Below, piece by piece: positions 1 to 64,000 of a stretch of DNA of 64,000 bases. Below the pieces are notes generated by a model that had not been told where the DNA came from, searched no databases, and was given only the letters and a program-made list of their open reading frames with translations. How positions within the stretch are numbered: the first letter of the stretch is position 1; every line of letters begins with the position of its first letter. A program made the position numbers and the translations under genes. Source of the DNA: an uncultured Acidobacteriaceae bacterium (GTDB lineage Bacteria > Acidobacteriota > Terriglobia > Terriglobales > Acidobacteriaceae); NCBI GenBank assembly GCA_903842065.1, contig CAIMKZ010000013.1:62001-126000 (forward strand). Direction: 5' to 3'.

Positions 1-1
1 C

Positions 2-979
2 TTCAACGAGCCGAACCTTAAAGGTCTCACGCCCCAGCAGTATGTGACCCTCTACAACACCGTCGTCCCGGCCATGCTCGCCGTTGATACCACCATCAAG
101 TTCTCGGCACTCGAACTCTCCGACTACGGTCTCGGCACCGGTCAGGCAGGCGACCCCGAGCGCTACCTCCCCATCTTCCTTGCGCCCGCCTCCTCCGGCG
201 GTATCTCGGCCCAGATCGACAGCATCTCCACGCACCTCTACAGCAGTTGCAACCAGCTCGACACCGATAACGCACTCTTCTCATCGGTTTCGCAGTTCGT
301 CGCCAACATCCAGTACTTTTCGCAGCAGCTCGCCAAGCGCGCGGACCTCGCCCAGGTCCCCATCTGGGTCACCGAGAACAACGTCAACGCCGACTATCAG
401 GACTCGAACGGCAAGAGCAACTGCAATCCCGGTCAGACCTACGTTGTCGATACCCGCGGATCGAGCCCCTTCTTCGCAGCGTGGCGCCCCTATGTCTTCT
501 CGCAGCTCGGCAAGGCCGGTAATCACGCGCTCTACCAGTGGATGCACTCGAGCTCCGCGCAGTACGGCGAGGTTGATTTGAGCGGCACGCCTTATCTCAG
601 TTACTGGGTCGATCGAGCTCTCCAGAATGCTTACCCTGTCTCGGCATCCGGCGTGGGCACGCAGATCCTCAAGACCACGGTCAACGATCCCACTTCTTCG
701 GTCGAGGTTCTGGCCACGAAGAACGCATCCGGCGTCGTGACCGTCATGATCGTCGATCGCGCCGTGCACGCAGCGGCAGACAACAACGGCACGGGCGATC
801 CGCGCCTGGTCGTCGTCGATCTGACCAGCTTCAGCAGCTTCAAATCGGCCAGCGGCCTCATCATCGACGCCAGCACCAACCTTACCACTGGCCCCACCGC
901 GGTAGCCACTACCGTCAGCGACCGCATCCCGGTCATGCTCTCCGGCTACGGCGTGGCGTTCCTTACACTGACGCCTTAG
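2..979 (+). CDS. Glycoside hydrolase, clan GH-A type (5' truncated)
   Basis: The frame is open from the window edge, so the N-terminus is missing and 325 residues remain. It opens with F-N-E-P-N; the N-E-P signature carries the acid/base glutamate of clan GH-A glycosidases (GH5, GH39 and relatives). About 120 residues later comes W-V-T-E-N-N (Glu codon 374-376), where the nucleophile glutamate is expected. The last ~100 residues are hydrophobic beta-type sequence, compatible with the small beta domain that follows the barrel in GH39/GH30-like enzymes. Substrate cannot be read. It converges on the ATPase gene with 8 bp between the two stop codons. Confidence 0.6.
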   Translation, partial: FNEPNLKGLTPQQYVTLYNTVVPAMLAVDTTIKFSALELSDYGLGTGQAGDPERYLPIFLAPASSGGISAQIDSISTHLYSSCNQLDTDNALFSSVSQFVANIQYFSQQLAKRADLAQVPIWVTENNVNADYQDSNGKSNCNPGQTYVVDTRGSSPFFAAWRPYVFSQLGKAGNHALYQWMHSSSAQYGEVDLSGTPYLSYWVDRALQNAYPVSASGVGTQILKTTVNDPTSSVEVLATKNASGVVTVMIVDRAVHAAADNNGTGDPRLVVVDLTSFSSFKSASGLIIDASTNLTTGPTAVATTVSDRIPVMLSGYGVAFLTLTP

Positions 980-987
980 CTGCTGGT

Positions 988-2145
988 TCAGGCAAGATCG
1001 GCGACAGGTATTGCGCGGGTTCCATCGGCAAGCGGATAGGCCGCCTGCGTCCGGCACACAACCGAGGCCGACAGCACATTCTGCGCGCCGATCAGCTTAC
1101 GAACCGCCGTCAGATTTGCCGTGTCACGGCCGTCAGGAAGCTCCGTCCACTTGGCCTCAAACAGCTCCACGCGGCCCGCGTCCTCCGAGACAAAATCGAC
1201 TTCGCGGCTGCGGTCCCGCCAGTAGAAGAGGCTGCGTACGCGCCCGGCCTGGCGTTCCCGCGCCCGCAACTGCGCAAACACAAACGTCTCCCACACCGCT
1301 CCAACCGACGGCGAATCAAGCAGCGTTTCCACAGATCGGATGTTGAGCAGCGCGCAGAGCAGCCCCGTGTCGGCAATGTATAGCTTCGGACTCTTCGTCA
1401 GACTACGCGTCTTGTTTGAGAACCACGGCTCCAGCAGAAACATCTGGCCCGAAGCCTCAAGCATCGATAGCCAGATGTTGGCGGTGCTGGGAGCAATTCC
1501 GATATCGCGCGCCAGTTCCGCCTTATTGAGCAGGTTGGCCGTTCGCAACGCGCAGGCACGCAGAAACCGCTCGAAGTCGCGCAAGCTGCCGACGTTCGCC
1601 AGCGAGCGGACATCTCGCTCGAGATAACTCACCAGATAGGAGTTGTAGAACGAGGCGGCATCGATCGAGGGGTTGGCCCACAACTCTGGATAGCCGCCGC
1701 GCAGAATGGCCGCGCCCAACGGCGCAGGCGAGGCCGCGGAGATCTCCGCCATCGAGAGCGACTCCATCTCGAGAATGTCGGCACGGCCCGCCAGCGACTC
1801 GGCCACATTCTTCATCAAGGCAAACTTCTGCGAACCGGTCAGCAGATATTGTCCGTTGAGATCACGCCGGCTGTCTACCACGGCTTTCAGGCTGCGAAAC
1901 AACCCCGGAGCATATTGCACTTCGTCGATGATCAATGGAGCCGGATGACGGCTGAAAAACTGGGCAGGGTCCTTCTCCGCCTGTTCGGCCTCCCAAGGCA
2001 GATCCAGCGATACGAACCCATACTCCGGAAACAGATGGCGCAGGATCGATGTTTTTCCGGTCTGGCGCGCCCCGGTAAGGACAACAACCGGCCGCGTCGC
2101 CACCGAGCGGCGGATGGCAGGCTCGTCAATTCGTACGATCCACAT
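988..2145 (-). CDS. AAA ATPase with DUF4143 domain
   Basis: Predicted P-loop ATPase of the AAA_14/DUF4143 type, about 385 residues. Walker A is G-A-R-Q-T-G-K-T (residues ~25-32) and Walker B is L-I-I-D-E-V-Q (residues ~85-92). The C-terminal half has the DUF4143 pattern, with D-R-S-R-E-V-D-F-V near the end resembling a restriction-endonuclease-like core. Family members are common in mobile or toxin-like contexts and their role is not established. A TTG at 2181 could extend the frame, but it is part of a good -35 box, so the ATG at 2145 is preferred; the transcript would then be nearly leaderless. It stands alone and converges on the glycosidase gene. Confidence 0.85.
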   Translation of the reverse strand: MWIVRIDEPAIRRSVATRPVVVLTGARQTGKTSILRHLFPEYGFVSLDLPWEAEQAEKDPAQFFSRHPAPLIIDEVQYAPGLFRSLKAVVDSRRDLNGQYLLTGSQKFALMKNVAESLAGRADILEMESLSMAEISAASPAPLGAAILRGGYPELWANPSIDAASFYNSYLVSYLERDVRSLANVGSLRDFERFLRACALRTANLLNKAELARDIGIAPSTANIWLSMLEASGQMFLLEPWFSNKTRSLTKSPKLYIADTGLLCALLNIRSVETLLDSPSVGAVWETFVFAQLRARERQAGRVRSLFYWRDRSREVDFVSEDAGRVELFEAKWTELPDGRDTANLTAVRKLIGAQNVLSASVVCRTQAAYPLADGTRAIPVADLA

Positions 2146-2151
2146 ATGTAA

Positions 2152-2181
2152 ATAATGCGATACAATCGCACGATTTGTCAA
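2152..2181 (-). promoter_or_regulatory. Promoter of AAA ATPase, probable leaderless start
   Basis: On the minus strand TTGACA (2176-2181) and CATTAT (2152-2157) are separated by 18 bp, a near-consensus sigma-70 arrangement. The -10 box ends only 6 bp before the ATG at 2145, so transcription would begin at or next to the start codon. A short inverted repeat, TGCGA-N5-TCGCA, sits between the two boxes and could be an operator. Confidence 0.5.
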
Positions 2182-2308
2182 AATGTTGATTATAAATATA
2201 TTACAAGTACAAAATACCCCTCAAGCATGTCGGGAGGGCTACCAGGCATCAAAAATTCAACAAGCTACCAGCTTCGATTACGGTACTAACTGCCAAGGTG
2301 ATCCCTCT

Positions 2309-2581
2309 TCAGAAAATCAAGGAAAGTGCAGACTCCCAAATCATGCCCCCGAGGTATGGGCCATCCCCGTCCGCGTCGCATTGTGGTTCGTCAAAATAAG
2401 CCCAATAAACAGTATGAACGCCTAAGGCGCTGACCTCTTGCTGAGTCAAACTATCATCCCATGGACCACTCAGTGCAACAACCGCTTCGGGCGGTTCGGA
2501 GATAGTCCCTGTTGCATCCCTCGCCCAGAAGAAATCTGTCGCGATTCGGATTCTATCCCCTGCGGAAAACTTCGCTTCCAC
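2309..2581 (-). CDS. Hypothetical small protein (90 aa)
   Basis: No family recognised. A GTG at 2581 preceded by GGAGG at good spacing gives a 90-residue soluble acidic protein containing F-F-W-A-R-D-A-T-G-T-I and a C-terminal run of aromatic and acidic residues. The frame can be extended to a TTG at 2638, but the ribosome-binding site favours 2581. Base composition is lower in GC than the neighbours, which suggests an accessory gene. It lies alone between the ATPase and the ETF cluster. Protein character is moderately convincing: few rare residues and balanced composition. Confidence 0.45.
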   Translation of the reverse strand: MEAKFSAGDRIRIATDFFWARDATGTISEPPEAVVALSGPWDDSLTQQEVSALGVHTVYWAYFDEPQCDADGDGPYLGGMIWESALSLIF

Positions 2582-2700
2582 AAATAGCCTCCAACAACTG
2601 ACTGCTGCCTTTTGGCTAACCACCTCCGAAATGCGCAAACTTCAGCGGCATACCAATCGAAGCATCGTTCTCAACGATGCCAGTACCGCTCGCTCGCGCG

Positions 2701-3894
2701 TTACCCCTTCAGCTCGTCAGGCAGCTTCAGCGTATCCATGATGCTCGCCATCACTTCTTCGTCACCAGCGATCTTGTCCAGCAGCGTCTTCTTCAGAGCA
2801 TCGCGTTTTGCGTAAAGCCGCAGCGGCTCCGGCGGATTGTGCAGCAGCTCCTTGCCCACCAGCGCGCGCACGATAAACGGCATATACGACGAATAGTCGC
2901 CCTGCATGCTCACGGTGCGGCTCTGGTAGCCCGACGGATTCACCTTGCCCCACGACACAGCCTCAGCCGGCCAGCACGACGACAAACTCCCGTCCGTCAC
3001 CGGCGACGAAACAATCTGCGCGTCGTAGTCGTACCCGCGAATCTCCTTGAGGAAGAAGATCTGCGACAGCGTCGGCTCGGGTTGCAGCGAGTAGTTCTTC
3101 GGCACGCCTCCGCCCAGAATCATCACCGCCATCGACTTGGGCTCAGACTCAAACAGCCCCCAGTGGTGATACGCGCAGGACTCAAACACATCCTCGTGCA
3201 GATCGTAGTCAAAGCCGTACTTCACCTTGCCCAGCTTGGCCAGCGTCCACAACTTCAGCGAGTTCAGAAATGCGCTGCCGTCGGCCGGCGCGCCGATAAA
3301 CACCGGCAGCTCCATCTCCGCGCACACGCTCATCAGTCCCGGCGCAATGCCCAGCGCCTGCTCCCGCTCGGCAAAACACTTGCCAAGCAGATAGTTGCGC
3401 TCGGTCGTCGTCATCCGCTTCTGGAACTCTGGCCGTTGCAGGATGGTCGTGAGAACCGTGTCCTGATCGAAGAGCACCTGCTCCTCAAACCCGGTGTCCG
3501 TTACGCGAATAATGCCTTCTTCGCGCAGCCGTGCGTCGTCGCCGAAGAGTTCTACCTTGCGAATCGGCCGCTCCACCGTCCGCCGCAACGAATCGTGCCC
3601 GTCGTGATAGCAGATCGCGTCCGTCACGGTGATGTACGCGGTATTCGCTGCGCGAATCAGCGGGATGAGCCAGGCGCGGTGCTGATCGGAGACCGTCACA
3701 GGACCTGCGCACGTAATCACCAGCGGAATCCGCTGCTCGATCACCTGCTTCAGAACCTCGTAGACACGTTGCAGGTATGCGCCGCCGAAGGCCGGCAGAG
3801 ACTCCCGAAACACCTCGTCCAGATCTTTGCACTCGGTAACCGGCTTGCCGGTCACGGCCTTGCCCATCAACGGCACTCCGGGGCAGTCCTTCAT
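2701..3894 (-). CDS. Deoxyhypusine synthase-like protein
   Basis: A 397-residue member of the deoxyhypusine synthase family, which transfers the aminobutyl group of spermidine in an NAD-dependent reaction. The C-terminal part keeps the family core, including E-A-V-S-W-G-K (residues ~310-316), whose lysine forms the enzyme-imine intermediate in eukaryotic and archaeal enzymes. Bacteria generally lack eIF5A, so a small-molecule polyamine reaction (homospermidine-synthase-like) is more plausible; that is inference. The ATG at 3894 has a GAGGAG ribosome-binding site. It is the last gene of the minus-strand ETF cluster, 28 bp after etfA, so it is probably co-transcribed with electron-transfer flavoprotein genes, which is unexpected. 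Confidence 0.8.
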   Translation of the reverse strand: MKDCPGVPLMGKAVTGKPVTECKDLDEVFRESLPAFGGAYLQRVYEVLKQVIEQRIPLVITCAGPVTVSDQHRAWLIPLIRAANTAYITVTDAICYHDGHDSLRRTVERPIRKVELFGDDARLREEGIIRVTDTGFEEQVLFDQDTVLTTILQRPEFQKRMTTTERNYLLGKCFAEREQALGIAPGLMSVCAEMELPVFIGAPADGSAFLNSLKLWTLAKLGKVKYGFDYDLHEDVFESCAYHHWGLFESEPKSMAVMILGGGVPKNYSLQPEPTLSQIFFLKEIRGYDYDAQIVSSPVTDGSLSSCWPAEAVSWGKVNPSGYQSRTVSMQGDYSSYMPFIVRALVGKELLHNPPEPLRLYAKRDALKKTLLDKIAGDEEVMASIMDTLKLPDELKG

Positions 3895-3922
3895 TTGAAT
3901 CTCCTCAAAAATCAGTAGCGCT

Positions 3923-4945
3923 TTAGGACCGTGCCGCCAGCAGTTCGTTGACCTTCGTCATAACGGCGAACGCATCGGCGATATACACAACGTCCGCCTT
4001 GCCGCGCGTCCAGCCGCAGTTCGGATCCAGCGACACAGCTCGCCGGTCGCCGATGAACCGCCAGCCCACTACGTGCGGCTCTTCGCCGTGGCAGCAGGTT
4101 GCCAGACCCTTAGGGTGTCGAGGCGTCGCGCCCGTCTGTCCAATCTGGTTCATGTGCGTAAGGAAGGGAAGCACAGAGTTCCCTTCGCTGCCCTGATCCA
4201 CCAGCGACTTCGAACTGCCCAGAGACGCCGACGTGTTCTTCAGGAAGCCAAGAATGAGCTTGCCCGCATCCGCGACGTGCACCGCGCCATCGGGCTGCTT
4301 CTTCGTCCAGCCTGCTCCGGCAACAAACAACATCTTCGCGTCCGGCCGAATCGTCTGCGCATCCAGTTCGGGAGTCTTGAAGCCCGTCACCGTCGTACGC
4401 GAAGCAGCGTCAACGGAAATCGCTTCCACCGTTGCCGCGCCCGCCGCGCCCGCAAAGGCCGCATGGGTTCCGGCATCGAGCAGCAGGAACCACGGCCGTC
4501 CAGCGCGAGTCAGTACCGCTTCGATGCGCTGACGATAGTACCAGCGTGAAGCCTCAACTTTGTCGGCGCCGCCGAGCGCAGTTACATGTGTGTCGATCGT
4601 TCCGCCAACGCGTGAAGCAACTCCCGCCATCACGCGCGTAAACCGCGAACTGCCCGGCGCAAGCACAATCGTTGCCGCAGCGGCCTTGGCAATCGCCTCG
4701 CAGGCAGCCGCGTCCGTCGCATACCGCGCCTGTGCAAACGCCTCGCCGGAGACTCCCAACAGTTTCGCTCCTGCCGAAGCCAGCACTCCCGCCGCAGCCG
4801 AAGCATCCTTTGCCACAACGCCGATAGCGAGCTGTGCACCCAGCTTCGCAGCCAGCTCCTTGCCTGCCGTCACGGCTTCAAGCGAACCCTTGCTCAGCGC
4901 AACGCCCGAGTCATCGGCATGAGTCAGTACAAGAATCGATTCCAT
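3923..4945 (-). CDS. etfA: Electron transfer flavoprotein alpha subunit (divergent)
   Basis: EtfA/FixB-like subunit of 340 residues that with EtfB would shuttle electrons from acyl-CoA-type dehydrogenases to ETF:quinone oxidoreductase. The N-terminal Rossmann-like half has V-L-T-H-A-D near the start. The C-terminal FAD half keeps Q-I-G-Q-T-G but departs from the usual G-I-S-G-A-I-Q-H sequence: here the corresponding stretch reads G-L-A-T-C-C-H-G with two adjacent cysteines. The ending D-A-F-A-V-M-T-K-V-N-E-L resembles other EtfA proteins. Start 4945 is preceded by GAGGG. It follows etfB by 51 bp and precedes the deoxyhypusine-synthase-like gene by 28 bp. It belongs to a distinct, little-characterised EtfA group. 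Confidence 0.82.
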   Translation of the reverse strand: MESILVLTHADDSGVALSKGSLEAVTAGKELAAKLGAQLAIGVVAKDASAAAGVLASAGAKLLGVSGEAFAQARYATDAAACEAIAKAAAATIVLAPGSSRFTRVMAGVASRVGGTIDTHVTALGGADKVEASRWYYRQRIEAVLTRAGRPWFLLLDAGTHAAFAGAAGAATVEAISVDAASRTTVTGFKTPELDAQTIRPDAKMLFVAGAGWTKKQPDGAVHVADAGKLILGFLKNTSASLGSSKSLVDQGSEGNSVLPFLTHMNQIGQTGATPRHPKGLATCCHGEEPHVVGWRFIGDRRAVSLDPNCGWTRGKADVVYIADAFAVMTKVNELLAARS

Positions 4946-4996
4946 CTCTTCAATCCCTCAGGGGCTCGTAGCCCCGAATCTGTTCGTCCAGGCGCG

Positions 4997-5809
4997 TTAC
5001 TCCGCGACAATCCACTCCACCAGCTCGGCCGCAATCGCATCCGGCGTCATATCCTTCACCACGCGCGTCTCGCGCTGCTGACTCGGCAGCTTGGCGGAAA
5101 CATAGCTCAGCCCGTTCGCGTCGAGTGTCACAGCCTTGGCCTTTTGCAGCGCCGGCATAATGGTGCGCATGTTCGCCATGCCGATCTGCGGATTGTTCCT
5201 CGGCTCAGCCAGGCTTCCCGTGGCCCATCCCAGCACTGCCGGCGCGCCCGCGCACACTGAAACCTGATGCCGTCCGCCCTCGACGCGCTCCAGCACTTCA
5301 AACGATCCATCGTCGCGCACGTCGATCTGGTCCACGCCCTGGAACTGGTCTACGATGCCCAGCTTCTCACCGACGAGTTGAAGCGTCACGCCTGCTCCAC
5401 GTGAAGCCGACTCCCAGCCGCCAAACAAAAGTACCTTTGTCTTATCGATTCCCGGAATCGCTTCGATGGCCGAAGCCAGCGCCGCCGCCGTCGAGTGCGC
5501 GTCCGGGAATCCGCCCAGCGGTCCATCGACCGGCACCAGCTCAAAGGCCACCTTCTGCGCCACAGTCATCATCACCTGCTGAAGCTTGGCCTTGGGTCCG
5601 AGCGATACCAGCCAGAGCTTCGAGCCAGGATTCTTCGTAGCCAGGTTCGCCGCCTCATACAGCGCGCTCGCCGCCCACGGATCAAGCACCGCAGGAAGAA
5701 CCATCTCGTTCTTGATTCCCGGTCCCGTCGGATTGGTCACCGGTTCCAATGTCTGCAGCGGATCGGGTACGATCCCGGCGCAGACCACAATCTGTAATGC
5801 GTTTGCCAT
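4997..5809 (-). CDS. etfB: Electron transfer flavoprotein beta subunit
   Basis: EtfB/FixA-like protein of 270 residues, partner of the downstream EtfA. The AMP/FAD-binding core is visible as an alpha/beta nucleotide-binding fold starting L-Q-I-V-V-C-A-G-I-V-P-D-P, with the N-P-x-D/N element and D-P-W-A-A-S-A-L-Y-E-A where EtfB proteins carry D-x-x-A-x-E-x-A. The start at 5809 (M-A-N-A-L-Q) is preferred over one at 5827 because GGAG lies 7-8 bp before it. The gap between this start and the upstream ETF:QO gene is filled by the four-helix-bundle gene and its flanking repeats, so the ancestral operon appears interrupted here. Confidence 0.85.
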   Translation of the reverse strand: MANALQIVVCAGIVPDPLQTLEPVTNPTGPGIKNEMVLPAVLDPWAASALYEAANLATKNPGSKLWLVSLGPKAKLQQVMMTVAQKVAFELVPVDGPLGGFPDAHSTAAALASAIEAIPGIDKTKVLLFGGWESASRGAGVTLQLVGEKLGIVDQFQGVDQIDVRDDGSFEVLERVEGGRHQVSVCAGAPAVLGWATGSLAEPRNNPQIGMANMRTIMPALQKAKAVTLDANGLSYVSAKLPSQQRETRVVKDMTPDAIAAELVEWIVAE

Positions 5810-5825
5810 GTCTGTTCTCCGAGCC

Positions 5826-5853
5826 ATTAGCCTTTAGCTGTTAGCTCTTAGTC
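5826..5853 (+). repeat. TTAGCT heptamer array, left flank
   Basis: Four consecutive 7-mers of the form N-TTAGCY (ATTAGCC, TTTAGCT, GTTAGCT, CTTAGTC). The array overlaps the last codons and stop of the four-helix-bundle gene. The right-hand array at 6266-6290 contains the same heptamers on the opposite strand, so the two form a terminal inverted repeat around that gene. Confidence 0.75.
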
Positions 5854-6209
5854 TTTCTCTCAAGTGTGCTGATAAATGCTCGAAGCATTTTGGAGACCTC
5901 ATTCATAAGGCACTCTGCTTCTTCAAACGTGCTACCCTTTGCAAATCCTAAATTCCGTGCCACAAGCAGTTGCGTCTTGAGCTCAAAGATCGAACCCTGC
6001 GAGATCCCTAGAAACTGGCGAAATTCAGCGGGATGCAGTCTGCCACGCCCTTCCGCGATGTTGCTTGCAACGGAAACGCTGGCCCTCCTCATTTGTGCAA
6101 CCAGACCGTAAAGTTCATCTTGCGGAAAAGCGCGAGTGAGCTTGTAGATACAGGTTGTCAGTTCAATCGCCTTCTGCCAGACGACCAAATCCTGAAAGTC
6201 CTGCGCCAT
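5841..6209 (-). CDS. Four-helix bundle protein (23S rRNA IVP/S23 family)
   Basis: Small all-alpha protein of 122 residues. The start D-F-Q-D-L-V-V-W-Q-K-A, then Q-M-R-R-A-S-V-S-V-A-S-N-I-A-E-G, and R-Q-F-L-G-I-S-Q-G-S-I-F-E-L are hallmarks of the four-helix-bundle family encoded in 23S rRNA intervening sequences and related to Avd of diversity-generating retroelements. No reverse transcriptase or variable repeat is nearby, so an Avd role is not supported. Start 6209 is chosen for its AAGGA site. The gene sits inside the ETF operon and is bounded by inverted TTAGCT heptamer arrays, which suggests a small mobile cassette. Confidence 0.85.
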   Translation of the reverse strand: MAQDFQDLVVWQKAIELTTCIYKLTRAFPQDELYGLVAQMRRASVSVASNIAEGRGRLHPAEFRQFLGISQGSIFELKTQLLVARNLGFAKGSTFEEAECLMNEVSKMLRAFISTLERKTKS

Positions 6210-6265
6210 TAATCCTTCCGTTTCCGAATCCGGAGAATCCGCAACCGCCCAAGTACCCATGCACT

Positions 6266-6290
6266 AGCTAATAGCTAAAAGCTAACAGCT
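6266..6290 (-). repeat. TTAGCT heptamer array, right flank
   Basis: Reading the minus strand gives AGCT, GTTAGCT, TTTAGCT, ATTAGCT in succession, the inverted counterpart of the array at 5826-5853. It lies between the start of the four-helix-bundle gene and the stop codon of the ETF:QO gene at 6296. Confidence 0.75.
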
Positions 6291-6295
6291 TGCAT

Positions 6296-8143
6296 TTAAT
6301 TCTCTGCGGAGTGAAAGCCCCCGCTTCCCGCACGAAACTCAATGTTCCCCTCAAGACCATCCGCCGAGTGCCCGCAGTTCCACAGGCAGCCGCCGCAGTG
6401 CACACACTTCTCGCGCTCAAACGAGGGCGCATTGTCCGCGCCCAGCGTGATCGCCTGCCCCGAGCACATCGCGATGCAGGTCTTCTCGTCGCAAGCGAAA
6501 CAAACATCCTTGTTGCCAAAGACCACGTGATCGGCAAAGCCCGGCATGGCCTGCACCTTGCCGCCCATCAGCAGCGCGTCCTGCTGCGTAACCAGCAACC
6601 GGCTGTCGAATGGAATCTCTGGCCAGCCGCGCGCGCTCATCATCGCGTCGTGCAGCGGGCGCCCGTCCTCAAGCGCCAGCTTTGAAGCCTGCTTGAGCGT
6701 CAGCTTCTCGGCCGTCAGCGAGGCCAGCGGGCGAATCTGCTTATACGCCGGTGGAACCTTGGTGTGCAGGCTCAGCTTGCCGTTCGTCATCCCGGCCAGC
6801 GCCATGCCCACCATGCCGCGAATGAAACCTTTATGGAATCCGCCTCGCGCGTGTTCGGCCTCGCGCGCGCCCTTCTCCACCCAGCTCGCCCGCCGCCGCT
6901 TCACATACGTCGCGTTCAGATTCGCCTCGGTGAACTCCTTGCCATCGCGCAGCAGCTCGACCGTCGCCTCGCCCAGTTGCACGCCCGTGGCCCAGCCCTC
7001 GTCCACGCCCGAACCGGTCAGCATGTTGGTCGAGCCAGAGCACTCGCCGATCTTCGCAAACCCGTTCCCGCACAGCGTTGTTTCGCCACGGCGGCCCGAC
7101 TCTTCCAGAGACTTTGCGCCCCAAGACCGCAGCGTGCCGTCCTTCAAATGTTTCCACAGCAGAGGATGCTGGATGTAGTGCTGCAAGTAGCGGTAGACCG
7201 TCCTCGCCGGATCGCCCATCCAGGATGGGACGAAGATACCAACAGATACCAGGCGCTCCGGATGCACATAGAGAAATCCAAAGATCTCCGGCTCCGGGAA
7301 ACCGATCGTATGCCACACCGTGCCCGGCTCAAGCTCCGTGTCCTCGGGCAGCTCGATAACAAACTTCATCCCCAAGGCCCACTCGTCTTTCAAGCGGCGG
7401 TCCTTTGGATCGAGAGCGCGGGAGATCTGGCCAACCGGCCCATCGCCCACCACCGTCAGCCGCGCCTTCACGTCCATGCCCGGCGCAAAGCCCGCATCCG
7501 GCGCGCCGTGCTTGTCTACGCCCTGATCGGCCAGCCGCACACCTACCACGCCATCGGCCCCAAGCAGCGGCTCGGCTACCGGCATCCCCGGCCATATCTG
7601 CACCAGCCCGCTCGACATGATCTGCCCGCCGACCCACTGGTTAAACTGCCCGATCGACAGCACCAGCCCGCCGTCCTTGTGCAGGAACCTCGGCGTCCAC
7701 GGCAGCTCAAACGCAAGGTCCTTGATCCACAGCCCTTTTCCCAGACCCAAGAAAAAATCGCCGATCTTCAGCATCGCGGAGCGCTTGCTGGCGCCGACGG
7801 GGTCAAGCAGATAGAAGATCTGTTCCTTCTTCACGCCGACGGCCATCGGAATCTCTTCCGGCTTCAGCTCCGGAAAGCTCTCGCGAATCCCAATGGCTTT
7901 CGTCACCACGCCGCTCACGCCACTGGCCAGATCGTCGGCCCGCTCGTAGCAGAGCACCTGCAACGGCATCCCCGGCATTACCTTGCTCTCAAACGCGGGG
8001 TCGGAGGGGTTCTCGTTCCATGCTTTGGTCAGCGTAGTCAGAAATCCGCCCATCGCCGGTCCAAATCCGGCGCAGGCGATATCGACTTCCATCGAGGCAC
8101 GCTCGATCTCAGGCTGGTTCAGCTCTTGTTCAGGCAGGGACAT
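6296..8143 (-). CDS. ETF:quinone oxidoreductase-like flavoprotein (FixC-type)
   Basis: A 615-residue FAD protein that would pass electrons from reduced EtfAB to membrane quinone. The N-terminal dinucleotide region is D-I-A-C-A-G-F-G-P-A-M-G-G, a variant of G-x-G-x-x-G. The middle has the flavoprotein V-V-G-D-G-P-V-G-Q and G-S-G-V-D-E-G-W-A-T-G. The last ~85 residues hold cysteines C-x-x-C and C-V-H-C-G-G-C-L-W-N-C, an iron-sulphur domain as in ETF:QO. Start 8143 is taken because AAAGGAA precedes it; an extension to 8218 is possible but lacks such a site. Acyl-CoA dehydrogenase is upstream, EtfB downstream. Confidence 0.85.
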   Translation of the reverse strand: MSLPEQELNQPEIERASMEVDIACAGFGPAMGGFLTTLTKAWNENPSDPAFESKVMPGMPLQVLCYERADDLASGVSGVVTKAIGIRESFPELKPEEIPMAVGVKKEQIFYLLDPVGASKRSAMLKIGDFFLGLGKGLWIKDLAFELPWTPRFLHKDGGLVLSIGQFNQWVGGQIMSSGLVQIWPGMPVAEPLLGADGVVGVRLADQGVDKHGAPDAGFAPGMDVKARLTVVGDGPVGQISRALDPKDRRLKDEWALGMKFVIELPEDTELEPGTVWHTIGFPEPEIFGFLYVHPERLVSVGIFVPSWMGDPARTVYRYLQHYIQHPLLWKHLKDGTLRSWGAKSLEESGRRGETTLCGNGFAKIGECSGSTNMLTGSGVDEGWATGVQLGEATVELLRDGKEFTEANLNATYVKRRRASWVEKGAREAEHARGGFHKGFIRGMVGMALAGMTNGKLSLHTKVPPAYKQIRPLASLTAEKLTLKQASKLALEDGRPLHDAMMSARGWPEIPFDSRLLVTQQDALLMGGKVQAMPGFADHVVFGNKDVCFACDEKTCIAMCSGQAITLGADNAPSFEREKCVHCGGCLWNCGHSADGLEGNIEFRAGSGGFHSAEN

Positions 8144-8289
8144 CGTATTCCTTTGTGCAAATTGAAGAAACTCGCGTAGCCAAACGGGGTGTGAGGGCCA
8201 TGCAGGATCAACCTTCATTCTAAAGGAAAACTACAGGCTAGTGGCCCACACAAGCCGTTCTGGATCTTCGTTTTCAACCGCAAGAGAAA

Positions 8290-8328
8290 GCCCATCCTGA
8301 ACGATGGTTTATGTCGTTCAGGATGGGC
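8290..8328 (-). terminator. 15-bp perfect hairpin between ACAD and ETF:QO genes
   Basis: Arms GCCCATCCTGAACGA and its exact complement enclose a 9-nt loop. On the minus strand the hairpin follows the acyl-CoA dehydrogenase stop and is trailed by TTTCTCTTG, so it could partly terminate or stabilise the mRNA before the ETF:QO gene. The CATCCTGAACGA core recurs at 13372 and, as CATCCTGAGCGA, at 49954, so it may be a dispersed repeat. Confidence 0.55.
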
Positions 8329-8357
8329 GAGTTCGTTGAGCCGTGTCTATCCCGCCC

Positions 8358-10571
8358 TTACGCCGGATAATCCAGCGCCTCGGGAATCATCACCTTGCCG
8401 ATCGTCTCCGCCGCGCGGTCCTTGGCCAGCCGCGATCCGGTCAGGCACATCGTCAGCTTGTTCTGCAACCGCAGGAACTCCTCAGACCCCGCGCAGCCCG
8501 CGCACGGCCCCGCCTTCAGCGGATGGCTGCCGTCGTTGCCCAGCACATCGAGCGCAATCGCGCCGATCCCCGGCATCGTCTCTTCCAGCTCGTCGATCTC
8601 CGACGCCAGGAAGCAGTTGCGATGCTCTTCCTCGTCCCAGCTCGGATGCCGGTTGTAGCCGAAGACCAGCTCGGCGCAGATGCGCGAAGCCTCACCGGCC
8701 GCAAGCGCTGCCTGCGAGTAGCACAGGTCGCTCAGGAACAGCACCGTCGCTTCGAGATCTTCCGCCACGACCGGATCGTTCGGCCCGTTCTTCTCAAGCG
8801 CCAGCACGTCCAGAATCTGCGACCGCGAGGCCACCAGCCAGCTCAGCGCATCGGCCAGGGCAAAGGTCACGCCCTGCCGCTGCCCGTGGTAGAGCTTGCC
8901 GCCCGTGGGATCGGTCGCGTTTTGCAGATGATTCAGCGACCACAGCCACAGCGTCATCGCCGAGGCCAGCGTGCAGGCTCCGGTTCCGGGCTTGCTCGAA
9001 GCGATCGAGCGCATCTCGCGAATCCAGTTGCGGAAGATAGCCAGGAAGACCTCGTTGGTCATCGTCACCGTCATCTGCCGGCGCTGCACGGCCTCCGGAC
9101 CCTCGTAAGTAGCCTCGAGCTGTGCGTCCATCCACTTGTTGGCCAGGTAGCCGGGGCAGTCTTCGGTGATGCCGTAGCCGCCCATCAAACTCACTGCCTC
9201 GCGCAGCATGTTCGCGCCGTGGCCGGTGTTCCACAGCTTGGTTGCCGGGCACAGAACATTGGCCTCGGCGTCGAGGATCACGAACTGCACCAGCGGATCG
9301 GCCTCAAGTTCGGCCCGCCGCGGATCGTCTTCCTTCATCGCCAGCAGTTCCAGAGCCTTCTCCGCGCTCTCCTTCAGTGCCTTCATCTCCGCGCGGCCGC
9401 CATTCACGCCGCGCTCCTTCATGATCTCGAACTTCTGCTTCTCGAGCGGGTCCAGCGCATCGAACAGCCGCGCCGTCTCAAAGCCCAGCGAACTGGCCGC
9501 TTCGCCCGCGGCCCACACATCTACCAGCCGATGCAGCGCGTCTTCCCGCTGCTGGATGCCCTGCTCGTAGCGCAACGATCCGGGCTTTGCGCCCTCAGCT
9601 CCGCGGAAGCGCTGACGGTGGTAGCGGATCACCGGCTCAATCGCCGAAAGCAGCTTGGCCGCGGACATGATGCCCACCGGAACGCGCGTCCGCCGGAAGA
9701 CCGCCTCGATCACATCGCCGTGGTTGCAGTTCGGCACAATCACGCCGTCCTTCACCGTGTAGCCGCCGATGATCCGGCTCGCCGGAACCTTCAGGTTGAA
9801 GACCGGATCGCAGGTGGAAGAGAGCTGATGCACCAGCTTCTTGGTCGGCGTGCCGCGATCGAAGGTGCCCGGGTCGCCTATCTCGAGAATCACCATGCAG
9901 GTGCCCTTGATGCGTTCGTCGTCAGAGCCCACCGCGGCGGTCACAAAGTTCGCAAAGCCCATGTTGGTGATAAAGCGCCCGCGCTTGTCCACCTCGATGA
10001 TCGGCTCCTCGCCGTCCTTCCACTCGGCCACGCGTACCTTGCCGCTCAACATGCCGGTGTCAACGCCCACGTAGGGAATCGGTTCGGTCAGCGCAAAGGC
10101 GCCACGCCACGGTTCACGGTCCTCGCCCGGCGCTGCCGGTGCCGACAGGCTCATGTAGTGCTGCTTCTGCTCCGGTGTGCCACGCTCGTGGATTGGCGCC
10201 AGCGCCAGAAATCCTGCCAGGCTCGCCGTCGCCGCGCCGCCGTCCACCCAGGCCAGCTCAAAGGCCGCCAGGCTCAGCGCCAGGTTCTTTGGTCCGGCGA
10301 TAAAGCCGCCCTCTTCCGGTTCCATGAACGCCGCCGTCACGCCCGCCTGATCGAAGGCCTTCAGCATGTCGTTCTTGCCGGGGGTCCACTCGTGGGTGTT
10401 GCGCTCGCCGGCGGCAACCAGACGAGCCACCGTCCCGCGGGCCACGCCGCGCGTAGACTGCACCAGCATCTGAAGATCGAAGCGGTCTGCAAAACGCCAC
10501 AAGATCTGGCGTACGGCATCACCGGGGAGGGTAAGCATGGACTTGGTTGCGGTCGGTGCGGTTGCACTCAT
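8358..10571 (-). CDS. Large acyl-CoA dehydrogenase-like flavoprotein
   Basis: A 737-residue acyl-CoA dehydrogenase family protein, far longer than the usual ~380 residues. A-F-A-L-T-E-P (residues ~155-161) is the FAD/substrate strand of the family. L-M-G-G-Y-G-I-T-E-D-C-P and A-T-Y-E-G-P-E-A-V-Q-R-R-Q (residues ~460-500) match the C-terminal helical region, where Y-E-G contains the catalytic base in several family members. The extra ~200 C-terminal residues are helical and end with a Cys-containing stretch (G-P-C-A-G-C-A-G). Start 10571 has AAAGGG upstream. It is the first gene of the ETF cluster; electrons would pass to EtfAB. The substrate is unknown because no thiolase or hydratase is adjacent. 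Confidence 0.85.
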   Translation of the reverse strand: MSATAPTATKSMLTLPGDAVRQILWRFADRFDLQMLVQSTRGVARGTVARLVAAGERNTHEWTPGKNDMLKAFDQAGVTAAFMEPEEGGFIAGPKNLALSLAAFELAWVDGGAATASLAGFLALAPIHERGTPEQKQHYMSLSAPAAPGEDREPWRGAFALTEPIPYVGVDTGMLSGKVRVAEWKDGEEPIIEVDKRGRFITNMGFANFVTAAVGSDDERIKGTCMVILEIGDPGTFDRGTPTKKLVHQLSSTCDPVFNLKVPASRIIGGYTVKDGVIVPNCNHGDVIEAVFRRTRVPVGIMSAAKLLSAIEPVIRYHRQRFRGAEGAKPGSLRYEQGIQQREDALHRLVDVWAAGEAASSLGFETARLFDALDPLEKQKFEIMKERGVNGGRAEMKALKESAEKALELLAMKEDDPRRAELEADPLVQFVILDAEANVLCPATKLWNTGHGANMLREAVSLMGGYGITEDCPGYLANKWMDAQLEATYEGPEAVQRRQMTVTMTNEVFLAIFRNWIREMRSIASSKPGTGACTLASAMTLWLWSLNHLQNATDPTGGKLYHGQRQGVTFALADALSWLVASRSQILDVLALEKNGPNDPVVAEDLEATVLFLSDLCYSQAALAAGEASRICAELVFGYNRHPSWDEEEHRNCFLASEIDELEETMPGIGAIALDVLGNDGSHPLKAGPCAGCAGSEEFLRLQNKLTMCLTGSRLAKDRAAETIGKVMIPEALDYPA

Positions 10572-10741
10572 GAATGTGCCCTTTCAATTCGATAAGCCAC
10601 AAAATCCCCTACCCGTTCACGGCTGCCGCTCTTGCCATCCGGCTACAACCTGCGTTTGCCCGGAGTGAAAGAGTTCGGGATCGGGTATTTGGGGGCTTCG
10701 AAATTCCATCTCCATTTTCGTGGACAGCGCTTGTCTTGAAT

Positions 10742-10757
10742 TGTGACTTGCATCACG
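10742..10757. promoter_or_regulatory. CRP/FNR-family dyad
   Basis: TGTGA-CTTGCA-TCACG fits the TGTGA-N6-TCACA consensus of CRP-type regulators at 9 of 10 positions. It lies in the 475-bp divergent region between the acyl-CoA dehydrogenase gene and the first multihaem cytochrome gene, 171 bp from the former start. Confidence 0.45.
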
Positions 10758-10887
10758 ATTTTAGACTACTTAGTGCCTCAACAGGCCAAAGGTGCACGCC
10801 TGCCGACTGGCTTTACGCCGCACCGCCCATCCAATCCGCCTTCTGTGTGATCTGCACCGCTCGGGATGTGATCTCGGTCCCGGTGCC

Positions 10888-10903
10888 TGTGACTCGGGTC
10901 ACT
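10888..10903. promoter_or_regulatory. CRP/FNR-family dyad
   Basis: TGTGA-CTCGGG-TCACT, 144 bp before the 11-haem cytochrome start at 11047. The surrounding sequence (gtgactcgggtcactgcc) closely resembles that upstream of the fused cytochrome gene at 14558. The remainder of the 10572-11046 gap shows no convincing gene. Confidence 0.5.
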
Positions 10904-11046
10904 GCCAGTACCCCTCTCAACAGAGTGATCTCAATAGATAGATGCCCAGATACCGGAGTGCACTCAAACCGGATCTTCAACCGAACCCATCACGACGCCG
11001 GGATAGGGAAATACGCCTTGTTTGCCCGGAGAAGGAAGACGGCAGG

Positions 11047-12279
11047 ATGACACCAGCCGCTTGTAAACGGATACCAATCTCATCGGCACGCTTGTCCAGG
11101 CTTGCTCTCTGGGCCGCACTCGTGGCCGCAGTTGCTTTCCTGGCAGCGCCTGTACGGCTCGTCGCGCAGGATTGCCTCGCCTGCCACGGCGACGCCTCCA
11201 TGACCAACTCGGCCGGACACAGCATCGCCGTCGACGGCAAAAAGTTCGAGCAGAGCATCCACGGAGCCCTCGGATGCAACACCTGCCATGCAGACGTCAA
11301 AGGCTATCCCCACCCCGAGAAGGTTGCGCCGGTCCAGTGCGAAAAGTGCCACGCCGACCAGGCCAATCAACTCAAGGGAAGCGTTCACACCGATAGCAAG
11401 GACCACCCCTGCACCAGCTGCCACGGCAGCGCTCACGAGATCACGCCCAAGACCGACCCAACGTCGGCCGTCTACCCGCTCAACGTGCCCAAGACCTGCG
11501 GCAACTGCCACGCCAACAACGGCATGGCGCAGAAGCACGGCCTCGACAGCGTCTATCCCAACTACATCGACTCCATCCACGGATTCGCGCTCAGCAAGGA
11601 AGGCCTGCTCGTCGCCGCCAACTGCCAGAGCTGCCACGGTTCGCACGGCATTCTCAGCCGCAAGGACCCCCAGAGCCCCACCCACAAGGCCAACATCCCC
11701 GTTACCTGCGGCAAGTGCCACGCCAAGATCAACGCCAACTATCAGATGGGCGTTCACGGCCAGGCCATCGCCAAGGGCGACCTCAACGCTCCGGTCTGCT
11801 CTGACTGCCACACCGCACACGCCATCCTTCAGCCCACTGAGAGCGCGTTCCGCATGCAGTCCACGCCCATCTGCGGCAACTGCCACAAAGACAAGTTCTC
11901 AACCTATCGCGACACCTTCCACTCTCAGCTCGGCTCCCTCGGCGGATACGTCGAGACCGCGCGCTGCTGGGACTGTCACGAGGCCCACGATGTCCGGCCC
12001 ACTGCGGACCCAGCCTCGCCGGTCAACCCGGCTAACCTCGTCGTCACCTGCGGCCGCTGCCACAACGGCGCAAACCTCAGCTTCGTGCAGTATCAGCCCC
12101 ACGCCAACGCCAACGACCGCAAGCTCAGCCCGGGCCTCTACTTCGTCCGTCTCTTCATGAACCTGCTGCTGATCAGCGTGCTCACCTTCTTCATCATTCA
12201 CACGATCCTCTGGATCATCCGCTCGCGATACAACCAGGTCAAAGCCGGCAAGTCCGGGAACGGAGGAAACCATGCCTGA
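11047..12279 (+). CDS. Undecahaem c-type cytochrome with C-terminal membrane anchor
   Basis: Exported cytochrome of 410 residues. A signal peptide (residues ~15-38, ending V-R-L-V-A-Q) is followed by eleven C-x-x-C-H haem-binding motifs, from C-L-A-C-H to C-G-R-C-H, and a single transmembrane helix near the C-terminus (L-L-L-I-S-V-L-T-F-F-I-I-H). Spacing repeats as C-x-x-C-H-G-S-H blocks about 45-60 residues apart, suggesting internal duplication of a cytochrome c3/DmsE-like unit. The ATG at 11047 is preferred because longer frames have no signal peptide at their start. It overlaps the following cytochrome b gene by 8 bp, so the two are surely co-translated and form a quinone-linked electron conduit. 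Confidence 0.88.
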   Translation: MTPAACKRIPISSARLSRLALWAALVAAVAFLAAPVRLVAQDCLACHGDASMTNSAGHSIAVDGKKFEQSIHGALGCNTCHADVKGYPHPEKVAPVQCEKCHADQANQLKGSVHTDSKDHPCTSCHGSAHEITPKTDPTSAVYPLNVPKTCGNCHANNGMAQKHGLDSVYPNYIDSIHGFALSKEGLLVAANCQSCHGSHGILSRKDPQSPTHKANIPVTCGKCHAKINANYQMGVHGQAIAKGDLNAPVCSDCHTAHAILQPTESAFRMQSTPICGNCHKDKFSTYRDTFHSQLGSLGGYVETARCWDCHEAHDVRPTADPASPVNPANLVVTCGRCHNGANLSFVQYQPHANANDRKLSPGLYFVRLFMNLLLISVLTFFIIHTILWIIRSRYNQVKAGKSGNGGNHA

Positions 12280-13132
12280 GATGGAAGTCACTTCCGCTAC
12301 ACCGAACGCCCCCGCGCCTGAAGGCCGGCACTTTGTCCGCTTCACCCGCGAGCAGCGCTACCTGCACGCTACGCTCTTCACCACTTTCCTGGGTCTGGCC
12401 GCCACCGGCCTGCCCATCCGCTTCAGTGACAGCTTCTGGGCCCGCGGAGCAGCTTCGGCCGTCGGAGGCTTCGGCGCAATTCTGTTCCTCCACAAGCTCT
12501 GCGCTATCGTGCTCACCATCGCCTTCCTCCTGCACGTCAAGGAGATCTTCACCCGCGCCTTCGTCAATCGCCAGAAGGGCATCTTCTGGGGGCCCACCTC
12601 GATGATCGCCAACTGGAAGGATGCCAAGGATCTCGTCGGCCACCTGCGCTGGTTCGTCGGCCTCGGACCCCGTCCCCAGTTCGATCGCTACGCCTACTGG
12701 GAGAAGTTCGACTACTGGGCCGTCTTCTGGGGCATGATCGTCATCGGCTTCTCGGGCTACGCCATGTGGTTCGCGCCCTTCTTCGCCCACTTCCTCCCCG
12801 GATGGGCCTTGAACGCCGTGCTCGTCATCCACTCGGAAGAGGGCCTGCTCGCCATCCTCTTCATCTTCTCCATCCACTTCGTCAACACCCACCTCCGCCC
12901 CGACACCTTCCCCATGGACATGGTCATCTTCACCGGCGTCGAGAGCGAAGAGGAACTCAAGCACAAGCGCCCGCTGGAGTACGAGCGCATCAAGGCCTCG
13001 GGCGAGCTGGAAACGCGCATCGGCCAGGCCGCTCCCGTCTGGCTCCTCAACTTCTCGAAGGTCGTAGGCACCATCGCCATCGCCATCGGGCTTATCCTGC
13101 TGGTGCTAGCGCTCACAGCCTACTTCGACTAA
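12272..13132 (+). CDS. Cytochrome b (b561/formate dehydrogenase gamma-like)
   Basis: Integral membrane protein of 286 residues. Helices lie at about residues 31-50, 67-90, 143-165, 176-200 and 258-282, with histidines in positions typical of di-haem b cytochromes (L-H-A-T, L-H-K-L, L-L-H-V-K, I-H-S-E-E, I-H-F-V-N-T-H). It would oxidise or reduce menaquinone and exchange electrons with the 11-haem cytochrome encoded immediately upstream, with which it overlaps by 8 bp. The module after the haem domain in the protein at 14559-16532 is a paralogue of this one. A strong terminator follows 36 bp downstream, so the unit is bicistronic. Confidence 0.87.
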   Translation: MPEMEVTSATPNAPAPEGRHFVRFTREQRYLHATLFTTFLGLAATGLPIRFSDSFWARGAASAVGGFGAILFLHKLCAIVLTIAFLLHVKEIFTRAFVNRQKGIFWGPTSMIANWKDAKDLVGHLRWFVGLGPRPQFDRYAYWEKFDYWAVFWGMIVIGFSGYAMWFAPFFAHFLPGWALNAVLVIHSEEGLLAILFIFSIHFVNTHLRPDTFPMDMVIFTGVESEEELKHKRPLEYERIKASGELETRIGQAAPVWLLNFSKVVGTIAIAIGLILLVLALTAYFD

Positions 13133-13167
13133 CCCGCGCGGAAAGCGCTGGCCACAGCCGTATTACT

Positions 13168-13206
13168 CACGAGGGGCGGATCAATCGATCCGCCCCTCGT
13201 GCTTTT
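13168..13206 (+). terminator. Rho-independent terminator
   Basis: A 15-bp perfect stem (left arm CACGAGGGGCGGATC, 4-nt loop) followed by CTTTTG, ending the 11-haem/cytochrome b operon. Confidence 0.85.
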
Positions 13207-13225
13207 GATTCCAACCACCAACTCT

Positions 13226-13260
13226 GGGTGCCCCAGGTCTCGATTTTGAGACCTGGGAGA
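13226..13260 (+). repeat. Palindromic repeat type 1
   Basis: GGGTGCC followed by arms CCAGGTCTC and GAGACCTGG with a GATTTT loop. A type-2 element begins exactly 76 bp later at 13302. Confidence 0.9.
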
Positions 13261-13301
13261 GATCGACCCTCAATCGGCCACTCTCAATCACTCACAACTC
13301 T

Positions 13302-13343
13302 GGGTGCCCTATCCTACCCACGTTCTTTGTGGGTAGGGTGGGG
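13302..13343 (+). repeat. Palindromic repeat type 2
   Basis: Same GGGTGCCC start as type 1 but a different stem, CCTACCCAC paired with GTGGGTAGG, then GTGGGG. The rest of the 13344-13546 gap holds a fragment of the CATCCTGAACGA repeat and nothing else I can identify. Confidence 0.8.
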
Positions 13344-13546
13344 ACCACGACACCCAACTCACTTCTGTCATCCTGAACGACCCTGAGCATGGCAAAGGGG
13401 ATTGAAGGATTCGCGGTTACCTTACTGTGCCTATGCGGCATACTGACTCAAACGGGTAAAGTTCGAACCACCTGGAAAGCAGCTGTTGATTGCCTGCAAC
13501 ACGCGGAGTAATCTTGTTGCTTCTCAGGACTGTCTGGTAACTGCGC

Positions 13547-14515
13547 ATGAATGACTTATTGCTCAATTCGGCTGAAGTGCTATCTGAAGAGGTGGCCGGT
13601 GGCCACGGCGACCGCTGGGGTGTTTTTGTTGGCGGCTCCGATGTGGCTATTGAAAAGCTGGTGACAACTATTAAAAGTGCGGAGTTGTTCAACTACGGCT
13701 TGGCGGACAATGCCGCAATGGAAGCCATCGTTGCTGCTGGTGAGCCTTGGGGGACGCTGTTACTGTATACGGGCCAGGAAAAGGGCATGAGTAGAACAGG
13801 GGCGATGTCCCTGATTGGACAACTCCCAGGCGGCACTGGTCGTAAACAACTTTGGTCGGCGTATCCCTTCTTCGGAGATGGGACCGAGGTAGACGGCTTT
13901 GTTGACCGATTGCTCTTGCATCCAAACCGAGTAGAAGCAACTCTTGAAATCGGACTGGAAAACGGGGCCCTAATCTCTGCGTTCGACCCACTCTTTTGTC
14001 TGCACCGCACTCTGTACAGAGAGGGTATATCCTATCGATTTTCGTTGGCCGCCCTCGCCTACACCATGACGCTGGCCCCGCAACGTGAGATTGTGATCGA
14101 CGATCCGGACGAGATTCGGCAATTCCGAGCGAGGACTGCCTGGGTAGAGCAACACGGTAAGTGGACAAGGGAAGACGAGGCCGCCGCACTTGCGGCATGG
14201 CAACCGAAAAAGCCTGAGGATTCGGAGCCGATTCGCTTTAACGCGAGTCACACGACAGCGTATTGGCCTACGGGTTTCTCCGACGACTCCGGATACTTGG
14301 GCGAAGTTGTTTGCGTAACCCCCGGTGCAGTGCGACTATTCGACACCACATTCTGGTGCATCGATGTCAAGCTCATCTCTGACGATGAGGGGGATCTGAT
14401 CGTGCCGATCTACGTCTCGGAATGTCTCTTTGAGGGAGATTGGCGTCCAAGCGTTGGGATATTCGTCACCGGCACCCTATGGATGCAGGCATACGCGAAA
14501 TCGCCCTCCTCGTAA
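13547..14515 (+). CDS. Hypothetical protein (322 aa)
   Basis: Soluble protein of 322 residues with no recognised family. Sequence features: G-G-H-G-D-R-W-G-V-F-V-G-G-S near the N-terminus, a tryptophan- and glutamate-rich centre, and a beta-rich C-terminus. No signal peptide, membrane helix or haem motif is visible, so a respiratory role is not indicated despite its position between two cytochrome units. Its base composition is less GC-rich than the flanking cytochrome genes and palindromic repeats precede it, which suggests a later insertion. ATG 13547 is the first in frame; no strong ribosome-binding site is seen. Confidence 0.6.
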   Translation: MNDLLLNSAEVLSEEVAGGHGDRWGVFVGGSDVAIEKLVTTIKSAELFNYGLADNAAMEAIVAAGEPWGTLLLYTGQEKGMSRTGAMSLIGQLPGGTGRKQLWSAYPFFGDGTEVDGFVDRLLLHPNRVEATLEIGLENGALISAFDPLFCLHRTLYREGISYRFSLAALAYTMTLAPQREIVIDDPDEIRQFRARTAWVEQHGKWTREDEAAALAAWQPKKPEDSEPIRFNASHTTAYWPTGFSDDSGYLGEVVCVTPGAVRLFDTTFWCIDVKLISDDEGDLIVPIYVSECLFEGDWRPSVGIFVTGTLWMQAYAKSPSS

Positions 14516-14557
14516 TCCGAAGTCACGCCGCCCCCTGTGATCTCCATGTGCACCCCC

Positions 14558-14573
14558 GGTGACCCGAGTCACT
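14558..14573. promoter_or_regulatory. CRP/FNR-family dyad
   Basis: GGTGA-CCCGAG-TCACT, almost the same sequence as the site at 10888. It overlaps the most upstream possible start of the fused cytochrome gene (14559), which argues that translation really begins at a later codon such as GTG 14607. Confidence 0.45.
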
Positions 14574-16532
14574 GCCCCAAACGCCACACCCATTTCTGCT
14601 AAGAAGGTGAAACCCTACAGATTTGCGTTCCTTGCCTGTTTCGCATTCGCATGGCTTCTGTCATCGGCCCCGGCCAACGCCGCGCCAAAGGCGAAAGACT
14701 CCGACTGCCTCGCCTGCCACTCCGACAAATCGCTCACCCGCGATATCAACGGCAAGGCCGCCAGCCTCTACGTCGATGGAGCACAGCTCAAGCACTCCAT
14801 CCACGGCTCCATGTTCGCCTGCGTCGATTGCCATACAGACATCAAGGGGCCGGTCCACGAGTCCACTCCCAAGAAGATCACCTGCGACAGTTGCCACGCC
14901 GAAGCCCAGCAGGCCTGGCAGCACTCCCTGCACTCCAAGCCCACCAGCACGAGCAAGAACTCGGCCGCCAACTGCCAGGACTGCCACGGAAACGTCCACA
15001 CCATCGTCGGCGGCGACGACCCCAAGTCACCCGTAAGCCACACCAACATCCCCAACACCTGCGGACGCTGCCACAGCCAGAAGTTCCTCATGGAGTCCAA
15101 CGGCCAGAGCGCGCAGCCCTTCTTCTCCTATCAGGAGAGCGTCCATGGACGCGCCGTTGAGAGCGGCTCGCAGAAGGCCGCCGTCTGCACGGACTGCCAC
15201 GGCTCCCACGCCATCCTCACCGCCAAAGACCCGCAGTCGCCCATCTACAACTTCAACGTCCCCGCCACCTGCGGCAAGTGCCACGTTGAAGTCACAAACA
15301 CCTTCAACGTAAGCATCCACGGCCAGTCCGTCGCCCGTGGCAACGCCATGGCCCCGGTCTGCACAGACTGCCACGGCATCCACTCCATCAAGTCGCCCAA
15401 GAACCCCACTTCGCCCACAGCCGATCAGAACATCTCCCGCGACACCTGCGCACCCTGTCACGATCGCGTCCGCCTCTCTCAGGAGTTCGGTGTTCCCACG
15501 CAAAACGTAGCCAGCTACTTCGACAGCTACCACGGACTCGCCGCCGAGGGCGGATCGGTCGTCGCCGCCAACTGCTCCAGTTGCCACGGCGTTCACGACA
15601 TCCTGCCTTCTTCTGATCCCCGCTCCACCATCAACGCCGCTCACCTTGAAGCCACCTGCGGCAAGTGCCACAAGGGCGTCGGCGCAAAGTTCATCCTGGC
15701 CAAGGTCCACCTCGACTCCGGCTCCAACGCCAAAGGCCTTGACTCGGTTGCCGTGCGCTGGGTCCGCTGGATCTACATCCCGCTCATCATTCTCGTCATC
15801 GGCGGCATGTTCCTGCACAACGTCATCATCTGGCGCTTCAAGGCTCTGGCTCGTCGCAGCATGGCCAATCCATATATGACGCGCATGACCGTTCGCCAGC
15901 GCTGGCAGCACCTCACTCTGCTGGTCAGCTTCATTCTGCTGGTCATCACCGGCTTCGCCCTCAAGTTCCCCGACACCTGGTTCGCTCACACCCTCGGTAT
16001 GGGCGAGAACCTGCGCGGCATCATCCACCGCGTGGCCGGAGTCGTCCTCATCCTCGCCGGCTTCTACCACGTCTTCTACCTCATCGCTCTGAGCGAAGGC
16101 CGCCGCATGTTCCGCGACATGTTCCCCACGCTCAAGGATGCCTTCGACGTTCTCGCCACCATGAAGTACTACCTCGGCCTCAGCAAGCAGAAGCCGAAGT
16201 TCGGCCGCTTCTCTTACGCCGAGAAGGCCGAGTACTGGGCTCTGGTCTGGGGAACGGCTCTCATGGGTCTCACCGGCATCATGCTCTGGGCCAAGGTTTG
16301 GGTCGGCAACACGCTCGCCCGCTGGTGGGTAGATGTAGCCACATCCATCCACTTCTACGAGGCCATCCTCGCCACCCTGGCCATCGTCGTCTGGCACTTC
16401 TACCAGGTCTTCCTCGATCCGGATGTCTATCCCATGAACTGGGCCTGGTACGACGGAAAGATGCCGGTCGATCAGTACAAACACGAGCACGAACTCGACA
16501 CCGAATCGCTCGAAGAGGGCGATTTGAAATAG
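14559..16532 (+). CDS. Fused undecahaem cytochrome c - cytochrome b
   Basis: A single 657-residue chain. It has a signal peptide (hydrophobic core F-A-F-L-A-C-F-A-F-A-W-L-L, then A-N-A-A), eleven C-x-x-C-H motifs (C-L-A-C-H to C-G-K-C-H, residues ~50-375), a membrane helix, and a four-helix cytochrome b domain (residues ~445-620) with conserved histidines. It corresponds to the two overlapping genes at 11047-13132 joined into one. The start is uncertain: the GTG at 14559 overlaps a dyad, and GTG 14607 would still leave a complete signal peptide. Likely role: electron exchange between menaquinone and periplasmic redox partners such as the next gene's product. A large hairpin follows. Confidence 0.87.
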   Translation: MTRVTAPNATPISAKKVKPYRFAFLACFAFAWLLSSAPANAAPKAKDSDCLACHSDKSLTRDINGKAASLYVDGAQLKHSIHGSMFACVDCHTDIKGPVHESTPKKITCDSCHAEAQQAWQHSLHSKPTSTSKNSAANCQDCHGNVHTIVGGDDPKSPVSHTNIPNTCGRCHSQKFLMESNGQSAQPFFSYQESVHGRAVESGSQKAAVCTDCHGSHAILTAKDPQSPIYNFNVPATCGKCHVEVTNTFNVSIHGQSVARGNAMAPVCTDCHGIHSIKSPKNPTSPTADQNISRDTCAPCHDRVRLSQEFGVPTQNVASYFDSYHGLAAEGGSVVAANCSSCHGVHDILPSSDPRSTINAAHLEATCGKCHKGVGAKFILAKVHLDSGSNAKGLDSVAVRWVRWIYIPLIILVIGGMFLHNVIIWRFKALARRSMANPYMTRMTVRQRWQHLTLLVSFILLVITGFALKFPDTWFAHTLGMGENLRGIIHRVAGVVLILAGFYHVFYLIALSEGRRMFRDMFPTLKDAFDVLATMKYYLGLSKQKPKFGRFSYAEKAEYWALVWGTALMGLTGIMLWAKVWVGNTLARWWVDVATSIHFYEAILATLAIVVWHFYQVFLDPDVYPMNWAWYDGKMPVDQYKHEHELDTESLEEGDLK

Positions 16533-16574
16533 TTCGTGGAAGTTAGAAGCCGGATTTCCGGCTCCTGACGCACA

Positions 16575-16638
16575 ACAAGGAGGGCGATTTTCATTACCTG
16601 AACTGATCAGGCGAAGAAAATGCCCTCCTTGTAACTTT
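16575..16638 (+). terminator. Large stem-loop terminator
   Basis: Arms ACAAGGAGGGC and GCCCTCCTTGT pair perfectly. Inside them ATTTTC pairs with GAAAAT, and the loop is ~20 nt. It is followed by AACTTTTG. It separates the fused cytochrome gene from the octahaem cytochrome gene. Confidence 0.7.
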
Positions 16639-16787
16639 TGTCACTGCAAGTGCCTCAATAGCGGTTCAAACATTATCTCGCGTAATCGTTCAGCAACTTT
16701 GGCTTCTGAACCGCTCTGGCTACCAGAGCGGAGAGAGCCGACCGATGATCCATTGGGCAAATGAACGGAATAACGAGGAGACTAGAA

Positions 16788-18140
16788 ATGCGCAAGCGCG
16801 CCATGTTGACCGGCTTCATTCTTTTGATTCTCTTCGCGGGCTCGATCGTTCGCGCGCAGACAGTTCCAGCGGCGATCAAGAAGGCTTCCGTGGCGGGAAC
16901 CATGGCCCGTAAGCCGAAGATATCCGTGCAGGGGCAGGCATGTCTTGACTGTCATACAACTTCGACGCCTGCCATCGTCCAGCAGTGGAAAGACAGCCGG
17001 CACTACAAGCAGGGAATCGACTGCTACTCCTGCCACAAGGCCAACCCCGGCGATCCAGCGGCTACCGATCACTACGGAGAGAAGATCGCCGTCATCGTGA
17101 CTCCAAAATACTGTTCTAGCTGCCACGCCAAAGAGGTCGATCAGTACGAGAACAGCCGCCATGCCAAAGCGGCGCAGTTCATCGGATCGCTCGATAACGT
17201 GCTCGGTGAGATCGTCGAAGGCGCGCCCATGGTCCAGAGCGGATGCCGCCAGTGCCACGGCAGCACCGTCGAGAGCTTGGGCAACGGTAAGTTCAGCTCC
17301 GCCAGCTGGCCCAACAGCGGTGTGGGGCGCGTGAACCCCGACGGCAGCCTCGGTTCCTGCGCCACATGTCACGGACGGCACAACTTCAGCGTCGCCCAGG
17401 CCCGTGAGCCGGAGACCTGCGGCAAGTGCCATATGGGTCCGGATCATCCCCAGCTTGAGATATACAACGAGTCCATGCACGGCGTTCTCTTCAAGGCCAA
17501 CCGCGAGAAGATGCACCTGGACAGCAAGTCATGGATCGTCGGCAAGGACTACTCCGCCGCCCCCAACTGCGTCACCTGTCACATGGGCGGAACGCCCGAC
17601 CACCCCGAATCCACCCACGACACCGGGACGCGCCTCAGTTGGACCCTGCGGCCCGCGGTCAGCATCCACCAGCCCAACTGGGAGAACAACCGCGCCGCGA
17701 TGCAGGTGGTTTGCAAAAATTGCCACGCCTCGGGATTGGTCGACAACTTCTACAAGCAGTACGACGACTCCGTCAATCTCTACAACAGCAAATACGGCGA
17801 GCCGGCCACGGCCATCATGAAAAAGCTCACCGATGCCAAAGCCATTTCTTCTACGCCCTTCGACGCCAAAATCAAGTGGGACTACTACGAGTTATGGCAC
17901 CACGAGGGGCGCCAGGCGCGCATGGGATCGGCGATGAACGGTCCGGACTTCACGCAGTGGCACGGCTTCTACGAGGTTGCCAAGGACTTCTACATGAACT
18001 TTCTTCCCGAGGCGGAAAAGCTTCTTCCTGGTGTTACCTCCGACCTCATGAAGTCTCCCGACAACACTTGGATCAAAGGCCTGACTCCGGAGATGATCCA
18101 GCAGCAAATCGACTACTACAAAAAGCGTTACAACCAGTAA
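16788..18140 (+). CDS. Octahaem cytochrome, hydroxylamine oxidoreductase-like
   Basis: Periplasmic protein of 450 residues with a signal peptide (residues 1-24, ending I-V-R-A-Q) and exactly eight C-x-x-C-H motifs (C-L-D-C-H to C-K-N-C-H), the haem count of the hydroxylamine oxidoreductase family. The C-terminal segment E-L-W-H-H-E-G-R-Q-A-R then G-P-D-F-T-Q-W-H-G-F-Y-E matches the HAO-family region that, in true oxidases, carries the tyrosine cross-linked to the catalytic haem; Phe replaces Tyr after G-P-D, so a reductive role (nitrite, NO or hydroxylamine reduction) is possible. Start 16788 is chosen for GGAGA 7 bp upstream. The cytochrome b units upstream are probable quinol-linked partners. 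Confidence 0.83.
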   Translation: MRKRAMLTGFILLILFAGSIVRAQTVPAAIKKASVAGTMARKPKISVQGQACLDCHTTSTPAIVQQWKDSRHYKQGIDCYSCHKANPGDPAATDHYGEKIAVIVTPKYCSSCHAKEVDQYENSRHAKAAQFIGSLDNVLGEIVEGAPMVQSGCRQCHGSTVESLGNGKFSSASWPNSGVGRVNPDGSLGSCATCHGRHNFSVAQAREPETCGKCHMGPDHPQLEIYNESMHGVLFKANREKMHLDSKSWIVGKDYSAAPNCVTCHMGGTPDHPESTHDTGTRLSWTLRPAVSIHQPNWENNRAAMQVVCKNCHASGLVDNFYKQYDDSVNLYNSKYGEPATAIMKKLTDAKAISSTPFDAKIKWDYYELWHHEGRQARMGSAMNGPDFTQWHGFYEVAKDFYMNFLPEAEKLLPGVTSDLMKSPDNTWIKGLTPEMIQQQIDYYKKRYNQ

Positions 18141-18164
18141 CACAAAAACTCAAGCACAAAAGGA

Positions 18165-18198
18165 AAGGCCCGCGGAATGGAACCACTTCGCGGGCCTT
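18165..18198. terminator. Bidirectional terminator hairpin
   Basis: AAGGCCCGCG pairs with CGCGGGCCTT around a 14-nt loop, between the convergent octahaem cytochrome and DUF6526-like genes. Confidence 0.75.
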
Positions 18199-18218
18199 CC
18201 CATGCCGGTTGAGACGCA

Positions 18219-18656
18219 TCACACCCGGAACTCGTCCGCCCGCCAGTCCCTGATCCGCTCCTTGATCTGCTTGCGGTTCAGGTTGTGCTCCAGAGCATGT
18301 TTGGCCAGCTCCACCACCTCGCTGTCGGCGGCAAATCGCAGCCCGATCAGCTGGTCCTCATTCAATTTGTAGATCTGCGCGTGCCACTCCTGCGGCGCAA
18401 GAGCCTGTAGCCGCAGCCGTTCCTCAATTCGGATCACCCGGTCCTGCACCTTCATCGGATACAGCCGCAGCTTGAAGAAGCCGACGAAAATCGCGACCGA
18501 GAGCACCAGATACCACGCAGTGTGGATGCGCGTATACGTGACCGCGTAGGCGATCGCGAAGATCAGGTTCAAAACCAGCACCCCGAAGAGCACAAAGTGG
18601 AACCAAGGGTCGAAGCGCGCGTGATTTTTCAGATTTTGAGGATCTTTATTGCTCAT
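18219..18656 (-). CDS. Small membrane protein, DUF6526-like
   Basis: A 145-residue protein with two transmembrane helices (residues ~19-41 and ~46-63) near the N-terminus and a charged C-terminal domain. The opening Q-N-L-K-N-H-A-R-F-D-P-W-F-H-F, the R-I-x-x-x-E-E-R-L-R-L segment after the helices, and the closing K-Q-I-K-x-R-I-x-x-W-R-A-D are typical of the DUF6526 family; its function is unknown. The start overlaps the end of the preceding gene by 11 bp, and its ribosome-binding site (GGAAGG) lies inside that gene, so the two are translationally coupled. Confidence 0.75.
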   Translation of the reverse strand: MSNKDPQNLKNHARFDPWFHFVLFGVLVLNLIFAIAYAVTYTRIHTAWYLVLSVAIFVGFFKLRLYPMKVQDRVIRIEERLRLQALAPQEWHAQIYKLNEDQLIGLRFAADSEVVELAKHALEHNLNRKQIKERIRDWRADEFRV

Positions 18657-19725
18657 GTTTTTCCAGACCTTCCTTCAGGCCGGACTCAGCTTCCTGGGTT
18701 GCCGGATCGGCCACGGGGTTTGACGGAGCTGCGCTGCGGGCCTGAAGCGCAGCGTCTGCCGCATTCTCATTCCGCACGGCTGGTACTGTCAATACCGCAA
18801 GCTCCATCGGCGCCAGCTTGCGCGGATTTCGCGGGATCAGGTTCACCCGCCCTCGCGCCAGATAATCCACAAAAACGCATGCCGCCAGATACGGATTCAC
18901 CAGCGTCATGGGAATCGCATACGGCGTCGTTGTAAACGACTCCACCAGGTTCTTGTTTCTCCGGCTCAGACGCCGGTATCCCGGAACCTGAGGAATCTCG
19001 AATACGTCAAGCTTCGCCTCGGGGTGCTTGCGTGACCAGCGCACCAGCTTGTAGGTCAGCTGTTTCGGAGTTGTAATACCCGCATCGGACAGGATGCTGC
19101 GATGAAAGCCGCCCGGAAAGTAGAACTCCAATATCGTCCGCGCATAATCTGAACAATTGCTATAAAGCAGATGAAAGTGCGTGACGTTCCGGCTGTCGTT
19201 CAACCGCGCTATCAGAGCATCGTCCTGCTCGCGAGTTGTGTCGAACCGGAAGGCGAAGATGCGCCGCTCGTAGGAGACGCCCACGAGCTGATCCCAGCCG
19301 TCGCGCAGCAGGTTGCCCGCGCGATCGCTCATCCCCAGAGGCGCAAAATGTATTTCGCGGTAGGCTTCGCGCAGCGCCCGCACATCCGCCCGGTTCACGC
19401 GATGCGGAACTTCTTCAGCCTTCTCCACCGAGTAAAGATAGGGAATCAGCGGAATCGCCAGCCAGTCCAGCCCGTCCACGCCACCGTAGCGAGAGATCAC
19501 CGAGCCCAGCTCACCCGGCTGGCAGCGGCGCAGGCGGGTAGGCGTCTCCGCGCAGATGTTCGCAAAGTAGATCGCGTTGTGTCCGGTGGGGTTCAGCAGG
19601 CCGAAGAAACCATACGGCTCTTCCAGCAGAAGGGCCGCCTGACCGCACGCAGTCGTACTCCCCGCGGCAATCATCGCGAGAATGGAGAAATAAATAAGGA
19701 TGAAGTTCCTTTTCTTCGTCCCCAT
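18646..19725 (-). CDS. Exported permuted-papain-like protein (DUF4105-like)
   Basis: A 359-residue protein with an N-terminal signal peptide (hydrophobic residues ~7-27). G-H-N-A-I-Y-F (residues ~48-54) and, 150 residues later, Y-S-N-C-S-D-Y-A-R-T-I-L-E-F-Y-F-P-G resemble the His and Cys regions of circularly permuted NlpC/P60-type domains (DUF4105/YiiX-like), which act on amide or thioester bonds or bind lipids. The Cys/His pairing is inference. The C-terminus is Ala/Pro-rich and probably unstructured. GGAAAGG precedes the start. It forms a two-gene unit with the DUF6526-like gene. Confidence 0.6.
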   Translation of the reverse strand: MGTKKRNFILIYFSILAMIAAGSTTACGQAALLLEEPYGFFGLLNPTGHNAIYFANICAETPTRLRRCQPGELGSVISRYGGVDGLDWLAIPLIPYLYSVEKAEEVPHRVNRADVRALREAYREIHFAPLGMSDRAGNLLRDGWDQLVGVSYERRIFAFRFDTTREQDDALIARLNDSRNVTHFHLLYSNCSDYARTILEFYFPGGFHRSILSDAGITTPKQLTYKLVRWSRKHPEAKLDVFEIPQVPGYRRLSRRNKNLVESFTTTPYAIPMTLVNPYLAACVFVDYLARGRVNLIPRNPRKLAPMELAVLTVPAVRNENAADAALQARSAAPSNPVADPATQEAESGLKEGLEKHEQ

Positions 19726-19783
19726 GGCCTTTCCCGGGTCTCCCCTCTGCTAGGTCTCTGACCGCTCAATGTTGTACCAGTGT

Positions 19784-19818
19784 GGGTGCCCCAGGCCTCG
19801 ATTTTGAGACCTGGGAAA
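19784..19818 (+). repeat. Palindromic repeat type 1
   Basis: Copy with one arm mismatch (AGGCCTC against GAGACCT). The surrounding 19726-20108 gap contains nothing else that I can support as a gene. Confidence 0.85.
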
Positions 19819-20108
19819 CCACGAACCGAAGGGGCGAATGTATCTGGTCAGAGTCCTAGTATCCGCCCGGGGCCGCGATCCGCGAAAGCACAAATCGCCC
19901 CTTACTTGTTTTGACAGCAACTGCGCGGAAAAGTTGTGCACTCCGGGTCGTCCCAGCCCGATCTTTGAAATTCACGCCCGTTTTCCACAGATACTCTTGT
20001 GTCGCAGGTGCCAACGCGCCTCGCAATCGCCATGCAAAAAACCTCCTTCCCGAGGGGAACATCCTGTGTCTTTCAGGCGTATATTCCTTCTTGAAGAGGT
20101 CGAACAAC

Positions 20109-20759
20109 ATGAACTGGATGAGAAATCGAGTCTTTGCCACAACCGGCATCCTTGCCGCCGCCGCCCTGCTTGCCTTCACCACCGGCTGCCGTGTGCAGGT
20201 CGATAAGGACGCCAGCGGACACGACAAGAATGTCAAGGTCGACACTCCCTTCGGCGGTGTCCACGTCAACACCAACCAGACCACCGCAACCGATCTCGGC
20301 CTGCCCGCCTATCCCGGCGCGCAACTCGTTGTCGATAAAGACAACGAAAAGTCCGCCGACGTGCATCTCGGCTTTGGCCAGTGGGAACTGCGCGTCAGGG
20401 CCGTCAACTACTCGTCCGCCGACAGCCAGGAGAAGGTCCAGGACTTCTACAAGAAAGCCCTGGGACGCTACGGCGACGTGATCGTCTGCGAAAACGACAA
20501 GCCGGTTGGCAAACCCGCGGCTACATCGGAAGGCCTCACCTGTAAAGACAGCGGCAAAGGCGCCAACGTGCGCATAGGTGACGGCAATTCCAGCTACGGT
20601 TACAGCTCCAGCGAGAACGGCCGACAGTTGAAGGCCGGATCCGAGCGCCATCAGCATGTCGTCGGCTTCCAGAGCCCGATCAACGGCCAGACCCGCTTTG
20701 CCCTCGTCGCCATCGACCTGCCAAACATCACCGGCGACGACTCCGACAAAAAAGATTAG
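20109..20759 (+). CDS. Hypothetical lipoprotein
   Basis: A 216-residue protein whose signal peptide ends in L-A-F-T-T-G-C, a good lipobox, so it is probably a lipid-anchored periplasmic or outer-membrane protein. The mature part has V-N-T-N-Q-T-T-A-T-D-L-G-L-P-A-Y-P-G-A followed by a globular alpha/beta segment (S-A-D-V-H-L-G-F) with V-Q-D-F-Y-K-K-A-L-G-R-Y-G. The arrangement 'lipoprotein plus Y-P-G-A' is common in acidobacterial hypothetical proteins. The ATG at 20109 has GAGG upstream; the longer frame reads non-coding sequence. A terminator follows. Confidence 0.75.
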   Translation: MNWMRNRVFATTGILAAAALLAFTTGCRVQVDKDASGHDKNVKVDTPFGGVHVNTNQTTATDLGLPAYPGAQLVVDKDNEKSADVHLGFGQWELRVRAVNYSSADSQEKVQDFYKKALGRYGDVIVCENDKPVGKPAATSEGLTCKDSGKGANVRIGDGNSSYGYSSSENGRQLKAGSERHQHVVGFQSPINGQTRFALVAIDLPNITGDDSDKKD

Positions 20760-20804
20760 AGCCTTCTACAAATCCACTGTCCAGATTCAGGACACTGACC
20801 GCCA

Positions 20805-20846
20805 ACAGCCGCCCCAAGCCTCACCGCCGGGGCGGCTGTCCTGTTT
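20805..20846 (+). terminator. Rho-independent-like terminator
   Basis: ACAGCCGCCCC pairs exactly with GGGGCGGCTGT across a 13-nt loop, then CCTGTTTC. It ends the lipoprotein transcript. Confidence 0.75.
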
Positions 20847-20924
20847 CTCCGTCCCGCATCGCGTTCCCAATCCCCCAAACAATCAAAATCGCTCTTAACA
20901 ATCCCCCGTTTTCCATCGCTTTTT

Positions 20925-20977
20925 CCGTTAACCGCTAACAGAGTTTTCGCTTCGCGCCATCTGTTAACCGATAACAG
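20925..20977. promoter_or_regulatory. Two tandem operator-like inverted repeats
   Basis: CCGTTA-ACCGC-TAACAG (20925-20941) and CTGTTA-ACCGA-TAACAG (20961-20977) are two copies of the same 17-bp dyad, 36 bp apart. They lie about 240-290 bp upstream of the CoA-transferase gene. The second is perfectly symmetric over six bases on each side. Confidence 0.5.
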
Positions 20978-21073
20978 CGGCTTATATGCACATATTTACG
21001 AATCCCCGCTATCCATGCGCCTTTTCGCGCATCTAACTCGCGCAGTTACTTGCGCGGTTTCTCACAGCTGTCA

Positions 21074-21089
21074 GGTGATCACCATCACG
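21074..21089. promoter_or_regulatory. CRP/FNR-family dyad
   Basis: GGTGA-TCACCA-TCACG, the same half-site pattern as the sites at 10742, 10888 and 14558. It lies 127 bp before the CoA-transferase start. No convincing gene occupies the 20760-21215 gap. Confidence 0.35.
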
Positions 21090-21215
21090 GAACTTGCATT
21101 TTTCAGAGCGCAGAATAACGCGGGTTTGAAGTGTATGAGATGCATCGCAAAGCCGGTTTCCATTCGCGCATCGAGCGATCTTCCCCAGCACCCCGACGCC
21201 GGCATTGGAGCTTGA

Positions 21216-22541
21216 ATGACGTGGAAAGATGACTATCGCGCCCGGTTAGTGAGCGCGAACGATGCGCTGGAGGCCGTCGTCTCCGGCTCGCGCGTCTGGA
21301 TTCAGTCCGGATGCGGTACGCCCTCGGTTCTCGTCGAGGCCATGGTGGCCCGCTCGCCCCATGTGCGCGACGTCGAAGTCATTCACATGAAGACCCTCGG
21401 CGAGGCTGTCTACACGCGCCCCGAGCACCAAGGACACTTCCGCCATCGCGCCCTCTTCCTCGGCGACAACGTGCGCGAGGCAGCCATCGCCGGCCGCGCA
21501 GACTACACGCCCATCTTCCTGTTTGAAATCGAAGCCCTCATCGAAAGCGGCGCAATGCCCCTCGACGTCGTGCTCATGCAGGTCTCTCCGCCCGACGCAC
21601 ACGGCTACGTCACCCTCGGCACCACCGTCGACAGCACGCTCACCGCGGCGCGCAATGCCCGCTGCGTCATCGCCGAAGTCAACGACCAGATGCCGCGTAC
21701 CCACGGCGAAACCGCCATTCACATCAGCCGCATCGATCGCATCGTCGAGACCTCGCACCCGCTGCTCGAAGTCTGCTCAGAACCCCCCTCGGAGCTGAAC
21801 CTGCGCATCGCCCGCAACGTCGCCTCTCTCATCCCCGACGGCGCAACCATCCAGACCGGCATCGGCGGCATCAGTGAAGCCCTGCTCAAATGCCTCGACG
21901 GCAAGCGCAACCTCGGCATCCACTCCGAGATGGTCACCGACGGCGTAGTCGATCTCATGGAGGCCGGCATCATCAACGGGGAAGAGAAGTCCATCCATCG
22001 CGGCAAGGCGGTCATCGCCTTTGTCCTCGGTTCGAAAAAAATCTTTGACTTCGTTCACGAGAACACGTGCTTCGAGTTCCGCCCCATCAAGTACACCAAC
22101 GATCCGTTCGTTATCTCCAAGAACGACCGCATGGTCGCCATCAACTGCGCCCTCCAGGTCGATATCACCGGCCAGGTCTGCTCGGACTCGCTCGGCACCC
22201 AGCCATTCTCCGGATTCGGCGGCCAGGTCGACTTCATCCGCGGCGCGGCCCGCTCCAAAGAAGGCGTGCCCATCATCGCCCTTCCTTCCACAGCGCGCGG
22301 CGGTACCGTATCGCGAATTTCAGCGGTCCTCGAGCCCGGAGCGGGGGTGGTTACTTCCCGCGCCGACGTGCATTATGTAGTTACGGAGCACGGAATCGCC
22401 TACCTGCACGGTAAAACCCTGCGGGAACGCGCTGAAGCTCTCATCGCAGTCGCCGATCCGCGCTTCCGTGCCCAGTTGGAGGAGTTTGCGGTTCGCGCCC
22501 ACTATATGGAGCGCGCCGCCGCACCGGCGCTCTGCGCTTAA
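21216..22541 (+). CDS. Acyl-CoA:carboxylate CoA-transferase (Cat1/AbfT-like)
   Basis: A 441-residue member of the acetyl-CoA hydrolase/transferase family. The C-terminal domain contains [11 protein letters not shown] (residues ~228-238), the active-site glutamate that forms the gamma-glutamyl-CoA thioester. G-F-G-G-Q-V-D-F, then [13 protein letters not shown], and [11 protein letters not shown] complete the family pattern. It would exchange CoA between short-chain acids and acetyl- or succinyl-CoA. It heads an operon with a ferredoxin-dependent 2-oxoacid oxidoreductase, so its likely job is to release branched-chain acids or save the thioester as acetyl-CoA; that is inference. ATG 21216 matches the family N-terminus. 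Confidence 0.85.
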
Positions 22542-22569
22542 GCTAGTACGCTGGTGGAGAGGGATTCAA

Positions 22570-22842
22570 ATGACCGATACCGTCAAGCACGACCGAGGCA
22601 AAATCGAGATCGACGCCAACGAGTGCAAGGGCTGCGGCCTGTGCATTGAGGCCTGCCCGCCCAAAGTCATCGCCATGGGCGACCACCTCAACCACTACGG
22701 CTACAAGACGGCCTTTTACGCCGGCTCCGGCTGCACCGGTTGCTCCATCTGCTTCACCGCATGCCCCGAGCCCGGCGCCATCACCGTCTATCGCACCGCC
22801 GTGACATCGTCCCGAGTGGAGGCACCATGCGCAAGCAACTGA
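22570..22842 (+). CDS. 2x[4Fe-4S] ferredoxin subunit of 2-oxoacid oxidoreductase
   Basis: A 90-residue protein with two cluster motifs, [12 protein letters not shown] and [12 protein letters not shown]. It is the delta (KorD/VorD-type) subunit of a 2-oxoacid:ferredoxin oxidoreductase, passing electrons out of the enzyme. ATG 22570 has GGAGAGGG upstream, 28 bp after the CoA-transferase stop. Its 3' end overlaps the start of the alpha subunit gene by 16 bp. The length is normal for a stand-alone delta subunit. Confidence 0.9.
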
Positions 22843-23921
22843 TGAAGGGCAACGAGGCCATCGTCAAGAGCGCCATCCTCTCCGGATGCCGCGCCTTCTA
22901 CGGCTACCCCATCACTCCGGCCAGCGAGATTGCAGAGACCGCCGCCCTCTATATGCCTAAGACCGGTGGCATCTATGTTCAGGCTGAGAGTGAAGTCGCC
23001 GCCATCAACATGCTCTACGGCGCTGCTGCCGCCGGCGTGCGCGCCATGACCGCCTCCAGCGGCCCCGGCATCAGCCTCATGCAGGAGGGCGTCAGCTACA
23101 TGGCCGGTGCCGAGCTGCCCTGCGTCATCGCCGACATCACCCGCGGCGGACCCGGCCTCGGCTCCATCAACTGCGAGCAGGGCGACTACAACCAGGTCGT
23201 CAAGGGCGGCGGCCACGGAAACTACCGCACCCTCGTGCTCGCGCCATATTCAGTACAGGAGATGGCCGACCTCACCGCTCTCGCCTTCACACTCGCCGAG
23301 CGCTATCGCAACCCCGTCTTCCTGCTCGCCGACGGATTCGTCGGCCAGATGATGGAGCCGGTCGAGTTTCCTGAGAAGGCCATCGAGGCCGAGACCCCCA
23401 GGTGGGCCGTCACCGGTACTGCCGCCACGCGCTCCAACCTGGTCACATCGCTCTATCTCGATGCCGACAAGCTCGAGGCCCACGCCCGTCACCTCGAAGC
23501 CAAGTACGAGATGGCCTCGCGTCTTGAGACCCGCTCCGAACTCTGGCAAACCGACGACGCCGACATCGTCCTCGTCGGATACGGCATCACCGGACGCATA
23601 CTCAAGGCCGTCTGCACCGAGGCCCGCGCCGCCGGTATCAAGGTAGGCATGCTGCGTCCCATCACGCTCTTCCCGTTCCCAAACGACGACTTCCAGCGCC
23701 TCGCCAAGCGCGCCCGCGCCTTCGCCGTCGTTGAGATGAGCAACGGCCAGTTGCTCGACGATGTGCGCCTCGCTCTCAACGGTGCACGGCCCGTCGAGTT
23801 CTTCAATCGTATGGGCGGCAATGTGCCCACCCACGAGGAGGTTCTCCACTTCGTCCGCGCGCTCGCCGCGCAGATCGCACCGGCCTCGCAGCCGGCAGAG
23901 GAGCGTTTGGCCCATGTCTAA
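22827..23921 (+). CDS. 2-oxoacid:ferredoxin oxidoreductase alpha subunit
   Basis: A 364-residue KorA/VorB-type subunit. The N-terminal domain shows G-N-E-A-I-V-K-S-A, then [14 protein letters not shown], the segment binding the pyrimidine side of [16 protein letters not shown] and R-G-G-P-G-L-G follow. The C-terminal transketolase-like domain begins near residue 250. The start at 22827 has GGAGG directly upstream and is internal to the end of the ferredoxin gene. With the fused beta-gamma chain and ferredoxin it would decarboxylate 2-oxoacids to acyl-CoA; the aminotransferase in the operon suggests branched-chain substrates. Confidence 0.9.
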
Positions 23922-25374
23922 CGATTCGGCTCTCAATTACACCGTCGCGCAGGGCAGAGCCACGTCCTTCTTCCCCACCTTCGAGCGCAAGGACGAACTC
24001 CAGCACGCAACCCACTTCTGCCCCGGATGCGGACACGGCGTCGTCCACAAGATGCTGGCCCGCGCCATCGACGAACTCGCCGTTCAGGATCGCACCATCC
24101 TCGTCGGCCCCGTCGGCTGCGGCGTCTTCACCTACCACTACTTCGATGTCGGCAACATCTCCGCCGCGCATGGACGCGCCTCGGCCGTCGCTTCGGCCGT
24201 CAAGCGCAGCCGCCCCGAGGCCATCGTCCTCTCCTATCAGGGCGACGGCGATCTGGCTGCCATCGGCGCTGCGGAGATCCTCCACTCCGCCAATCGCGGC
24301 GAATCCATCACCGTCATCTTCATCAACAACGCTGTCTACTCGATGACCGGCGGTCAGTCCGCGCCCACCACCCTCCTCGGCCAAAAGTCCACCACCAACC
24401 CTGAAGGCCGAAACGCCATTCCCGACGGCTATCCGCTCCACGTCTCCGAGCTGCTCGCCACCCTTGAAGCTCCCGTCTACATCGAGCGCGTCGGCCTCGG
24501 CGATAACAAGCAGCTCATGGCCGCCCAGCGCGCCATACGCCGCGGCCTTGAGAACCAGGTGCGCGGTCTCGGCTTCTCGTTCATTGAAGTGCTCGCGCCC
24601 TGCCCCACCATCTGGAAGATGAACGCCGTCGAGGCTCAGCACTGGGTCCGCGACGTGATGGAGAAGACCTTCCCCCTCGGCGTCATGCGCGATAAGACAA
24701 AAGAAACCGAACCCCGTCCGGCCCCCGCGTCCGCGCCCGCGCTCGATCGGATCCCCGGCATCCTCGGCGTCGCCGAAGCCGATCTGCCCACGGGCAACGC
24801 TCACGTCATGGAGCAGGGCAGGGAAGTGGACCTCGAAGTGCGTATCGCCGGATTCGGCGGCCAGGGTGTTCTGCTTCTTGGTGAGATGCTCGCCGAAGCA
24901 GGCCTCGACGCCGGGCTCGAAGTCTCATGGCTGCCTTCCTACGGCCCTGAGATGCGCTCCGGCACCTCGAACTGCCACGTGCGTATCTCGAACGCTGTCA
25001 TCGATTCGCCTGTCGTCACCTCCCCCGGCGTACTCGTCGCCATGAACGAGCCCTCACTGCGCAAGTTCGACCGCGCCGTGCGCCCCGGCGGATGGATCAT
25101 CTACAACGGCGAAGAGTTTCCCGCCGATTGCGTGCGCGACGACATCCACGTTCTTGCATTGCCATTCACGCAGATCGCTAACGATCTCGGCGACGCCCGC
25201 GCGGCCAACATGGTCATGCTCGGCGCATTGCTCCAGATCTCCGGCGTACTGCCCCGGGAAAGCGTCAGCGCCGCCCTGCGCCGCCTCATCAAGCACCAGC
25301 GCTGGGTCGATCTCGATGAAAAAGCCATTGCGCATGGCGGCTCGCTTGCCGCCGCGCGTTCACAGGAGGAGTGA
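23914..25374 (+). CDS. 2-oxoacid:ferredoxin oxidoreductase, fused beta and gamma subunits
   Basis: A 486-residue chain. Residues ~30-270 are the TPP-binding beta subunit (F-C-P-G-C-G-H-G, then [12 protein letters not shown] for Mg-pyrophosphate, [11 protein letters not shown]). After a Pro/Ala-rich linker (residues ~270-295), residues ~305-486 are a gamma subunit ([24 protein letters not shown]). Beta and gamma are usually separate genes, or gamma is fused to alpha, so this beta-gamma fusion is noteworthy. The ATG overlaps the alpha gene stop by 8 bp. It is followed after 2 bp by the aminotransferase. Confidence 0.9.
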
Positions 25375-25376
25375 GA

Positions 25377-26354
25377 ATGAAAGCGGAAGCCGATCCGAAC
25401 ACCATCGTTTATTTCAACGGCGAGTACATGCCGATCAACGAAGTCCGCATCGGCATCCTCACTCATGCGCTGCACTACGGAACCGGAGTCTTCGAAGGCA
25501 TTCGAGCCTACTGGGATGAAGACTCCGACGATCTCTTCCTGCTGCGCGCCCGCGAGCACTACGAACGCTGGAAGCAGAACTGCACCATCCTCCACATCGA
25601 CGTTCCCGCCACAGCCGAAGAGCTCGCCGCCATCACCGCCGAACTCGTCCGCCGCAACAACTTCCGCACCGACCTCTACGTCCGTCCGCTGGCCTTCAAG
25701 TCCGCCGAACGTATAGGTCTGGCTCCCGACGATCAGGACTCCTACTTCATCGTCGTAATGCCATACGGCGCTTACTTCCACGCCGAAAAGGGCCTGGATG
25801 TTTGCGTAAGCAGCTGGCGTCGCATCGACGACAACGCCATCCCCGCGCGCGGCAAGTTCACCGGCGCTTACATCAACAGCGCGCTGGCCACTGACGACGC
25901 CCGCCGCGCCGGCTTCGATGAGGCCCTCTTCCTCAACGACAGAGGCCACGTCGCCGAAGGCTCCACCTGCAACCTCTTCATGGTGCGCAAGGGACGCCTC
26001 ATCACCCCGCCCGTCACCGACAACATCCTCGAAGGCATCACCCGCGAATCGATCATCGAGATCGCCTACCGTGAGCTGGGTCTCGAGGTTGTCGAGCGCT
26101 CCATCGACCGCAGCGAACTCTATCTCTGCGATGAGCTTTTTCTCACCGGCACGGCCGTGGGCATGGCGCCCGTGGTCAGCGTCGATCACCGTCCCGTGCG
26201 CGATGCCGCCATCGGCCCCATCGCGAGACGCTTGACGCAGTTGTACTACGAGGCCACGCACGGCCACCTGCCTGCTTATCGCAAGTGGCTGCTGCCGGTC
26301 TACAGCGCTGCGCGCGCGGCCAAAGCGCCGCGGCCAATCATGAATGTTGCCTGA
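25377..26354 (+). CDS. ilvE: Branched-chain amino acid aminotransferase
   Basis: A 325-residue class-IV PLP aminotransferase. H-A-L-H-Y-G-T-G-V-F-E-G-I-R is the canonical N-terminal signature. R-G-K-F-T-G-A-Y-I-N-S carries the Schiff-base lysine region, E-G-S-T-C-N-L-F and G-I-T-R-E-S-I-I are further family blocks, and L-F-L-T-G-T-A is the phosphate-binding strand near the C-terminus. It interconverts Leu, Ile and Val with their 2-oxoacids. The ATG at 25377 has AGGAGGAG upstream and begins 2 bp after the oxidoreductase stop, so it is the enzyme feeding (or draining) the 2-oxoacid oxidoreductase. Confidence 0.9.
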   Translation: MKAEADPNTIVYFNGEYMPINEVRIGILTHALHYGTGVFEGIRAYWDEDSDDLFLLRAREHYERWKQNCTILHIDVPATAEELAAITAELVRRNNFRTDLYVRPLAFKSAERIGLAPDDQDSYFIVVMPYGAYFHAEKGLDVCVSSWRRIDDNAIPARGKFTGAYINSALATDDARRAGFDEALFLNDRGHVAEGSTCNLFMVRKGRLITPPVTDNILEGITRESIIEIAYRELGLEVVERSIDRSELYLCDELFLTGTAVGMAPVVSVDHRPVRDAAIGPIARRLTQLYYEATHGHLPAYRKWLLPVYSAARAAKAPRPIMNVA

Positions 26355-26436
26355 ATCCCGCCGGCCCGCACACTCTGCGGGCTCATCCCCAAGTGGAGCG
26401 GACCGACCTCCGGATTCAGAGATGGAGGAAGAACGC

Positions 26437-27696
26437 ATGCCGACTACGCACATCGCTGAAAACGCACACGAACTGGCGCTCCAGAACTTTGACACTGCCG
26501 CCAACGCCATGGACCTCGATCCGGATACCAGGGAAAGAATCAAGTATCCCGAGCGCGTCCTCACCGTTTCCATTCCCGTCCGCATGGACAACGGCCGCGT
26601 CCATCGCTTCGAAGGCTTCCGCGTGCAGCACTCCACTGCCCGCGGACCTGCCAAGGGCGGCATCCGCTTCCACCCCCAGGTCACACTCGATGAAGTCAAA
26701 GCCCTGGCCACATGGATGACGTGGAAGTGCGCCGTCGTCAACATTCCCTTCGGCGGCGGAAAGGGCGGCATCACCTGCGACCCCAAGCACATGTCCCAGA
26801 TCGAACTGGAGCACATGACCCGCCGCTACACCTCCGCCATCCTGCCCCTCATCGGGCCCGAGCAGGACATCCCCGCTCCCGACGTCTACACCAACCCTCA
26901 GACCATGGCCTGGATCATGGACACCTACTCCATGACCAAGGGCTACTCCATTCCCGGCGTGGTCACCGGCAAGCCGCTCAGTCTGGGCGGATCGCTGGGC
27001 CGCAACGAGGCCACCGGCCGCGGCGTCTACTACACCGTAGAGAGCGCCTGCGAGCACCTCAAGATGCACCTCCACGGCGCGCGCGTCATCGTACAGGGAT
27101 TCGGCAACGCCGGTTCCGTCGCCGCCGAACTGCTCTACAAAGCAGGAGCGCACATCATCGCTGTCAGCGACTCCACCGGCTGCATCTACAACCGCGCCGG
27201 CCTGAACATACCCGAAGTGATCCAGATGAAGTCCCTCTGCGGCCACCTCGAGGGATTCCCCGACGCCGAGGCCATCCTGCCCCAGGAGATGTTCGCCCTC
27301 GAATGTGACATCCTCGTCCCGGCCGCGCTCGAAAACATGATTCACGAAGCCAACGCCGCCTCCGTCAATGCCCGCATCGTCGCCGAGGCCGCCAACGGGC
27401 CGCTCACCCCCGCCGCCGACCGCATCCTTCAGGACAAGGGAACCTTCATCATCCCCGACATCCTATGCAACGCCGGCGGTGTCACCGTCTCCTACTTCGA
27501 ATGGGTGCAAGACACGCAGCACCTCTTCTGGGATGCCAAGGACATCTACAAGCGCCTCGAACACGTCATGAAGGTCTCCTTCAACGACGTGCTCAAGATC
27601 CACACCGAGCGCAAAGTGCCCATGCGCATCGCCGCCAACATGCTCGGCATCGGCCGCGTAGCAGAGGCCGTCCAAATCCGCGGAATCTACCCGTAA
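26437..27696 (+). CDS. gdhA: Glutamate dehydrogenase (Glu/Leu/Phe/Val family)
   Basis: A 419-residue dehydrogenase. P-F-G-G-G-K-G-G-I (residues ~106-114) holds the catalytic lysine, Q-G-F-G-N-A-G-S is the dinucleotide-binding loop, and V-V-T-G-K-P-L-S-L-G-G-S-L-G-R follows the hinge. A-N-G-P-L-T-P-A-A-D and N-A-G-G-V-T-V-S-Y-F-E-W are typical C-terminal blocks. Together with IlvE it would recycle 2-oxoglutarate and release ammonia, completing an amino-acid oxidation unit. The ATG at 26437 is preferred over 26422 because GGAGGAAG precedes it. A type-2 hairpin repeat lies just after the stop and may act as the operon's terminator. Confidence 0.88.
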   Translation: MPTTHIAENAHELALQNFDTAANAMDLDPDTRERIKYPERVLTVSIPVRMDNGRVHRFEGFRVQHSTARGPAKGGIRFHPQVTLDEVKALATWMTWKCAVVNIPFGGGKGGITCDPKHMSQIELEHMTRRYTSAILPLIGPEQDIPAPDVYTNPQTMAWIMDTYSMTKGYSIPGVVTGKPLSLGGSLGRNEATGRGVYYTVESACEHLKMHLHGARVIVQGFGNAGSVAAELLYKAGAHIIAVSDSTGCIYNRAGLNIPEVIQMKSLCGHLEGFPDAEAILPQEMFALECDILVPAALENMIHEANAASVNARIVAEAANGPLTPAADRILQDKGTFIIPDILCNAGGVTVSYFEWVQDTQHLFWDAKDIYKRLEHVMKVSFNDVLKIHTERKVPMRIAANMLGIGRVAEAVQIRGIYP

Positions 27697-27729
27697 GGGC
27701 AGTCAATCCGCTGTTGTGCCACTACTCTC

Positions 27730-27776
27730 GGTGCCCCACCCTCGCGACGCCTTTGTTTTTGTCGCTAGGGTGGGGA
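27730..27776 (+). repeat. Palindromic repeat type 2
   Basis: CCCCACCCT and AGGGTGGGG arms with an inner GCGAC/GTCGC pair and a T-rich loop. It lies 33 bp after the glutamate dehydrogenase stop. Confidence 0.8.
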
Positions 27777-27950
27777 ACCTCAGAACTCTTTCGGCCACTA
27801 TAAAAGCTGTGCCCCGTGTATCGCGGTGTCTTATCGCGATGAGCGGGAGGGCCGCCGCGAAATCCTTTCATCTCCGTGCAACAAGCTCAGCGGTACAATC
27901 GTCTTGCGCCTCCGCAACCATACGCGCAACTCTCTACCGGAGCCACCCAC

Positions 27951-30900
27951 GTGCGCCGCATCTCTCCACTCGTCCTCATCTTCCTCTCTGCCTCTCTCTC
28001 CGCCCAAACAATCGACCTTCCCTCCAGCAAGCAACTCATCGGACCCGCCCCCGGCCAGCCCCAGCGCCTCAACTCCGAACCCGTCTCCATCGCCGTCTCT
28101 CCCGACAGCCGCTACGTCGTCACCGTCAACGACGGCTACGGCACCTTTGAGTCGAAGTACCTTCAGTCCCTCGCCGTTCTCGACACCCAGACCGGCAAGC
28201 TTACCGACTTCCCCGACGCCCGCACCGGCATTCGCATTCGCCAGACCCTCTTCTCCGGCCTCGCCTTCAGCCGCGACGGCGCGCATCTCTACGCCAGCCT
28301 CGCCTCGCTCACCAACCCCACCGGCAACGGCAAAGATGCCACCGGCAGCGCCATCGTCGTCTACAGCTTCACCAACGGCGCAATCGCCCCCGAGCGCCTC
28401 ATCCCGCTTCCCCTCGACCCGCTTTCCCCCGGCCGCACCACCCGCCTCATCGGCTTCACCGAAGGCACAAACGGCGTCCCCTATCCAGCCGCCATCGCCG
28501 TCCTCGAATCCGGAAAGCTGCTCGTCGCCAACAACCTCTCTGACAGCGTTCTGCTCATCGACTCCGCCACCGGCAAAATCGAAAATCGCTTCGATCTCTC
28601 CGCCGCCGACGCAGTTCCCTCCACCTACCCCATCGCCCTCGCCGTATCGAAAGACAACCGCCGCGCCTTCGTCGCCCTCTGGAACGCCTCCTCGATCGCT
28701 GAACTCGATCTCGTCGCAAACAAAGTAGCCCGCAAACTCGATCTCCTCAAGCCCGCCGACCCCATCGCCGCCGGAACCCATCCCTGCGCCTTCGTGCTCG
28801 CGCCCAACGGAAGCACGCTCTACGTAGCCTTGGCCAACCGCGATGCCGTTGCCGCCGTCGATCTCCGCTCCAACCACTTCGCCGTCACCGGCTACTTCAA
28901 CACCCGCCTGCCCGGCCAGACATACTTTGGGGCGGAGCCCGTCGCGCTCGCCCTCAACAGCAGCGGCTCACGCCTCTACGCCGCCAACATGGGCTCCGAC
29001 GCGGTAGCCGTCCTCGATACAGCCTCGCTCAGAGCCGCCATAAAAAAGCACACCATGGCCGAGCCCATCGGATTCATCCCCACCGAGTGGATGCCGCTCT
29101 CGATGGCGCTCTCTGACGGCAAACTCTACGTCGCCACCAACAAGGGCAAGGGAACAGGCCCCAACAGCGCTCCTCAGCCCACAGCCGCCGGACTCACGCT
29201 TCCCGCAGGCACCGGCGCATTTACTTACGTCGCCTCGCTGCTCTACGGCTCGCTGGCCTCCATCGACGAAGCCGCTATCTCCGACAACCTCCCGCAGTGG
29301 ACTGAAAACGTCGTCTCCGCAAACCGCCTCAAGGCCGCAGAAGAAAAGATCGCCTTCGCCTCCGGCATCGCGAACCCCATTCGCCACGTCATCTACATCA
29401 TCAAAGAGAACCGCACCTACGATCAGGTCCTCGGCGACCTCGCACAGGACGGCAAGCCCGTCGGCAACGGCGACCCCTCGCTCACCATGTACGGCGCAGC
29501 CGTCACGCCCAACCAGCACAAACTCGCCCTCCAGTTCGGCGTCCTCGACAACTTCTTTGACTCCGGCGACGTCTCCGGAAACGGCCACGTCTGGTCCAAC
29601 GCCGCCATCGGCACCGACTACCTCGAGCGCACCTGGCAGCAGAACTACCGCTCTTCCCAGCGCACCTACGACTTCGAAGGCGCGGTCGCCAATGGCTACC
29701 CCCTTCTCCAGCACATCCCCGACGTCAATCAGCCATCGAGCGGCTATCTCTGGGGAAACCTCGCCGCCCATAACAAAACCTACTACCACTTCGGCGAGTA
29801 CATCTCCTCCACCTTCTGCAACCAGAAGGCCGTCGCCGATCCCACGCTCGGACCCATGCTCTCCGGCCCCGCCTGCGCGCAACAGTCCATCGCTCCCGGC
29901 GAGCCGCTCCCCTCAGAGTGGGGCGGCGGAACCAATCTCTGGCCCTGGCCCATACCGCGCCTCGCCGCCAACACGCCCACCAAGCCCGAACTCGTCGGCC
30001 ATTACGCCGCTGAGGCGCCGGACTTCAACATGGCCATCCCCGACCAGTTGCGTATGAACGTCTTTCTCGATCACCTCAAGGCATGGACCGCCGATCGAGC
30101 GCAAGGCCGGGATACGATGCCCCAGTTCATTGAGATGCGCCTCGGAAACGACCACACTGCCGGCACAACTCCCGGAGGCCCCACGCCCAAATCCTCCGTC
30201 GCCGACAACGACCTTGCTGTAGGCCGCGCCATAGAAGCCATCTCGCACTCGCCCTATTGGGACGACACCGCCTTCTTCATCCTCGAAGACGACGCCCAGA
30301 ACGGCGCAGACCACGTCGAAGCCCATCGCTCCATCGCCTTCGTCGTCAGCAAGTACGCGCCCCGCGGCCCCAACGGCTCACCCGTCGTCGACAGCCGCTT
30401 CTACACCACCGTCAGCGTCATCCGCACCATGGAAACGCTTCTCGGCCTGCCCCCGATGAACTCGAACGACGCCTTCGCGCCGCTCATCTCCACGCTCTTC
30501 ACCGGCCACGGCGATCAGCCCGCCTACACGGCCGACGCCTCTAACCGCGACAACGGACTCATCTACGCCGCCAACCCAAAGACCGCCACCGGCGCAGCCG
30601 AAAGCTCGAGGATGGACTTCACCCATCCCGACCGCGCGCCAACCGACAAGCTGAATGTCATTCTGTGGAAAGACGCCATGGGCGACAAGCCCGTCCCCGC
30701 CGTGCTCAAACAGCGCGGCAAAGCGCAGACTCGCGATGACGACGATTATGCGCCGCCGGTTTCCATAGGTCTGGTCAGCTGTGCATGCCCGCCGTGGCGC
30801 GGCAAATCAGCCCGGGGAAGCTCGACCTTCAACCCGCCACTCTCAACCATCCAAAACTCTGGGTGCCCCAGGTCTGGATTTTCAGACCTGGGAAAGACCG

Positions 30901-30977
30901 GTCCCAAACCCGCCCACCTACAGCGCCACTTCTGCCGGCAGTGCAACTCTTGCCCGCGCCCACTCACGCCAATCTAA
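27951..30977 (+). CDS. YncE-like beta-propeller / phosphoesterase fusion
   Basis: A ~1008-residue exported protein: signal peptide (R-R-I-S-P-L-V-L-I-F-L-S-A-S-L-S-A-Q), a seven-bladed YVTN/YncE-type propeller (residues ~30-450; blades end in patterns such as S-R-Y-V-V-T-V-N-D), then an alkaline-phosphatase-superfamily phosphoesterase domain (I-I-K-E-N-R-T-Y-D-Q at ~residue 485, F-I-L-E-D-D-A-Q-N-G-A-D-H near 780). The GTG at 27951 with GGAG upstream is the best start. The last ~65 codons run through a type-1 palindromic repeat and into the next gene's 3' end, so the natural C-terminus near D-D-D-Y-A-P-P has probably been replaced by repeat-derived sequence. Confidence 0.82.
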   Translation: MRRISPLVLIFLSASLSAQTIDLPSSKQLIGPAPGQPQRLNSEPVSIAVSPDSRYVVTVNDGYGTFESKYLQSLAVLDTQTGKLTDFPDARTGIRIRQTLFSGLAFSRDGAHLYASLASLTNPTGNGKDATGSAIVVYSFTNGAIAPERLIPLPLDPLSPGRTTRLIGFTEGTNGVPYPAAIAVLESGKLLVANNLSDSVLLIDSATGKIENRFDLSAADAVPSTYPIALAVSKDNRRAFVALWNASSIAELDLVANKVARKLDLLKPADPIAAGTHPCAFVLAPNGSTLYVALANRDAVAAVDLRSNHFAVTGYFNTRLPGQTYFGAEPVALALNSSGSRLYAANMGSDAVAVLDTASLRAAIKKHTMAEPIGFIPTEWMPLSMALSDGKLYVATNKGKGTGPNSAPQPTAAGLTLPAGTGAFTYVASLLYGSLASIDEAAISDNLPQWTENVVSANRLKAAEEKIAFASGIANPIRHVIYIIKENRTYDQVLGDLAQDGKPVGNGDPSLTMYGAAVTPNQHKLALQFGVLDNFFDSGDVSGNGHVWSNAAIGTDYLERTWQQNYRSSQRTYDFEGAVANGYPLLQHIPDVNQPSSGYLWGNLAAHNKTYYHFGEYISSTFCNQKAVADPTLGPMLSGPACAQQSIAPGEPLPSEWGGGTNLWPWPIPRLAANTPTKPELVGHYAAEAPDFNMAIPDQLRMNVFLDHLKAWTADRAQGRDTMPQFIEMRLGNDHTAGTTPGGPTPKSSVADNDLAVGRAIEAISHSPYWDDTAFFILEDDAQNGADHVEAHRSIAFVVSKYAPRGPNGSPVVDSRFYTTVSVIRTMETLLGLPPMNSNDAFAPLISTLFTGHGDQPAYTADASNRDNGLIYAANPKTATGAAESSRMDFTHPDRAPTDKLNVILWKDAMGDKPVPAVLKQRGKAQTRDDDDYAPPVSIGLVSCACPPWRGKSARGSSTFNPPLSTIQNSGCPRSGFSDLGKTGPKPAHLQRHFCRQCNSCPRPLTPI
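30861..30895 (+). repeat. Palindromic repeat type 1 (CTG/CAG variant)
   Basis: The arm end reads GGTCTG with CAGACC opposite, a compensatory change relative to GGTCTC/GAGACC. It is read as the C-terminal tail of the upstream phosphoesterase (C-P-R-S-G-F-S-D-L-G). Confidence 0.9.
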
Positions 30978-32216
30978 GAACGCAAAGCACCCAAGCAGAA
31001 GCATCAACGGATCGAGCGGCCGCATATGATACGGCTCCGGGTGCGTGAAGTAGTACATGAACGGAAACAGCAGCAACACACCGCCGTAACGCAGCGCCTC
31101 AAAACTCCTCGATCGCCGCGCCGCCACAACTCCCAGCAGTGACAGCAGGCTCAGCGCTGTCGCAAACGGAATGTTGAACGGGTCCGCAGGCTCTTCGGCC
31201 AGATAACTGCGGTCGAAGCTCCAGTAGCTCGTCCACAAATACACGGCGCGGCGCGCGCACATCCACACATACCATTCCTTGTGATCCCTGATAAACGCCT
31301 TCGCCTGCTGATCCTTGTGGTCCATATAAGCCAGCTCGCCCATTCGCTCGTAGTCGGCAAGCTCCTCGGCGTCGTGCAGCGGATGCAGATCGTCGCTCGT
31401 CCAGCGCAGGTTGTGGCCGTTGTTGCCCATCCACAGCTCCAGCCCCATGCTGTCGCGCATCGGAATAAAGCGGTGGAACACCGCCGCGTTGCGAATCATC
31501 CACGGCGATAGCGTCGCCGCCAGCGCCAGCCCGGCCGCCGTGGCTGGAACCAGCCAGCGCTGGTCGCTCCGCCAAAGCCGCCAGCAGGCCAAAGCCATCA
31601 GAAAAGGCACCACCACCAGAATCGACGGCTCGGTGAGTCCCGCGAATCCGGCCAGCGCACCAAAGCCCGCCCACAGCCCCAGCCGCGATGAGCCTTCCAT
31701 CTTCTGACCCAGCCAGATCAGCCACAACAGGCAGGCCAGCAGCAGGTGCGTGCTCCACGCCCACGACGCGGCAAAGTAAATTCCATACGGAGAAAAAGCC
31801 CACGCCCACGCCGACCACCAGGCCGCGCGCGTGCCAAAGCTGCGTCGCGCTATCAGGAAGACAGGTATGCACGACAGAGCGGAGATCGCGCAGTTCAACA
31901 CATGAGCCGCAAAGATCGATGCCGCCGTGTGAATGCCGAACAGCTTGAACAGAACCGCTACCACCAGCGGATACACCGGCGGCATGATCGCCGAAACCTG
32001 GTTCGACATCAGCGCGCTGCCAAACCCACGCCCCGCCAGCAGCGCCTCGGCCACATTCCCCGGCTCCCAGGCATGCATGTGGTCGGCATCCATCAGGTTT
32101 TCAAAGTTGGGCAGCTGCGTAACCGCCAGCCGCAGCACAAGCGCCACTGCCACGATCAGCGCCATTCTTCGCCGGTTATCACTTTGGCAGGTGGCTGGGG
32201 ATTCCGATAAAGTCAT
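30918..32216 (-). CDS. GT39/ArnT-like membrane glycosyltransferase
   Basis: A 432-residue polytopic membrane protein with about nine or ten hydrophobic helices. After the first helix (I-V-A-V-A-L-V-L-R-L-A-V) the loop D-A-D-H-M-H-A-W-E-P-G-N-V-A lies where GT39/PMT and ArnT-like enzymes have the catalytic acidic residues and bind the polyprenyl-phosphate-sugar donor. M-P-P-V-Y-P-L-V at the second helix is also typical. The acceptor is unknown. Start 32216 is preferred to a TTG at 32285. Its 3' end overlaps the extended phosphoesterase frame by 60 bp, an artefact of that gene's missing stop. No operon partner. Confidence 0.75.
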   Translation of the reverse strand: MTLSESPATCQSDNRRRMALIVAVALVLRLAVTQLPNFENLMDADHMHAWEPGNVAEALLAGRGFGSALMSNQVSAIMPPVYPLVVAVLFKLFGIHTAASIFAAHVLNCAISALSCIPVFLIARRSFGTRAAWWSAWAWAFSPYGIYFAASWAWSTHLLLACLLWLIWLGQKMEGSSRLGLWAGFGALAGFAGLTEPSILVVVPFLMALACWRLWRSDQRWLVPATAAGLALAATLSPWMIRNAAVFHRFIPMRDSMGLELWMGNNGHNLRWTSDDLHPLHDAEELADYERMGELAYMDHKDQQAKAFIRDHKEWYVWMCARRAVYLWTSYWSFDRSYLAEEPADPFNIPFATALSLLSLLGVVAARRSRSFEALRYGGVLLLFPFMYYFTHPEPYHMRPLDPLMLLLGCFAFLDWREWARARVALPAEVAL

Positions 32217-32378
32217 TAAACTCTTTGACGGAATTTTCCGCGCCGGTGTGTACACCAATGCGCTGCGATTGCGCGCGGAACGCAAAAAACCATAAGGAGT
32301 ACATAAATACAGATCGTGTTTATAAGGGACTTATATCAACGAGATCGAGATTGCTCTCCGCCCGCAATCCGGCGGCGG

Positions 32379-32663
32379 CTACTTCTCCACTTCCACGCCC
32401 CGCCAGAATGCCACGTAGCCCTTGATCTTGCGAGCCACGGGCTTCGGCGCAGGGTAGTACCAGGCGGCGTCCTGATTGTCCTGCCCGTCGATAATAAGCG
32501 TCATATAGCGGGCCTGACCCTTTTGGGGATCGGTCGATGTCGTCGTGCTCGGACGAAAGTACTCCCGCTTCAGGCTCGACTCGGGAAAGTACACGTTCCC
32601 TTCGAGCTCAACCGTCGTGTTGCTCTCGGCAATCACCCTGCCGTTCCAAATCGCTCGTGCCAT
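32379..32663 (-). CDS. DUF427 domain protein
   Basis: A 94-residue protein that is essentially a single DUF427 domain: W-N-G-R-V-I-A-E-S near the start, V-E-L-E-G-N-V-Y-F-P, then A-W-Y-Y-P-x-P and closing V-A-F-W-R-G-V-E-V. The fold is a small beta-tent; function is unknown, although family members occur in stress or redox contexts. The usual C-P-W-K-G segment is replaced by Q-K-G-Q-A-R-Y. A GGGATAA site precedes the ATG at 32663. It stands alone. Confidence 0.88.
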   Translation of the reverse strand: MARAIWNGRVIAESNTTVELEGNVYFPESSLKREYFRPSTTTSTDPQKGQARYMTLIIDGQDNQDAAWYYPAPKPVARKIKGYVAFWRGVEVEK

Positions 32664-32861
32664 AGTTATCCCGTTTGCCTACACTTCCGCTGCCCACGTC
32701 CAATACGTGGCAGAAATGCCGATACGACACTAGCACAAAATTTCCCGCCGGGGACGAAAAAATTTCTGCCCGGATTTCGCTGGGGTAGCCGGGCCATTCT
32801 TTGCAGTCCGTAATCCCTTTTGAACAGGGAACCGGAGGATGAAATTCGGTCCCCCGCCAGC

Positions 32862-33296
32862 TTACTTCTTCTGCGACTGAGCCTCAATCCGCTTCCGGAT
32901 CATCTCGTACTTCTGAGCCGCTCCCGAAAAACGGTTCACCAGCTCGCTCGTCTTGATCAAAAACACAGGACTCTTCTTCCGGACCGCCTCAAGAAACGGC
33001 GCGAACTTGGCCAGCAGATACAATCCCTCGCCATTGCAGTCAAAGAACAGATCGGCGGAAACCGCTCCGTGAAGCACCAGCGCCGCCGCCATCTCCCAGT
33101 AGCTCACCACCTGCCGAAGGTAGGCGTTGTGCGGATCGGCGTAGTTGTCCGCTACCGCAAAGTACTCCTCGGCTGTCTTCGGCTTGAACTCGAAGATCAC
33201 CCACTCGCGCGCCTTCCGCATCAATGCTTCGGTGCGCAACTCGTACAGTTTCAAGATATTTCCGGCGTCAGCCGGTGTTGCCAGCATCTGTTCCAT
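32862..33296 (-). CDS. Hypothetical protein (144 aa)
   Basis: A soluble 144-residue, mostly alpha-helical protein: Y-E-L-R-T-E-A-L-M-R-K-A-R-E-W, then D-N-Y-A-D-P-H-N-A-Y-L-R-Q-V-V-S-Y-W-E-M-A and a C-terminal K-Y-E-M-I-R-K-R-I-E-A. No signal peptide or catalytic motif is seen. The arrangement (helical, with a central F-F-D-C-N-G-E-G) resembles DUF4760-type proteins but I cannot assign it with confidence. GGAGAG lies before the ATG at 33296. Minus strand, upstream of the DUF427 gene by 198 bp, probably a separate transcript. Confidence 0.65.
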   Translation of the reverse strand: MEQMLATPADAGNILKLYELRTEALMRKAREWVIFEFKPKTAEEYFAVADNYADPHNAYLRQVVSYWEMAAALVLHGAVSADLFFDCNGEGLYLLAKFAPFLEAVRKKSPVFLIKTSELVNRFSGAAQKYEMIRKRIEAQSQKK

Positions 33297-33555
33297 CAGG
33301 GACTCTCCGCCGCCATCCTAGCAGTTTCGGGTCCAACCACGAAACTTTGCCGTTTCACACGCCGCATCTCCTGCCACCTTTACCTCCCGTTGGTAACCAC
33401 TCCGGGCACCTTTCGTTACGAAGTGTGTATGGGGATAGCACAAATCAGGAATTGGCCCACTTCACCTGTTAGCCGATGATGAATGGTGTAAAGCGGTCTG
33501 AAGCCTCGATACCAGGCTTCCGGCTCAAGGATTTTTTGAAGGAAAGAGGCCCGCA

Positions 33556-33777
33556 ATGGTCTTTATCATCGACGACAACGAAATCGAAAATAAGCAAAAA
33601 GGACGTCGCTGCCCACCCCCGGGGGTTCCCGCCATCGAAGTCCGTTTCCGGCATGCCGTCAGCGGCGCCGCGGACAAGATCGCCAGGCTCTGCCTCGACT
33701 TCCTGCACTCCGTCAGGCTCTTGCAGCGCAGCCATCAGCTTCCGCGCCTCTTCTCGTTTTACGGATCGCGCTCGTAA
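33556..33777 (+). CDS. Possible small protein (73 aa)
   Basis: The ATG at 33556 is preceded by AAGGAAAGAGG, and the stop is followed after only 21 bp by a strong hairpin terminator (33799), which suggests a real short transcript. The product starts M-V-F-I-I-D-D-N-E-I-E-N-K-Q-K and is basic at the C-terminus; no family is recognised. The alternative frames here are poorer. An RNA gene ending at the same terminator is the main alternative. Confidence 0.35.
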   Translation: MVFIIDDNEIENKQKGRRCPPPGVPAIEVRFRHAVSGAADKIARLCLDFLHSVRLLQRSHQLPRLFSFYGSRS

Positions 33778-33798
33778 GGCTTCCCCTCCTCCACTCCT

Positions 33799-33838
33799 GG
33801 CCAAAGCAGGGAACTCCCCGCTTTGGCCCTTTGCTTTT
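33799..33838 (+). terminator. Rho-independent terminator
   Basis: GGCCAAAGC pairs with GCTTTGGCC, with an inner GGG/CCC, then CCTTTGCTTTTG. It lies 67 bp before the nuoB start. Confidence 0.8.
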
Positions 33839-33904
33839 GTCCCCCCTCAGTCCCTCAGTTCCTTAGCCCCTTCGTCTCCCTGATCTCTCGTTTATCATGT
33901 TCCT

Positions 33905-34480
33905 ATGACGGCAACTCAGGAACGCGACCGCTATCTGTTTGGCTCGCTTGAGAGCAGCGCCAAGAACCGCGGCAAGGTCAAAGAGATCGAATACGGCTTC
34001 GAGCAGCCCGAGGGCGTTGTCCTCACCACGCTCGACTTCGCCGTCAACTGGATTCGCAAGAACTCCATCTGGCCCATGACATTCGGCCTGGCCTGCTGCG
34101 CCATTGAGATGATGTCCACCGGCGGCGCTCGCTTCGACATTGCAAGGTTCGGCGCAGAAGTCTTCCGCCCCTCGCCCCGCCAGTCCGACCTCATGGTCAT
34201 CGCCGGCCGCGTCTCTCAAAAAATGGCCCCCGTCATTCGCCGCCTCTACGACCAGATGCCCGAGCCCAAGTGGGTCATCTCCATGGGCGCATGCGCCACT
34301 TCCGGCGGCGTCTTCAACAACTACGCCCTCGTCCAGGGCGTCAATCAGATCATCCCCGTTGACGTATACGTCCCCGGATGCCCCCCCCGCCCCGAGCAGC
34401 TCATCTACGCCATCACCCTGCTACAGGAAAAGATCCAGCGCGAGCGCGGCAGCCTGCTCAAGACCATCAACCTCGCCTAG
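33905..34480 (+). CDS. nuoB: NADH-quinone oxidoreductase subunit B (orphan)
   Basis: A 191-residue NuoB homologue, the subunit holding cluster N2 of complex I. Ligand cysteines are visible in [18 protein letters not shown] and [16 protein letters not shown] is the loop lining the quinone cavity. An N-terminal extension of ~25 residues (R-D-R-Y-L-F-G-S-L) is present. It is not next to nuoA or nuoC, and nuoI lies 11.6 kb away, so complex I genes are dispersed, unless this is a second copy supplementing a full operon elsewhere. No strong ribosome-binding site is seen before ATG 33905. Confidence 0.93.
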
Positions 34481-34513
34481 CGAACACACATCCCCGATCC
34501 TGCCTCTCGGTAG

Positions 34514-34533
34514 GGCAGGGATTTATCCCTGCC
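34514..34533 (+). repeat. Short hairpin repeat GGCAGGGA-TTTA-TCCCTGCC
   Basis: Perfect 8-bp stem with loop TTTA, 34 bp after nuoB. A second copy at 62629 has the second base pair exchanged (GC to CG), again perfectly complementary. This may act as nuoB's terminator. Confidence 0.6.
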
Positions 34534-34624
34534 AACTCCGTCCCCATCCAAAATTGAGAAGGGTTCGGCGCGCGTCCGCGACGCGGCTGGTGGCCCCGGT
34601 CTCGGTAATTCCTCCACAATATAT

Positions 34625-34662
34625 GGGTGCCCCCGGTCCCTCGCATTTGGGGACCGGGGAGA
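34625..34662 (+). repeat. Palindromic repeat type 1 (divergent stem)
   Basis: GGGTGC followed by CCCCGGTCCC pairing with GGGACCGGGG. The arm sequence differs from other copies but pairing is intact. Confidence 0.75.
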
Positions 34663-34840
34663 CCACAACCACCCCCGTCAACCCCTTCCTACCACCCAAA
34701 TCCACGCAAACCATTCATTCCAGACTGGATGTTTTCCAGAACACCGTTGCCGGGAATTAACTCTTCTTGCACTATTCTGTTTGTGTAGTCAAAAACTTAT
34801 CCCGAGAACGACCTGCGTGTTCCAGGGAAAGCGATAACCC

Positions 34841-34970
34841 CTTTATTTTCAATACATACAGATCTCATCTCTTTGAAAATAAAGATGTTAGATCAGGCTG
34901 TATCCCTCTAACCCACTGAAAACAAAGATTCAAGGGACTTTTGGTAGGGGGGGCCCCCCTGTGGGGGGCC
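34841..34970. other. Intergenic inverted repeats (folK-nuoB gap)
   Basis: The 34481-35003 gap has no gene I can support. It holds CTTTATTTTCAA (34841-34852) and its exact complement (34873-34884), a 12-bp AT-rich inverted repeat with a 20-bp spacer, then GGCCCCCC-TGT-GGGGGGCC (34952-34970), an 8-bp GC hairpin 33 bp beyond the folK stop. The latter may end folK transcription although no T-run follows. Confidence 0.5.
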
Positions 34971-35003
34971 GGTGCATAACACGGGGAAAGATCACCTCTC
35001 GAC

Positions 35004-35528
35004 TCACCACAAATTGCTCTCAATCCCCACAACCGCCCCGCGCTCCTCCGGCCGCTCGGCAAACAACCGCTCCAGCCACTCCGTCATCGTCGCCCCGCTC
35101 GCCGGATCGCGCGCCCCGGCCCCGATCTCGCACAGCGGCGCCAGCGCAAACGCCCGCTCGGCCAAGCGCGGATGCGGCACAACCAGCCCCGGCTCATCCA
35201 CCGCTTCGCCCTCGATCAGCAAAATATCCAGATCGAGCGTCCTCGGCCCATTCTTCAATCCGCCGCTGCGATCCCGCCCGAACCCGGCCTCAATCCCCAT
35301 CAGCGCATCGAGCAGGGCGCCCGGCTCGAGAGCGGTCTCCAGCTTCACCGCCGCGTTCAAAAACCGCGGCTGATCGGCGAACCCCACAGGCGCAGTCGAG
35401 TAGAGCCGCGACCGCGCCGCCACCCGCCCCAGCGCGCCCAGCCGCTCCGCCGCGCAGGCGAGCGTAGCCTCCGGCGGCCCAGCAGAACTCGCCAGGTTCG
35501 CACCCAGTCCGATGTAGACAACTCGCAT
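35004..35528 (-). CDS. folK: 6-hydroxymethyl-dihydropterin pyrophosphokinase
   Basis: HPPK of 174 residues, transferring pyrophosphate from ATP to 6-hydroxymethyl-7,8-dihydropterin in folate synthesis. G-L-G-A-N-L at the N-terminus, the A-P-V-G-F-A-D-Q-P-R-F-L-N-A segment, the family signature R-T-L-D-L-D-I-L-L (the two Asp bind Mg) and P-H-P-R-L-A-E-R-A-F are all present. Start 35528 is chosen because GAAGG lies 7 bp upstream and the family begins close to this point. It is divergent from the 78-residue gene at 35615, and no other folate gene is adjacent. Confidence 0.93.
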   Translation of the reverse strand: MRVVYIGLGANLASSAGPPEATLACAAERLGALGRVAARSRLYSTAPVGFADQPRFLNAAVKLETALEPGALLDALMGIEAGFGRDRSGGLKNGPRTLDLDILLIEGEAVDEPGLVVPHPRLAERAFALAPLCEIGAGARDPASGATMTEWLERLFAERPEERGAVVGIESNLW

Positions 35529-35614
35529 CGCCTTCAAGAGTAAATGGGCAGCGCCTCCGGACGTGAACCCCGCGCCCGTTTCTGCTAGCATCCTCAATTG
35601 GAGACAATTTCAAG

Positions 35615-35851
35615 ATGGATGCACCCAACATCATCGGCCCCGGCATTCGCAGCAAAGAAGACGTAGCTCTCGACCTGATGAAATTTGTCGCCGGCGTAGC
35701 AGGAATCGGCCGCGCCGGAGTGCCCTCCACCGGCTTCAGCGGTTCAGCCGCGACCAAGCCAGAAGAGCACGTCGACCAGCTCCTGGACCTCTATCGCCGC
35801 TGCCTCAAAACCGTCGAAGGCGGCTCCAGCGAGAGCGAGGCAGCACAATAG
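35615..35851 (+). CDS. Hypothetical small protein (78 aa)
   Basis: A 78-residue acidic protein beginning M-D-A-P-N-I-I-G-P-G-I-R-S-K-E-D-V-A-L-D-L-M-K-F-V-A and ending Q-L-L-D-L-Y-R-R-C-L-K-T-V-E. The two amphipathic helices flank a Gly/Thr/Ser-rich middle. No family is recognised. The stop lies 14 bp before the start of the Gfo/Idh/MocA gene, so the two are probably co-translated. ATG 35615 follows GGAGACAATTTCAAG; spacing of the ribosome-binding site is a little long. Confidence 0.65.
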   Translation: MDAPNIIGPGIRSKEDVALDLMKFVAGVAGIGRAGVPSTGFSGSAATKPEEHVDQLLDLYRRCLKTVEGGSSESEAAQ

Positions 35852-35865
35852 CCGCAAACTCCAAC

Positions 35866-36942
35866 TTGCGTGTCGCAGTTGCCGGCACAGGTTCCTTCGG
35901 CCGCAACCATCTCCGCGTACTGCGCGAGCTTGAGTCCGCCGGCGCGGGCGTTGCGCTTGTTGCCGCCGTCGAACCCGATCCAGCTCGCGCCGCCGAAACC
36001 GCCGCCCAATACGGCATCGCCGTCTTCCCGTCGGTCAGCAAGCTGCTCTCTGCCGATCTCAAGCTAGACGCCGCTTCGGTGACCGTTCCCACCATTCACC
36101 ATCACGTCGTAGCCTCAGAACTGCTCGACGCCGGAATCGACCTGCTCGTCGAGAAGCCCATCGCCGCAACCCTTGCTGAAGCCGGCGACCTCGTCGCCAA
36201 AGCCGAGCTCGGCAATCGCATCTTGCAGCCCGGCCATCTCGAGCGCTTCAATCCGGCCGTGCTCTCCGTCGAGCCCCGTCTCCGCCGGCCCATGTTCTTC
36301 GAGGCTCACCGGCTCAGCATCTTCACCCCCCGCGCCCTCGATGTCGATGTCGTGCTCGACCTCATGATCCACGACCTCGACATCGTGCTCACCTTCGCCA
36401 ACTCGCCGGTCCGCGAGGTGCGCGCCGTCGGCCTGCCCATCGTCTCGCCGCGCGTCGATATCTCTAACGTCCGCGTCGAGTTCGAGTCCGGATGCGTGGC
36501 CAACTTCACCGCCTCCCGCGTCTCCACCGAACGCGTTCGCAAGCTGCGCTTCTTCGAGCCTCATCAGTACGTATCGGTCGACTACGCGCGCCGTGAGCTG
36601 CTCGTCATCAGCATCGATCCATCCGCGGCCGCTCTGCCGCCACAGCTGGCCGCCGCGCTGGCCTCCGGCAAGCTCGATCCCGCATTACTGGCCCAGCTTC
36701 AGGCCTCCGCGGCCTCGGGTCCCGCTCCCGGTCTCAGCTTCCTCAAGCCCGAAGTCGCCCCCGGTGAGCCTCTGCGGCTCGAGATCGAGTCCTTCCTCGA
36801 CTCCGTCCGCACACGCCGCCCACCCCGAGTCACTGCCCGCCAGGGCTACGCCGCACTTGAGCTCGCCCTCGCGATTCAATCCTCCATGGCCGCCCACGCC
36901 GCGCGGGCCGGCCTCGGCGACTTCTTCCGACCGGCATCCTGA
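35866..36942 (+). CDS. Gfo/Idh/MocA family oxidoreductase
   Basis: A 358-residue NAD(P)-dependent dehydrogenase. V-A-V-A-G-T-G-S-F-G-R-N-H is the Rossmann loop, V-E-K-P-I-A (E-K-P) the cofactor-adjacent motif, and G-H-L-E-R-F-N-P the form seen in nucleotide-sugar dehydrogenases such as the UDP-GlcNAc 3-dehydrogenase GnnA involved in lipid A amino-sugar synthesis. That substrate is inference, because no lpx genes are adjacent. No ATG lies near the family N-terminus; TTG 35866, just before V-A-V-A-G, is the best start and would be translationally coupled to the upstream 78-residue gene. Confidence 0.85.
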   Translation: MRVAVAGTGSFGRNHLRVLRELESAGAGVALVAAVEPDPARAAETAAQYGIAVFPSVSKLLSADLKLDAASVTVPTIHHHVVASELLDAGIDLLVEKPIAATLAEAGDLVAKAELGNRILQPGHLERFNPAVLSVEPRLRRPMFFEAHRLSIFTPRALDVDVVLDLMIHDLDIVLTFANSPVREVRAVGLPIVSPRVDISNVRVEFESGCVANFTASRVSTERVRKLRFFEPHQYVSVDYARRELLVISIDPSAAALPPQLAAALASGKLDPALLAQLQASAASGPAPGLSFLKPEVAPGEPLRLEIESFLDSVRTRRPPRVTARQGYAALELALAIQSSMAAHAARAGLGDFFRPAS

Positions 36943-37634
36943 TCCCGCTTTTCCCGCCACCTCGCGAATAGCGGCAAACAAATGTGTGGCTTGCGACGCA
37001 AATGCCGTTCCCGCGGCCCGATGTTTCACTTAACCGGGCCGGTAGTGCTGAAGGGGCAATTCTTAATAAAAAAAGGCTGTCCAATCGGGAATACTTTGGA
37101 TAACCTTGAGTCTATAGTTTTCAAGGAGTACGCCGGAGGTCGGCGGACTCCTGCTGAATTCTGTTTTTCTGGAGGTTTACGCTTCTGAACCGTCGCATCG
37201 AAGGTCTCAGGCGATGAGGGTGGAAGTTGTTCGATCCCAAGGTTTTTTGCAGGAACGATTGCTGGCGGCCACTTTGCGTCATCTGCGCTCCGGTCGGTTG
37301 TACGGCTCGGATAGTCCGTTGGTGGGATGGTTGCAATCGTCTCTCCAATGCAACATTTGTTCAGGTAAGCTCTGGGTACAAATGTAATGAATATGTCCAA
37401 TCTGCCGACATTTCTTACATGGCCCAGGTAGCCCGGGTGTCGTCCCGGAGGATCACTTGCTGGCGCCAATGAGGCGCTGGATGCGAAATTGGATACGTGC
37501 CGCAGGGCCGATACTCTGCCATGCCGCTCATTTGCAGATTCACTAAGGCCGGAGGTCGGCCTTATGGTTGTACAAACAGAGTTCTGAACGCCGCGCCCGG
37601 AAGGCGCACTGATTCAGGAGCCGAGGTTAGGGCA
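36943..37634. other. 692-bp intergenic region with two GCCGGAGGTCGGC hairpins
   Basis: No convincing gene. Two hairpins have GCCG and CGGC arms around a GAGGT loop, at 37131-37144 (inside a larger AGGAGT/ACTCCT pairing) and 37548-37560. The second presents GGAGG before ATG 37564, which opens a 7-codon reading frame (M-V-V-Q-T-E-F, stop at 37587), 47 bp before the TonB gene. This could be a leader controlling translation of the TonB-M48 operon. An A-rich stretch at 37064-37075 marks a possible promoter region. Confidence 0.4.
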
Positions 37635-38678
37635 ATGAGCAGCTACTCCCCAGGCAGGACGAACTTCGGATTACTTCCCGAACCCGAAGGCCGCATGGCG
37701 TCGTTTGTCACCAGCTCAGTCGTTAATCTGTCGATTCTGGTACTCGTCCTGCTCATCGGAATGACGGCGAAGAAGATCATTGAAAAGCATGTCGAGATGA
37801 CCGAGCTGATTGTGCCCACTCAGCCTCCGCCCGAGCCCAAGCCCATTGTGAAGCCGGTCATGCCCGAGCTGCCTCCGCCGCCCACGCCGCCCAAGATCGA
37901 GTTCGAGGCCCGCAAGATCGAGCTGCCCCAGCCCAAGCCGCCAGAGCCCAAGCCGGTGCAGATGGAAGCCAAGGTCAACATACCCACGGTGCAGCCCAAG
38001 CAGCAGACCGTGGTTCTGGCTCCCCAGCCCAAGGCCGCGCTTGCCGCTGCCATGCCCGCGCAGGATAGCTCGGTCAAGCCCTCCACCGCTCCCGTTCACC
38101 TCGGCCAGACATTCGGCGTTACGCCGAATCCCAATGCCACACGTCCGGCTACGGTTGCCGCCATCGGTAATATCAACGGTGGTATGCAGGGCCCCGCCGT
38201 TGCCCCGCATGGTGTGGTCGGCTCCACGGGTATCGGCAACAGCACCAAGCCCGGCTCCAGCGCCGGAGTCGTCGGCCAGGTTGCTTCGGCAGGCATCCCC
38301 ACCGCCTCTGCCGGTACCGGCGCGGGAAGTTACGGCAAGGTCGCATCGGCGGGCATTCCCGCTGTCGCCGCCCCGGCGCCCGCCTACAAGCCCCCCGTGC
38401 AACAGGTTGTCGCTACAAATCTTGAGATTGTTTCCAAGCCGCCCGTGCAATACACCGCCGAGGCCCGCCAGATGCGCATTGAAGGCGACGTGGTCCTCCA
38501 CGTTACCTTCACGGCGAACGGGCAGGTGGTTGTGCAGAGCATCGTTCGCAGCCTCGGCCACGGCCTCGACGAAGAGGCCCGCCGCGTGGCGCAGCAGATT
38601 CGTTTTCGTCCCGCGACGCAAAATGGCAAGCCCGTCGATTTGACCACCAACATTACCATTACGTTCCAGTTGGCGTAG
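37635..38678 (+). CDS. TonB family protein
   Basis: A 347-residue energy-transducing protein: a cytoplasmic N-terminus, one membrane helix (V-N-L-S-I-L-V-L-V-L-L-I-G, residues ~33-46), a long Pro/Lys-rich periplasmic linker (P-P-P-E-P-K-P-I-V-K-P), an Ala/Gly-rich segment with repeated V-A-S-A-G-I-P, and a C-terminal TonB domain (residues ~265-347: Y-T-A-E-A-R-Q-M-R-I-E-G-D-V-V-L-H-V-T-F). It would contact TonB-dependent receptors such as that at 53048. The ATG at 37635 follows a GAGG; longer frames read the leader. It begins an operon with the M48-like and outer-membrane proteins. Confidence 0.87.
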   Translation: MSSYSPGRTNFGLLPEPEGRMASFVTSSVVNLSILVLVLLIGMTAKKIIEKHVEMTELIVPTQPPPEPKPIVKPVMPELPPPPTPPKIEFEARKIELPQPKPPEPKPVQMEAKVNIPTVQPKQQTVVLAPQPKAALAAAMPAQDSSVKPSTAPVHLGQTFGVTPNPNATRPATVAAIGNINGGMQGPAVAPHGVVGSTGIGNSTKPGSSAGVVGQVASAGIPTASAGTGAGSYGKVASAGIPAVAAPAPAYKPPVQQVVATNLEIVSKPPVQYTAEARQMRIEGDVVLHVTFTANGQVVVQSIVRSLGHGLDEEARRVAQQIRFRPATQNGKPVDLTTNITITFQLA

Positions 38679-38782
38679 CATCGGATGTAGCGCACTGTAA
38701 GTCTGAGATCCCGTCGGGAAGTTAGTTCCCAGTCAGCGTAAGCAGCGAGCGGGATCCTCGTAGTCGAATACCAGGAGCCGAT

Positions 38783-40666
38783 ATGACAGCACGGAAGATT
38801 CCCCTTGTAATCCTTCTTCTTTCTCTTGCCGGCGTTTCCTGCGCCTGGGCTAAGAAAACGCCCAAGTACGAGCAGGTCCGCGCCCTCACACCCGAGCAGT
38901 CCGCTCTGGTGCAGAAGGCCATCGCCCGGGAGAAGGTGCTCATCAAGGAGATCAAGGAGCGCACTCCGCTCGTTGAAACCTACATCCAGGACATCAAGCC
39001 GGATGTGAAGCTCTACCAGGTGCCTGTCAACGACCAGTACATGCTCAGCCGAGTGGACTTCGGCAAGGTCTTCTACGACAAGACCTATACGCCCCGCGCG
39101 CAGGACCGCAAAAAGGGTGGATGGTTCAAGAGCTCGCTGGCTACGGTCACCGGACTTACCAAGGTGCTCGGCCTCGAAAATTTCACCTACAATCCCAACG
39201 GCTTCATGCAGATGATGTTCCTCGACCCTTCGAGCTTCGATACGCAGCACTACGAGTTCGGCTACGTGCGGCGCGAGTTCCTGGGCAGCGTCCGCACCTG
39301 GGTTTTTGACGTACACCCCAAGGTCAACGGCAACGGACGCTTCTACGGACGCATCTGGATCGAAGACCAGATAGGCAACATCGTCCGCTTCAACGGCACC
39401 TACACCCACTCCACAGGCGAGGACACTTCCCGCTACTACTTCCACTTCGACAGCTGGCGGCTCAACGTGCAGCCCGGAATCTGGCTCCCGGTTGCCATCT
39501 ACGTCGAAGAGACCGAACGCATCGAAGGCGAAAAGTCGGTCGGCCTCAAGGCCCAGACTCACTTTTGGGGATACTCCCTCAAGCTGCCCACGCGCGACAG
39601 TGAAAACGTCAGCGTCAAGGTCGACGATGCTGTCGACAAGAGCGAAGATTCCACCGACGTCGGTCCCTTGCAGGCCTCGCGCATGTGGATCACGCAGGCT
39701 GAAGACAACGTCATCGATCGTCTGGTCGAAGCCGGACTCGTGGCCCCCACGATCCCCGGCGGTTATGAAGAAAAGGTGCTGGGACAGATCGTCATCAACC
39801 TCATCGTCCCCAACAATCTTGCCTTCACCGACCAGATTCACTGCCGTGTGCTGCTCTCCAACACGGTCGAGACCACCACGGTCGGCAACTCCATCCTGCT
39901 CTCCAAGGGCCTGCTCGACTCGCTGCCAAGCGAAGAGGCCATCGCATCCGTGATCGCCATGGAACTGGCGCACATCGCCCTCGGCCACCACATCGATACC
40001 CGCTACGCATTCAACGACCGCCTGCTCTTTCCAGACGAGTCCACCTTCCAGCGCATCAACATGTACCACTCCGACGTCGATAACGGCACCGCCTCCGCCA
40101 AGGCCATGGAGTACCTCAACAACTCGATGTACAAGGACAAGCTGCCCAGCGCGGCCCTCTACTTCGCGCAGTTGCAGGATCGCGCCAAAGTGCTTAAGCA
40201 GCTCAACTCGCCCAAGCTCGGCGACTCGCTTCTCAAGGAAGACGGAACGCCCTGGCTGGCGCAGTTGCGCACCATGTCTCCGGCGCTCAACTGGGACGAC
40301 CTGACCCAGATCGCCGCCCTGCCGCTGGGAAGCTGGCTCAAAACAGACCCGTGGGACGACAAGATCCACATGCTTGACGCCAAGCGCTATGCACCCATGA
40401 ACGCGCGCGACAAGATGCCGTTCGAGGTCACACCCATCTTCTACAAGCTGCAGCGCTATGAGGTATCTGCCGCTCCGCCGGCCGCTGCCCCGGCCGCCGG
40501 CGCTCCCGTGGTACAGCCGGCCCCAGACGCTGGCATTGTGCTTCCCGCCGATAGCGCGCAGCCCCAGGCCGCTCCACCCGCCGACCAGACCCAGCCGGCC
40601 GCGCCCGCCCCCACTCCGGACGGCGGCGCCGCACGGCCTTCCACAGGTGTTCAGGGACAGCTATAG
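38783..40666 (+). CDS. M48-like peptidase homologue lacking the first zinc His
   Basis: A 627-residue exported protein (signal peptide ends C-A-W-A). The N-terminal ~300 residues are beta-rich. Residues ~385-410 correspond to the M48 zinc site, where A-M-E-L-A-H-I-A-L-G-H-H replaces H-E-L-A-H: the first histidine is Met, while Glu and the second His remain. Catalysis is therefore doubtful, and a scaffolding or chaperone role (compare BepA-type M48 proteins of the outer membrane) is plausible. The C-terminus (~75 residues) is Pro/Ala-rich. GGAG precedes ATG 38783, 104 bp after the TonB gene, and the outer-membrane barrel gene follows. Confidence 0.8.
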   Translation: MTARKIPLVILLLSLAGVSCAWAKKTPKYEQVRALTPEQSALVQKAIAREKVLIKEIKERTPLVETYIQDIKPDVKLYQVPVNDQYMLSRVDFGKVFYDKTYTPRAQDRKKGGWFKSSLATVTGLTKVLGLENFTYNPNGFMQMMFLDPSSFDTQHYEFGYVRREFLGSVRTWVFDVHPKVNGNGRFYGRIWIEDQIGNIVRFNGTYTHSTGEDTSRYYFHFDSWRLNVQPGIWLPVAIYVEETERIEGEKSVGLKAQTHFWGYSLKLPTRDSENVSVKVDDAVDKSEDSTDVGPLQASRMWITQAEDNVIDRLVEAGLVAPTIPGGYEEKVLGQIVINLIVPNNLAFTDQIHCRVLLSNTVETTTVGNSILLSKGLLDSLPSEEAIASVIAMELAHIALGHHIDTRYAFNDRLLFPDESTFQRINMYHSDVDNGTASAKAMEYLNNSMYKDKLPSAALYFAQLQDRAKVLKQLNSPKLGDSLLKEDGTPWLAQLRTMSPALNWDDLTQIAALPLGSWLKTDPWDDKIHMLDAKRYAPMNARDKMPFEVTPIFYKLQRYEVSAAPPAAAPAAGAPVVQPAPDAGIVLPADSAQPQAAPPADQTQPAAPAPTPDGGAARPSTGVQGQL

Positions 40667-40779
40667 CAGACCGGACTGAACGCGGCGGCATTTGACCTCG
40701 CGTTCAGTTCTGCCCCATCCGCTTGAGCGCTGTTTGGCTCGCGCATTTGAGACCGGATTGGATTTGGAAGACAATGCTC

Positions 40780-41319
40780 ATGAAAAGATCCATCGTCCTA
40801 TTGTTCGCATGTCTCGTACTGGCAGCCGCGGCTTCCGCTCAGGTCGTCGAATCGGCTAACGCCCGCAGGCTCAGAATCTATGCCGGCGGCGAAGCTTCGG
40901 TCTTCCAGCCGAATTACGCCGGAGCAGGTGTCGCGCAGACCGCGCCTAACCGCCTCTACGGATGGGGCGTCTTCGTCGATGCCAACTTCAATCGCTGGGT
41001 GCAGATTGAGGCCGAGATGCGCCAGCTCACCTTCAATCAATATCTCGGCATCACCGAGACAACGTACATGGTCGGCGAGCGCCTGCCCATCGTCCACTTC
41101 AAGCGCTTCACTCCCTACGGCAAGGCCATGATCGGCCTCGGCTCGGGCAGCTTCCTCACCGGAACTGCCATGGCTTACTCCTACGGCGGCGGACTCGATT
41201 ACCGCATCAGCAAGAAGTTTGTCCTGCGAGCCTTCGATATCCAGTTCCAGAACTGGCAGGTCACGCCTTCGCTTCACCCCTACGGCGCCAGCGTCGGCCT
41301 CAGCTACAGGGTCTTTTAG
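40780..41319 (+). CDS. Outer-membrane beta-barrel protein
   Basis: A 179-residue protein with a clear signal peptide (M-K-R-S-I-V-L-L-F-A-C-L-V-L-A-A-A-A-S-A-Q) and a mature part of alternating hydrophobic beta strands ending in aromatic Y-R-V-F, as in small OmpA/OmpW-like barrels. Gly- and aromatic-rich strands such as P-Y-G-K-A-M-I-G-L-G-S-G support the assignment. ATG 40780 is preferred to 40774 because the GGAAG at 40766 gives better spacing. It is last in the TonB-M48 set and ends at a shared bidirectional terminator. Confidence 0.8.
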   Translation: MKRSIVLLFACLVLAAAASAQVVESANARRLRIYAGGEASVFQPNYAGAGVAQTAPNRLYGWGVFVDANFNRWVQIEAEMRQLTFNQYLGITETTYMVGERLPIVHFKRFTPYGKAMIGLGSGSFLTGTAMAYSYGGGLDYRISKKFVLRAFDIQFQNWQVTPSLHPYGASVGLSYRVF

Positions 41320-41350
41320 CCGCCGGTACATTCCAGCATTCACAACAAAA

Positions 41351-41378
41351 AAAAGAGGGGCCCGAAGGCCCCTCTTTT
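41351..41378. terminator. Bidirectional terminator
   Basis: AAAAGAGGGGCC and GGCCCCTCTTTT with a 4-nt loop, with A- and T-runs on both sides, between the outer-membrane protein gene and era (convergent). Confidence 0.9.
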
Positions 41379-41390
41379 CGTTTGAGCGCA

Positions 41391-42629
41391 TTACTCTTCT
41401 TCCGGCTTGTTCTCGTCCACCTGATCGGTAGCAATCCTCTCCAGCTGATTCCGCCAGTCCAGAGACTCCACAAACGCGCGCGACTCTCGCCACCCCGGCT
41501 CCACAATCACGTGCAGCTCCAGATACACCCGCGTTCCCAGCAGCGACTCGATCTTCCTTCGCGCTGTCGTTCCAATCTCCTTCAGCTTCGATCCGCCCTT
41601 GCCGATCAGGATCGCCTTTTGCCCCGAGCGCTCGCAGTAGATCGCCGCCATGATCCGCGTCAGCGGATTCCTCGAACCCTCTTGCGGTTCCTCGAACTCC
41701 TCGATCACCACCGCCGAGGCGTAGGGAACCTCCTCGCCGGTCTCGATCAGAATGCTCTCCCGGATCAGCTCGGCCACCATGAACCGCACCGGCTGGTCCG
41801 TGTACTGGTCCTGCGGATAGAAGCGCTCGCCCTGGGGAAGCACATCCACGATCCGCTTCACCAGGATGTCGAGCCCGTCCTTCTTGCGCGCGCTCACCGG
41901 GATCACCTGCGCGAAGTTGTGCTGCTTCATCAGCCCTTCGATCAGCGGAAGCAGATCCTCCTTCTTCACCAGATCGACCTTGGTCAGCACCAGAAACACC
42001 GGACAATCCAGCTTGCGCACCAGCCCGAACAGAAACTCATCCTCGCTCGCCCAGCCACCGCGCGCGCCGCGGGCACTTTTGTCTTTCGGCTGAGTTTCAT
42101 GTCCGGGTGCCCCAGGTCTCGATTTTGAGACCTGGGAGACACCAACACTTAACTCGGCGCCACCATCTTCGCCACCAGAGCTGGGTGCCCCAGGTCTCGA
42201 TTTTGAGACATGGGAGACACCGGCACTCGACTCACCACTGGACTCGCTCTCCTCCAGCATCACCCGCCGCGTCGCATCCACAAGTACCAGCACCAGATCC
42301 CGCGTCTCTAGAGCCTCGTGGACCTCCTGGAGCATTCGCCTGTCCAGATGCGACCCCGGCTTGTGAACCCCCGGCGTATCCACAAACACGATCTGCGTAG
42401 CCGGATGCACGCCCTTGTGCGCCGGAACCTCCACCATGCCCATCACGCGGTTGCGCGTCGTCTGCGGCTTGGCGGTCACAATTGCCACCTTTTCGCCGGT
42501 CAGCGCGTTCAGCAACGTACTTTTGCCCACATTGGGCCGCCCTACAATAGCTACAAATCCAGATCGCAAGTAATTATCTCCAGCTTCTATTATCGCTGCA
42601 TTCCGGCCTCCGCGCCTTATTTCGCGCAT
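41391..42629 (-). CDS. era: GTPase Era with repeat-encoded insertion
   Basis: Essential ribosome-assembly GTPase that binds 16S rRNA. G1 is G-R-P-N-V-G-K-S, G3 D-T-P-G, G4 T-K-V-D, and the KH domain has I-G-K-G-G-S-K-L-K-E-I-G. The length is 412 residues against about 300 normally. Roughly 70 extra residues lie between G3 and G4 and contain V-S-H-V-S-K-S-R-P-G-A-P and V-S-Q-V-S-K-S-R-P-G-A-P, each encoded by a type-1 palindromic repeat; the two copies are 78 bp apart (26 codons). ATG 42629 has no clear ribosome-binding site; a TTG at 42569 with GGAG upstream would remove 20 residues and start just before G-F-V-A-I-V-G-R. Confidence 0.93.
   Translation of the reverse strand: MREIRRGGRNAAIIEAGDNYLRSGFVAIVGRPNVGKSTLLNALTGEKVAIVTAKPQTTRNRVMGMVEVPAHKGVHPATQIVFVDTPGVHKPGSHLDRRMLQEVHEALETRDLVLVLVDATRRVMLEESESSGESSAGVSHVSKSRPGAPSSGGEDGGAELSVGVSQVSKSRPGAPGHETQPKDKSARGARGGWASEDEFLFGLVRKLDCPVFLVLTKVDLVKKEDLLPLIEGLMKQHNFAQVIPVSARKKDGLDILVKRIVDVLPQGERFYPQDQYTDQPVRFMVAELIRESILIETGEEVPYASAVVIEEFEEPQEGSRNPLTRIMAAIYCERSGQKAILIGKGGSKLKEIGTTARRKIESLLGTRVYLELHVIVEPGWRESRAFVESLDWRNQLERIATDQVDENKPEEE
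42105..42140 (+). repeat. Palindromic repeat type 1, inside era
   Basis: Perfect 10-bp arms CCCAGGTCTC and GAGACCTGGG. Read on the minus strand it encodes S-Q-V-S-K-S-R-P-G-A-P in the Era frame. Confidence 0.95.
42183..42218 (+). repeat. Palindromic repeat type 1, inside era (second copy)
   Basis: One arm mismatch (GAGACATGGG), giving His instead of Gln in S-H-V-S-K-S-R-P-G-A-P. It starts 78 bp from the first copy, keeping the reading frame, whereas intergenic pairs are 76 bp apart. Confidence 0.95.
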
Positions 42630-42646
42630 TCTGCTATATCTAGACC

Positions 42647-43549
42647 ATGCGCCGCACTCTCGCCAGCATCGCACTCTGCTCGCTCGCCGCCGCGCTTTTC
42701 TGTGCCATCCCCACCCGCGCCCAGCAGACCTCCGCCGACTTCCGCTGGACCGACTTCCACTCCCCTGAAGACCAGAACATCCTCGTCTGGGTCTCGCGCT
42801 CTCTTGAGGCCGCCAACTGGACCTCGATTCGCGAGATCGGCGTCAAATACGATGCCGCTCTGGTCGTAACCGAGCAGCGCAATCCTCAGGCCGCGCCCGG
42901 CTCCGGCACGTTTACCGTCTGGACCGCCTCGCTCACCACCCACGACTTCGCCCCGCTCGTCTCCGGCGCTAACCTTCGCTGGTTCGATCCCGTCCGCTTT
43001 GCCGACGACGCCACCGACGAGTGGCCCCTGCTCTACGACAACTGCCGCGACTGCCAGCCCAGCACCTACTTCACCGCCTTCTACTACGACATCCGCACGC
43101 ACGCCTGGAGCGCCCGCTGGATCAGTGGAGACCACGGCGCGCCCGTCTGGAACACATCCCGCCCCGCCGGCACCAACTGGACCCAGGCCTACGCCCTGCT
43201 CTCAAACGGCGAGGGCCACTCGACCCTATACACCTGGAATCACTTCGATTATCCGAAGCCTCGCACGGTCCAGGACTTTATCACCCGCTACGATCTCGAC
43301 CCCTTCAACCACGTCGAGCGCAGCGCCGTCACTACCGCCCCAACGCCTCCGACGCCTTCGGTCGAAAAGCAGCTCGCCGACTTCGAACTCCGCATCTGCC
43401 GCGCCGAGACTGCGCCTCCGGGCCTGGCACGCGGTCAGGACACCGAACTCTGCCAGAACCTGCTCAAAGGCCATGTCACACGTCAGCCCGTCACCACTCC
43501 GCCGGCCAACAACCGCGGCCAGGCTGCACCGCCCCGGGCGCGCCGTTGA
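42647..43549 (+). CDS. Hypothetical exported protein
   Basis: A 300-residue protein with signal peptide (S-L-A-A-A-L-F-C-A-I-P-T-R-A-Q). Tryptophan-rich mature part: D-F-R-W-T-D-F-H-S-P-E-D, and four cysteines including D-N-C-R-D-C. The C-terminus is Pro/Ala/Arg-rich. No family is recognised. Start codons of this gene and of era (42629) are only 17 bp apart and divergent, so their promoters must overlap or lie within each other's coding sequence, unless era starts at the TTG at 42569. No ribosome-binding site is visible, compatible with leaderless translation. Confidence 0.7.
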   Translation: MRRTLASIALCSLAAALFCAIPTRAQQTSADFRWTDFHSPEDQNILVWVSRSLEAANWTSIREIGVKYDAALVVTEQRNPQAAPGSGTFTVWTASLTTHDFAPLVSGANLRWFDPVRFADDATDEWPLLYDNCRDCQPSTYFTAFYYDIRTHAWSARWISGDHGAPVWNTSRPAGTNWTQAYALLSNGEGHSTLYTWNHFDYPKPRTVQDFITRYDLDPFNHVERSAVTTAPTPPTPSVEKQLADFELRICRAETAPPGLARGQDTELCQNLLKGHVTRQPVTTPPANNRGQAAPPRARR

Positions 43550-43628
43550 ATTAGCTTCCGCAATGGTCAATCGAGGTCAGATTTACCCTCCACACTCCAA
43601 ATAACATTCAACTCGAATGGAGTGTGAA

Positions 43629-45158
43629 ATGAACGATCTTCCCGGATTTGGGCGATCTGCCCTGCTTGTCCTGACGCTAGGGCTTTTGACCGCCGGATGC
43701 CACGCCAATCCATCGCAGGTGTCCGCGGATACAAATCAGGCCGGTGCGCAAGATCCAGCTACGGATCCGGCGGCAGTCAACCTGGCCCCCGGTGTTGCTG
43801 ACTCAAGCCCCCAGCAGCCCCAGACGAACCGCGTACAGCAGACCCAGACCTACAGCGCCCAGCAGAGCGCTCCGCGCCCGCCTTATGACGGCGACCCGCA
43901 GTACCAGCAGCAGAATCAGTATTCGGATGATCCGGGATATGGGCAGCAGCCGGTATACTACGCGCCCGAGCCGCCGCCACCGCTGCTTCAATATGAGCAG
44001 CCCTATGCTCCCGGCGACGACTACATCTGGACGCCCGGCTACTGGGCCTGGACTCCAGAGGGCTATTACTGGGTGCCCGGCGCATGGGTTGAAGCTCCCT
44101 ACCAGGGCGCGCTCTGGACCCCCGGCTACTGGGGCTTCTGGCAGGGCCGCTACGGCTTTTACAACGGCTACTGGGGAGAGCACGTCGGCTACTATGGCGG
44201 CATCGACTACGGCTTCGGCTACATCGGCTTCGGCTATGAAGGCGGATACTGGGGCGGCGGCCACTTCAACTACAACCGTTCAGTCAATCGCATAGAGCCC
44301 GGCCGGGCGCGTTACGTCTACGACCGCCCAATGAGCGATAACAACAGGCTCAGCATCCGCGTAAGCTTCAACGGAGGATCGGGTGGAATCCAGATGCGGG
44401 CGCGGCCCGCGGAGCTATCCGCGCTGCGGGAACAGCATTCTGCTCCCATGAGGGCGCAGATCGAGAATGAACACTCCGCCAGCACCAACCGGGCGCAGTT
44501 TGCGAAAGTCAATCAAGGCCGCCCGTCGAGTGTGGTTGTCAATGCGCCGCTTCAGGCCGATCGCAACGTAAGAGCGCCGGAAGGGATCCAGCAGCGCCAG
44601 CAGCAGCAAGATCATCAGCGGCAGGCGGGAACTCAGCAGCAGCGCCAGGCATCTCCGCCGCAACAGGCACCACAACAGCAACGCCAGACGGGTCCGCAAC
44701 AGCAGGCACCACAACAGCAACGCCAGACGGGTCCGCAACAGCAAGCACCACAACAGCAGCGTCAGGCAACCCCGCAGCAGCAGGCTCCGCAACAGCAGCG
44801 CCAGATGGCCCCGCCGCAACAGGCACCACAACAGCAACGTCAGGCAACCCCGCAGCAACAGGCACCGCAACAGCAACGCCAGACGGCCCCGCAGCAGCAG
44901 GCACCACAACAGCAACGTCAGGCAACTCCGCAGCAGCAGCGCCAGGCGACTCCGCAGCAGCAGGCTCCGCAACAGCAGCGCCAGATGGCCCCGCAGCTGC
45001 AGGCACCACAACAGCAACGCCAGGCGGCTCCACAAGAACAAAGGCAGCAGGCTCCGCAGGTTCGCCAGGCCCCTCCGCAACAGCAGCGCGCAGAGGCTCC
45101 GCAACAGCAGCGGCAGCAGGCCCCGCAGAACTCCGAGCGGGAGAAACCGAAGAACTAG
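43629..45158 (+). CDS. YXWGXW-repeat lipoprotein with Gln-rich tail
   Basis: A 509-residue protein. Lipobox L-L-T-A-G-C (Cys ~residue 24). After a Gln/Pro-rich segment, residues ~130-220 contain Tyr/Trp/Gly repeats (W-T-P-G-Y-W-A-W, Y-W-V-P-G-A-W, W-T-P-G-Y-W-G-F-W) of the YXWGXW family, found in surface and outer-membrane lipoproteins. From residue ~340 to the end is a low-complexity tail of near-identical 13-residue units (P-Q-Q-Q-A-P-Q-Q-Q-R-Q-T/A-G/T/A). The ATG at 43629 has GGAG upstream and is preferred over 43617. A 27-bp hairpin follows. Confidence 0.8.
   Translation: MNDLPGFGRSALLVLTLGLLTAGCHANPSQVSADTNQAGAQDPATDPAAVNLAPGVADSSPQQPQTNRVQQTQTYSAQQSAPRPPYDGDPQYQQQNQYSDDPGYGQQPVYYAPEPPPPLLQYEQPYAPGDDYIWTPGYWAWTPEGYYWVPGAWVEAPYQGALWTPGYWGFWQGRYGFYNGYWGEHVGYYGGIDYGFGYIGFGYEGGYWGGGHFNYNRSVNRIEPGRARYVYDRPMSDNNRLSIRVSFNGGSGGIQMRARPAELSALREQHSAPMRAQIENEHSASTNRAQFAKVNQGRPSSVVVNAPLQADRNVRAPEGIQQRQQQQDHQRQAGTQQQRQASPPQQAPQQQRQTGPQQQAPQQQRQTGPQQQAPQQQRQATPQQQAPQQQRQMAPPQQAPQQQRQATPQQQAPQQQRQTAPQQQAPQQQRQATPQQQRQATPQQQAPQQQRQMAPQLQAPQQQRQAAPQEQRQQAPQVRQAPPQQQRAEAPQQQRQQAPQNSEREKPKN
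44640..45130 (+). repeat. In-gene 39-bp tandem repeats (Gln-rich)
   Basis: About eleven imperfect copies of a 39-bp unit encoding 13 residues rich in Gln, Pro and Arg. Variation is mainly at the two residues before the last Pro (T-G, A-T, M-A, T-A). Slippage-prone, so copy number may differ between strains. Confidence 0.8.
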
Positions 45159-45235
45159 CGTCCCGGGCCATTCTTGCGGCCGATCATGGCTGCAAGCATG
45201 GCAAGGCGCAACATCGCGCGCCCGAAAACCTTGCG

Positions 45236-45296
45236 ATGCCTGGGTTGTATCGCCATATAGGGCCTCCACCCCTATATGGCGATACAACCCAGGCAT
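45236..45296. terminator. 27-bp perfect intergenic hairpin
   Basis: Left arm ATGCCTGGGTTGTATCGC (45236-45253) continues to 45262 and pairs without mismatch with 45270-45296; the loop is 7 nt (CCTCCAC). It lies between two convergent genes and touches the stop of the second, so it probably terminates both, though no T-run follows. Confidence 0.65.
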
Positions 45297-45297
45297 C

Positions 45298-45999
45298 CTA
45301 CTCGGCCGAACGAACCTGAATGGCCGACAGGTTCTTGACCCACCGCACACGCCGCGTCTCCCGGCCGCCAGCCAGCAGGAACGGACCCTCGCCTTCAAGG
45401 CTCTTGCCACCCTTGCTGTCAGCCACAATCACTGTCGCATCGTGCGTCCCGGGCGACACCTCGGCCAGCGAGTACACCACCTTGTACCCATCCGAACCCT
45501 GCGCGATCACATAGAGCAGCAGATCCTTGCCCTCCGGCTTCTCCGCCACTCCCACCTTGGCCAGCAGCGCCATCAACTCCACGCCGGAGTAGATCTCGCT
45601 GGCCTTGGTCTTCGCGTTCGTCACCGTCACCTTCGCGTGGGGCAGTGCCGCCAGATCCGCGGCCGTTAGTTCGATTGACTTGCTTCCGAACATCACCCGC
45701 AGAGTCCCAGCCGGAACCGGTTTGTTCATGCCCATCTGGCCCATGTGCATCTTCTGCATCATCTCCATGCACTGGCTCATGTCCATGCCTTTGCCTTCGC
45801 CTTGAGCCATCATCTTGCAGTGGCTCATCATGTCCATGCCGTTCATCTCGCCGCCGGGCTTCTGCTGGGGAGCAGTGCCGGTCTTCGGCGTTCCCATGTC
45901 CATCCCGCCCATCGCATCGGGCGTTGCGCTCTGCGCGCCGGCGGCCACACCGCACAACACCAGCAGAATCATCGCCATCCAAGTTCGATTTCTCATCAT
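45298..45999 (-). CDS. Exported Met-rich protein with sulfite-oxidase-like fold
   Basis: A 233-residue protein with signal peptide (M-A-M-I-L-L-V-L-C-G-V-A-A-G-A-Q). The N-terminal mature part (residues ~25-95) is Met-rich, with C-K-M-M, M-D-M-S-Q-C-M-E-M-M-Q-K-M-H-M-G and similar M-x-M pairs, typical of periplasmic Cu(I) ligands. Residues ~100-233 (Y-S-G-V-E-L-M-A-L-L-A-K-V-G-V, G-Y-K-V-V-Y-S-L-A-E-V) resemble the oxidoreductase molybdopterin-binding fold but lack an obvious Mo cysteine. Two cysteines are in the Met-rich part. The double ATG at 45999 and 45996 follows GGAGG. Divergent from nuoI, with 36 bp between starts. Confidence 0.7.
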   Translation of the reverse strand: MMRNRTWMAMILLVLCGVAAGAQSATPDAMGGMDMGTPKTGTAPQQKPGGEMNGMDMMSHCKMMAQGEGKGMDMSQCMEMMQKMHMGQMGMNKPVPAGTLRVMFGSKSIELTAADLAALPHAKVTVTNAKTKASEIYSGVELMALLAKVGVAEKPEGKDLLLYVIAQGSDGYKVVYSLAEVSPGTHDATVIVADSKGGKSLEGEGPFLLAGGRETRRVRWVKNLSAIQVRSAE

Positions 46000-46035
46000 C
46001 GACAACCTCCACAGGCCCCATCGTATACTGTTCCC

Positions 46036-46530
46036 ATGTCGGTCGTGCGCAACATCGCGGGCATCGCCAAGGGCATGTCCATCACCCTGGGGGAGATCTT
46101 CGAGCCCACCATCGTTGAGAACTATCCTGACGGCTCCGGCCCCATGCGCGGCGCCTCCTTCGAACCCCGTTTCCGAGGCGCGCACGTACTCCAGCGCGAC
46201 GAAAACGGCCTGGAAAAGTGCGTGGCCTGCTTCCTCTGCGCCGTCGCCTGCCCTTCGAACTGCATCTACATCGAAGCCGCGGAAAACACCGCGGAAGTCC
46301 GCATCTCCTCGGCCGACCGCTACGCAAAGACCTACAACATCGATTACAACCGCTGCATCTTCTGCGGCTACTGTGTCGAGGCCTGCCCCACCGACGCCAT
46401 CACTCACGGCCACGGCTTCGAGCTGGCACAGCTCAACGCCACCAGCCTCGTCCAGCGCAAAGAAGACATGCTCGTACCCCTCGCAGCCATCGCCACGCAA
46501 GCCGACGCGACCGGCCGCGAAGCCCTCTAA
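46036..46530 (+). CDS. nuoI: NADH-quinone oxidoreductase subunit I (orphan)
   Basis: NuoI of 164 residues with two [4Fe-4S] motifs, C-V-A-C-F-L-C-A-V-A-C-P and C-I-F-C-G-Y-C-V-E-A-C-P. The N-terminal helix region M-S-I-T-L-G-E-I-F, then P-R-F-R-G-A-H-V-L, is characteristic. It transfers electrons between N6 clusters and NuoB. No other nuo gene adjoins it (nuoB is at 33905). Start 46036 is close to the divergent Met-rich gene, and the short 36-bp gap between starts implies overlapping promoters. Confidence 0.92.
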   Translation: MSVVRNIAGIAKGMSITLGEIFEPTIVENYPDGSGPMRGASFEPRFRGAHVLQRDENGLEKCVACFLCAVACPSNCIYIEAAENTAEVRISSADRYAKTYNIDYNRCIFCGYCVEACPTDAITHGHGFELAQLNATSLVQRKEDMLVPLAAIATQADATGREAL

Positions 46531-46642
46531 GCTCGCTGCTTCGAAGTTTTCCCGAGGCTGGCCGCTCAGGCCGGCCTCTTTGCTGTCCCGGCCAATCCGC
46601 AGTTTCTTATAATGGAGTCGTAGGGAAGGAATCTTGCTCGCG

Positions 46643-48706
46643 ATGGGTTGTCTGCCAATACATTCGAAATCACCATGGGCCAGGCACCTCCGACTCGTCG
46701 CCCTCGGCGTCGCTGCCATTGTTTCTGTTGCCGCCATCGACGCTCAATCCGCATGGCAGCCCGTTGGCCCGGCCGGCGGAGACGCTCGCGCCTTCGCAGC
46801 CGTCCCCTCCGACCCCTCCCACCTCTACCTCGGCACCACCAACAGCTGGCTCTACGAGTCCCGCGACTCCGGCCGCTCCTGGACCCGCCTCGCAAAGATT
46901 CCCGGCGCGGAAACCTTTGTCCTCGACCACATCTTCGTTTTTCCCTCCGACCCCCGCACTATCTACGTCGCCGCCTGGCGCACCGACGCCCCCGGCGGCG
47001 GCATCTGGGTCAGCCACGACGCGGGCAAGACCTGGACCGAACTCGCCGGCCTCCACAACCAGTCCATCTTCGCCTTCGCCGCCGCGCCATCCGACGCCCG
47101 CATCCTCTTCGCCGGAACCCTCGACGGCGTCTACCGCTCCACCGACAGCGGCGCAAACTGGTCTCTCATCAGCCCCGCCGCCAGCAAAGAGATTCACGAG
47201 GTCGAATCCCTCGCCATCGATCCCGCCAACCCCGCCGTCATCTACGCCGGAACCTGGCACCTGCCCTGGAAGACCGAGGACGGCGGCAAAAACTGGAAGA
47301 GCATCAAGCAGGGAATTATCGAGGACTCCGACGTCTTCTCCATCGTCATCGATCCCGAGCGCACCGGCACCGTCTACCTCAGCGCATGCAGCGGCATCTA
47401 CAAGAGCGACAACGCAGGCACGCTCTTCAAAAAGATTCAGGGCATTCCCAGCGAAGCCCGCCGCACCCGCGTGCTCATGCAGGACCCGCGCAACCGCCAG
47501 ATCGTCTACGCCGGAACTACGGAAGGTTTGTATAAGACCGAAGACGCCGGCAAGAACTTCCGCGCTATGACCGGAACCGAAGTCATCGTGAACGACGTCT
47601 TCGTCGATCCCCGCGACCCGAACCATGTTCTGCTCGCCACCGATCGCGGCGGCGTGCTGTCGAGCGTCGATGCGGGTGTGACCTTCACTGCTTCCAACGC
47701 CGGCATCTCCGAGCGCAAAGTCGAGGCTCTGCTTGTCGATCGCTCTAACCCCGGCCGCATCTTCGCCGGCGTCGTCAACGACAAGACCTTCGGCGGCGTA
47801 TTTGTCTCAAGCGACGGTGGCCGCAGTTGGGCCCAGACCGGCAAGGGCCTTGGCGGGCGCGACGTCTTCGTACTTGCTCAGACCGCAAAAGGTGACCTCG
47901 TCGCCGGCACCAACTCCGGCATCTTCCTCCTTGATCCTCCCACCGGCCCCGGCAGCTCCGCCCCAGCGCCGCTCGATCTCCTCTGGGAGCCCCGCAACGC
48001 GATCGCCAACACCATCACTAAAGCCCAGACCGAAACCGTGCGCAACACCCGTGTCACCGTCGAGAAGAAGGTCGCCGCGCCGCTCATTCACATCGAAGGC
48101 CGCGTCACCGCACTCGATGTCTCCGGCGAAGTCTGGCTCGCCTCCACCACCTTCGGCCTGCTCACCAGCAGCGATCAGGGAACCACATGGCAGGGCGGAC
48201 CGGTTATGGGCGATACCGACTATCTCTCCGTCGCCCGCCACAAGAACCTCTTCGCCGCCGCAACAAACGCAAGCGTCGTCCTCTCAAAAGACGCGGGTCA
48301 GAACTGGTGGCCCATGCCTGTGCCCCGGATGCTGACCAACATTCGCAGCATCCTCTTCTCGCCAGATGGTACTCTCTGGCTCGGTGCGCGCGAGGGCGTC
48401 TACTACACCGCCGATCTCGGCAAATCATGGATGTGGGTGCAGCGCCTTCCCCTCAACGATGTCGACAGCCTCAGCTACGACCCGGCCTCGGGCAACATTC
48501 TCGCCAGCTCCCGCTCCACCGATTCCATCTACGGCATCGATCCCAAAACCCTCACCTTCAAGTGGTGGAGCACCGGCGACTCCGTTACCATCGTCCGCGC
48601 CGCCGGCAACAAACTCGTAGCCGCATCTCTCAGCCACGGCGTTCTGGTCGAACCGGCTTCGGAACTCCAGTCCACCGCAAACGCTTCCCCACGCGCGGCT
48701 CAGTAA
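46643..48706 (+). CDS. Exported beta-propeller (BNR/VPS10-like) protein
   Basis: A 687-residue protein. After a signal peptide (L-G-V-A-A-I-V-S-V-A-A-I-D-A-Q) it consists of repeated BNR/sortilin-like blades: S-x-D-x-G-x-x-W at least six times (S-R-D-S-G-R-S-W, S-H-D-A-G-K-T-W, S-S-D-G-G-R-S-W). Each is followed by D-P-x-x-x-x-x-x-Y-x-A-G/G-T, the hallmark of photosystem II assembly-like or glycosidase propellers. No catalytic residues are recognised. ATG 46643 is preferred; AAGGA lies 12 bp upstream. It precedes mqnE by 49 bp and may be co-transcribed, with no functional connection evident. Confidence 0.8.
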   Translation: MGCLPIHSKSPWARHLRLVALGVAAIVSVAAIDAQSAWQPVGPAGGDARAFAAVPSDPSHLYLGTTNSWLYESRDSGRSWTRLAKIPGAETFVLDHIFVFPSDPRTIYVAAWRTDAPGGGIWVSHDAGKTWTELAGLHNQSIFAFAAAPSDARILFAGTLDGVYRSTDSGANWSLISPAASKEIHEVESLAIDPANPAVIYAGTWHLPWKTEDGGKNWKSIKQGIIEDSDVFSIVIDPERTGTVYLSACSGIYKSDNAGTLFKKIQGIPSEARRTRVLMQDPRNRQIVYAGTTEGLYKTEDAGKNFRAMTGTEVIVNDVFVDPRDPNHVLLATDRGGVLSSVDAGVTFTASNAGISERKVEALLVDRSNPGRIFAGVVNDKTFGGVFVSSDGGRSWAQTGKGLGGRDVFVLAQTAKGDLVAGTNSGIFLLDPPTGPGSSAPAPLDLLWEPRNAIANTITKAQTETVRNTRVTVEKKVAAPLIHIEGRVTALDVSGEVWLASTTFGLLTSSDQGTTWQGGPVMGDTDYLSVARHKNLFAAATNASVVLSKDAGQNWWPMPVPRMLTNIRSILFSPDGTLWLGAREGVYYTADLGKSWMWVQRLPLNDVDSLSYDPASGNILASSRSTDSIYGIDPKTLTFKWWSTGDSVTIVRAAGNKLVAASLSHGVLVEPASELQSTANASPRAAQ

Positions 48707-48755
48707 GCGCGATCGACTTACAGGTTTTTCAGAAACACCGCGAGGTCATTACCGC

Positions 48756-49916
48756 ATGAGCATTCCAACCGTCGAGATCGGCAGCAACACCACAGCGGCC
48801 CCCTTCCGCACGCACGATCCACGCCTCGAACCCATCGCCGCCAAAGTCATGGCCCGGGAGCGCCTCACTGCGGAAGATGGCCTCGCGCTCTACGCTTCTT
48901 CCGACGTGCTCGCCGTCGGCTGGCTCGCCAACCACGTTCGCGAGCGTATGCATGGCCTCACCACCTTCTTCAACGTCAACCGCCACATCAATCCCACCAA
49001 CGTCTGCGTCGCCAACTGCCGCCTCTGCGCCTTCGGCCGCAAGAAGGGCGACCCCAACGGTTACACCATGGGTCTTGAAGAGGCCTGGACTTCCGCGGCC
49101 TCCGGCTACTCCGAGGCAGTCACTGAGTTCCATATCGTCGGCGGCTTGCATCCCGACCTGCCTCTTGAATTTTTCCTCGATCTCGTCCGCGGACTCAAAG
49201 AGCGCTTCCCCAAGGTGCACGTCAAGGCCTTCACTATGGTCGAGGTCTCGTTCTTTGCGCGCCGCGCCAAACTCACCATCGCGCAGACCCTCGTAAAACT
49301 GCGCGAGGCCGGTGTGGACTCCATGCCCGGCGGCGGAGCCGAGATCTTCGCCCCCCGCGTCCGCTCCATCATCTGCGACCACAAGATCGACGGCTCGGAG
49401 TGGATCGAGACCGCGCGCCTGGCCCACAAAATGGGCTTCAAGTCCAATGCGACCATGCTGTACGGGCACATCGAGAACGACGAAGACCGCGTCGATCACA
49501 TTCTCAAACTACGCGATCTCCAGGACGATACCGGCGGCTTCCAGACCTTCATTCCGCTCGCGTTTCACCCTGAGAACACGGCCCTAGCCCACCTGCCCAC
49601 CACAAGCGGCCTCACCGACATCCGCCAGATCGCCGTCAGCCGCCTTCTGCTCGACAACTTCGCGCACATCAAGGCCTACTGGCAGATGCTCACGCCCAAG
49701 ATTGCGCAACTCGCTCTTTTGTTCGGCGCCGACGATCTCGACGGAACTGTCATCGAAGAGAAGATCTACCACGACGCCGGAGCCACCACGCCGCAAGGCA
49801 TGACCCGCAAGGACCTCTGCCGCCTCATCACCGAAGCCGGCCGCATCCCCGTCGAGCGCGACACGCTCTATCGCCCCGTATCCCGCAGCGAAGATTCTTT
49901 TACCGTCGCCGTGTAG
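48756..49916 (+). CDS. mqnE: Aminodeoxyfutalosine synthase (radical SAM)
   Basis: A 386-residue radical SAM enzyme of the futalosine menaquinone pathway, joining 3-enolpyruvoylbenzoate to S-adenosylmethionine. N-V-C-V-A-N-C-R-L-C holds the C-x3-C-x2-C cluster, and F-H-I-V-G-G-L-H-P-D, S-M-P-G-G-G-A-E-I-F and L-Y-G-H-I-E family blocks follow. The paralogue MqnC differs in several of these. Other pathway genes are not adjacent. It supports a menaquinone-based chain, matching the quinone-linked cytochromes in this window. GAGG precedes ATG 48756 at slightly long spacing. Confidence 0.92.
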   Translation: MSIPTVEIGSNTTAAPFRTHDPRLEPIAAKVMARERLTAEDGLALYASSDVLAVGWLANHVRERMHGLTTFFNVNRHINPTNVCVANCRLCAFGRKKGDPNGYTMGLEEAWTSAASGYSEAVTEFHIVGGLHPDLPLEFFLDLVRGLKERFPKVHVKAFTMVEVSFFARRAKLTIAQTLVKLREAGVDSMPGGGAEIFAPRVRSIICDHKIDGSEWIETARLAHKMGFKSNATMLYGHIENDEDRVDHILKLRDLQDDTGGFQTFIPLAFHPENTALAHLPTTSGLTDIRQIAVSRLLLDNFAHIKAYWQMLTPKIAQLALLFGADDLDGTVIEEKIYHDAGATTPQGMTRKDLCRLITEAGRIPVERDTLYRPVSRSEDSFTVAV

Positions 49917-49950
49917 TATGCGAAACCCATTTCGATCTCAATAAAGGAAA

Positions 49951-50013
49951 TGTCATCCTGAGCGAAGTTGGGCGCGCCATCGGCGCGGCCAACGAAGCCG
50001 AAGGATCTGTGGT
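49951..50013 (+). repeat. CATCCTGAGCGAAG-type dispersed repeat
   Basis: GTCATCCTGAGCGAAG followed by a GGCGCGCC/GGCGCGGCC core and CGAAGGATCTGTGG, with outer arms partly complementary (CATCCT against AAGGAT). Related short sequences occur at 8290 and 13372. It fills most of the mqnE-dusB gap. Confidence 0.55.
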
Positions 50014-50020
50014 TGCTTTT

Positions 50021-51244
50021 CTAATCGCAGATCGTATCGGAATCGCAGAACATCGGCTCGTCGAGTTCTGCCCCCACAGATGGATCATCTCCGTCCGTGG
50101 GCTGAGGCCCGGCCGCAAAAAACCGCTCCACCTCGTCCAGCACCGCAACCCCGGTCCGCGCGTGATAGATCGCGGCGCGCAGCTTGGCGCCTCCCGGAAT
50201 TCCGTGCGTGAACCACGTCGCAAACTGCTTCATCTTGCCCGCAGGATCGCCCAGCCGCGCATCCCGTGGCAGGTCTTTGGTCGCCTCGGTCTCGGCCAGC
50301 AGCATCTCAAAATATGCCCGGATCATCCGGTACCGATCCCCGCCCGTTGGCAGGTCATAACGGCCTGTCGACGTGTACTGGGCAATTTGACGAAATATCC
50401 ACGGATTCGCCGGTGCGGCCCGGCCCACCATCACTCCGTCGCAGCCCGTCTCGGCAACCATAGCCACCGCGTCCTCCGGCGTTCTTATGTCCCCGTTGCC
50501 GATCACCGGAATCTTTACAGCCTGCTTCAGCCTTCCGATCCACTCCCACTGCGCCTGACCGCTGTAGCCCTGCTCGCGGGTCCGCGCATGAAGCGCCACC
50601 GCGTCCAGCCCCTCGGCCTCCGCCATCCGGCCAAGTTCCAGGCACACAATCTGCTCATCGTTCCAGCCCATCCGGAACTTCACGGTGAAGGGAATCGTCA
50701 CTGCCTTCCTGACTTCTCTAAAGATCTCCCCGATTCGCGGCAGATCCCTGAGCAGCCCCGACCCGCCATTCGACCCCACAACGCGCTTCGCCGGGCAGCC
50801 CAGGTTCAGGTCCACCAGGTCGAACCCCGAATCCTCGACGATCCGCGCCGCTTCGGCCAGCGTCTCCGGCTTCGACCCGAACAGCTGCGCCCCGATCGGA
50901 TGCTCGTCCTCGTAGAACGTCAGGTATCGCCGCCGCTTGGTCTCCCGCATCCGGCTCAGCCCGTCGGCCGAAGTAAACTCCGTCACAATCAGCCCGCACC
51001 CGGACTCGGCGTTCGTGATCGCGCCTTCAATCGCCAACTCGTCCACGACATTGGGTGCCCCAGGTCTCGATTCTGAGACCTGGGAAGGCAAGGAGTCCGT
51101 TCCGCCACCGAACAAACTCGCATGACGGATAAACCGCCGAAACACCGTATCCGTCACTCCGGCCATCGGCGCCAGCACCGTCGCCGGGCGAATCACGACC
51201 GGTCCGATCCGCAGTTCGGCAGGCACGCGCGCCTCATCGGGCAT
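50021..51244 (-). CDS. dusB: tRNA-dihydrouridine synthase with repeat-encoded insertion
   Basis: A flavin-dependent tRNA-dihydrouridine synthase of 407 residues (normal length about 330). A-P-M-A-G-V-T-D-T-V-F-R-R starts the barrel, D-L-N-L-G-C-P-A-K-R-V carries the catalytic Cys, and I-G-N-G-D-I-R-T-P-E-D-A and G-V-M-V-G-R-A bind FMN. Residues ~44-82, between F-R-R-F-I-R-H-A and C-G-L-I-V-T-E-F, are an insertion that includes S-Q-V-S-E-S-R-P-G-A-P (54-64), encoded by a type-1 repeat. Start 51244 matches the family; 51301 would add residues without precedent. Confidence 0.9.
   Translation of the reverse strand: MPDEARVPAELRIGPVVIRPATVLAPMAGVTDTVFRRFIRHASLFGGGTDSLPSQVSESRPGAPNVVDELAIEGAITNAESGCGLIVTEFTSADGLSRMRETKRRRYLTFYEDEHPIGAQLFGSKPETLAEAARIVEDSGFDLVDLNLGCPAKRVVGSNGGSGLLRDLPRIGEIFREVRKAVTIPFTVKFRMGWNDEQIVCLELGRMAEAEGLDAVALHARTREQGYSGQAQWEWIGRLKQAVKIPVIGNGDIRTPEDAVAMVAETGCDGVMVGRAAPANPWIFRQIAQYTSTGRYDLPTGGDRYRMIRAYFEMLLAETEATKDLPRDARLGDPAGKMKQFATWFTHGIPGGAKLRAAIYHARTGVAVLDEVERFFAAGPQPTDGDDPSVGAELDEPMFCDSDTICD
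51053..51086 (+). repeat. Palindromic repeat type 1, inside dusB
   Basis: Perfect arms CCCAGGTCTC/GAGACCTGGG with GATTCT loop, read in the DusB frame as S-Q-V-S-E-S-R-P-G-A-P. This is the same strand and frame as the two copies in era. Confidence 0.95.
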
Positions 51245-51329
51245 CGCATGCTCTCTCGGGTTGTCCCAGTCCTTCTTTACCGTGAATCCCCGGCCCGCCA
51301 TACAAACCTCGCGTCCCATAAACGAACGC

Positions 51330-51355
51330 GGGGCCTCCGCTCTGGCGGAGGCCCC
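51330..51355 (-). terminator. Terminator after rpmE
   Basis: GGGGCCTCCGC pairs exactly with GCGGAGGCCCC around a 4-nt loop, 31 bp past the rpmE stop and upstream of dusB. No T-run, but a very stable stem. Confidence 0.65.
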
Positions 51356-51385
51356 TTGCGAATCGAACTGCTGTTCCGGACCCGG

Positions 51386-51613
51386 CTACTGTGCCGCGAT
51401 CGCGCTGTCGCTCTTGGCGTACTTGCGGCGGAAACGCTCCACGCGGCCGGCCGTATCCACCAACCGTTGCTTGCCCGTAAAGAACGGGTGGCAAGCCGAG
51501 CAGATTTCCACGTGGATCTCGCCCTTGTGGGTCGAGCGGGTTTCAAAATTATTTCCGCAGGCGCACAATACCTTCACTGCGGCGTAGTTGGGGTGAATCT
51601 TTTCCTTAGGCAT
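51386..51613 (-). CDS. rpmE: Ribosomal protein bL31 (zinc-binding form)
   Basis: A 75-residue bL31 of the 50S subunit. The start [10 protein letters not shown] follows the family. Four zinc ligands are provided by C-A-C (C-x-C) and C-S-A-C-H-P-F (C-x2-C), so this is the zinc-containing (C+) form. [17 protein letters not shown] is the conserved C-terminal block. ATG 51613 is chosen; an upstream ATG at 51655 would add 14 residues not found in the family. Confidence 0.95.
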
Positions 51614-51884
51614 CGCTCTCGAGACAAACCTTTCCTGACAATCTTCCTCATCCATTCTAGGGGGTTTAGCCCCCGTTGCGCAATCCGGCCCCGGATCAGT
51701 CCCCGGGCGGCCTCGCTTTGCGACCGAATATTGCTCGCCGCTCCGGCCAATTCAAATAGACCTTTTGGCCATCCAATCCGTCCTGTGTACAAAGTCAGCT
51801 TTCGTGCGTAACAATGAAATCCCATTGAATCGGCGTGCCCCGACGCCGCCCCAACCAAATCCCGCGAAAAGAGAGAGGTCAACA

Positions 51885-52433
51885 ATGAAGAAGTTTCTTG
51901 CTCTGCCGGTTCTGGCTCTGGCCGCCGGCCTAAGCGTTGCCCAAAGCCCCGCTCCAGCTCCAGCAGCCGCAGCCCCGCAAGCCGGCGCAGCCATGGCGCC
52001 GCAGGCTCCCAAACAGACCATGGATCTCGCCACCGCCAAAAAGATGGTCGCCGCCGCTGAGGCCGCCGCCGCCGCCATGAACCAGCACGTCGCCATCTGT
52101 GTCCTCGACACCAACGGCGATGTCGTACTCGCCGAGCGCATGGACGGCGTCGGACACATCCCCGTCATCACCGCCCAGGGCAAGGCAAAGGCCGTGCTCA
52201 TCTTCGGCATCCCCACCCGCGACATCGCGCAGGCCATCGCCGACAAGAAGCCCATCTCCGCAACCGTGAAAAATCCTCCCATGGGCTACGGCGGAGAGGT
52301 TACCCTTATGCGCGGCGGACTGCCCATCCTCAAAGACGGCGTCCTCATCGGCGCCATCGGCGCAGGCGGCTCGGCCTCTGAAAACGACGAAAAATTCGTC
52401 CAGGCCGGCATCGACGCCATCAACGCAAAGTAA
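51885..52433 (+). CDS. HbpS/GlcG-like haem-binding domain protein, exported
   Basis: A 182-residue protein with signal peptide (V-L-A-L-A-A-G-L-S-V-A-Q), an Ala/Pro-rich spacer (residues ~20-45) and a DUF336 domain: M-D-L-A-T-A-K-K-M-V-A-A-A-E-A-A-A, V-A-I-C-V-L-D-T-N-G, and L-P-I-L-K-D-G-V-L-I-G-A-I-G-A-G-G-S. Members include Streptomyces HbpS, which binds haem or iron, and GlcG of the glycolate locus. The function here is unknown. GAGAGAGG precedes ATG 51885, and a strong terminator follows. Confidence 0.85.
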   Translation: MKKFLALPVLALAAGLSVAQSPAPAPAAAAPQAGAAMAPQAPKQTMDLATAKKMVAAAEAAAAAMNQHVAICVLDTNGDVVLAERMDGVGHIPVITAQGKAKAVLIFGIPTRDIAQAIADKKPISATVKNPPMGYGGEVTLMRGGLPILKDGVLIGAIGAGGSASENDEKFVQAGIDAINAK

Positions 52434-52453
52434 GCCCCCCATCCTGGTCGACC

Positions 52454-52495
52454 GCGGCCGGCGCATCTCCCTCAATGCGCCGGCCGCACGCTTGT
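52454..52495 (+). terminator. Rho-independent-like terminator
   Basis: GCGGCCGGCGCAT and its exact complement (13 bp) with an 8-nt loop, then ACGCTTGTTTCG, 21 bp after the HbpS-like stop. Confidence 0.8.
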
Positions 52496-52805
52496 TTCGC
52501 GTCAGGGCACGACTTCGGTCGTGCCGTAAATGCCTCTGTTCCGATGGGGCTTTAGACCCTGAGGGATGAATCTCTCTAATGGGCCACAAAATGCAATTTG
52601 CCTGACAGACTGCCCCCTGATCAGCGAACCGGACTATTTCACTCCCGTTTCATCCTGAGCCTTCCCGAGTTTCAGATAAGAGATTTGACCAGCCTCGATC
52701 GGTTGCGACACAAGTACAAGCTGCTTCCGGGCAGGTCGGTTCGAAGTGCCGCGGAATTATTTTCGTCTCACCTAAGTAAATGAAATGAATTGATTAATCA
52801 GCACG

Positions 52806-52876
52806 TTTGAACTGTTCAAAGTAAACAGAAGTACAGTTTGATACTTGACGATGTACTACTAACTCCGCGCATATCC
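52806..52876 (+). promoter_or_regulatory. Candidate promoter region of TonB receptor gene
   Basis: The 52434-53047 gap has no gene I can support. It contains the dyad TTTGAA-CTG-TTCAAA (52806-52820), then TTGACG (52845-52850) and CATATC (52870-52875), a weak sigma-70 pair with 19 bp spacing. The leader to the ATG at 53048 would be about 165 nt. A pair AGTACA/TGTACT flanks the -35 element. Confidence 0.35.
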
Positions 52877-53047
52877 TCGCAATCGCCTGGCTTCCTCCTT
52901 TATTCCTTCTTCTCTCGGGCGAGTAAGGCACTGGTGGTCGGTTTCCCTTATCTATGAGTCAATGCTGCGCCCGGCTTCTCCCCGGGGCGCATCGGTCGTT
53001 TTATATCTTTCCTGTCGGCTTGTTTCTATTCATTTCCGGAGGCGTAA

Positions 53048-56000
53048 ATGAAAGTAAGCTCTATGCTGTACCCCAGAGGCACAGGTGCGTTTCGATCGCT
53101 CGTCGCGGCGTGGGCAATCCTGCTCGTCCTCGCTGCCGTGTCGTACCTTGGCGCGCAAACAACCACGGCAACAATCCGCGGCACAGTAAAAGATGCCAGC
53201 GGAAGCGTAGTACCAGGCGCAACCATTACCGCTCACAACCTTGAAAACAACCTTCTCCGTACCAGAGTCAGCGGAGGGGATGGCACCTATTCCTTCGATA
53301 ACCTGCCCGTCGGAAACTATGAACTCCGCGCCGGAGCGGCGGGATTCAAGACGGCCGTGCGTGGCGGAATCACGCTCACCGTAGCCGAGCAGGCTGTCGT
53401 CGATCTCGCACTCCAGGTCGGAGCGGTCACTCAGGAAGTCACCGTCACCGAAGCGGTCCCCAGCGTCAACACCACCAGCGCGACGCTCGGCGCGGTCGTC
53501 AACGAGCAGCAGGTCTCCGATCTGCCCCTCAACGGCCGCAACTATATTCAGCTGGCCCTGCTCCAGCCCGGCGTTACCCCCGAGCTCAACCGCAGCACCA
53601 ACGCCACCGCCACCCTCGGCTCACAGGGAACCCGGTACAGCAGCAACGGTGCGCCCATTCGCTCCAACCGCTACCTGCTCGACGGCACGAACCTCTCCGA
53701 ATACGGCTTCGCCACGGCCAGTTCCATCTCCGGCACTACGCTCGGCATCGACGGAATTCGCGAGTTCAAAATCCTCTCGAACAACTTCGACGCTCAGTAC
53801 GGCATGTCCATGGGCAGCCAGATGCTCGTCGTCAGCAAGGGCGGAACCAACCGCCTCCATGGCGATGTATTCGACTATCTGCGCAACAGCGCCCTCGACG
53901 CCCGCAACTACTTCGACACCGCCGCCTCGGCCGGACTCACCGCCGCCGGAGCGCAGCGCAGGCTTCCCCCATACCGCCGCAACAACATCGGCGGCGCTCT
54001 CGGCGGACCCATCAGGAAAGACAAGACCTTCTTCTTCGTCGTCTATGAGGGCGTCAGGGAACTAAAGGGAACCACCGCGCTCAGCACCGTCATCCCCGCC
54101 GCTTGCCGGGGCGCGGCTGGCACCGTCATCGTCGCCGGCTCTGGCGCGGGCCAGTGTCCGCTGCTTACCGCAAACACTACCGTCACATCCACCAACGCGG
54201 CCATTCCACTCTGGTTGCAGACCACAGGACCAAACAACCTGGCTCCTGTCTTCCCGCTGCCCAACTTCGGCGCACAACAGCTCTCATGGAGCTACGGATC
54301 GGCTACCCAGGAGGATTATGGGCAGGCTCGAATCGATCACGTCCTGTCCAGCAAAGACAACATGTTCTTCCGCTTTACCATCGACAACGACTGGACCGGT
54401 CTGCCCGGATCGCTTCCCGGCTTCCCCACATTCCCCCGCAGCCGAGGCCAATGGGGCACGCTCACTGAGAATCACATCTTCTCCCCGAGCCTGCTGAACA
54501 CCGCCTCCTTCGGTTACAGCCGCGCCAACCTGCATCTCGGCGGCGAAATCTACGAGAACGGACCCGGCTACGGCTTCATGGCCTCGGGACCAGCCTACGA
54601 GATGGGCGCACAGGGATTTGAGATGGGCAGCGTCTCCATTACCGGCGCGGCCAGCAGCGGCGGCGCGGGCGCTACCATCTCTCAGGGTCTCCAGAGCGTC
54701 TTCTCTTATAGCGACGACCTCTACTACACACGAGGCCACCACGGCTTCAAGTTCGGCACCCTCATCAACCGCTACGACATCACTGCCGTCAACAACACCG
54801 GAACCCTCGGCAGCGCCTCCTTCTCGTCCTATGCCCTCTTCCTCCAGGGCATGGCCAACAGCACCACGTTCGTGATGCCCGGCTTCCAGAGCCGGCTCGA
54901 TGTCGTCTTCAATACCCTCGGTTTCTATGTCCAGGATGACTGGAAGGTCACTCCGAGACTGACCATGAACCTGGGTTTCCGCTACGAACCCAACACCGAC
55001 ATGCTCGAGAAGCACGGCAACGCCGCCTCGGTGCGTAACTTCCTCACCGACGCCCAGCCCACCGTCGGAAAACTGATGATGGAGAATCCCTCCTGGCACA
55101 ACTTCAGCCCACGCTTCGGCTTTGCCTGGGATCCGCTCGGCGATGGAAAGACCGCCGTGCGCGGCGGCATCAGCTACCTCCAGAACGTCGCCACATGGAT
55201 CGGCGGCGCGCACACAGCCGTCAAGCAGTATCCCTTGCAGAGCCCGGTTACCATCACCGCGGCCAACAGCAAGGTCGGCATGGCCTTCACCGTCCCATTC
55301 ACTATTCCCAATCCGCTTCCGGCTTCCACGCGGTCGCCTACCCTCTTCCAGTTCTATGCCAACGGGCAGTTGCCAACCACTCCCGGAAATCAGCAGCCCC
55401 GCGGCGTCTACTATAACTTCTCGATTCAGCGGCAGCTACCCTCCGCCATTGCCGTCACCGTGGCGTACACCGGCTCACAGAACTGGGGCATCCAAACCAA
55501 GGAACTCGCCAATGTCGTCTATCCCACCGGCGTCCCCGGGGTTGACTCCAACGGCTACGAAACCTGCGTCAAGGGACCCTCTTCGCTCTCTCTCGAGTCC
55601 CAGTACTATACCGACGGCAAGGCTAACGCCTGCTACATGTCCACCGACACCTGGGCCAACCCCAACTGGGGCAACATCACCGCCTTCATGGGCTCCGCCA
55701 TCAGCTGGTACAACTCGCTTCAGGCCTCGGTCGACAAGCGCATGACCAGAGGATTGCAGTTCCAGACTTCGTTCACCTGGTCCCGCCTCCTCGACTCGCA
55801 GGAGACACAGTCTGCCGACGACGGCGGATTTGGCGGCAACGGATTCACTCTCGACCCGCTTCACCCCCAGCGCGACACCGGACCGGCGATCTTCAACGTT
55901 CCCGTCACCTTCCGGTTCAACCTCATCTACAACACGCCCAAACTCAACGTCAACCGCTTCGTCAATCAGTTCGTCAACGGATGGCGCATCAGCCCCATCT

Positions 56001-56527
56001 TCCAGGCCCAGAGCGGCTCCGCATTCGACCTCGGACTCGGCCAGTCGCGCTCTCTGCCCACAACCGTCGGCACATCGAACGACAGGCCCAACATCGTAAA
56101 GGGACGCACTGCCTATAACAGCACCCACGGCGTCAGCACCGGATGCGCACAGATGGCCGCCGGTACTCCGCTCGGTACACAGCAGAACTACTACGACGTC
56201 TGCGCCTTCACCGTCCAGCCCTCGGGCTTTGAAGGCAACATGTCGCGCAACATGCTCCGCGGTCCGGACTACAAGATCCTCGATCTCTCCTTCGCCAAGA
56301 ACACAAAGCTTCCATTCATCGGCGATGCGGGCAGTCTCGAGTTCCGCGCCGAGGCCTTCAACATCCTCAACCGCGCCAACTTCGCCACGCCCAACAGAAC
56401 CCCCTTCAAAGGCAACGGACCGGCCGTCAACGACGTCAGCGAAGCGCTGGTAAGTCCCGGCGCAGCCATCACCCAAACCGTATCCCCCTCACGGCAAATT
56501 CAATTTGCCCTCAAGGTTCTCTTCTAA
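53048..56527 (+). CDS. TonB-dependent receptor with carboxypeptidase-regulatory domain
   Basis: A 1159-residue outer-membrane receptor. Signal peptide (residues ~14-36, V-L-A-A-V-S-Y-L-G-A-Q), a carboxypeptidase-regulatory-like domain (residues ~37-120, with G-T-V-K-D-A-S-G-S-V-V-P-G-A), a plug domain beginning L-P-L-N-G-R-N-Y, and a long barrel ending in F-A-L-K-V-L-F (terminal Phe for outer-membrane insertion). This architecture is greatly expanded in Acidobacteria and is thought to import oligosaccharides or peptides; the substrate here is unknown. GGAGG precedes ATG 53048. The TonB protein encoded at 37635 could energise it. A terminator follows. Confidence 0.9.
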   Translation: MKVSSMLYPRGTGAFRSLVAAWAILLVLAAVSYLGAQTTTATIRGTVKDASGSVVPGATITAHNLENNLLRTRVSGGDGTYSFDNLPVGNYELRAGAAGFKTAVRGGITLTVAEQAVVDLALQVGAVTQEVTVTEAVPSVNTTSATLGAVVNEQQVSDLPLNGRNYIQLALLQPGVTPELNRSTNATATLGSQGTRYSSNGAPIRSNRYLLDGTNLSEYGFATASSISGTTLGIDGIREFKILSNNFDAQYGMSMGSQMLVVSKGGTNRLHGDVFDYLRNSALDARNYFDTAASAGLTAAGAQRRLPPYRRNNIGGALGGPIRKDKTFFFVVYEGVRELKGTTALSTVIPAACRGAAGTVIVAGSGAGQCPLLTANTTVTSTNAAIPLWLQTTGPNNLAPVFPLPNFGAQQLSWSYGSATQEDYGQARIDHVLSSKDNMFFRFTIDNDWTGLPGSLPGFPTFPRSRGQWGTLTENHIFSPSLLNTASFGYSRANLHLGGEIYENGPGYGFMASGPAYEMGAQGFEMGSVSITGAASSGGAGATISQGLQSVFSYSDDLYYTRGHHGFKFGTLINRYDITAVNNTGTLGSASFSSYALFLQGMANSTTFVMPGFQSRLDVVFNTLGFYVQDDWKVTPRLTMNLGFRYEPNTDMLEKHGNAASVRNFLTDAQPTVGKLMMENPSWHNFSPRFGFAWDPLGDGKTAVRGGISYLQNVATWIGGAHTAVKQYPLQSPVTITAANSKVGMAFTVPFTIPNPLPASTRSPTLFQFYANGQLPTTPGNQQPRGVYYNFSIQRQLPSAIAVTVAYTGSQNWGIQTKELANVVYPTGVPGVDSNGYETCVKGPSSLSLESQYYTDGKANACYMSTDTWANPNWGNITAFMGSAISWYNSLQASVDKRMTRGLQFQTSFTWSRLLDSQETQSADDGGFGGNGFTLDPLHPQRDTGPAIFNVPVTFRFNLIYNTPKLNVNRFVNQFVNGWRISPIFQAQSGSAFDLGLGQSRSLPTTVGTSNDRPNIVKGRTAYNSTHGVSTGCAQMAAGTPLGTQQNYYDVCAFTVQPSGFEGNMSRNMLRGPDYKILDLSFAKNTKLPFIGDAGSLEFRAEAFNILNRANFATPNRTPFKGNGPAVNDVSEALVSPGAAITQTVSPSRQIQFALKVLF

Positions 56528-56556
56528 CGGTGCCTTCCAAAACGCGGAAACGAACC

Positions 56557-56590
56557 GCCCGGGTTGCAGCCATGCAGCCCGGGCTTTTTT
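56557..56590 (+). terminator. Rho-independent terminator of TonB receptor gene
   Basis: GCCCGGGTTGCA pairs (one G-T) with TGCAGCCCGGGC, followed by TTTTTT. Confidence 0.95.
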
Positions 56591-56690
56591 ATTCCTCGTG
56601 CGTCTAACCGCCCTCTCCCCCTTTTCCACATTCCCCGCCCCTCATGCACAAGCCCCCGCCATCGCCCCCTGCGCTACGCTTGAATCTGCC

Positions 56691-57458
56691 ATGAGTGTCT
56701 GCCCCACATGCGACGGCCTCGGACTCGTCCGCGTCCTTAACTCCGAAGGCCGCTGGGTCTCGCGTCCATGCCAGTGCCAGGAACTCGAACGTGAGCAGCG
56801 CCGCCTCGCGGCAGCCCGCGTCCCCAGCCGCTACCGCGACTGCACACTCGACGCATTCGACCCCAACTACAACGGCGCGGACGAGTCCCTCAAGACCGCT
56901 CTGCTCACCGCCCGCAACTTTGTCGATAACTACCCCGTAGACACCGCCGGAAAGGGCCTGCTCTTCGTCGGAACCTCCGGCCTCGGCAAAACCCACCTCG
57001 CCGTCGGCGTCCTCCAGCGCCTCATCCGCGAGCGCGGCGCGCGCGGCCTCTTCTCCGACTACCGCGAGCTGCTCAAGAACATCCAGAACAGCTACAACCC
57101 CCAGGTCAACACCACCGAACTCGAACTCCTCAAGCCCGTATTCAAGGCAGAAGTTCTCGTCCTCGACGACCTCGGCGCGCAAAAGCCCAACGAGTGGGTC
57201 TGGGACACGGTCGCTCTCATCCTCAACACCCGCTACAACGACCGCCTCACCACCATCATCACCACCAACTACGCCGACCTCCCCGCAGGCTCCGGCCTCG
57301 CCACAGATCGCGACGGCATCAAGCCCTCAAGATATGAAGACACCCTCGGCGACCGCATCGGCGACCGCATGCGCTCACGACTTGCCGAGATGTGCATCCG
57401 TGTAGAAATGAAGGGCGGAGACATCCGCCAGTCCGTCAAACGCGCCCGATTCGGCTGA
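56691..57458 (+). CDS. DnaC-like ATP-binding protein
   Basis: A 255-residue AAA+ protein resembling the helicase loader DnaC and IstB. The N-terminus has zinc-type cysteines C-P-T-C-D-G-L-G and C-Q-C. Walker A is G-T-S-G-L-G-K-T-H-L-A (residues ~96-106), Walker B V-L-V-L-D-D-L-G, and sensor-like T-T-N-Y follows. R-L-A-E-M-C near the end matches the arginine-finger region. ATG 56691 is the first Met compatible with the family start. It follows the TonB receptor terminator and no replication gene is adjacent. Confidence 0.85.
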   Translation: MSVCPTCDGLGLVRVLNSEGRWVSRPCQCQELEREQRRLAAARVPSRYRDCTLDAFDPNYNGADESLKTALLTARNFVDNYPVDTAGKGLLFVGTSGLGKTHLAVGVLQRLIRERGARGLFSDYRELLKNIQNSYNPQVNTTELELLKPVFKAEVLVLDDLGAQKPNEWVWDTVALILNTRYNDRLTTIITTNYADLPAGSGLATDRDGIKPSRYEDTLGDRIGDRMRSRLAEMCIRVEMKGGDIRQSVKRARFG

Positions 57459-57559
57459 AACCCGGCTTCATTAGAACCGTCCCGAATCCATCCAATTTCT
57501 GTACAATTTCGCAACAGTGCTGCCTGTTTCCGCTACACTGATGCCCGAAAGGCACACAG

Positions 57560-58030
57560 ATGCGACGCTCCCTCCACATCCTCACCCTCTTCGTCTTTGC
57601 CTGGATGGCGTTCATCACCGTCGCGGCTCTCGTCGGCCCCAACAAGCTCCCCGCCCGCATCCCCACACACTTTGACGCCGCCGGCGAACCAAACAACTGG
57701 TCCGGACCGCAGACCCTTCTCGGCCTGCCCTTCGGAGCGCTTGTAATCTACGGCATCCTCACCCTCGTCGAGCGCCGCCCGGAGTCCTTCAACTTCAACG
57801 CCAGGGTATCTGCGGACAAGCGTCCCCGCCTCCAGGCCCTCGCCGTCGACATGATCGCCTGGCTACGCCTTGAAGTGGTTCTGCTCTTTACATGGATTCA
57901 GAGCCTGCTGATCGCCGGCGTGCGTTCCAGCCACTCCACACCGCCACCGGCCTTCCTGCCCGTCGTCTTCGGAGTCCTGATCGTCACTATCGCGGTCTAC
58001 GTCATCCAATTCCGCCGCGCGGCAAAATAG
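57560..58030 (+). CDS. DUF1648 membrane protein
   Basis: A 156-residue membrane protein with four hydrophobic helices (residues ~5-27, 54-72, 101-120, 128-148). I-P-T-H-F-D-A-A-G-E-P-N-N-W (residues ~34-47) is the DUF1648 signature, found in SdpI-type immunity proteins and related membrane proteins of unknown function. No SdpI C-terminal domain is present, so immunity is not supported. Start ATG 57560. It is followed by the type-2/type-1 repeat cluster. No operon partner is clear. Confidence 0.85.
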   Translation: MRRSLHILTLFVFAWMAFITVAALVGPNKLPARIPTHFDAAGEPNNWSGPQTLLGLPFGALVIYGILTLVERRPESFNFNARVSADKRPRLQALAVDMIAWLRLEVVLLFTWIQSLLIAGVRSSHSTPPPAFLPVVFGVLIVTIAVYVIQFRRAAK

Positions 58031-58058
58031 CAGTAAGGGAATTGCAAGGCATAGCGCT

Positions 58059-58104
58059 GGTGACCCACCCTCGCCGCGTCTTTGTTTTTGCGGCTAGGGC
58101 GGGG
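58059..58104 (+). repeat. Palindromic repeat type 2
   Basis: GGTGACCCACCCTCG start, T-rich loop, then CGGCTAGGGCGGGG. It lies 28 bp after the DUF1648 stop and just upstream of the type-1 array. Confidence 0.75.
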
Positions 58105-58149
58105 ATAGATTGATACCCAACTCAGCCACTCTAAACCAACCACGAATAT

Positions 58150-58436
58150 GGGTGCCCCAGGTCTCGATTCTGAGACCTGGGAAAGATCGACCCTCAACCC
58201 GCCACTCTCAACCAACCACAAATATGGGTGCCCCGGGTCTCGATTCTGAGACCCGGGATAGATCGACGCACAACCCGCCACTCTCAACCAACCACAAATA
58301 TGGGTGCCCCGGGTCTCGATTCTGAGACCCGGGAAAGATCGACCCTCAACCCGCCACTCTCAACCAACCACAAATATGGGTGCCCCGGGTCTCGATTCTG
58401 AGACCCGGGATAGATCGACGCACAACCCGCCACTCG
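58150..58436 (+). repeat. Tandem array of four type-1 palindromic repeats
   Basis: Copies start at 58150, 58226, 58302 and 58378, exactly 76 bp apart. The unit is the 35-bp hairpin plus a conserved ~41-bp linker with C-A-A-C-C-C-G-C-C-A-C-T-C character. The first copy has CCCAGGTCTC arms; the other three have CCCGGGTCTC paired with GAGACCCGGG, a compensated change. Confidence 0.95.
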
Positions 58437-58830
58437 GGGAAGCTGTTTGCCTCCACCCGGCGTCAGGCTAAAACGCCCACATGCTCGCCAGCAGCAGCGC
58501 CATCGCCGCCACCGTCATGCCGCGGTACACACACTCCGACATCCGATTTTCGGGCGGCGCGCACGCCGCGCTTGTACAAGGGGAAGTTCTCATATTGGCC
58601 TGCCTCAAAATCAAAACCTGCTGACAGCCCGAATCGTGCCGGGCCACTCGTTCTTGCTGCTCAACTTTCGACGCGCCAACTGTGCCGGGCGTCGCATTCT
58701 TTCTCGCTCTTCGGATTCCGCGCCGCCTGCTCACGAAATCTCATCGGCCCTATGTCAATCATCCTGCACTTGTATTAAGAAAATGTGAAGCCCCGGGTCA
58801 TTCCTTGGTAACGGGTGTAAAATTTCGCTC
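58437..58830. other. Intergenic region, nothing certain
   Basis: No gene I can support. A 24-codon minus-strand frame (58468-58542, M-S-E-C-V-Y-R-G then a hydrophobic helix) lacks a ribosome-binding site and could be a remnant or a small membrane peptide. Confidence 0.4.
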
Positions 58831-59349
58831 GTGAGCACCGAACCCCAACTCATCCCTCCCGAGGAGCCCAAAGAGCGCAACTGGGTCGTCATCGGACTCG
58901 TAGCCGCGGTTGTCATCGTGGCGCTGGCGCTCTTCCTGCTGCCCCGTTCCACCGGCAACAACGCGCCCGTAACGCCCGTGTCGGCCCCGCTCGATCCCTA
59001 CGCCGCCGCTCTCACCATCTCCCGGCTCCAGCTCAGCACCGCGGAAAACCCACTCGGCGCGCAGCAGCTCTATATCGACGGACGCATCACCAACGCCGGC
59101 AACAAGACCGTCACCGCCGCCACCGTACAGATCCTCTTCCGCAACTTCAACCGCGAAGTCGCCCAGAACGACACCCAGCCCCTCAGGCTCATCCGCACCC
59201 GCGATCCCTACATCGACGTCCAGCCCATCTCCGCCGCCCCCATCAAGCCCGGCGCATCGGCAGACTTCCACCTCATCTTCGACTCCGTAACCCAGGAGTG
59301 GGACGGCGCATTCCCAGACATCCGCCTGGTCCACATCGAAACCCAGTAG
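58831..59349 (+). CDS. Membrane-anchored DUF2393/FxLYD-like protein
   Basis: A 172-residue protein: a short cytoplasmic N-terminus rich in Pro and Glu, one transmembrane helix (residues ~19-41, V-V-I-G-L-V-A-A-V-V-I-V-A-L-A), and a periplasmic beta-sandwich domain with I-D-G-R-I-T-N-A-G-N-K-T-V-T-A-A-T-V, the pattern of FxLYD/DUF2393 domains. A GTG at 58831 serves as start; upstream sequence has a weak GGTGTAAAA. Function unknown. The gene is bounded by repeats. Confidence 0.75.
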   Translation: MSTEPQLIPPEEPKERNWVVIGLVAAVVIVALALFLLPRSTGNNAPVTPVSAPLDPYAAALTISRLQLSTAENPLGAQQLYIDGRITNAGNKTVTAATVQILFRNFNREVAQNDTQPLRLIRTRDPYIDVQPISAAPIKPGASADFHLIFDSVTQEWDGAFPDIRLVHIETQ

Positions 59350-59381
59350 CCAACCCGCCACTCTCAACCAACCACTACTCT

Positions 59382-59416
59382 GGGTGCCCCAGGTCTCGAT
59401 TTTGAGACCTGGGAGA
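59382..59416 (+). repeat. Palindromic repeat type 1
   Basis: Perfect CCCAGGTCTC/GAGACCTGGG arms, 33 bp after the DUF2393-like gene. The linker before it matches that of the 58150 array. Confidence 0.92.
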
Positions 59417-59512
59417 GCACAGCCCTCAACCCGCCACTCTCAACTCATCCACAAACTCAGCACATCCAATTCCCCCTCCTCGGTGTCTAACAAAATAACG
59501 GAGGTGAACCGA

Positions 59513-60100
59513 ATGAAACCGATGCTCGTGGTTGCCATCTCTCTTTTAGCCGCCGGCCTTGCGGCCCCGGCTCAGGAAAACGCCCCGCTAAGCAAGGCCC
59601 CGCTCAACGCCGAGCAGCTCGCCGTCTACCACTTCGTGCTTGCCGAATCACTCGGCGCCGATATGATCCACGTCAACCTGGCCGCCCGCACAACCCTCTA
59701 CGGCATAGACGGAGCCAGCGGCGGCGCCAGCTGCGGAAAGAACCTCCAGCTCGAGTCCGCGCCCACCCTCATCCACACCTTCAGCTCTGCCGATCTCGCC
59801 TCGCTCGGCGGCGACGCCGTCACCCTCGTCGATCCCGCCCAGGGCTCAAAGGACGTTCAGGCTAACGATCCCGAGCGCTCCATGGGTAAAGGCAAATCCA
59901 TCGACGAAGCGGTCCGCAACGCATTCGCTCACGGTCTCTTCACCCTGAGCGAGATCCGCTTCGACCGCACCCACACCCACGCCATCGTCTCCTACAGCTT
60001 CGTCTGCGGCGGCCTCTGCGGCCACGGCGGCACCCTCATTCTCGAGAAAACCTCCACCGGCTGGCGTCGCTCCGGCCAATGCACTGACTGGATCTCTTAA
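59513..60100 (+). CDS. Hypothetical exported protein
   Basis: A 195-residue protein with signal peptide (M-L-V-V-A-I-S-L-L-A-A-G-L-A-A-P-A-Q). The mature part includes A-V-Y-H-F-V-L-A-E-S-L, R-T-T-L-Y-G-I-D-G-A-S-G-G-A-S-C-G and four cysteines (Cys near residue 85, two in F-V-C-G-G-L-C-G-H-G-G, and Q-C-T-D near the end), probably two disulfides. No family recognised. CGGAGG precedes ATG 59513. Its stop overlaps the stop of the convergent membrane gene. Confidence 0.7.
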   Translation: MKPMLVVAISLLAAGLAAPAQENAPLSKAPLNAEQLAVYHFVLAESLGADMIHVNLAARTTLYGIDGASGGASCGKNLQLESAPTLIHTFSSADLASLGGDAVTLVDPAQGSKDVQANDPERSMGKGKSIDEAVRNAFAHGLFTLSEIRFDRTHTHAIVSYSFVCGGLCGHGGTLILEKTSTGWRRSGQCTDWIS

Positions 60101-61089
60101 GCCGCGCTCTCTGGCGGCAAACTTGCTTGCTCTACCACCACCTGCTCCCGGAACCTCTCCCGGTAGTGGTGCAGCACGGCCGCGACCCCGATCATCACCA
60201 GCATCGACGCGCCAAAGATCACAAAGTACATCGCATTCCGCCCCGGCATCGCCAGCTCCGGCCGGCCGGGGTACATCGTCTGGTTTACCTCGGCCTGGTA
60301 CGCGGTCATGATCCCGGGGCGCAACATCATGACAACGTAATTCACGACCCCCAACGCCAAACACGCCAACTGCAAACGCCGCGCCCACTCCTTCAGCTGC
60401 CACAGTCCGATCCCCGAAGCTCCTGACACCGACGCAAACACAAGGTACAGCGCCACCTTCTGCCAGCCCCTGAAGATCATCCCCATAAAAGCGCCCGGCA
60501 GAGGCATGAACATCAGCAGCACGCAACTCACCGCCCCAATCAGGCACAGCACCGCGAGCGCCGAGATCAGCAGCGGACGCCGCGACTCCACCAGCTCGCC
60601 CGCCTCGCCCGCAAACGCCGCCCGCGCCTTCTTCCGGCTGAAGTACACCAGCCACCAAACCCCAACACCGGCCATCGCCGCATACACCAGTGCAAACACC
60701 GCGAATATAACCCGCATCACCACCTGCGTACTGGCTCCTTGCGGGCCCTCCATCCCGGGCAGCGGAACAAACATCATCACCACAAACAAAAGCATGCTTA
60801 TGCCGCCGAACAGCGCCATACATGCGCCGATCACCAGGATCGAAACCCGCGCCCACTGCCGCAGCCGGAAAACTCCGATCGTCGTCCCAATGCTCCACGC
60901 CGAAAGCAGCACAAACATGGCGCACACGGCCCACATCATGCCCCCGACCCAGGCCGGTTGCTGCACCACGGCCTTCTCGCCGCGGCTCACCACCACTGCC
61001 GCAGCCATCCCCAGCGCCAACACAATCTGCAACAGCCCCACCAGTCCCAGAACAATCGCCGATGCCACAACTCCCGCCGGACGCTTCAT
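60097..61089 (-). CDS. Polytopic membrane protein, internally duplicated
   Basis: A 330-residue membrane protein with eight hydrophobic helices in two similar halves. Each half has a loop such as F-V-P-L-P-G-M or F-M-P-L-P-G-A and a W-x-x-R-W/L-Q-A-R type motif (F-R-L-R-Q-W-A-R and W-Q-L-K-E-W-A-R), suggesting an internal duplication. No transport signature is recognised. GGGAGATGAG precedes ATG 61089. The last four bases are shared with the stop of the convergent gene (TTAA). Confidence 0.72.
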   Translation of the reverse strand: MKRPAGVVASAIVLGLVGLLQIVLALGMAAAVVVSRGEKAVVQQPAWVGGMMWAVCAMFVLLSAWSIGTTIGVFRLRQWARVSILVIGACMALFGGISMLLFVVMMFVPLPGMEGPQGASTQVVMRVIFAVFALVYAAMAGVGVWWLVYFSRKKARAAFAGEAGELVESRRPLLISALAVLCLIGAVSCVLLMFMPLPGAFMGMIFRGWQKVALYLVFASVSGASGIGLWQLKEWARRLQLACLALGVVNYVVMMLRPGIMTAYQAEVNQTMYPGRPELAMPGRNAMYFVIFGASMLVMIGVAAVLHHYRERFREQVVVEQASLPPESAA

Positions 61090-61177
61090 CTCATCTCCCG
61101 CACAAAAATCTCTGATTTTCGGATTGCCAACACTTTACCACCGACCCTCAACCACCTTCTCAACGAACCACGAAAAT

Positions 61178-61212
61178 GGGTGCCCCAGGTCTGGATTTTC
61201 AGACCTGGGAAA
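61178..61212 (+). repeat. Palindromic repeat type 1 (CTG/CAG variant)
   Basis: GGTCTG paired with CAGACC as at 30861. A type-2 copy begins exactly 76 bp further on. Confidence 0.92.
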
Positions 61213-61253
61213 GCAAACCCCTAAACCCGCCCCTCTCCACCACCCACGAAAAT

Positions 61254-61300
61254 GGGTGCCCCACCCTCGCGGCGTCGTTGTTTTTGCCGCTAGGGTGGGG
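61254..61300 (+). repeat. Palindromic repeat type 2
   Basis: Arms CCCCACCCT and AGGGTGGGG with inner GCGGC/GCCGC and a T-rich loop. Confidence 0.85.
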
Positions 61301-61359
61301 TCCAAGAATTCAAACCGAACAACCCGACAAACTACAATCCACTCATCGGAGGTTTTCTC

Positions 61360-61818
61360 ATGCGCAAAATCCTCATCGCACTCTTCGCCCTCGCCACACT
61401 CTTCGGCGCCGCCGCCGCCACCCGCGCCCAGGGCGCGCCCGTGCAGTCCGCTGCTGGCCAACCCTACACCGTCGAGTACTACTACAAGGTCCAGTGGGGC
61501 CATCAGCAGGAGTTCCTTGACCTCTTCCTCAAGAACCACTATCCCCTTCTCAAGAAGATCCAGACCACCGGCCGCATTGTGTCCGTGAAGATCGAGTCTC
61601 CCGCCTACCACACCACTGAAGACGGCCGCTGGGACTACCGCGTCACCATCGTCTACAAGGACTCAACCGTAGCCACCACCACCAACCCCGACGAGGAAAA
61701 GTTCATCCACCAGATCTGGCCCGACCAGGCCACCTATATCAAAGAGGAGCAGCGCCGCTTCGAGATCCTCCTCGCCCACCAGGACCTCCCCATCACCGAC
61801 ATCACTCCGGCTAAGTAA
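61360..61818 (+). CDS. Hypothetical exported protein
   Basis: A 152-residue protein with signal peptide (L-I-A-L-F-A-L-A-T-L-F-G-A-A-A-A-T-R-A-Q). The mature part, V-E-Y-Y-Y-K-V-Q-W-G-H-Q-Q-E-F-L-D-L-F and W-D-Y-R-V-T-I-V-Y-K-D, resembles the alternating pattern of a dimeric alpha-beta barrel. No family is recognised with confidence. GGAGG lies 8 bp before ATG 61360. Followed by a type-2 repeat. Confidence 0.72.
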   Translation: MRKILIALFALATLFGAAAATRAQGAPVQSAAGQPYTVEYYYKVQWGHQQEFLDLFLKNHYPLLKKIQTTGRIVSVKIESPAYHTTEDGRWDYRVTIVYKDSTVATTTNPDEEKFIHQIWPDQATYIKEEQRRFEILLAHQDLPITDITPAK

Positions 61819-61866
61819 CTCCGCTGCTCCTTCTCACCCGGCCATATCTCCACCCACCACGAAAAT

Positions 61867-61908
61867 GGGTGCCCCATCCTAACCACGTACTTTGTGGTTA
61901 GGGTGGGA
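61867..61908 (+). repeat. Palindromic repeat type 2
   Basis: CCTAACCAC pairs with GTGGTTAGG; compared with the copy at 13302 (CCTACCCAC/GTGGGTAGG) one pair is exchanged in a compensated way. The 61909-62063 gap shows nothing else. Confidence 0.85.
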
Positions 61909-62063
61909 AGTACGACCCTCAGCCAGCCACATAACACCCCACCACAAATCCGCCAGTGAACGAATTCACTTAGACCTCAACGTCCGCGGTGATAGACTCC
62001 GTCGTATCTCAATTGACGTTCAAACATCTTCCGCAACAACAACCCAGTACGGAGTAAAGTCAG

Positions 62064-62390
62064 ATTCGTTTCTTTCCTACCTCACTCGCTGCTGCCGCCC
62101 TGCTTGTTTCCGGTATTGCTTATGCCAGTTACAACCCTGCTGCCGGTAAGCCCACCTACGATCTCAACTGCGCTTCATGCCACAAGACAGGCATCGCGAA
62201 CGCTCCAAAACTTGGTGACAAAGCCGCATGGGCCCCGCGCATTGCGCAGGGAATAGCCGTCATGACCAGCAAGTCGATCAAAGGCTTCACGGGCAAACAA
62301 GGAATGATGATGCCCAAAGGCGGCCATCCGAAACTGACCGATGACGAGATCGGCAACGCCGTCGCCTACATCGTCAGCCAGAGCAAGTAA
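62064..62390 (+). CDS. Small c-type cytochrome with apparent ATT start
   Basis: A 108-residue class I-like cytochrome. The frame is open from 62058 but has no ATG or GTG before the signal peptide (R-F-F-P-T-S-L-A-A-A-L-L-V-S-G-I-A-Y-A). An ATT at 62064, 9 nt after GGAG, is the likely start. The haem motif is L-N-C-A-S-C-H-K-T-G, and the distal Met is expected in G-M-M-M-P-K-G-G, as in cytochrome c5. Length and order are normal. It would shuttle electrons in the periplasm. The 3' end is duplicated downstream (62449). A sequencing or mutation-derived ATG loss is possible. Confidence 0.75.
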   Translation: MRFFPTSLAAAALLVSGIAYASYNPAAGKPTYDLNCASCHKTGIANAPKLGDKAAWAPRIAQGIAVMTSKSIKGFTGKQGMMMPKGGHPKLTDDEIGNAVAYIVSQSK

Positions 62391-62534
62391 TCTAAGCGCG
62401 CCGGGCGCTCCACCGGAGGGAGCAGGGGCCTTCAGGCCCCTGAATCCTGTCGCCTACATCGTCAACCAGAGCAAGTAAGCTCTGCGCCCGGGCTTCCCAC
62501 CGGAGGGAGCAGGGGCCTTCAGGCCCCTGAATCC
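62361..62534 (+). repeat. 88-bp tandem duplication of cytochrome 3' end
   Basis: Copy 1 (62361-62448) covers the last ten codons (V-A-Y-I-V-S-Q-S-K, stop) and a GGGGCC-TTCA-GGCCCC hairpin. Copy 2 (62449-62534) repeats both, with V-A-Y-I-V-N-Q-S-K as an untranslated relic. The remaining 62535-62872 gap has similar small hairpins and no gene. Confidence 0.85.
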
Positions 62535-62628
62535 CGCCACAGCAAAGAGCGGCTTTAGCCGCGGGCCTTTCCACAACCGCTTTGAAAGGCCACGATATCA
62601 TCCGTGCCGTAAGCGCATTTTGCGGTAG

Positions 62629-62648
62629 GCCAGGGATTTATCCCTGGC
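62629..62648 (+). repeat. Short hairpin repeat GCCAGGGA-TTTA-TCCCTGGC
   Basis: Second copy of the 8-bp hairpin found at 34514, with one base pair reversed. Confidence 0.6.
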
Positions 62649-62783
62649 ATAAACCCAGCAACATCAACGCGGGCTTCAGCCCCTGAGGCGACGCTCTCCG
62701 CGCCCTTCGCCTCGCCACCGGAGTCTCTCCCCGACGCTCCTTCCCCTCAAAGCCCCGGATCTACTGCCCCCTCTACCCGCCCC

Positions 62784-62809
62784 AAAAGTGAGCAATATTG
62801 CTCACTTTT
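62784..62809. promoter_or_regulatory. 26-bp perfect palindrome upstream of kinase gene
   Basis: AAAAGTGAGCAAT followed at once by its exact complement, 63 bp before the kinase start. A fully symmetric dyad of this size is a strong candidate operator, for instance for a LuxR/NarL- or OmpR-type response regulator; the T-run could also make it a hairpin terminator. Confidence 0.6.
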
Positions 62810-62872
62810 CCGGGCCAAACTCCTTCATAATCAAGGAAGAGGGCGATCTGCGGTTCGCCGGAAGAGAGTCTT

Positions 62873-64000
62873 ATGGGATATTTCCCCAGGACCCCCATTA
62901 CCAAAAATCTCCCCCGCTACGCGCTCACGCTTGGCATAGTCCTGCTCGCCTTCCTTCTTCGCTTCGCCCTGGTTCAGGGGCTGGGCCTGGACATGCCCAC
63001 GTATATCACCTTCTATCCCGCCGTCATCACAGTAGCGGTGCTCGGCGGCCTGGGACCCGGCCTAGTTGCCACCGCCCTCTGCCTTCTTGGCACAGCGCTT
63101 CTGATTCTCCCAGCGGTATACAGCCTCAGTATCGCGAGTATCTCCGACACGGTCGCCCAGGTCCTCTTCGCCGTCATGGGCGTACTCATCAGCCTGCTCG
63201 CCGAGCACTACCGCCGAGGTCGCAAGGACATCGCCGATCTTCTGCAAGAGAAAGCTGCCGCGAACATCCAGCTTGCGGCCAGTCTCAAGGCATTGGAGTC
63301 GTTCTCCTACTCGGTCTCTCACGACCTGCGCGCGCCTCTGCGCCATCTTGATGGCTTCCTGACGCTCCTCATCAAGAGAAGCAGCGCCGTTCTTGACGAT
63401 ACGGCGATGCATTACATTGATCGCTCACTGGATGCGTCCAAACGCATGGGCATGCTGATCGACGATCTTCTCCGGTTTTCGCGCGTGGGACGCGGCGAGT
63501 TTCACAGGACGCCGGTAGACCTGAACAAACTTGTCGAACAAGTGCGGAGGGAACTGGAACCGGAGATCCGCGACCGGAGTATTCATTGGAGAGTGGATCG
63601 TTTGCCTGTAGTCTCCGCGGATCAGCCCATGTTGCGGCAGGTTATGGAGAACCTCTTGACGAATGCTCTCAAGTTCACGCGCCACTGCCCCACGGCGGAA
63701 ATCGAGATCGGACACAAGACCGATGCTGCCGGCGATCCCGTGATTTTCGTTCGAGATAATGGCGCGGGCTTCGATATGAAATACTACAGCAAGCTCTTTG
63801 AGGTATTTCAACGGCTCCATAGTGAACAGGAATTCGAGGGAACGGGAGTAGGCCTTGCCATTGTCCGGCGGGTAGTGGAACGGCACGGTGGCCGGGTTTG
63901 GGCGGAGGGGGCTGTTGGAGACGGTGCCACCTTCTATTTCTCGTTGCCTCCAAACAGCAGTTGCGCCGAGAAAGGATCGCATGAAGATAAACCCAATCTG
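62873..64000 (+). CDS. Sensor histidine kinase (3' end beyond window)
   Basis: Frame open to the window edge, 376 residues seen. N-terminal four-helix DUF4118/KdpD-like membrane region (residues ~15-110, with F-Y-P-A-V-I-T-V-A-V-L-G-G-L-G-P-G), then dimerisation domain with S-Y-S-V-S-H-D-L-R-A-P-L (phospho-accepting His ~residue 154), N box N-L-L-T-N-A-L-K-F-T, G1 D-N-G-A-G-F-D, F box L-F-E-V-F-Q-R-L-H and G2 G-T-G-V-G-L-A-I-V. A receiver gene may follow outside. ATG 62873 follows GGAAGAGAG. The 26-bp palindrome upstream may mediate autoregulation. Confidence 0.9.
   Translation, partial: MGYFPRTPITKNLPRYALTLGIVLLAFLLRFALVQGLGLDMPTYITFYPAVITVAVLGGLGPGLVATALCLLGTALLILPAVYSLSIASISDTVAQVLFAVMGVLISLLAEHYRRGRKDIADLLQEKAAANIQLAASLKALESFSYSVSHDLRAPLRHLDGFLTLLIKRSSAVLDDTAMHYIDRSLDASKRMGMLIDDLLRFSRVGRGEFHRTPVDLNKLVEQVRRELEPEIRDRSIHWRVDRLPVVSADQPMLRQVMENLLTNALKFTRHCPTAEIEIGHKTDAAGDPVIFVRDNGAGFDMKYYSKLFEVFQRLHSEQEFEGTGVGLAIVRRVVERHGGRVWAEGAVGDGATFYFSLPPNSSCAEKGSHEDKPNL

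Follow-up and report, generated by a model that had tools for sequence, protein, structure and literature searches.

How can a widely conserved GTPase of ribosome assembly, essential in E. coli, carry two copies of a palindromic repeat within its own reading frame? The question is raised by the era gene in a stretch of 64,000 nucleotides from an uncultured Acidobacteriaceae bacterium, here called the window. A sequence-only reading of this DNA had noted about 70 extra residues between the G3 and G4 motifs of Era and had assigned two nearly identical peptides therein to palindromic repeats.

The insert in Era and its repeat

The era gene (41391..42674, minus strand) has an open frame of 427 amino acids when read from GTG; ATG at 42629 and TTG at 42569 are other candidate starts in frame. 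The product passes the family models NF000908.1 (339.8 bits, NCBIfam cut-off 237) and TIGR00436.1 (249.5 bits, NCBIfam cut-off 116.25), carries a GTPase domain (PF01926) and a C-terminal KH domain (PF07650, KH_2), and its conserved Era motifs are intact. The AlphaFold2 model, built with 45 sequences, has a mean pLDDT of 79.8 with 189 of 395 residues at 90 or above. With the low-confidence stretches omitted, it matches the Aquifex Era-RNA complex (3iev_A) with a Z score of 30.6 over 286 residues and an rmsd of 2.4. By family models and by predicted fold the product is an Era, for which GTP hydrolysis and binding to the 3′ end of 16S rRNA are predicted. Across the 4.09 Mb draft genome (106 contigs) we found no second Era; the next-best match, a strong one on contig C106, was considered as a second era and rejected as it is Der. 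Thus, the insert sits in the sole Era detected. A gene close to era (43617-45158, plus strand) encodes a protein whose long C-terminal region is Q-rich and tandemly repeated (QQQRQxxPQQQAP).

The insert occupies 42045..42263 (minus strand). It forms a loop of 73 residues between strand beta-4, which follows G3, and helix alpha-3, where phmmer places 3 residues in the S. aureus Era (9jkp). The G3-G4 distance is 131 residues, whereas outside the family it is mostly 60-67 (exceptions are 75 and 125 within the same order and 70-76 elsewhere). The figure of about 70 extra residues is therefore right in comparison with a typical Era. In the other Acidobacteriaceae rows that we read the distance is 66-103, and relative to the shortest loop of its own genus (G3-G4 77) the window Era has 54 extra residues.

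Besides its flanks the loop consists of two 32-bp palindromes, which we call REP, and a spacer, all read from the minus strand. Two identical 9-mers, VSKSRPGAP, are the translations of these palindromes, in agreement with the earlier assignment. The first copy in the protein (SHVSKSRPGAP, 42183..42214) has one stem mismatch, that is one broken pair, the second (SQVSKSRPGAP, 42105..42136) has a perfect stem of 10 bp, and the spacer lies between them at 42137..42182. The two repeat units are 90% identical over 51 nt, with a start-to-start distance of 78 bp. The RNA of the insert folds better than 200 out of 200 shuffles (z -3.5), but the palindromes alone would give such folding. Within the insert, at residues 111-170, the model has ten-residue pLDDT means from 53 to 35, and residues 32-43 are also low. 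The prediction is thus that of an Era core with a low-confidence surface loop, probably disordered, and it fits the earlier expectation of a surface loop.

The palindrome is a REP-like element: it is short, it has many dispersed copies and it is mainly intergenic in the sample examined. In the window we counted 24 strand-wise matches, that is 12 sites (up to 3 mismatches), versus 0.14 expected, which excludes chance. Genome-wide there are 130 forward and 110 reverse matches, which overlap because one palindromic site can match both strands; the reversed-pattern control gave 0. Among the same-genus genomes searched 67 of 69 contain the REP. The ordinary form of the element is seen at 58150..58404, where four units form an array with 76 bp in three of three intervals and no coding frame passes through. 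With a stricter pattern we collected 58 REP loci from the window and 40 stretches of its own genome, which were chosen for REP content and taken in listing order. Three loci were too near to a contig end, and a conserved gene spans 3 of the remaining 55, namely era, dusB and the gene of a penicillin-amidase family protein. We did not count REPs whose open frame had a non-coding score on one side or both (e.g. L220:2513, upstream of a likely start). Also left out of the in-frame count is an open frame of 1044 residues (27843-30974, plus strand) which runs through the REP at 30861-30892 near its 3′ end; its last residues look REP-encoded, or the frame ends differently from the protein's usual end.

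The spacing of the two copies had been taken as a sign that selection added 2 bp to keep the frame. The distances themselves hold for the window, 78 bp in era and 76 bp in the array, but five further tandem pairs from the sampled genome stretches are spaced by 76, 77, 77, 72 and 78 bp. The 78 bp lie within this natural spread of 72-78 bp, so no frame-restoring 2 bp are needed, and we rejected the spacing as proof of frame repair. The 78 bp are explained equally well if the array that landed had a spacing divisible by three from the outset. The spacer of era aligns with other REP spacers of the genome and is the best of the eight spacers compared (score 38 versus a shuffled mean of 15.7, sd 5.1; 0 of 500 shuffles reach 38), the other seven comparisons giving p values of 0.004-0.052. 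We therefore conclude that era contains a piece of a real REP array.

We also sought a transposase for the Era-type REP, and none was established. Y1_Tnp has nine matches in the genome. None of the eight Y1 loci examined has a Y1 gene flanked by a REP pair; L252 and L255 hold one REP copy each, the former about 300 bp from the Y1 gene. At 61178-61300 of the window a REP adjoins GGGTGCCCCACCCTCGCGGC, apparently the start of a second palindrome family; we also observed this family in L231, within the dusB loop, and flanking the Y1 transposase match L258 on either side.

The same loop across the genus

The earlier reading had proposed a comparison of Era length and insert with close relatives. 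With a search that reads through stops we examined 59 genomes of the same genus. The genus itself is larger, and most of its named members are bins from environmental metagenomes. A strong Era match was present in 53 of the 59 and absent in six (G015, G021, G026, G030, G041 and G046). In 50 genomes the loop is complete on one contig; in G003, G029 and G040 it is cut by a contig end, and these are outside the 50. In G017 era is likewise interrupted and lies on two contigs. Both these contig ends inside era and the six missing Era matches may reflect repeat-caused assembly breaks.

Repeat-bearing loops recur across the genus. The loop length is 19-86 residues (median 34, n = 50), the 73 residues of the window being the fourth longest. 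Loop repeats were scored against shuffled loops and the orientation, A or B, was assigned by the better score. A dispersed repeat is recognisable in 31 of the 50 loops: a REP in 26 (orientation A in 19, B in 7) and only other families in five, namely the GGGGCTAAAGCCC palindrome in three and a GGGAAC minisatellite in two. The other 19 loops are without recognisable repeat. Strictly, 32 loops pass the scored test for some repeat, but the additional one (L048, score 24) is weak and was counted as none. A REP of orientation A in L013 and a GGGAAC repeat in L055 had been seen by eye; both failed the scored test and were removed from the final counts.

Several further families share the loop. The GGCACGACTAAAGTC repeat is clear in one of the three GGGGCTAAAGCCC loops, and the TGTCATCCTGAGCG repeat in three loops, twice beside a REP and once beside the minisatellite. 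TTCGACAAGCTCAGG is nested in the REP in four loops and, by eye, in two more that are cut by contig ends. The TGTCATCC repeat scored in six loops: it is clear in L009, L016 and L058 and weak in L048, and the matches in L011 and L018 overlap the similar TTCGACAAGC repeat. The GGCACGACT repeat scored in two loops, one of them weak (L044, score 20). With the era copy counted, the carrier genomes have 100, 22 and 164 matches to the GGGGCTAAAGCCC palindrome, the two REP-bearing carriers of TGTCATCCTGAGCG have 39 and 27 matches, and the six carriers of the nested TTCGACAAGCTCAGG have 16, 4, 5, 32, 3 and 0; the count of 0 is from G049, where the divergence of the nested version exceeds what the search tolerated.

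Each of the 19 orientation-A REPs in Era is read in the same one of three open frames, and several share flanking residues. This frame is hydrophilic, though not to the highest degree among the three. The orientation-B REPs, found in seven species, are read in two frames. In the neighbouring genus g72 we saw by eye a REP-like peptide in the Era loop of three of the five genomes read. A different kind of insert is present in L059 (G060, same order but other family), where Era has a long acidic insert between alpha3 and beta5 that is, by eye, not recognisably repeat-derived.

Era is not the only host. In the window dusB (50024..51319, minus strand), which encodes a tRNA-dihydrouridine synthase (TIGR00737.1, 306.5 bits, cut-off 293.3), is a second gene with an in-frame REP (51053..51084, minus strand). 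The copy is translated as SQVSESRPGAP, in the same frame as in Era, and falls in a loop after RRFIRHASLF. Elsewhere in the genome a penicillin-amidase family protein (L191:2053-4719, plus strand) carries SQVSKARPGAP in an acidic spacer. All three genes use the common REP frame S-Q/H-V-S-x-x-R-P-G-A-P. We compared 30 dusB loci, our own included, and could read the loop after R-H-A-S-L/V-F in 26; repeats were called by eye and are unscored. A REP is present in orientation A in L221 and L222 and in orientation B in L242 and L247, L231 has a different palindrome ending in GGGGCACCC, and about half of the readable loci have ATCAGGG-type minisatellites. As varied repeats fill the dusB loop too, at least two hot loops exist, that of Era being one of them.

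In other genomes (30 REP loci, one per genome, own genome excluded, two being edge cases) the REP is in frame in 4 of 28 loci. The hosts are UvrC and MnmG, both of which pass their own family cut-offs, an oligopeptidase B-like S9 peptidase, whose score is below the model cut-off, and, as the fourth, an acyl-CoA-dehydrogenase-like protein. All four REPs read G-A-P-G-L-x-S-E-T-W; the in-frame loci L279 and L283 have a second open frame as well, and L287 was scored on the copy neighbouring the matched one. The GAPGLxSETW peptides are carried by UvrC of L277, seemingly two or three in a row, MnmG of L279 and the oligopeptidase B-like protein of L288. The oligopeptidase B-like protein has a second REP-like peptide, SQVPESGPGAP. 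Thus, the insert first noted in the window is real, but the earlier reading missed a genus-wide process, several repeat families and more host genes including DusB.

Origin and maintenance of the loop content

We consider it likely that a piece of a REP array landed in frame in a permissive, disordered beta4-alpha3 loop of Era, where it is translated and tolerated, and that this loop serves genus-wide as a landing site with repeat turnover. We suggest the following course of events. Short repeats would be spread by a mobilising machinery, mostly into intergenic DNA, a Y1/RAYT-type transposase being a candidate. As the REP type of the window is open in five of its six frames, repeats which happen to fall in frame into a disordered surface loop could survive. 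Purifying selection would remove only events that shift the frame, bring in a stop or disturb the fold. Since it would keep the frame and not the sequence, the loop content would drift, be deleted and be refilled in a nearly neutral manner.

The turnover can be followed on a maximum-likelihood tree of 64 era rows, built with the loop left out. As the tree has 19 open forks and its bootstrap is unsettled, we use only the starred sister groups as an argument. Among the 50 genus rows the tree requires at least 20 changes of loop content; an earlier count of 22 changes had included the by-eye calls in L013 and L055 and the neighbouring genus. Nine starred sister pairs or trios differ in content: L006/L007, L009/L028, L014/L058, L010/(L041, L044), L032/L050, L035/L038, L037/L048, L023/L046 and L029/L040. 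Since supported sister species differ, turnover is fast. Very close relatives are missing from the set: outside the loop, the most similar Era row has 81% identity. Several repeat families, with the REP in both orientations, turn over at one Era loop throughout the genus.

Alternatively, a single REP insertion in an ancestral Era could have been inherited by the genus and the neighbouring genus and later altered by gene conversion between REPs. The one frame of all 19 orientation-A copies together with the peptide in the neighbouring genus suggests that many A copies could stem from one old insertion. In addition, several A copies have common flanking residues and even the shortest loops of the genus are longer than those of distant Eras. 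Against this stand the seven species with the opposite orientation and two frames, and the sister species of REP carriers that hold other families in the loop. Moreover, the era copy of G053 is identical to two further copies in that genome, where its subtype has nine matches. The subtype test gave a varied picture elsewhere: in G058 a search with up to 3 mismatches gave no copy of the subtype besides the one in era, a relic, in G013 there was no match, and G011 has eight matches to the subtype although its own Era lacks it. We regard a single ancestral insertion as possible but on the whole unlikely.

It is also conceivable, though we find it doubtful, that in this lineage certain loops of core RNA- and DNA-processing proteins are repeat exchange sites, at which targeted insertion or recombination between repeats continually swaps dispersed repeats of many families. 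If so, Era and DusB would contain a repeat-encoded segment particular to each species, and ribosome assembly or tRNA modification would be affected. Somewhat more doubtful is an adaptive loop, in which REP peptides or RNA hairpins would tune Era, for instance in ribosome assembly or mRNA stability, and be kept by selection. The recurrence in Era, DusB, MnmG and UvrC, all RNA- or DNA-processing enzymes, the stable RNA hairpins and the single, hydrophilic though not most hydrophilic frame of the A copies in Era would be in accord with such a role. However, 19 of the 50 loops do without a recognisable repeat, the shortest loop has only 19 residues, unrelated peptides replace each other, and enzymes of other kinds such as the penicillin amidase and the oligopeptidase also carry REPs.

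All 50 complete loops are open in the frame of the gene, whereas for each of the remaining five frames the number is 19-33 of 50; for base-shuffled loops the chance that all 50 are open is log10 P about -24. The Era loci came from the stop-tolerant search, and no complete loop was excluded for a broken frame. We therefore conclude that the loop is selected as translated sequence, that is for a readable frame. The earlier claim that the insert is translated and tolerated agrees with the sole Era found, the kept frame and the open loops of the genus, from which we infer translation in the cell. Bypass of the insert during translation, or its removal in the manner of an intron or intein, could draw on the strong RNA hairpins, yet with loop lengths that vary freely and a frame kept open in every loop while the others are closed in 17-31 of the 50, it is highly improbable. 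Still less credible are a misassembled repeat and a decayed era gene backed by an intact one elsewhere in the genome. Although the own genome is a draft of many contigs and contigs of relatives end inside the loop or split the gene, only one Era was found besides Der, with intact motifs and scores over the cut-offs, and the same kind of insert occurs in independent genomes.

Comparison with known systems

The REP/RAYT (REPIN) systems resemble the present case in that tens to more than 100 dispersed palindromes per genome occur together with Y1 transposase genes. They differ in that no REP-flanked Y1 gene was established among the eight Y1 loci here. The GTAG/CGTC REPs, as described in PMC3733652, are mostly intergenic, and some are in frame within open reading frames of several species. 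The genes concerned often encode DNA repair or RNA enzymes (uvr, rec such as recB, truB, tRNA synthetases), recB of X. campestris and X. oryzae has a REP at about the same site, and intragenic REPs were proposed to lie in flexible linkers or loops. In the acidobacterium Koribacter versatilis, according to the same source, a repeat family belongs to a tyrosine transposase. In contrast to these elements the Era-type palindrome begins GGGTGCCCC and by eye shows no adjoining GTAG or CGTC tag in any of the 12 copies of the window, and several repeat families share the one loop in Era. Era and DusB are not named in the section on REP genome distribution of PMC3733652, and the words 'era' and 'GTPase' are absent from its main text. 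Judged by titles and the openings of abstracts, we found among the papers listed no report of a repeat insertion in Era or in core genes of Acidobacteria; one of these papers deals with misassembly in Porphyromonas.

According to PMC10969869 and PMC3733652, the Rickettsia palindromic elements (RPEs) are short dispersed repeats of ten families, with a quoted length of about 150 bp, that are translated in frame inside unrelated conserved proteins. The likeness is the in-frame insertion, here in Era, DusB, penicillin-amidase, UvrC, MnmG, oligopeptidase B-like and acyl-CoA-dehydrogenase-like proteins. The comparison is by description and not by sequence, and the REP core of 32 bp differs from the about 150 bp of the RPEs. 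A further difference is the repeated turnover seen here, which affects a single loop in one protein throughout a genus.

Known in-frame palindromic repeats come mainly from Rickettsia, with scattered genes elsewhere. The one Era loop is a natural record of repeats turning into protein, with dozens of outcomes in one genus of soil bacteria, so that the step from non-coding repeats to protein sequence, and its cost, becomes testable with natural replicates. On the practical side, short-read assemblies can break at era, and in metagenomes the gene may be called wrongly. In summary, in-frame palindromic repeats as such are already known; new are the lineage, the gene and the genus-wide turnover of several repeat families at one loop of Era.
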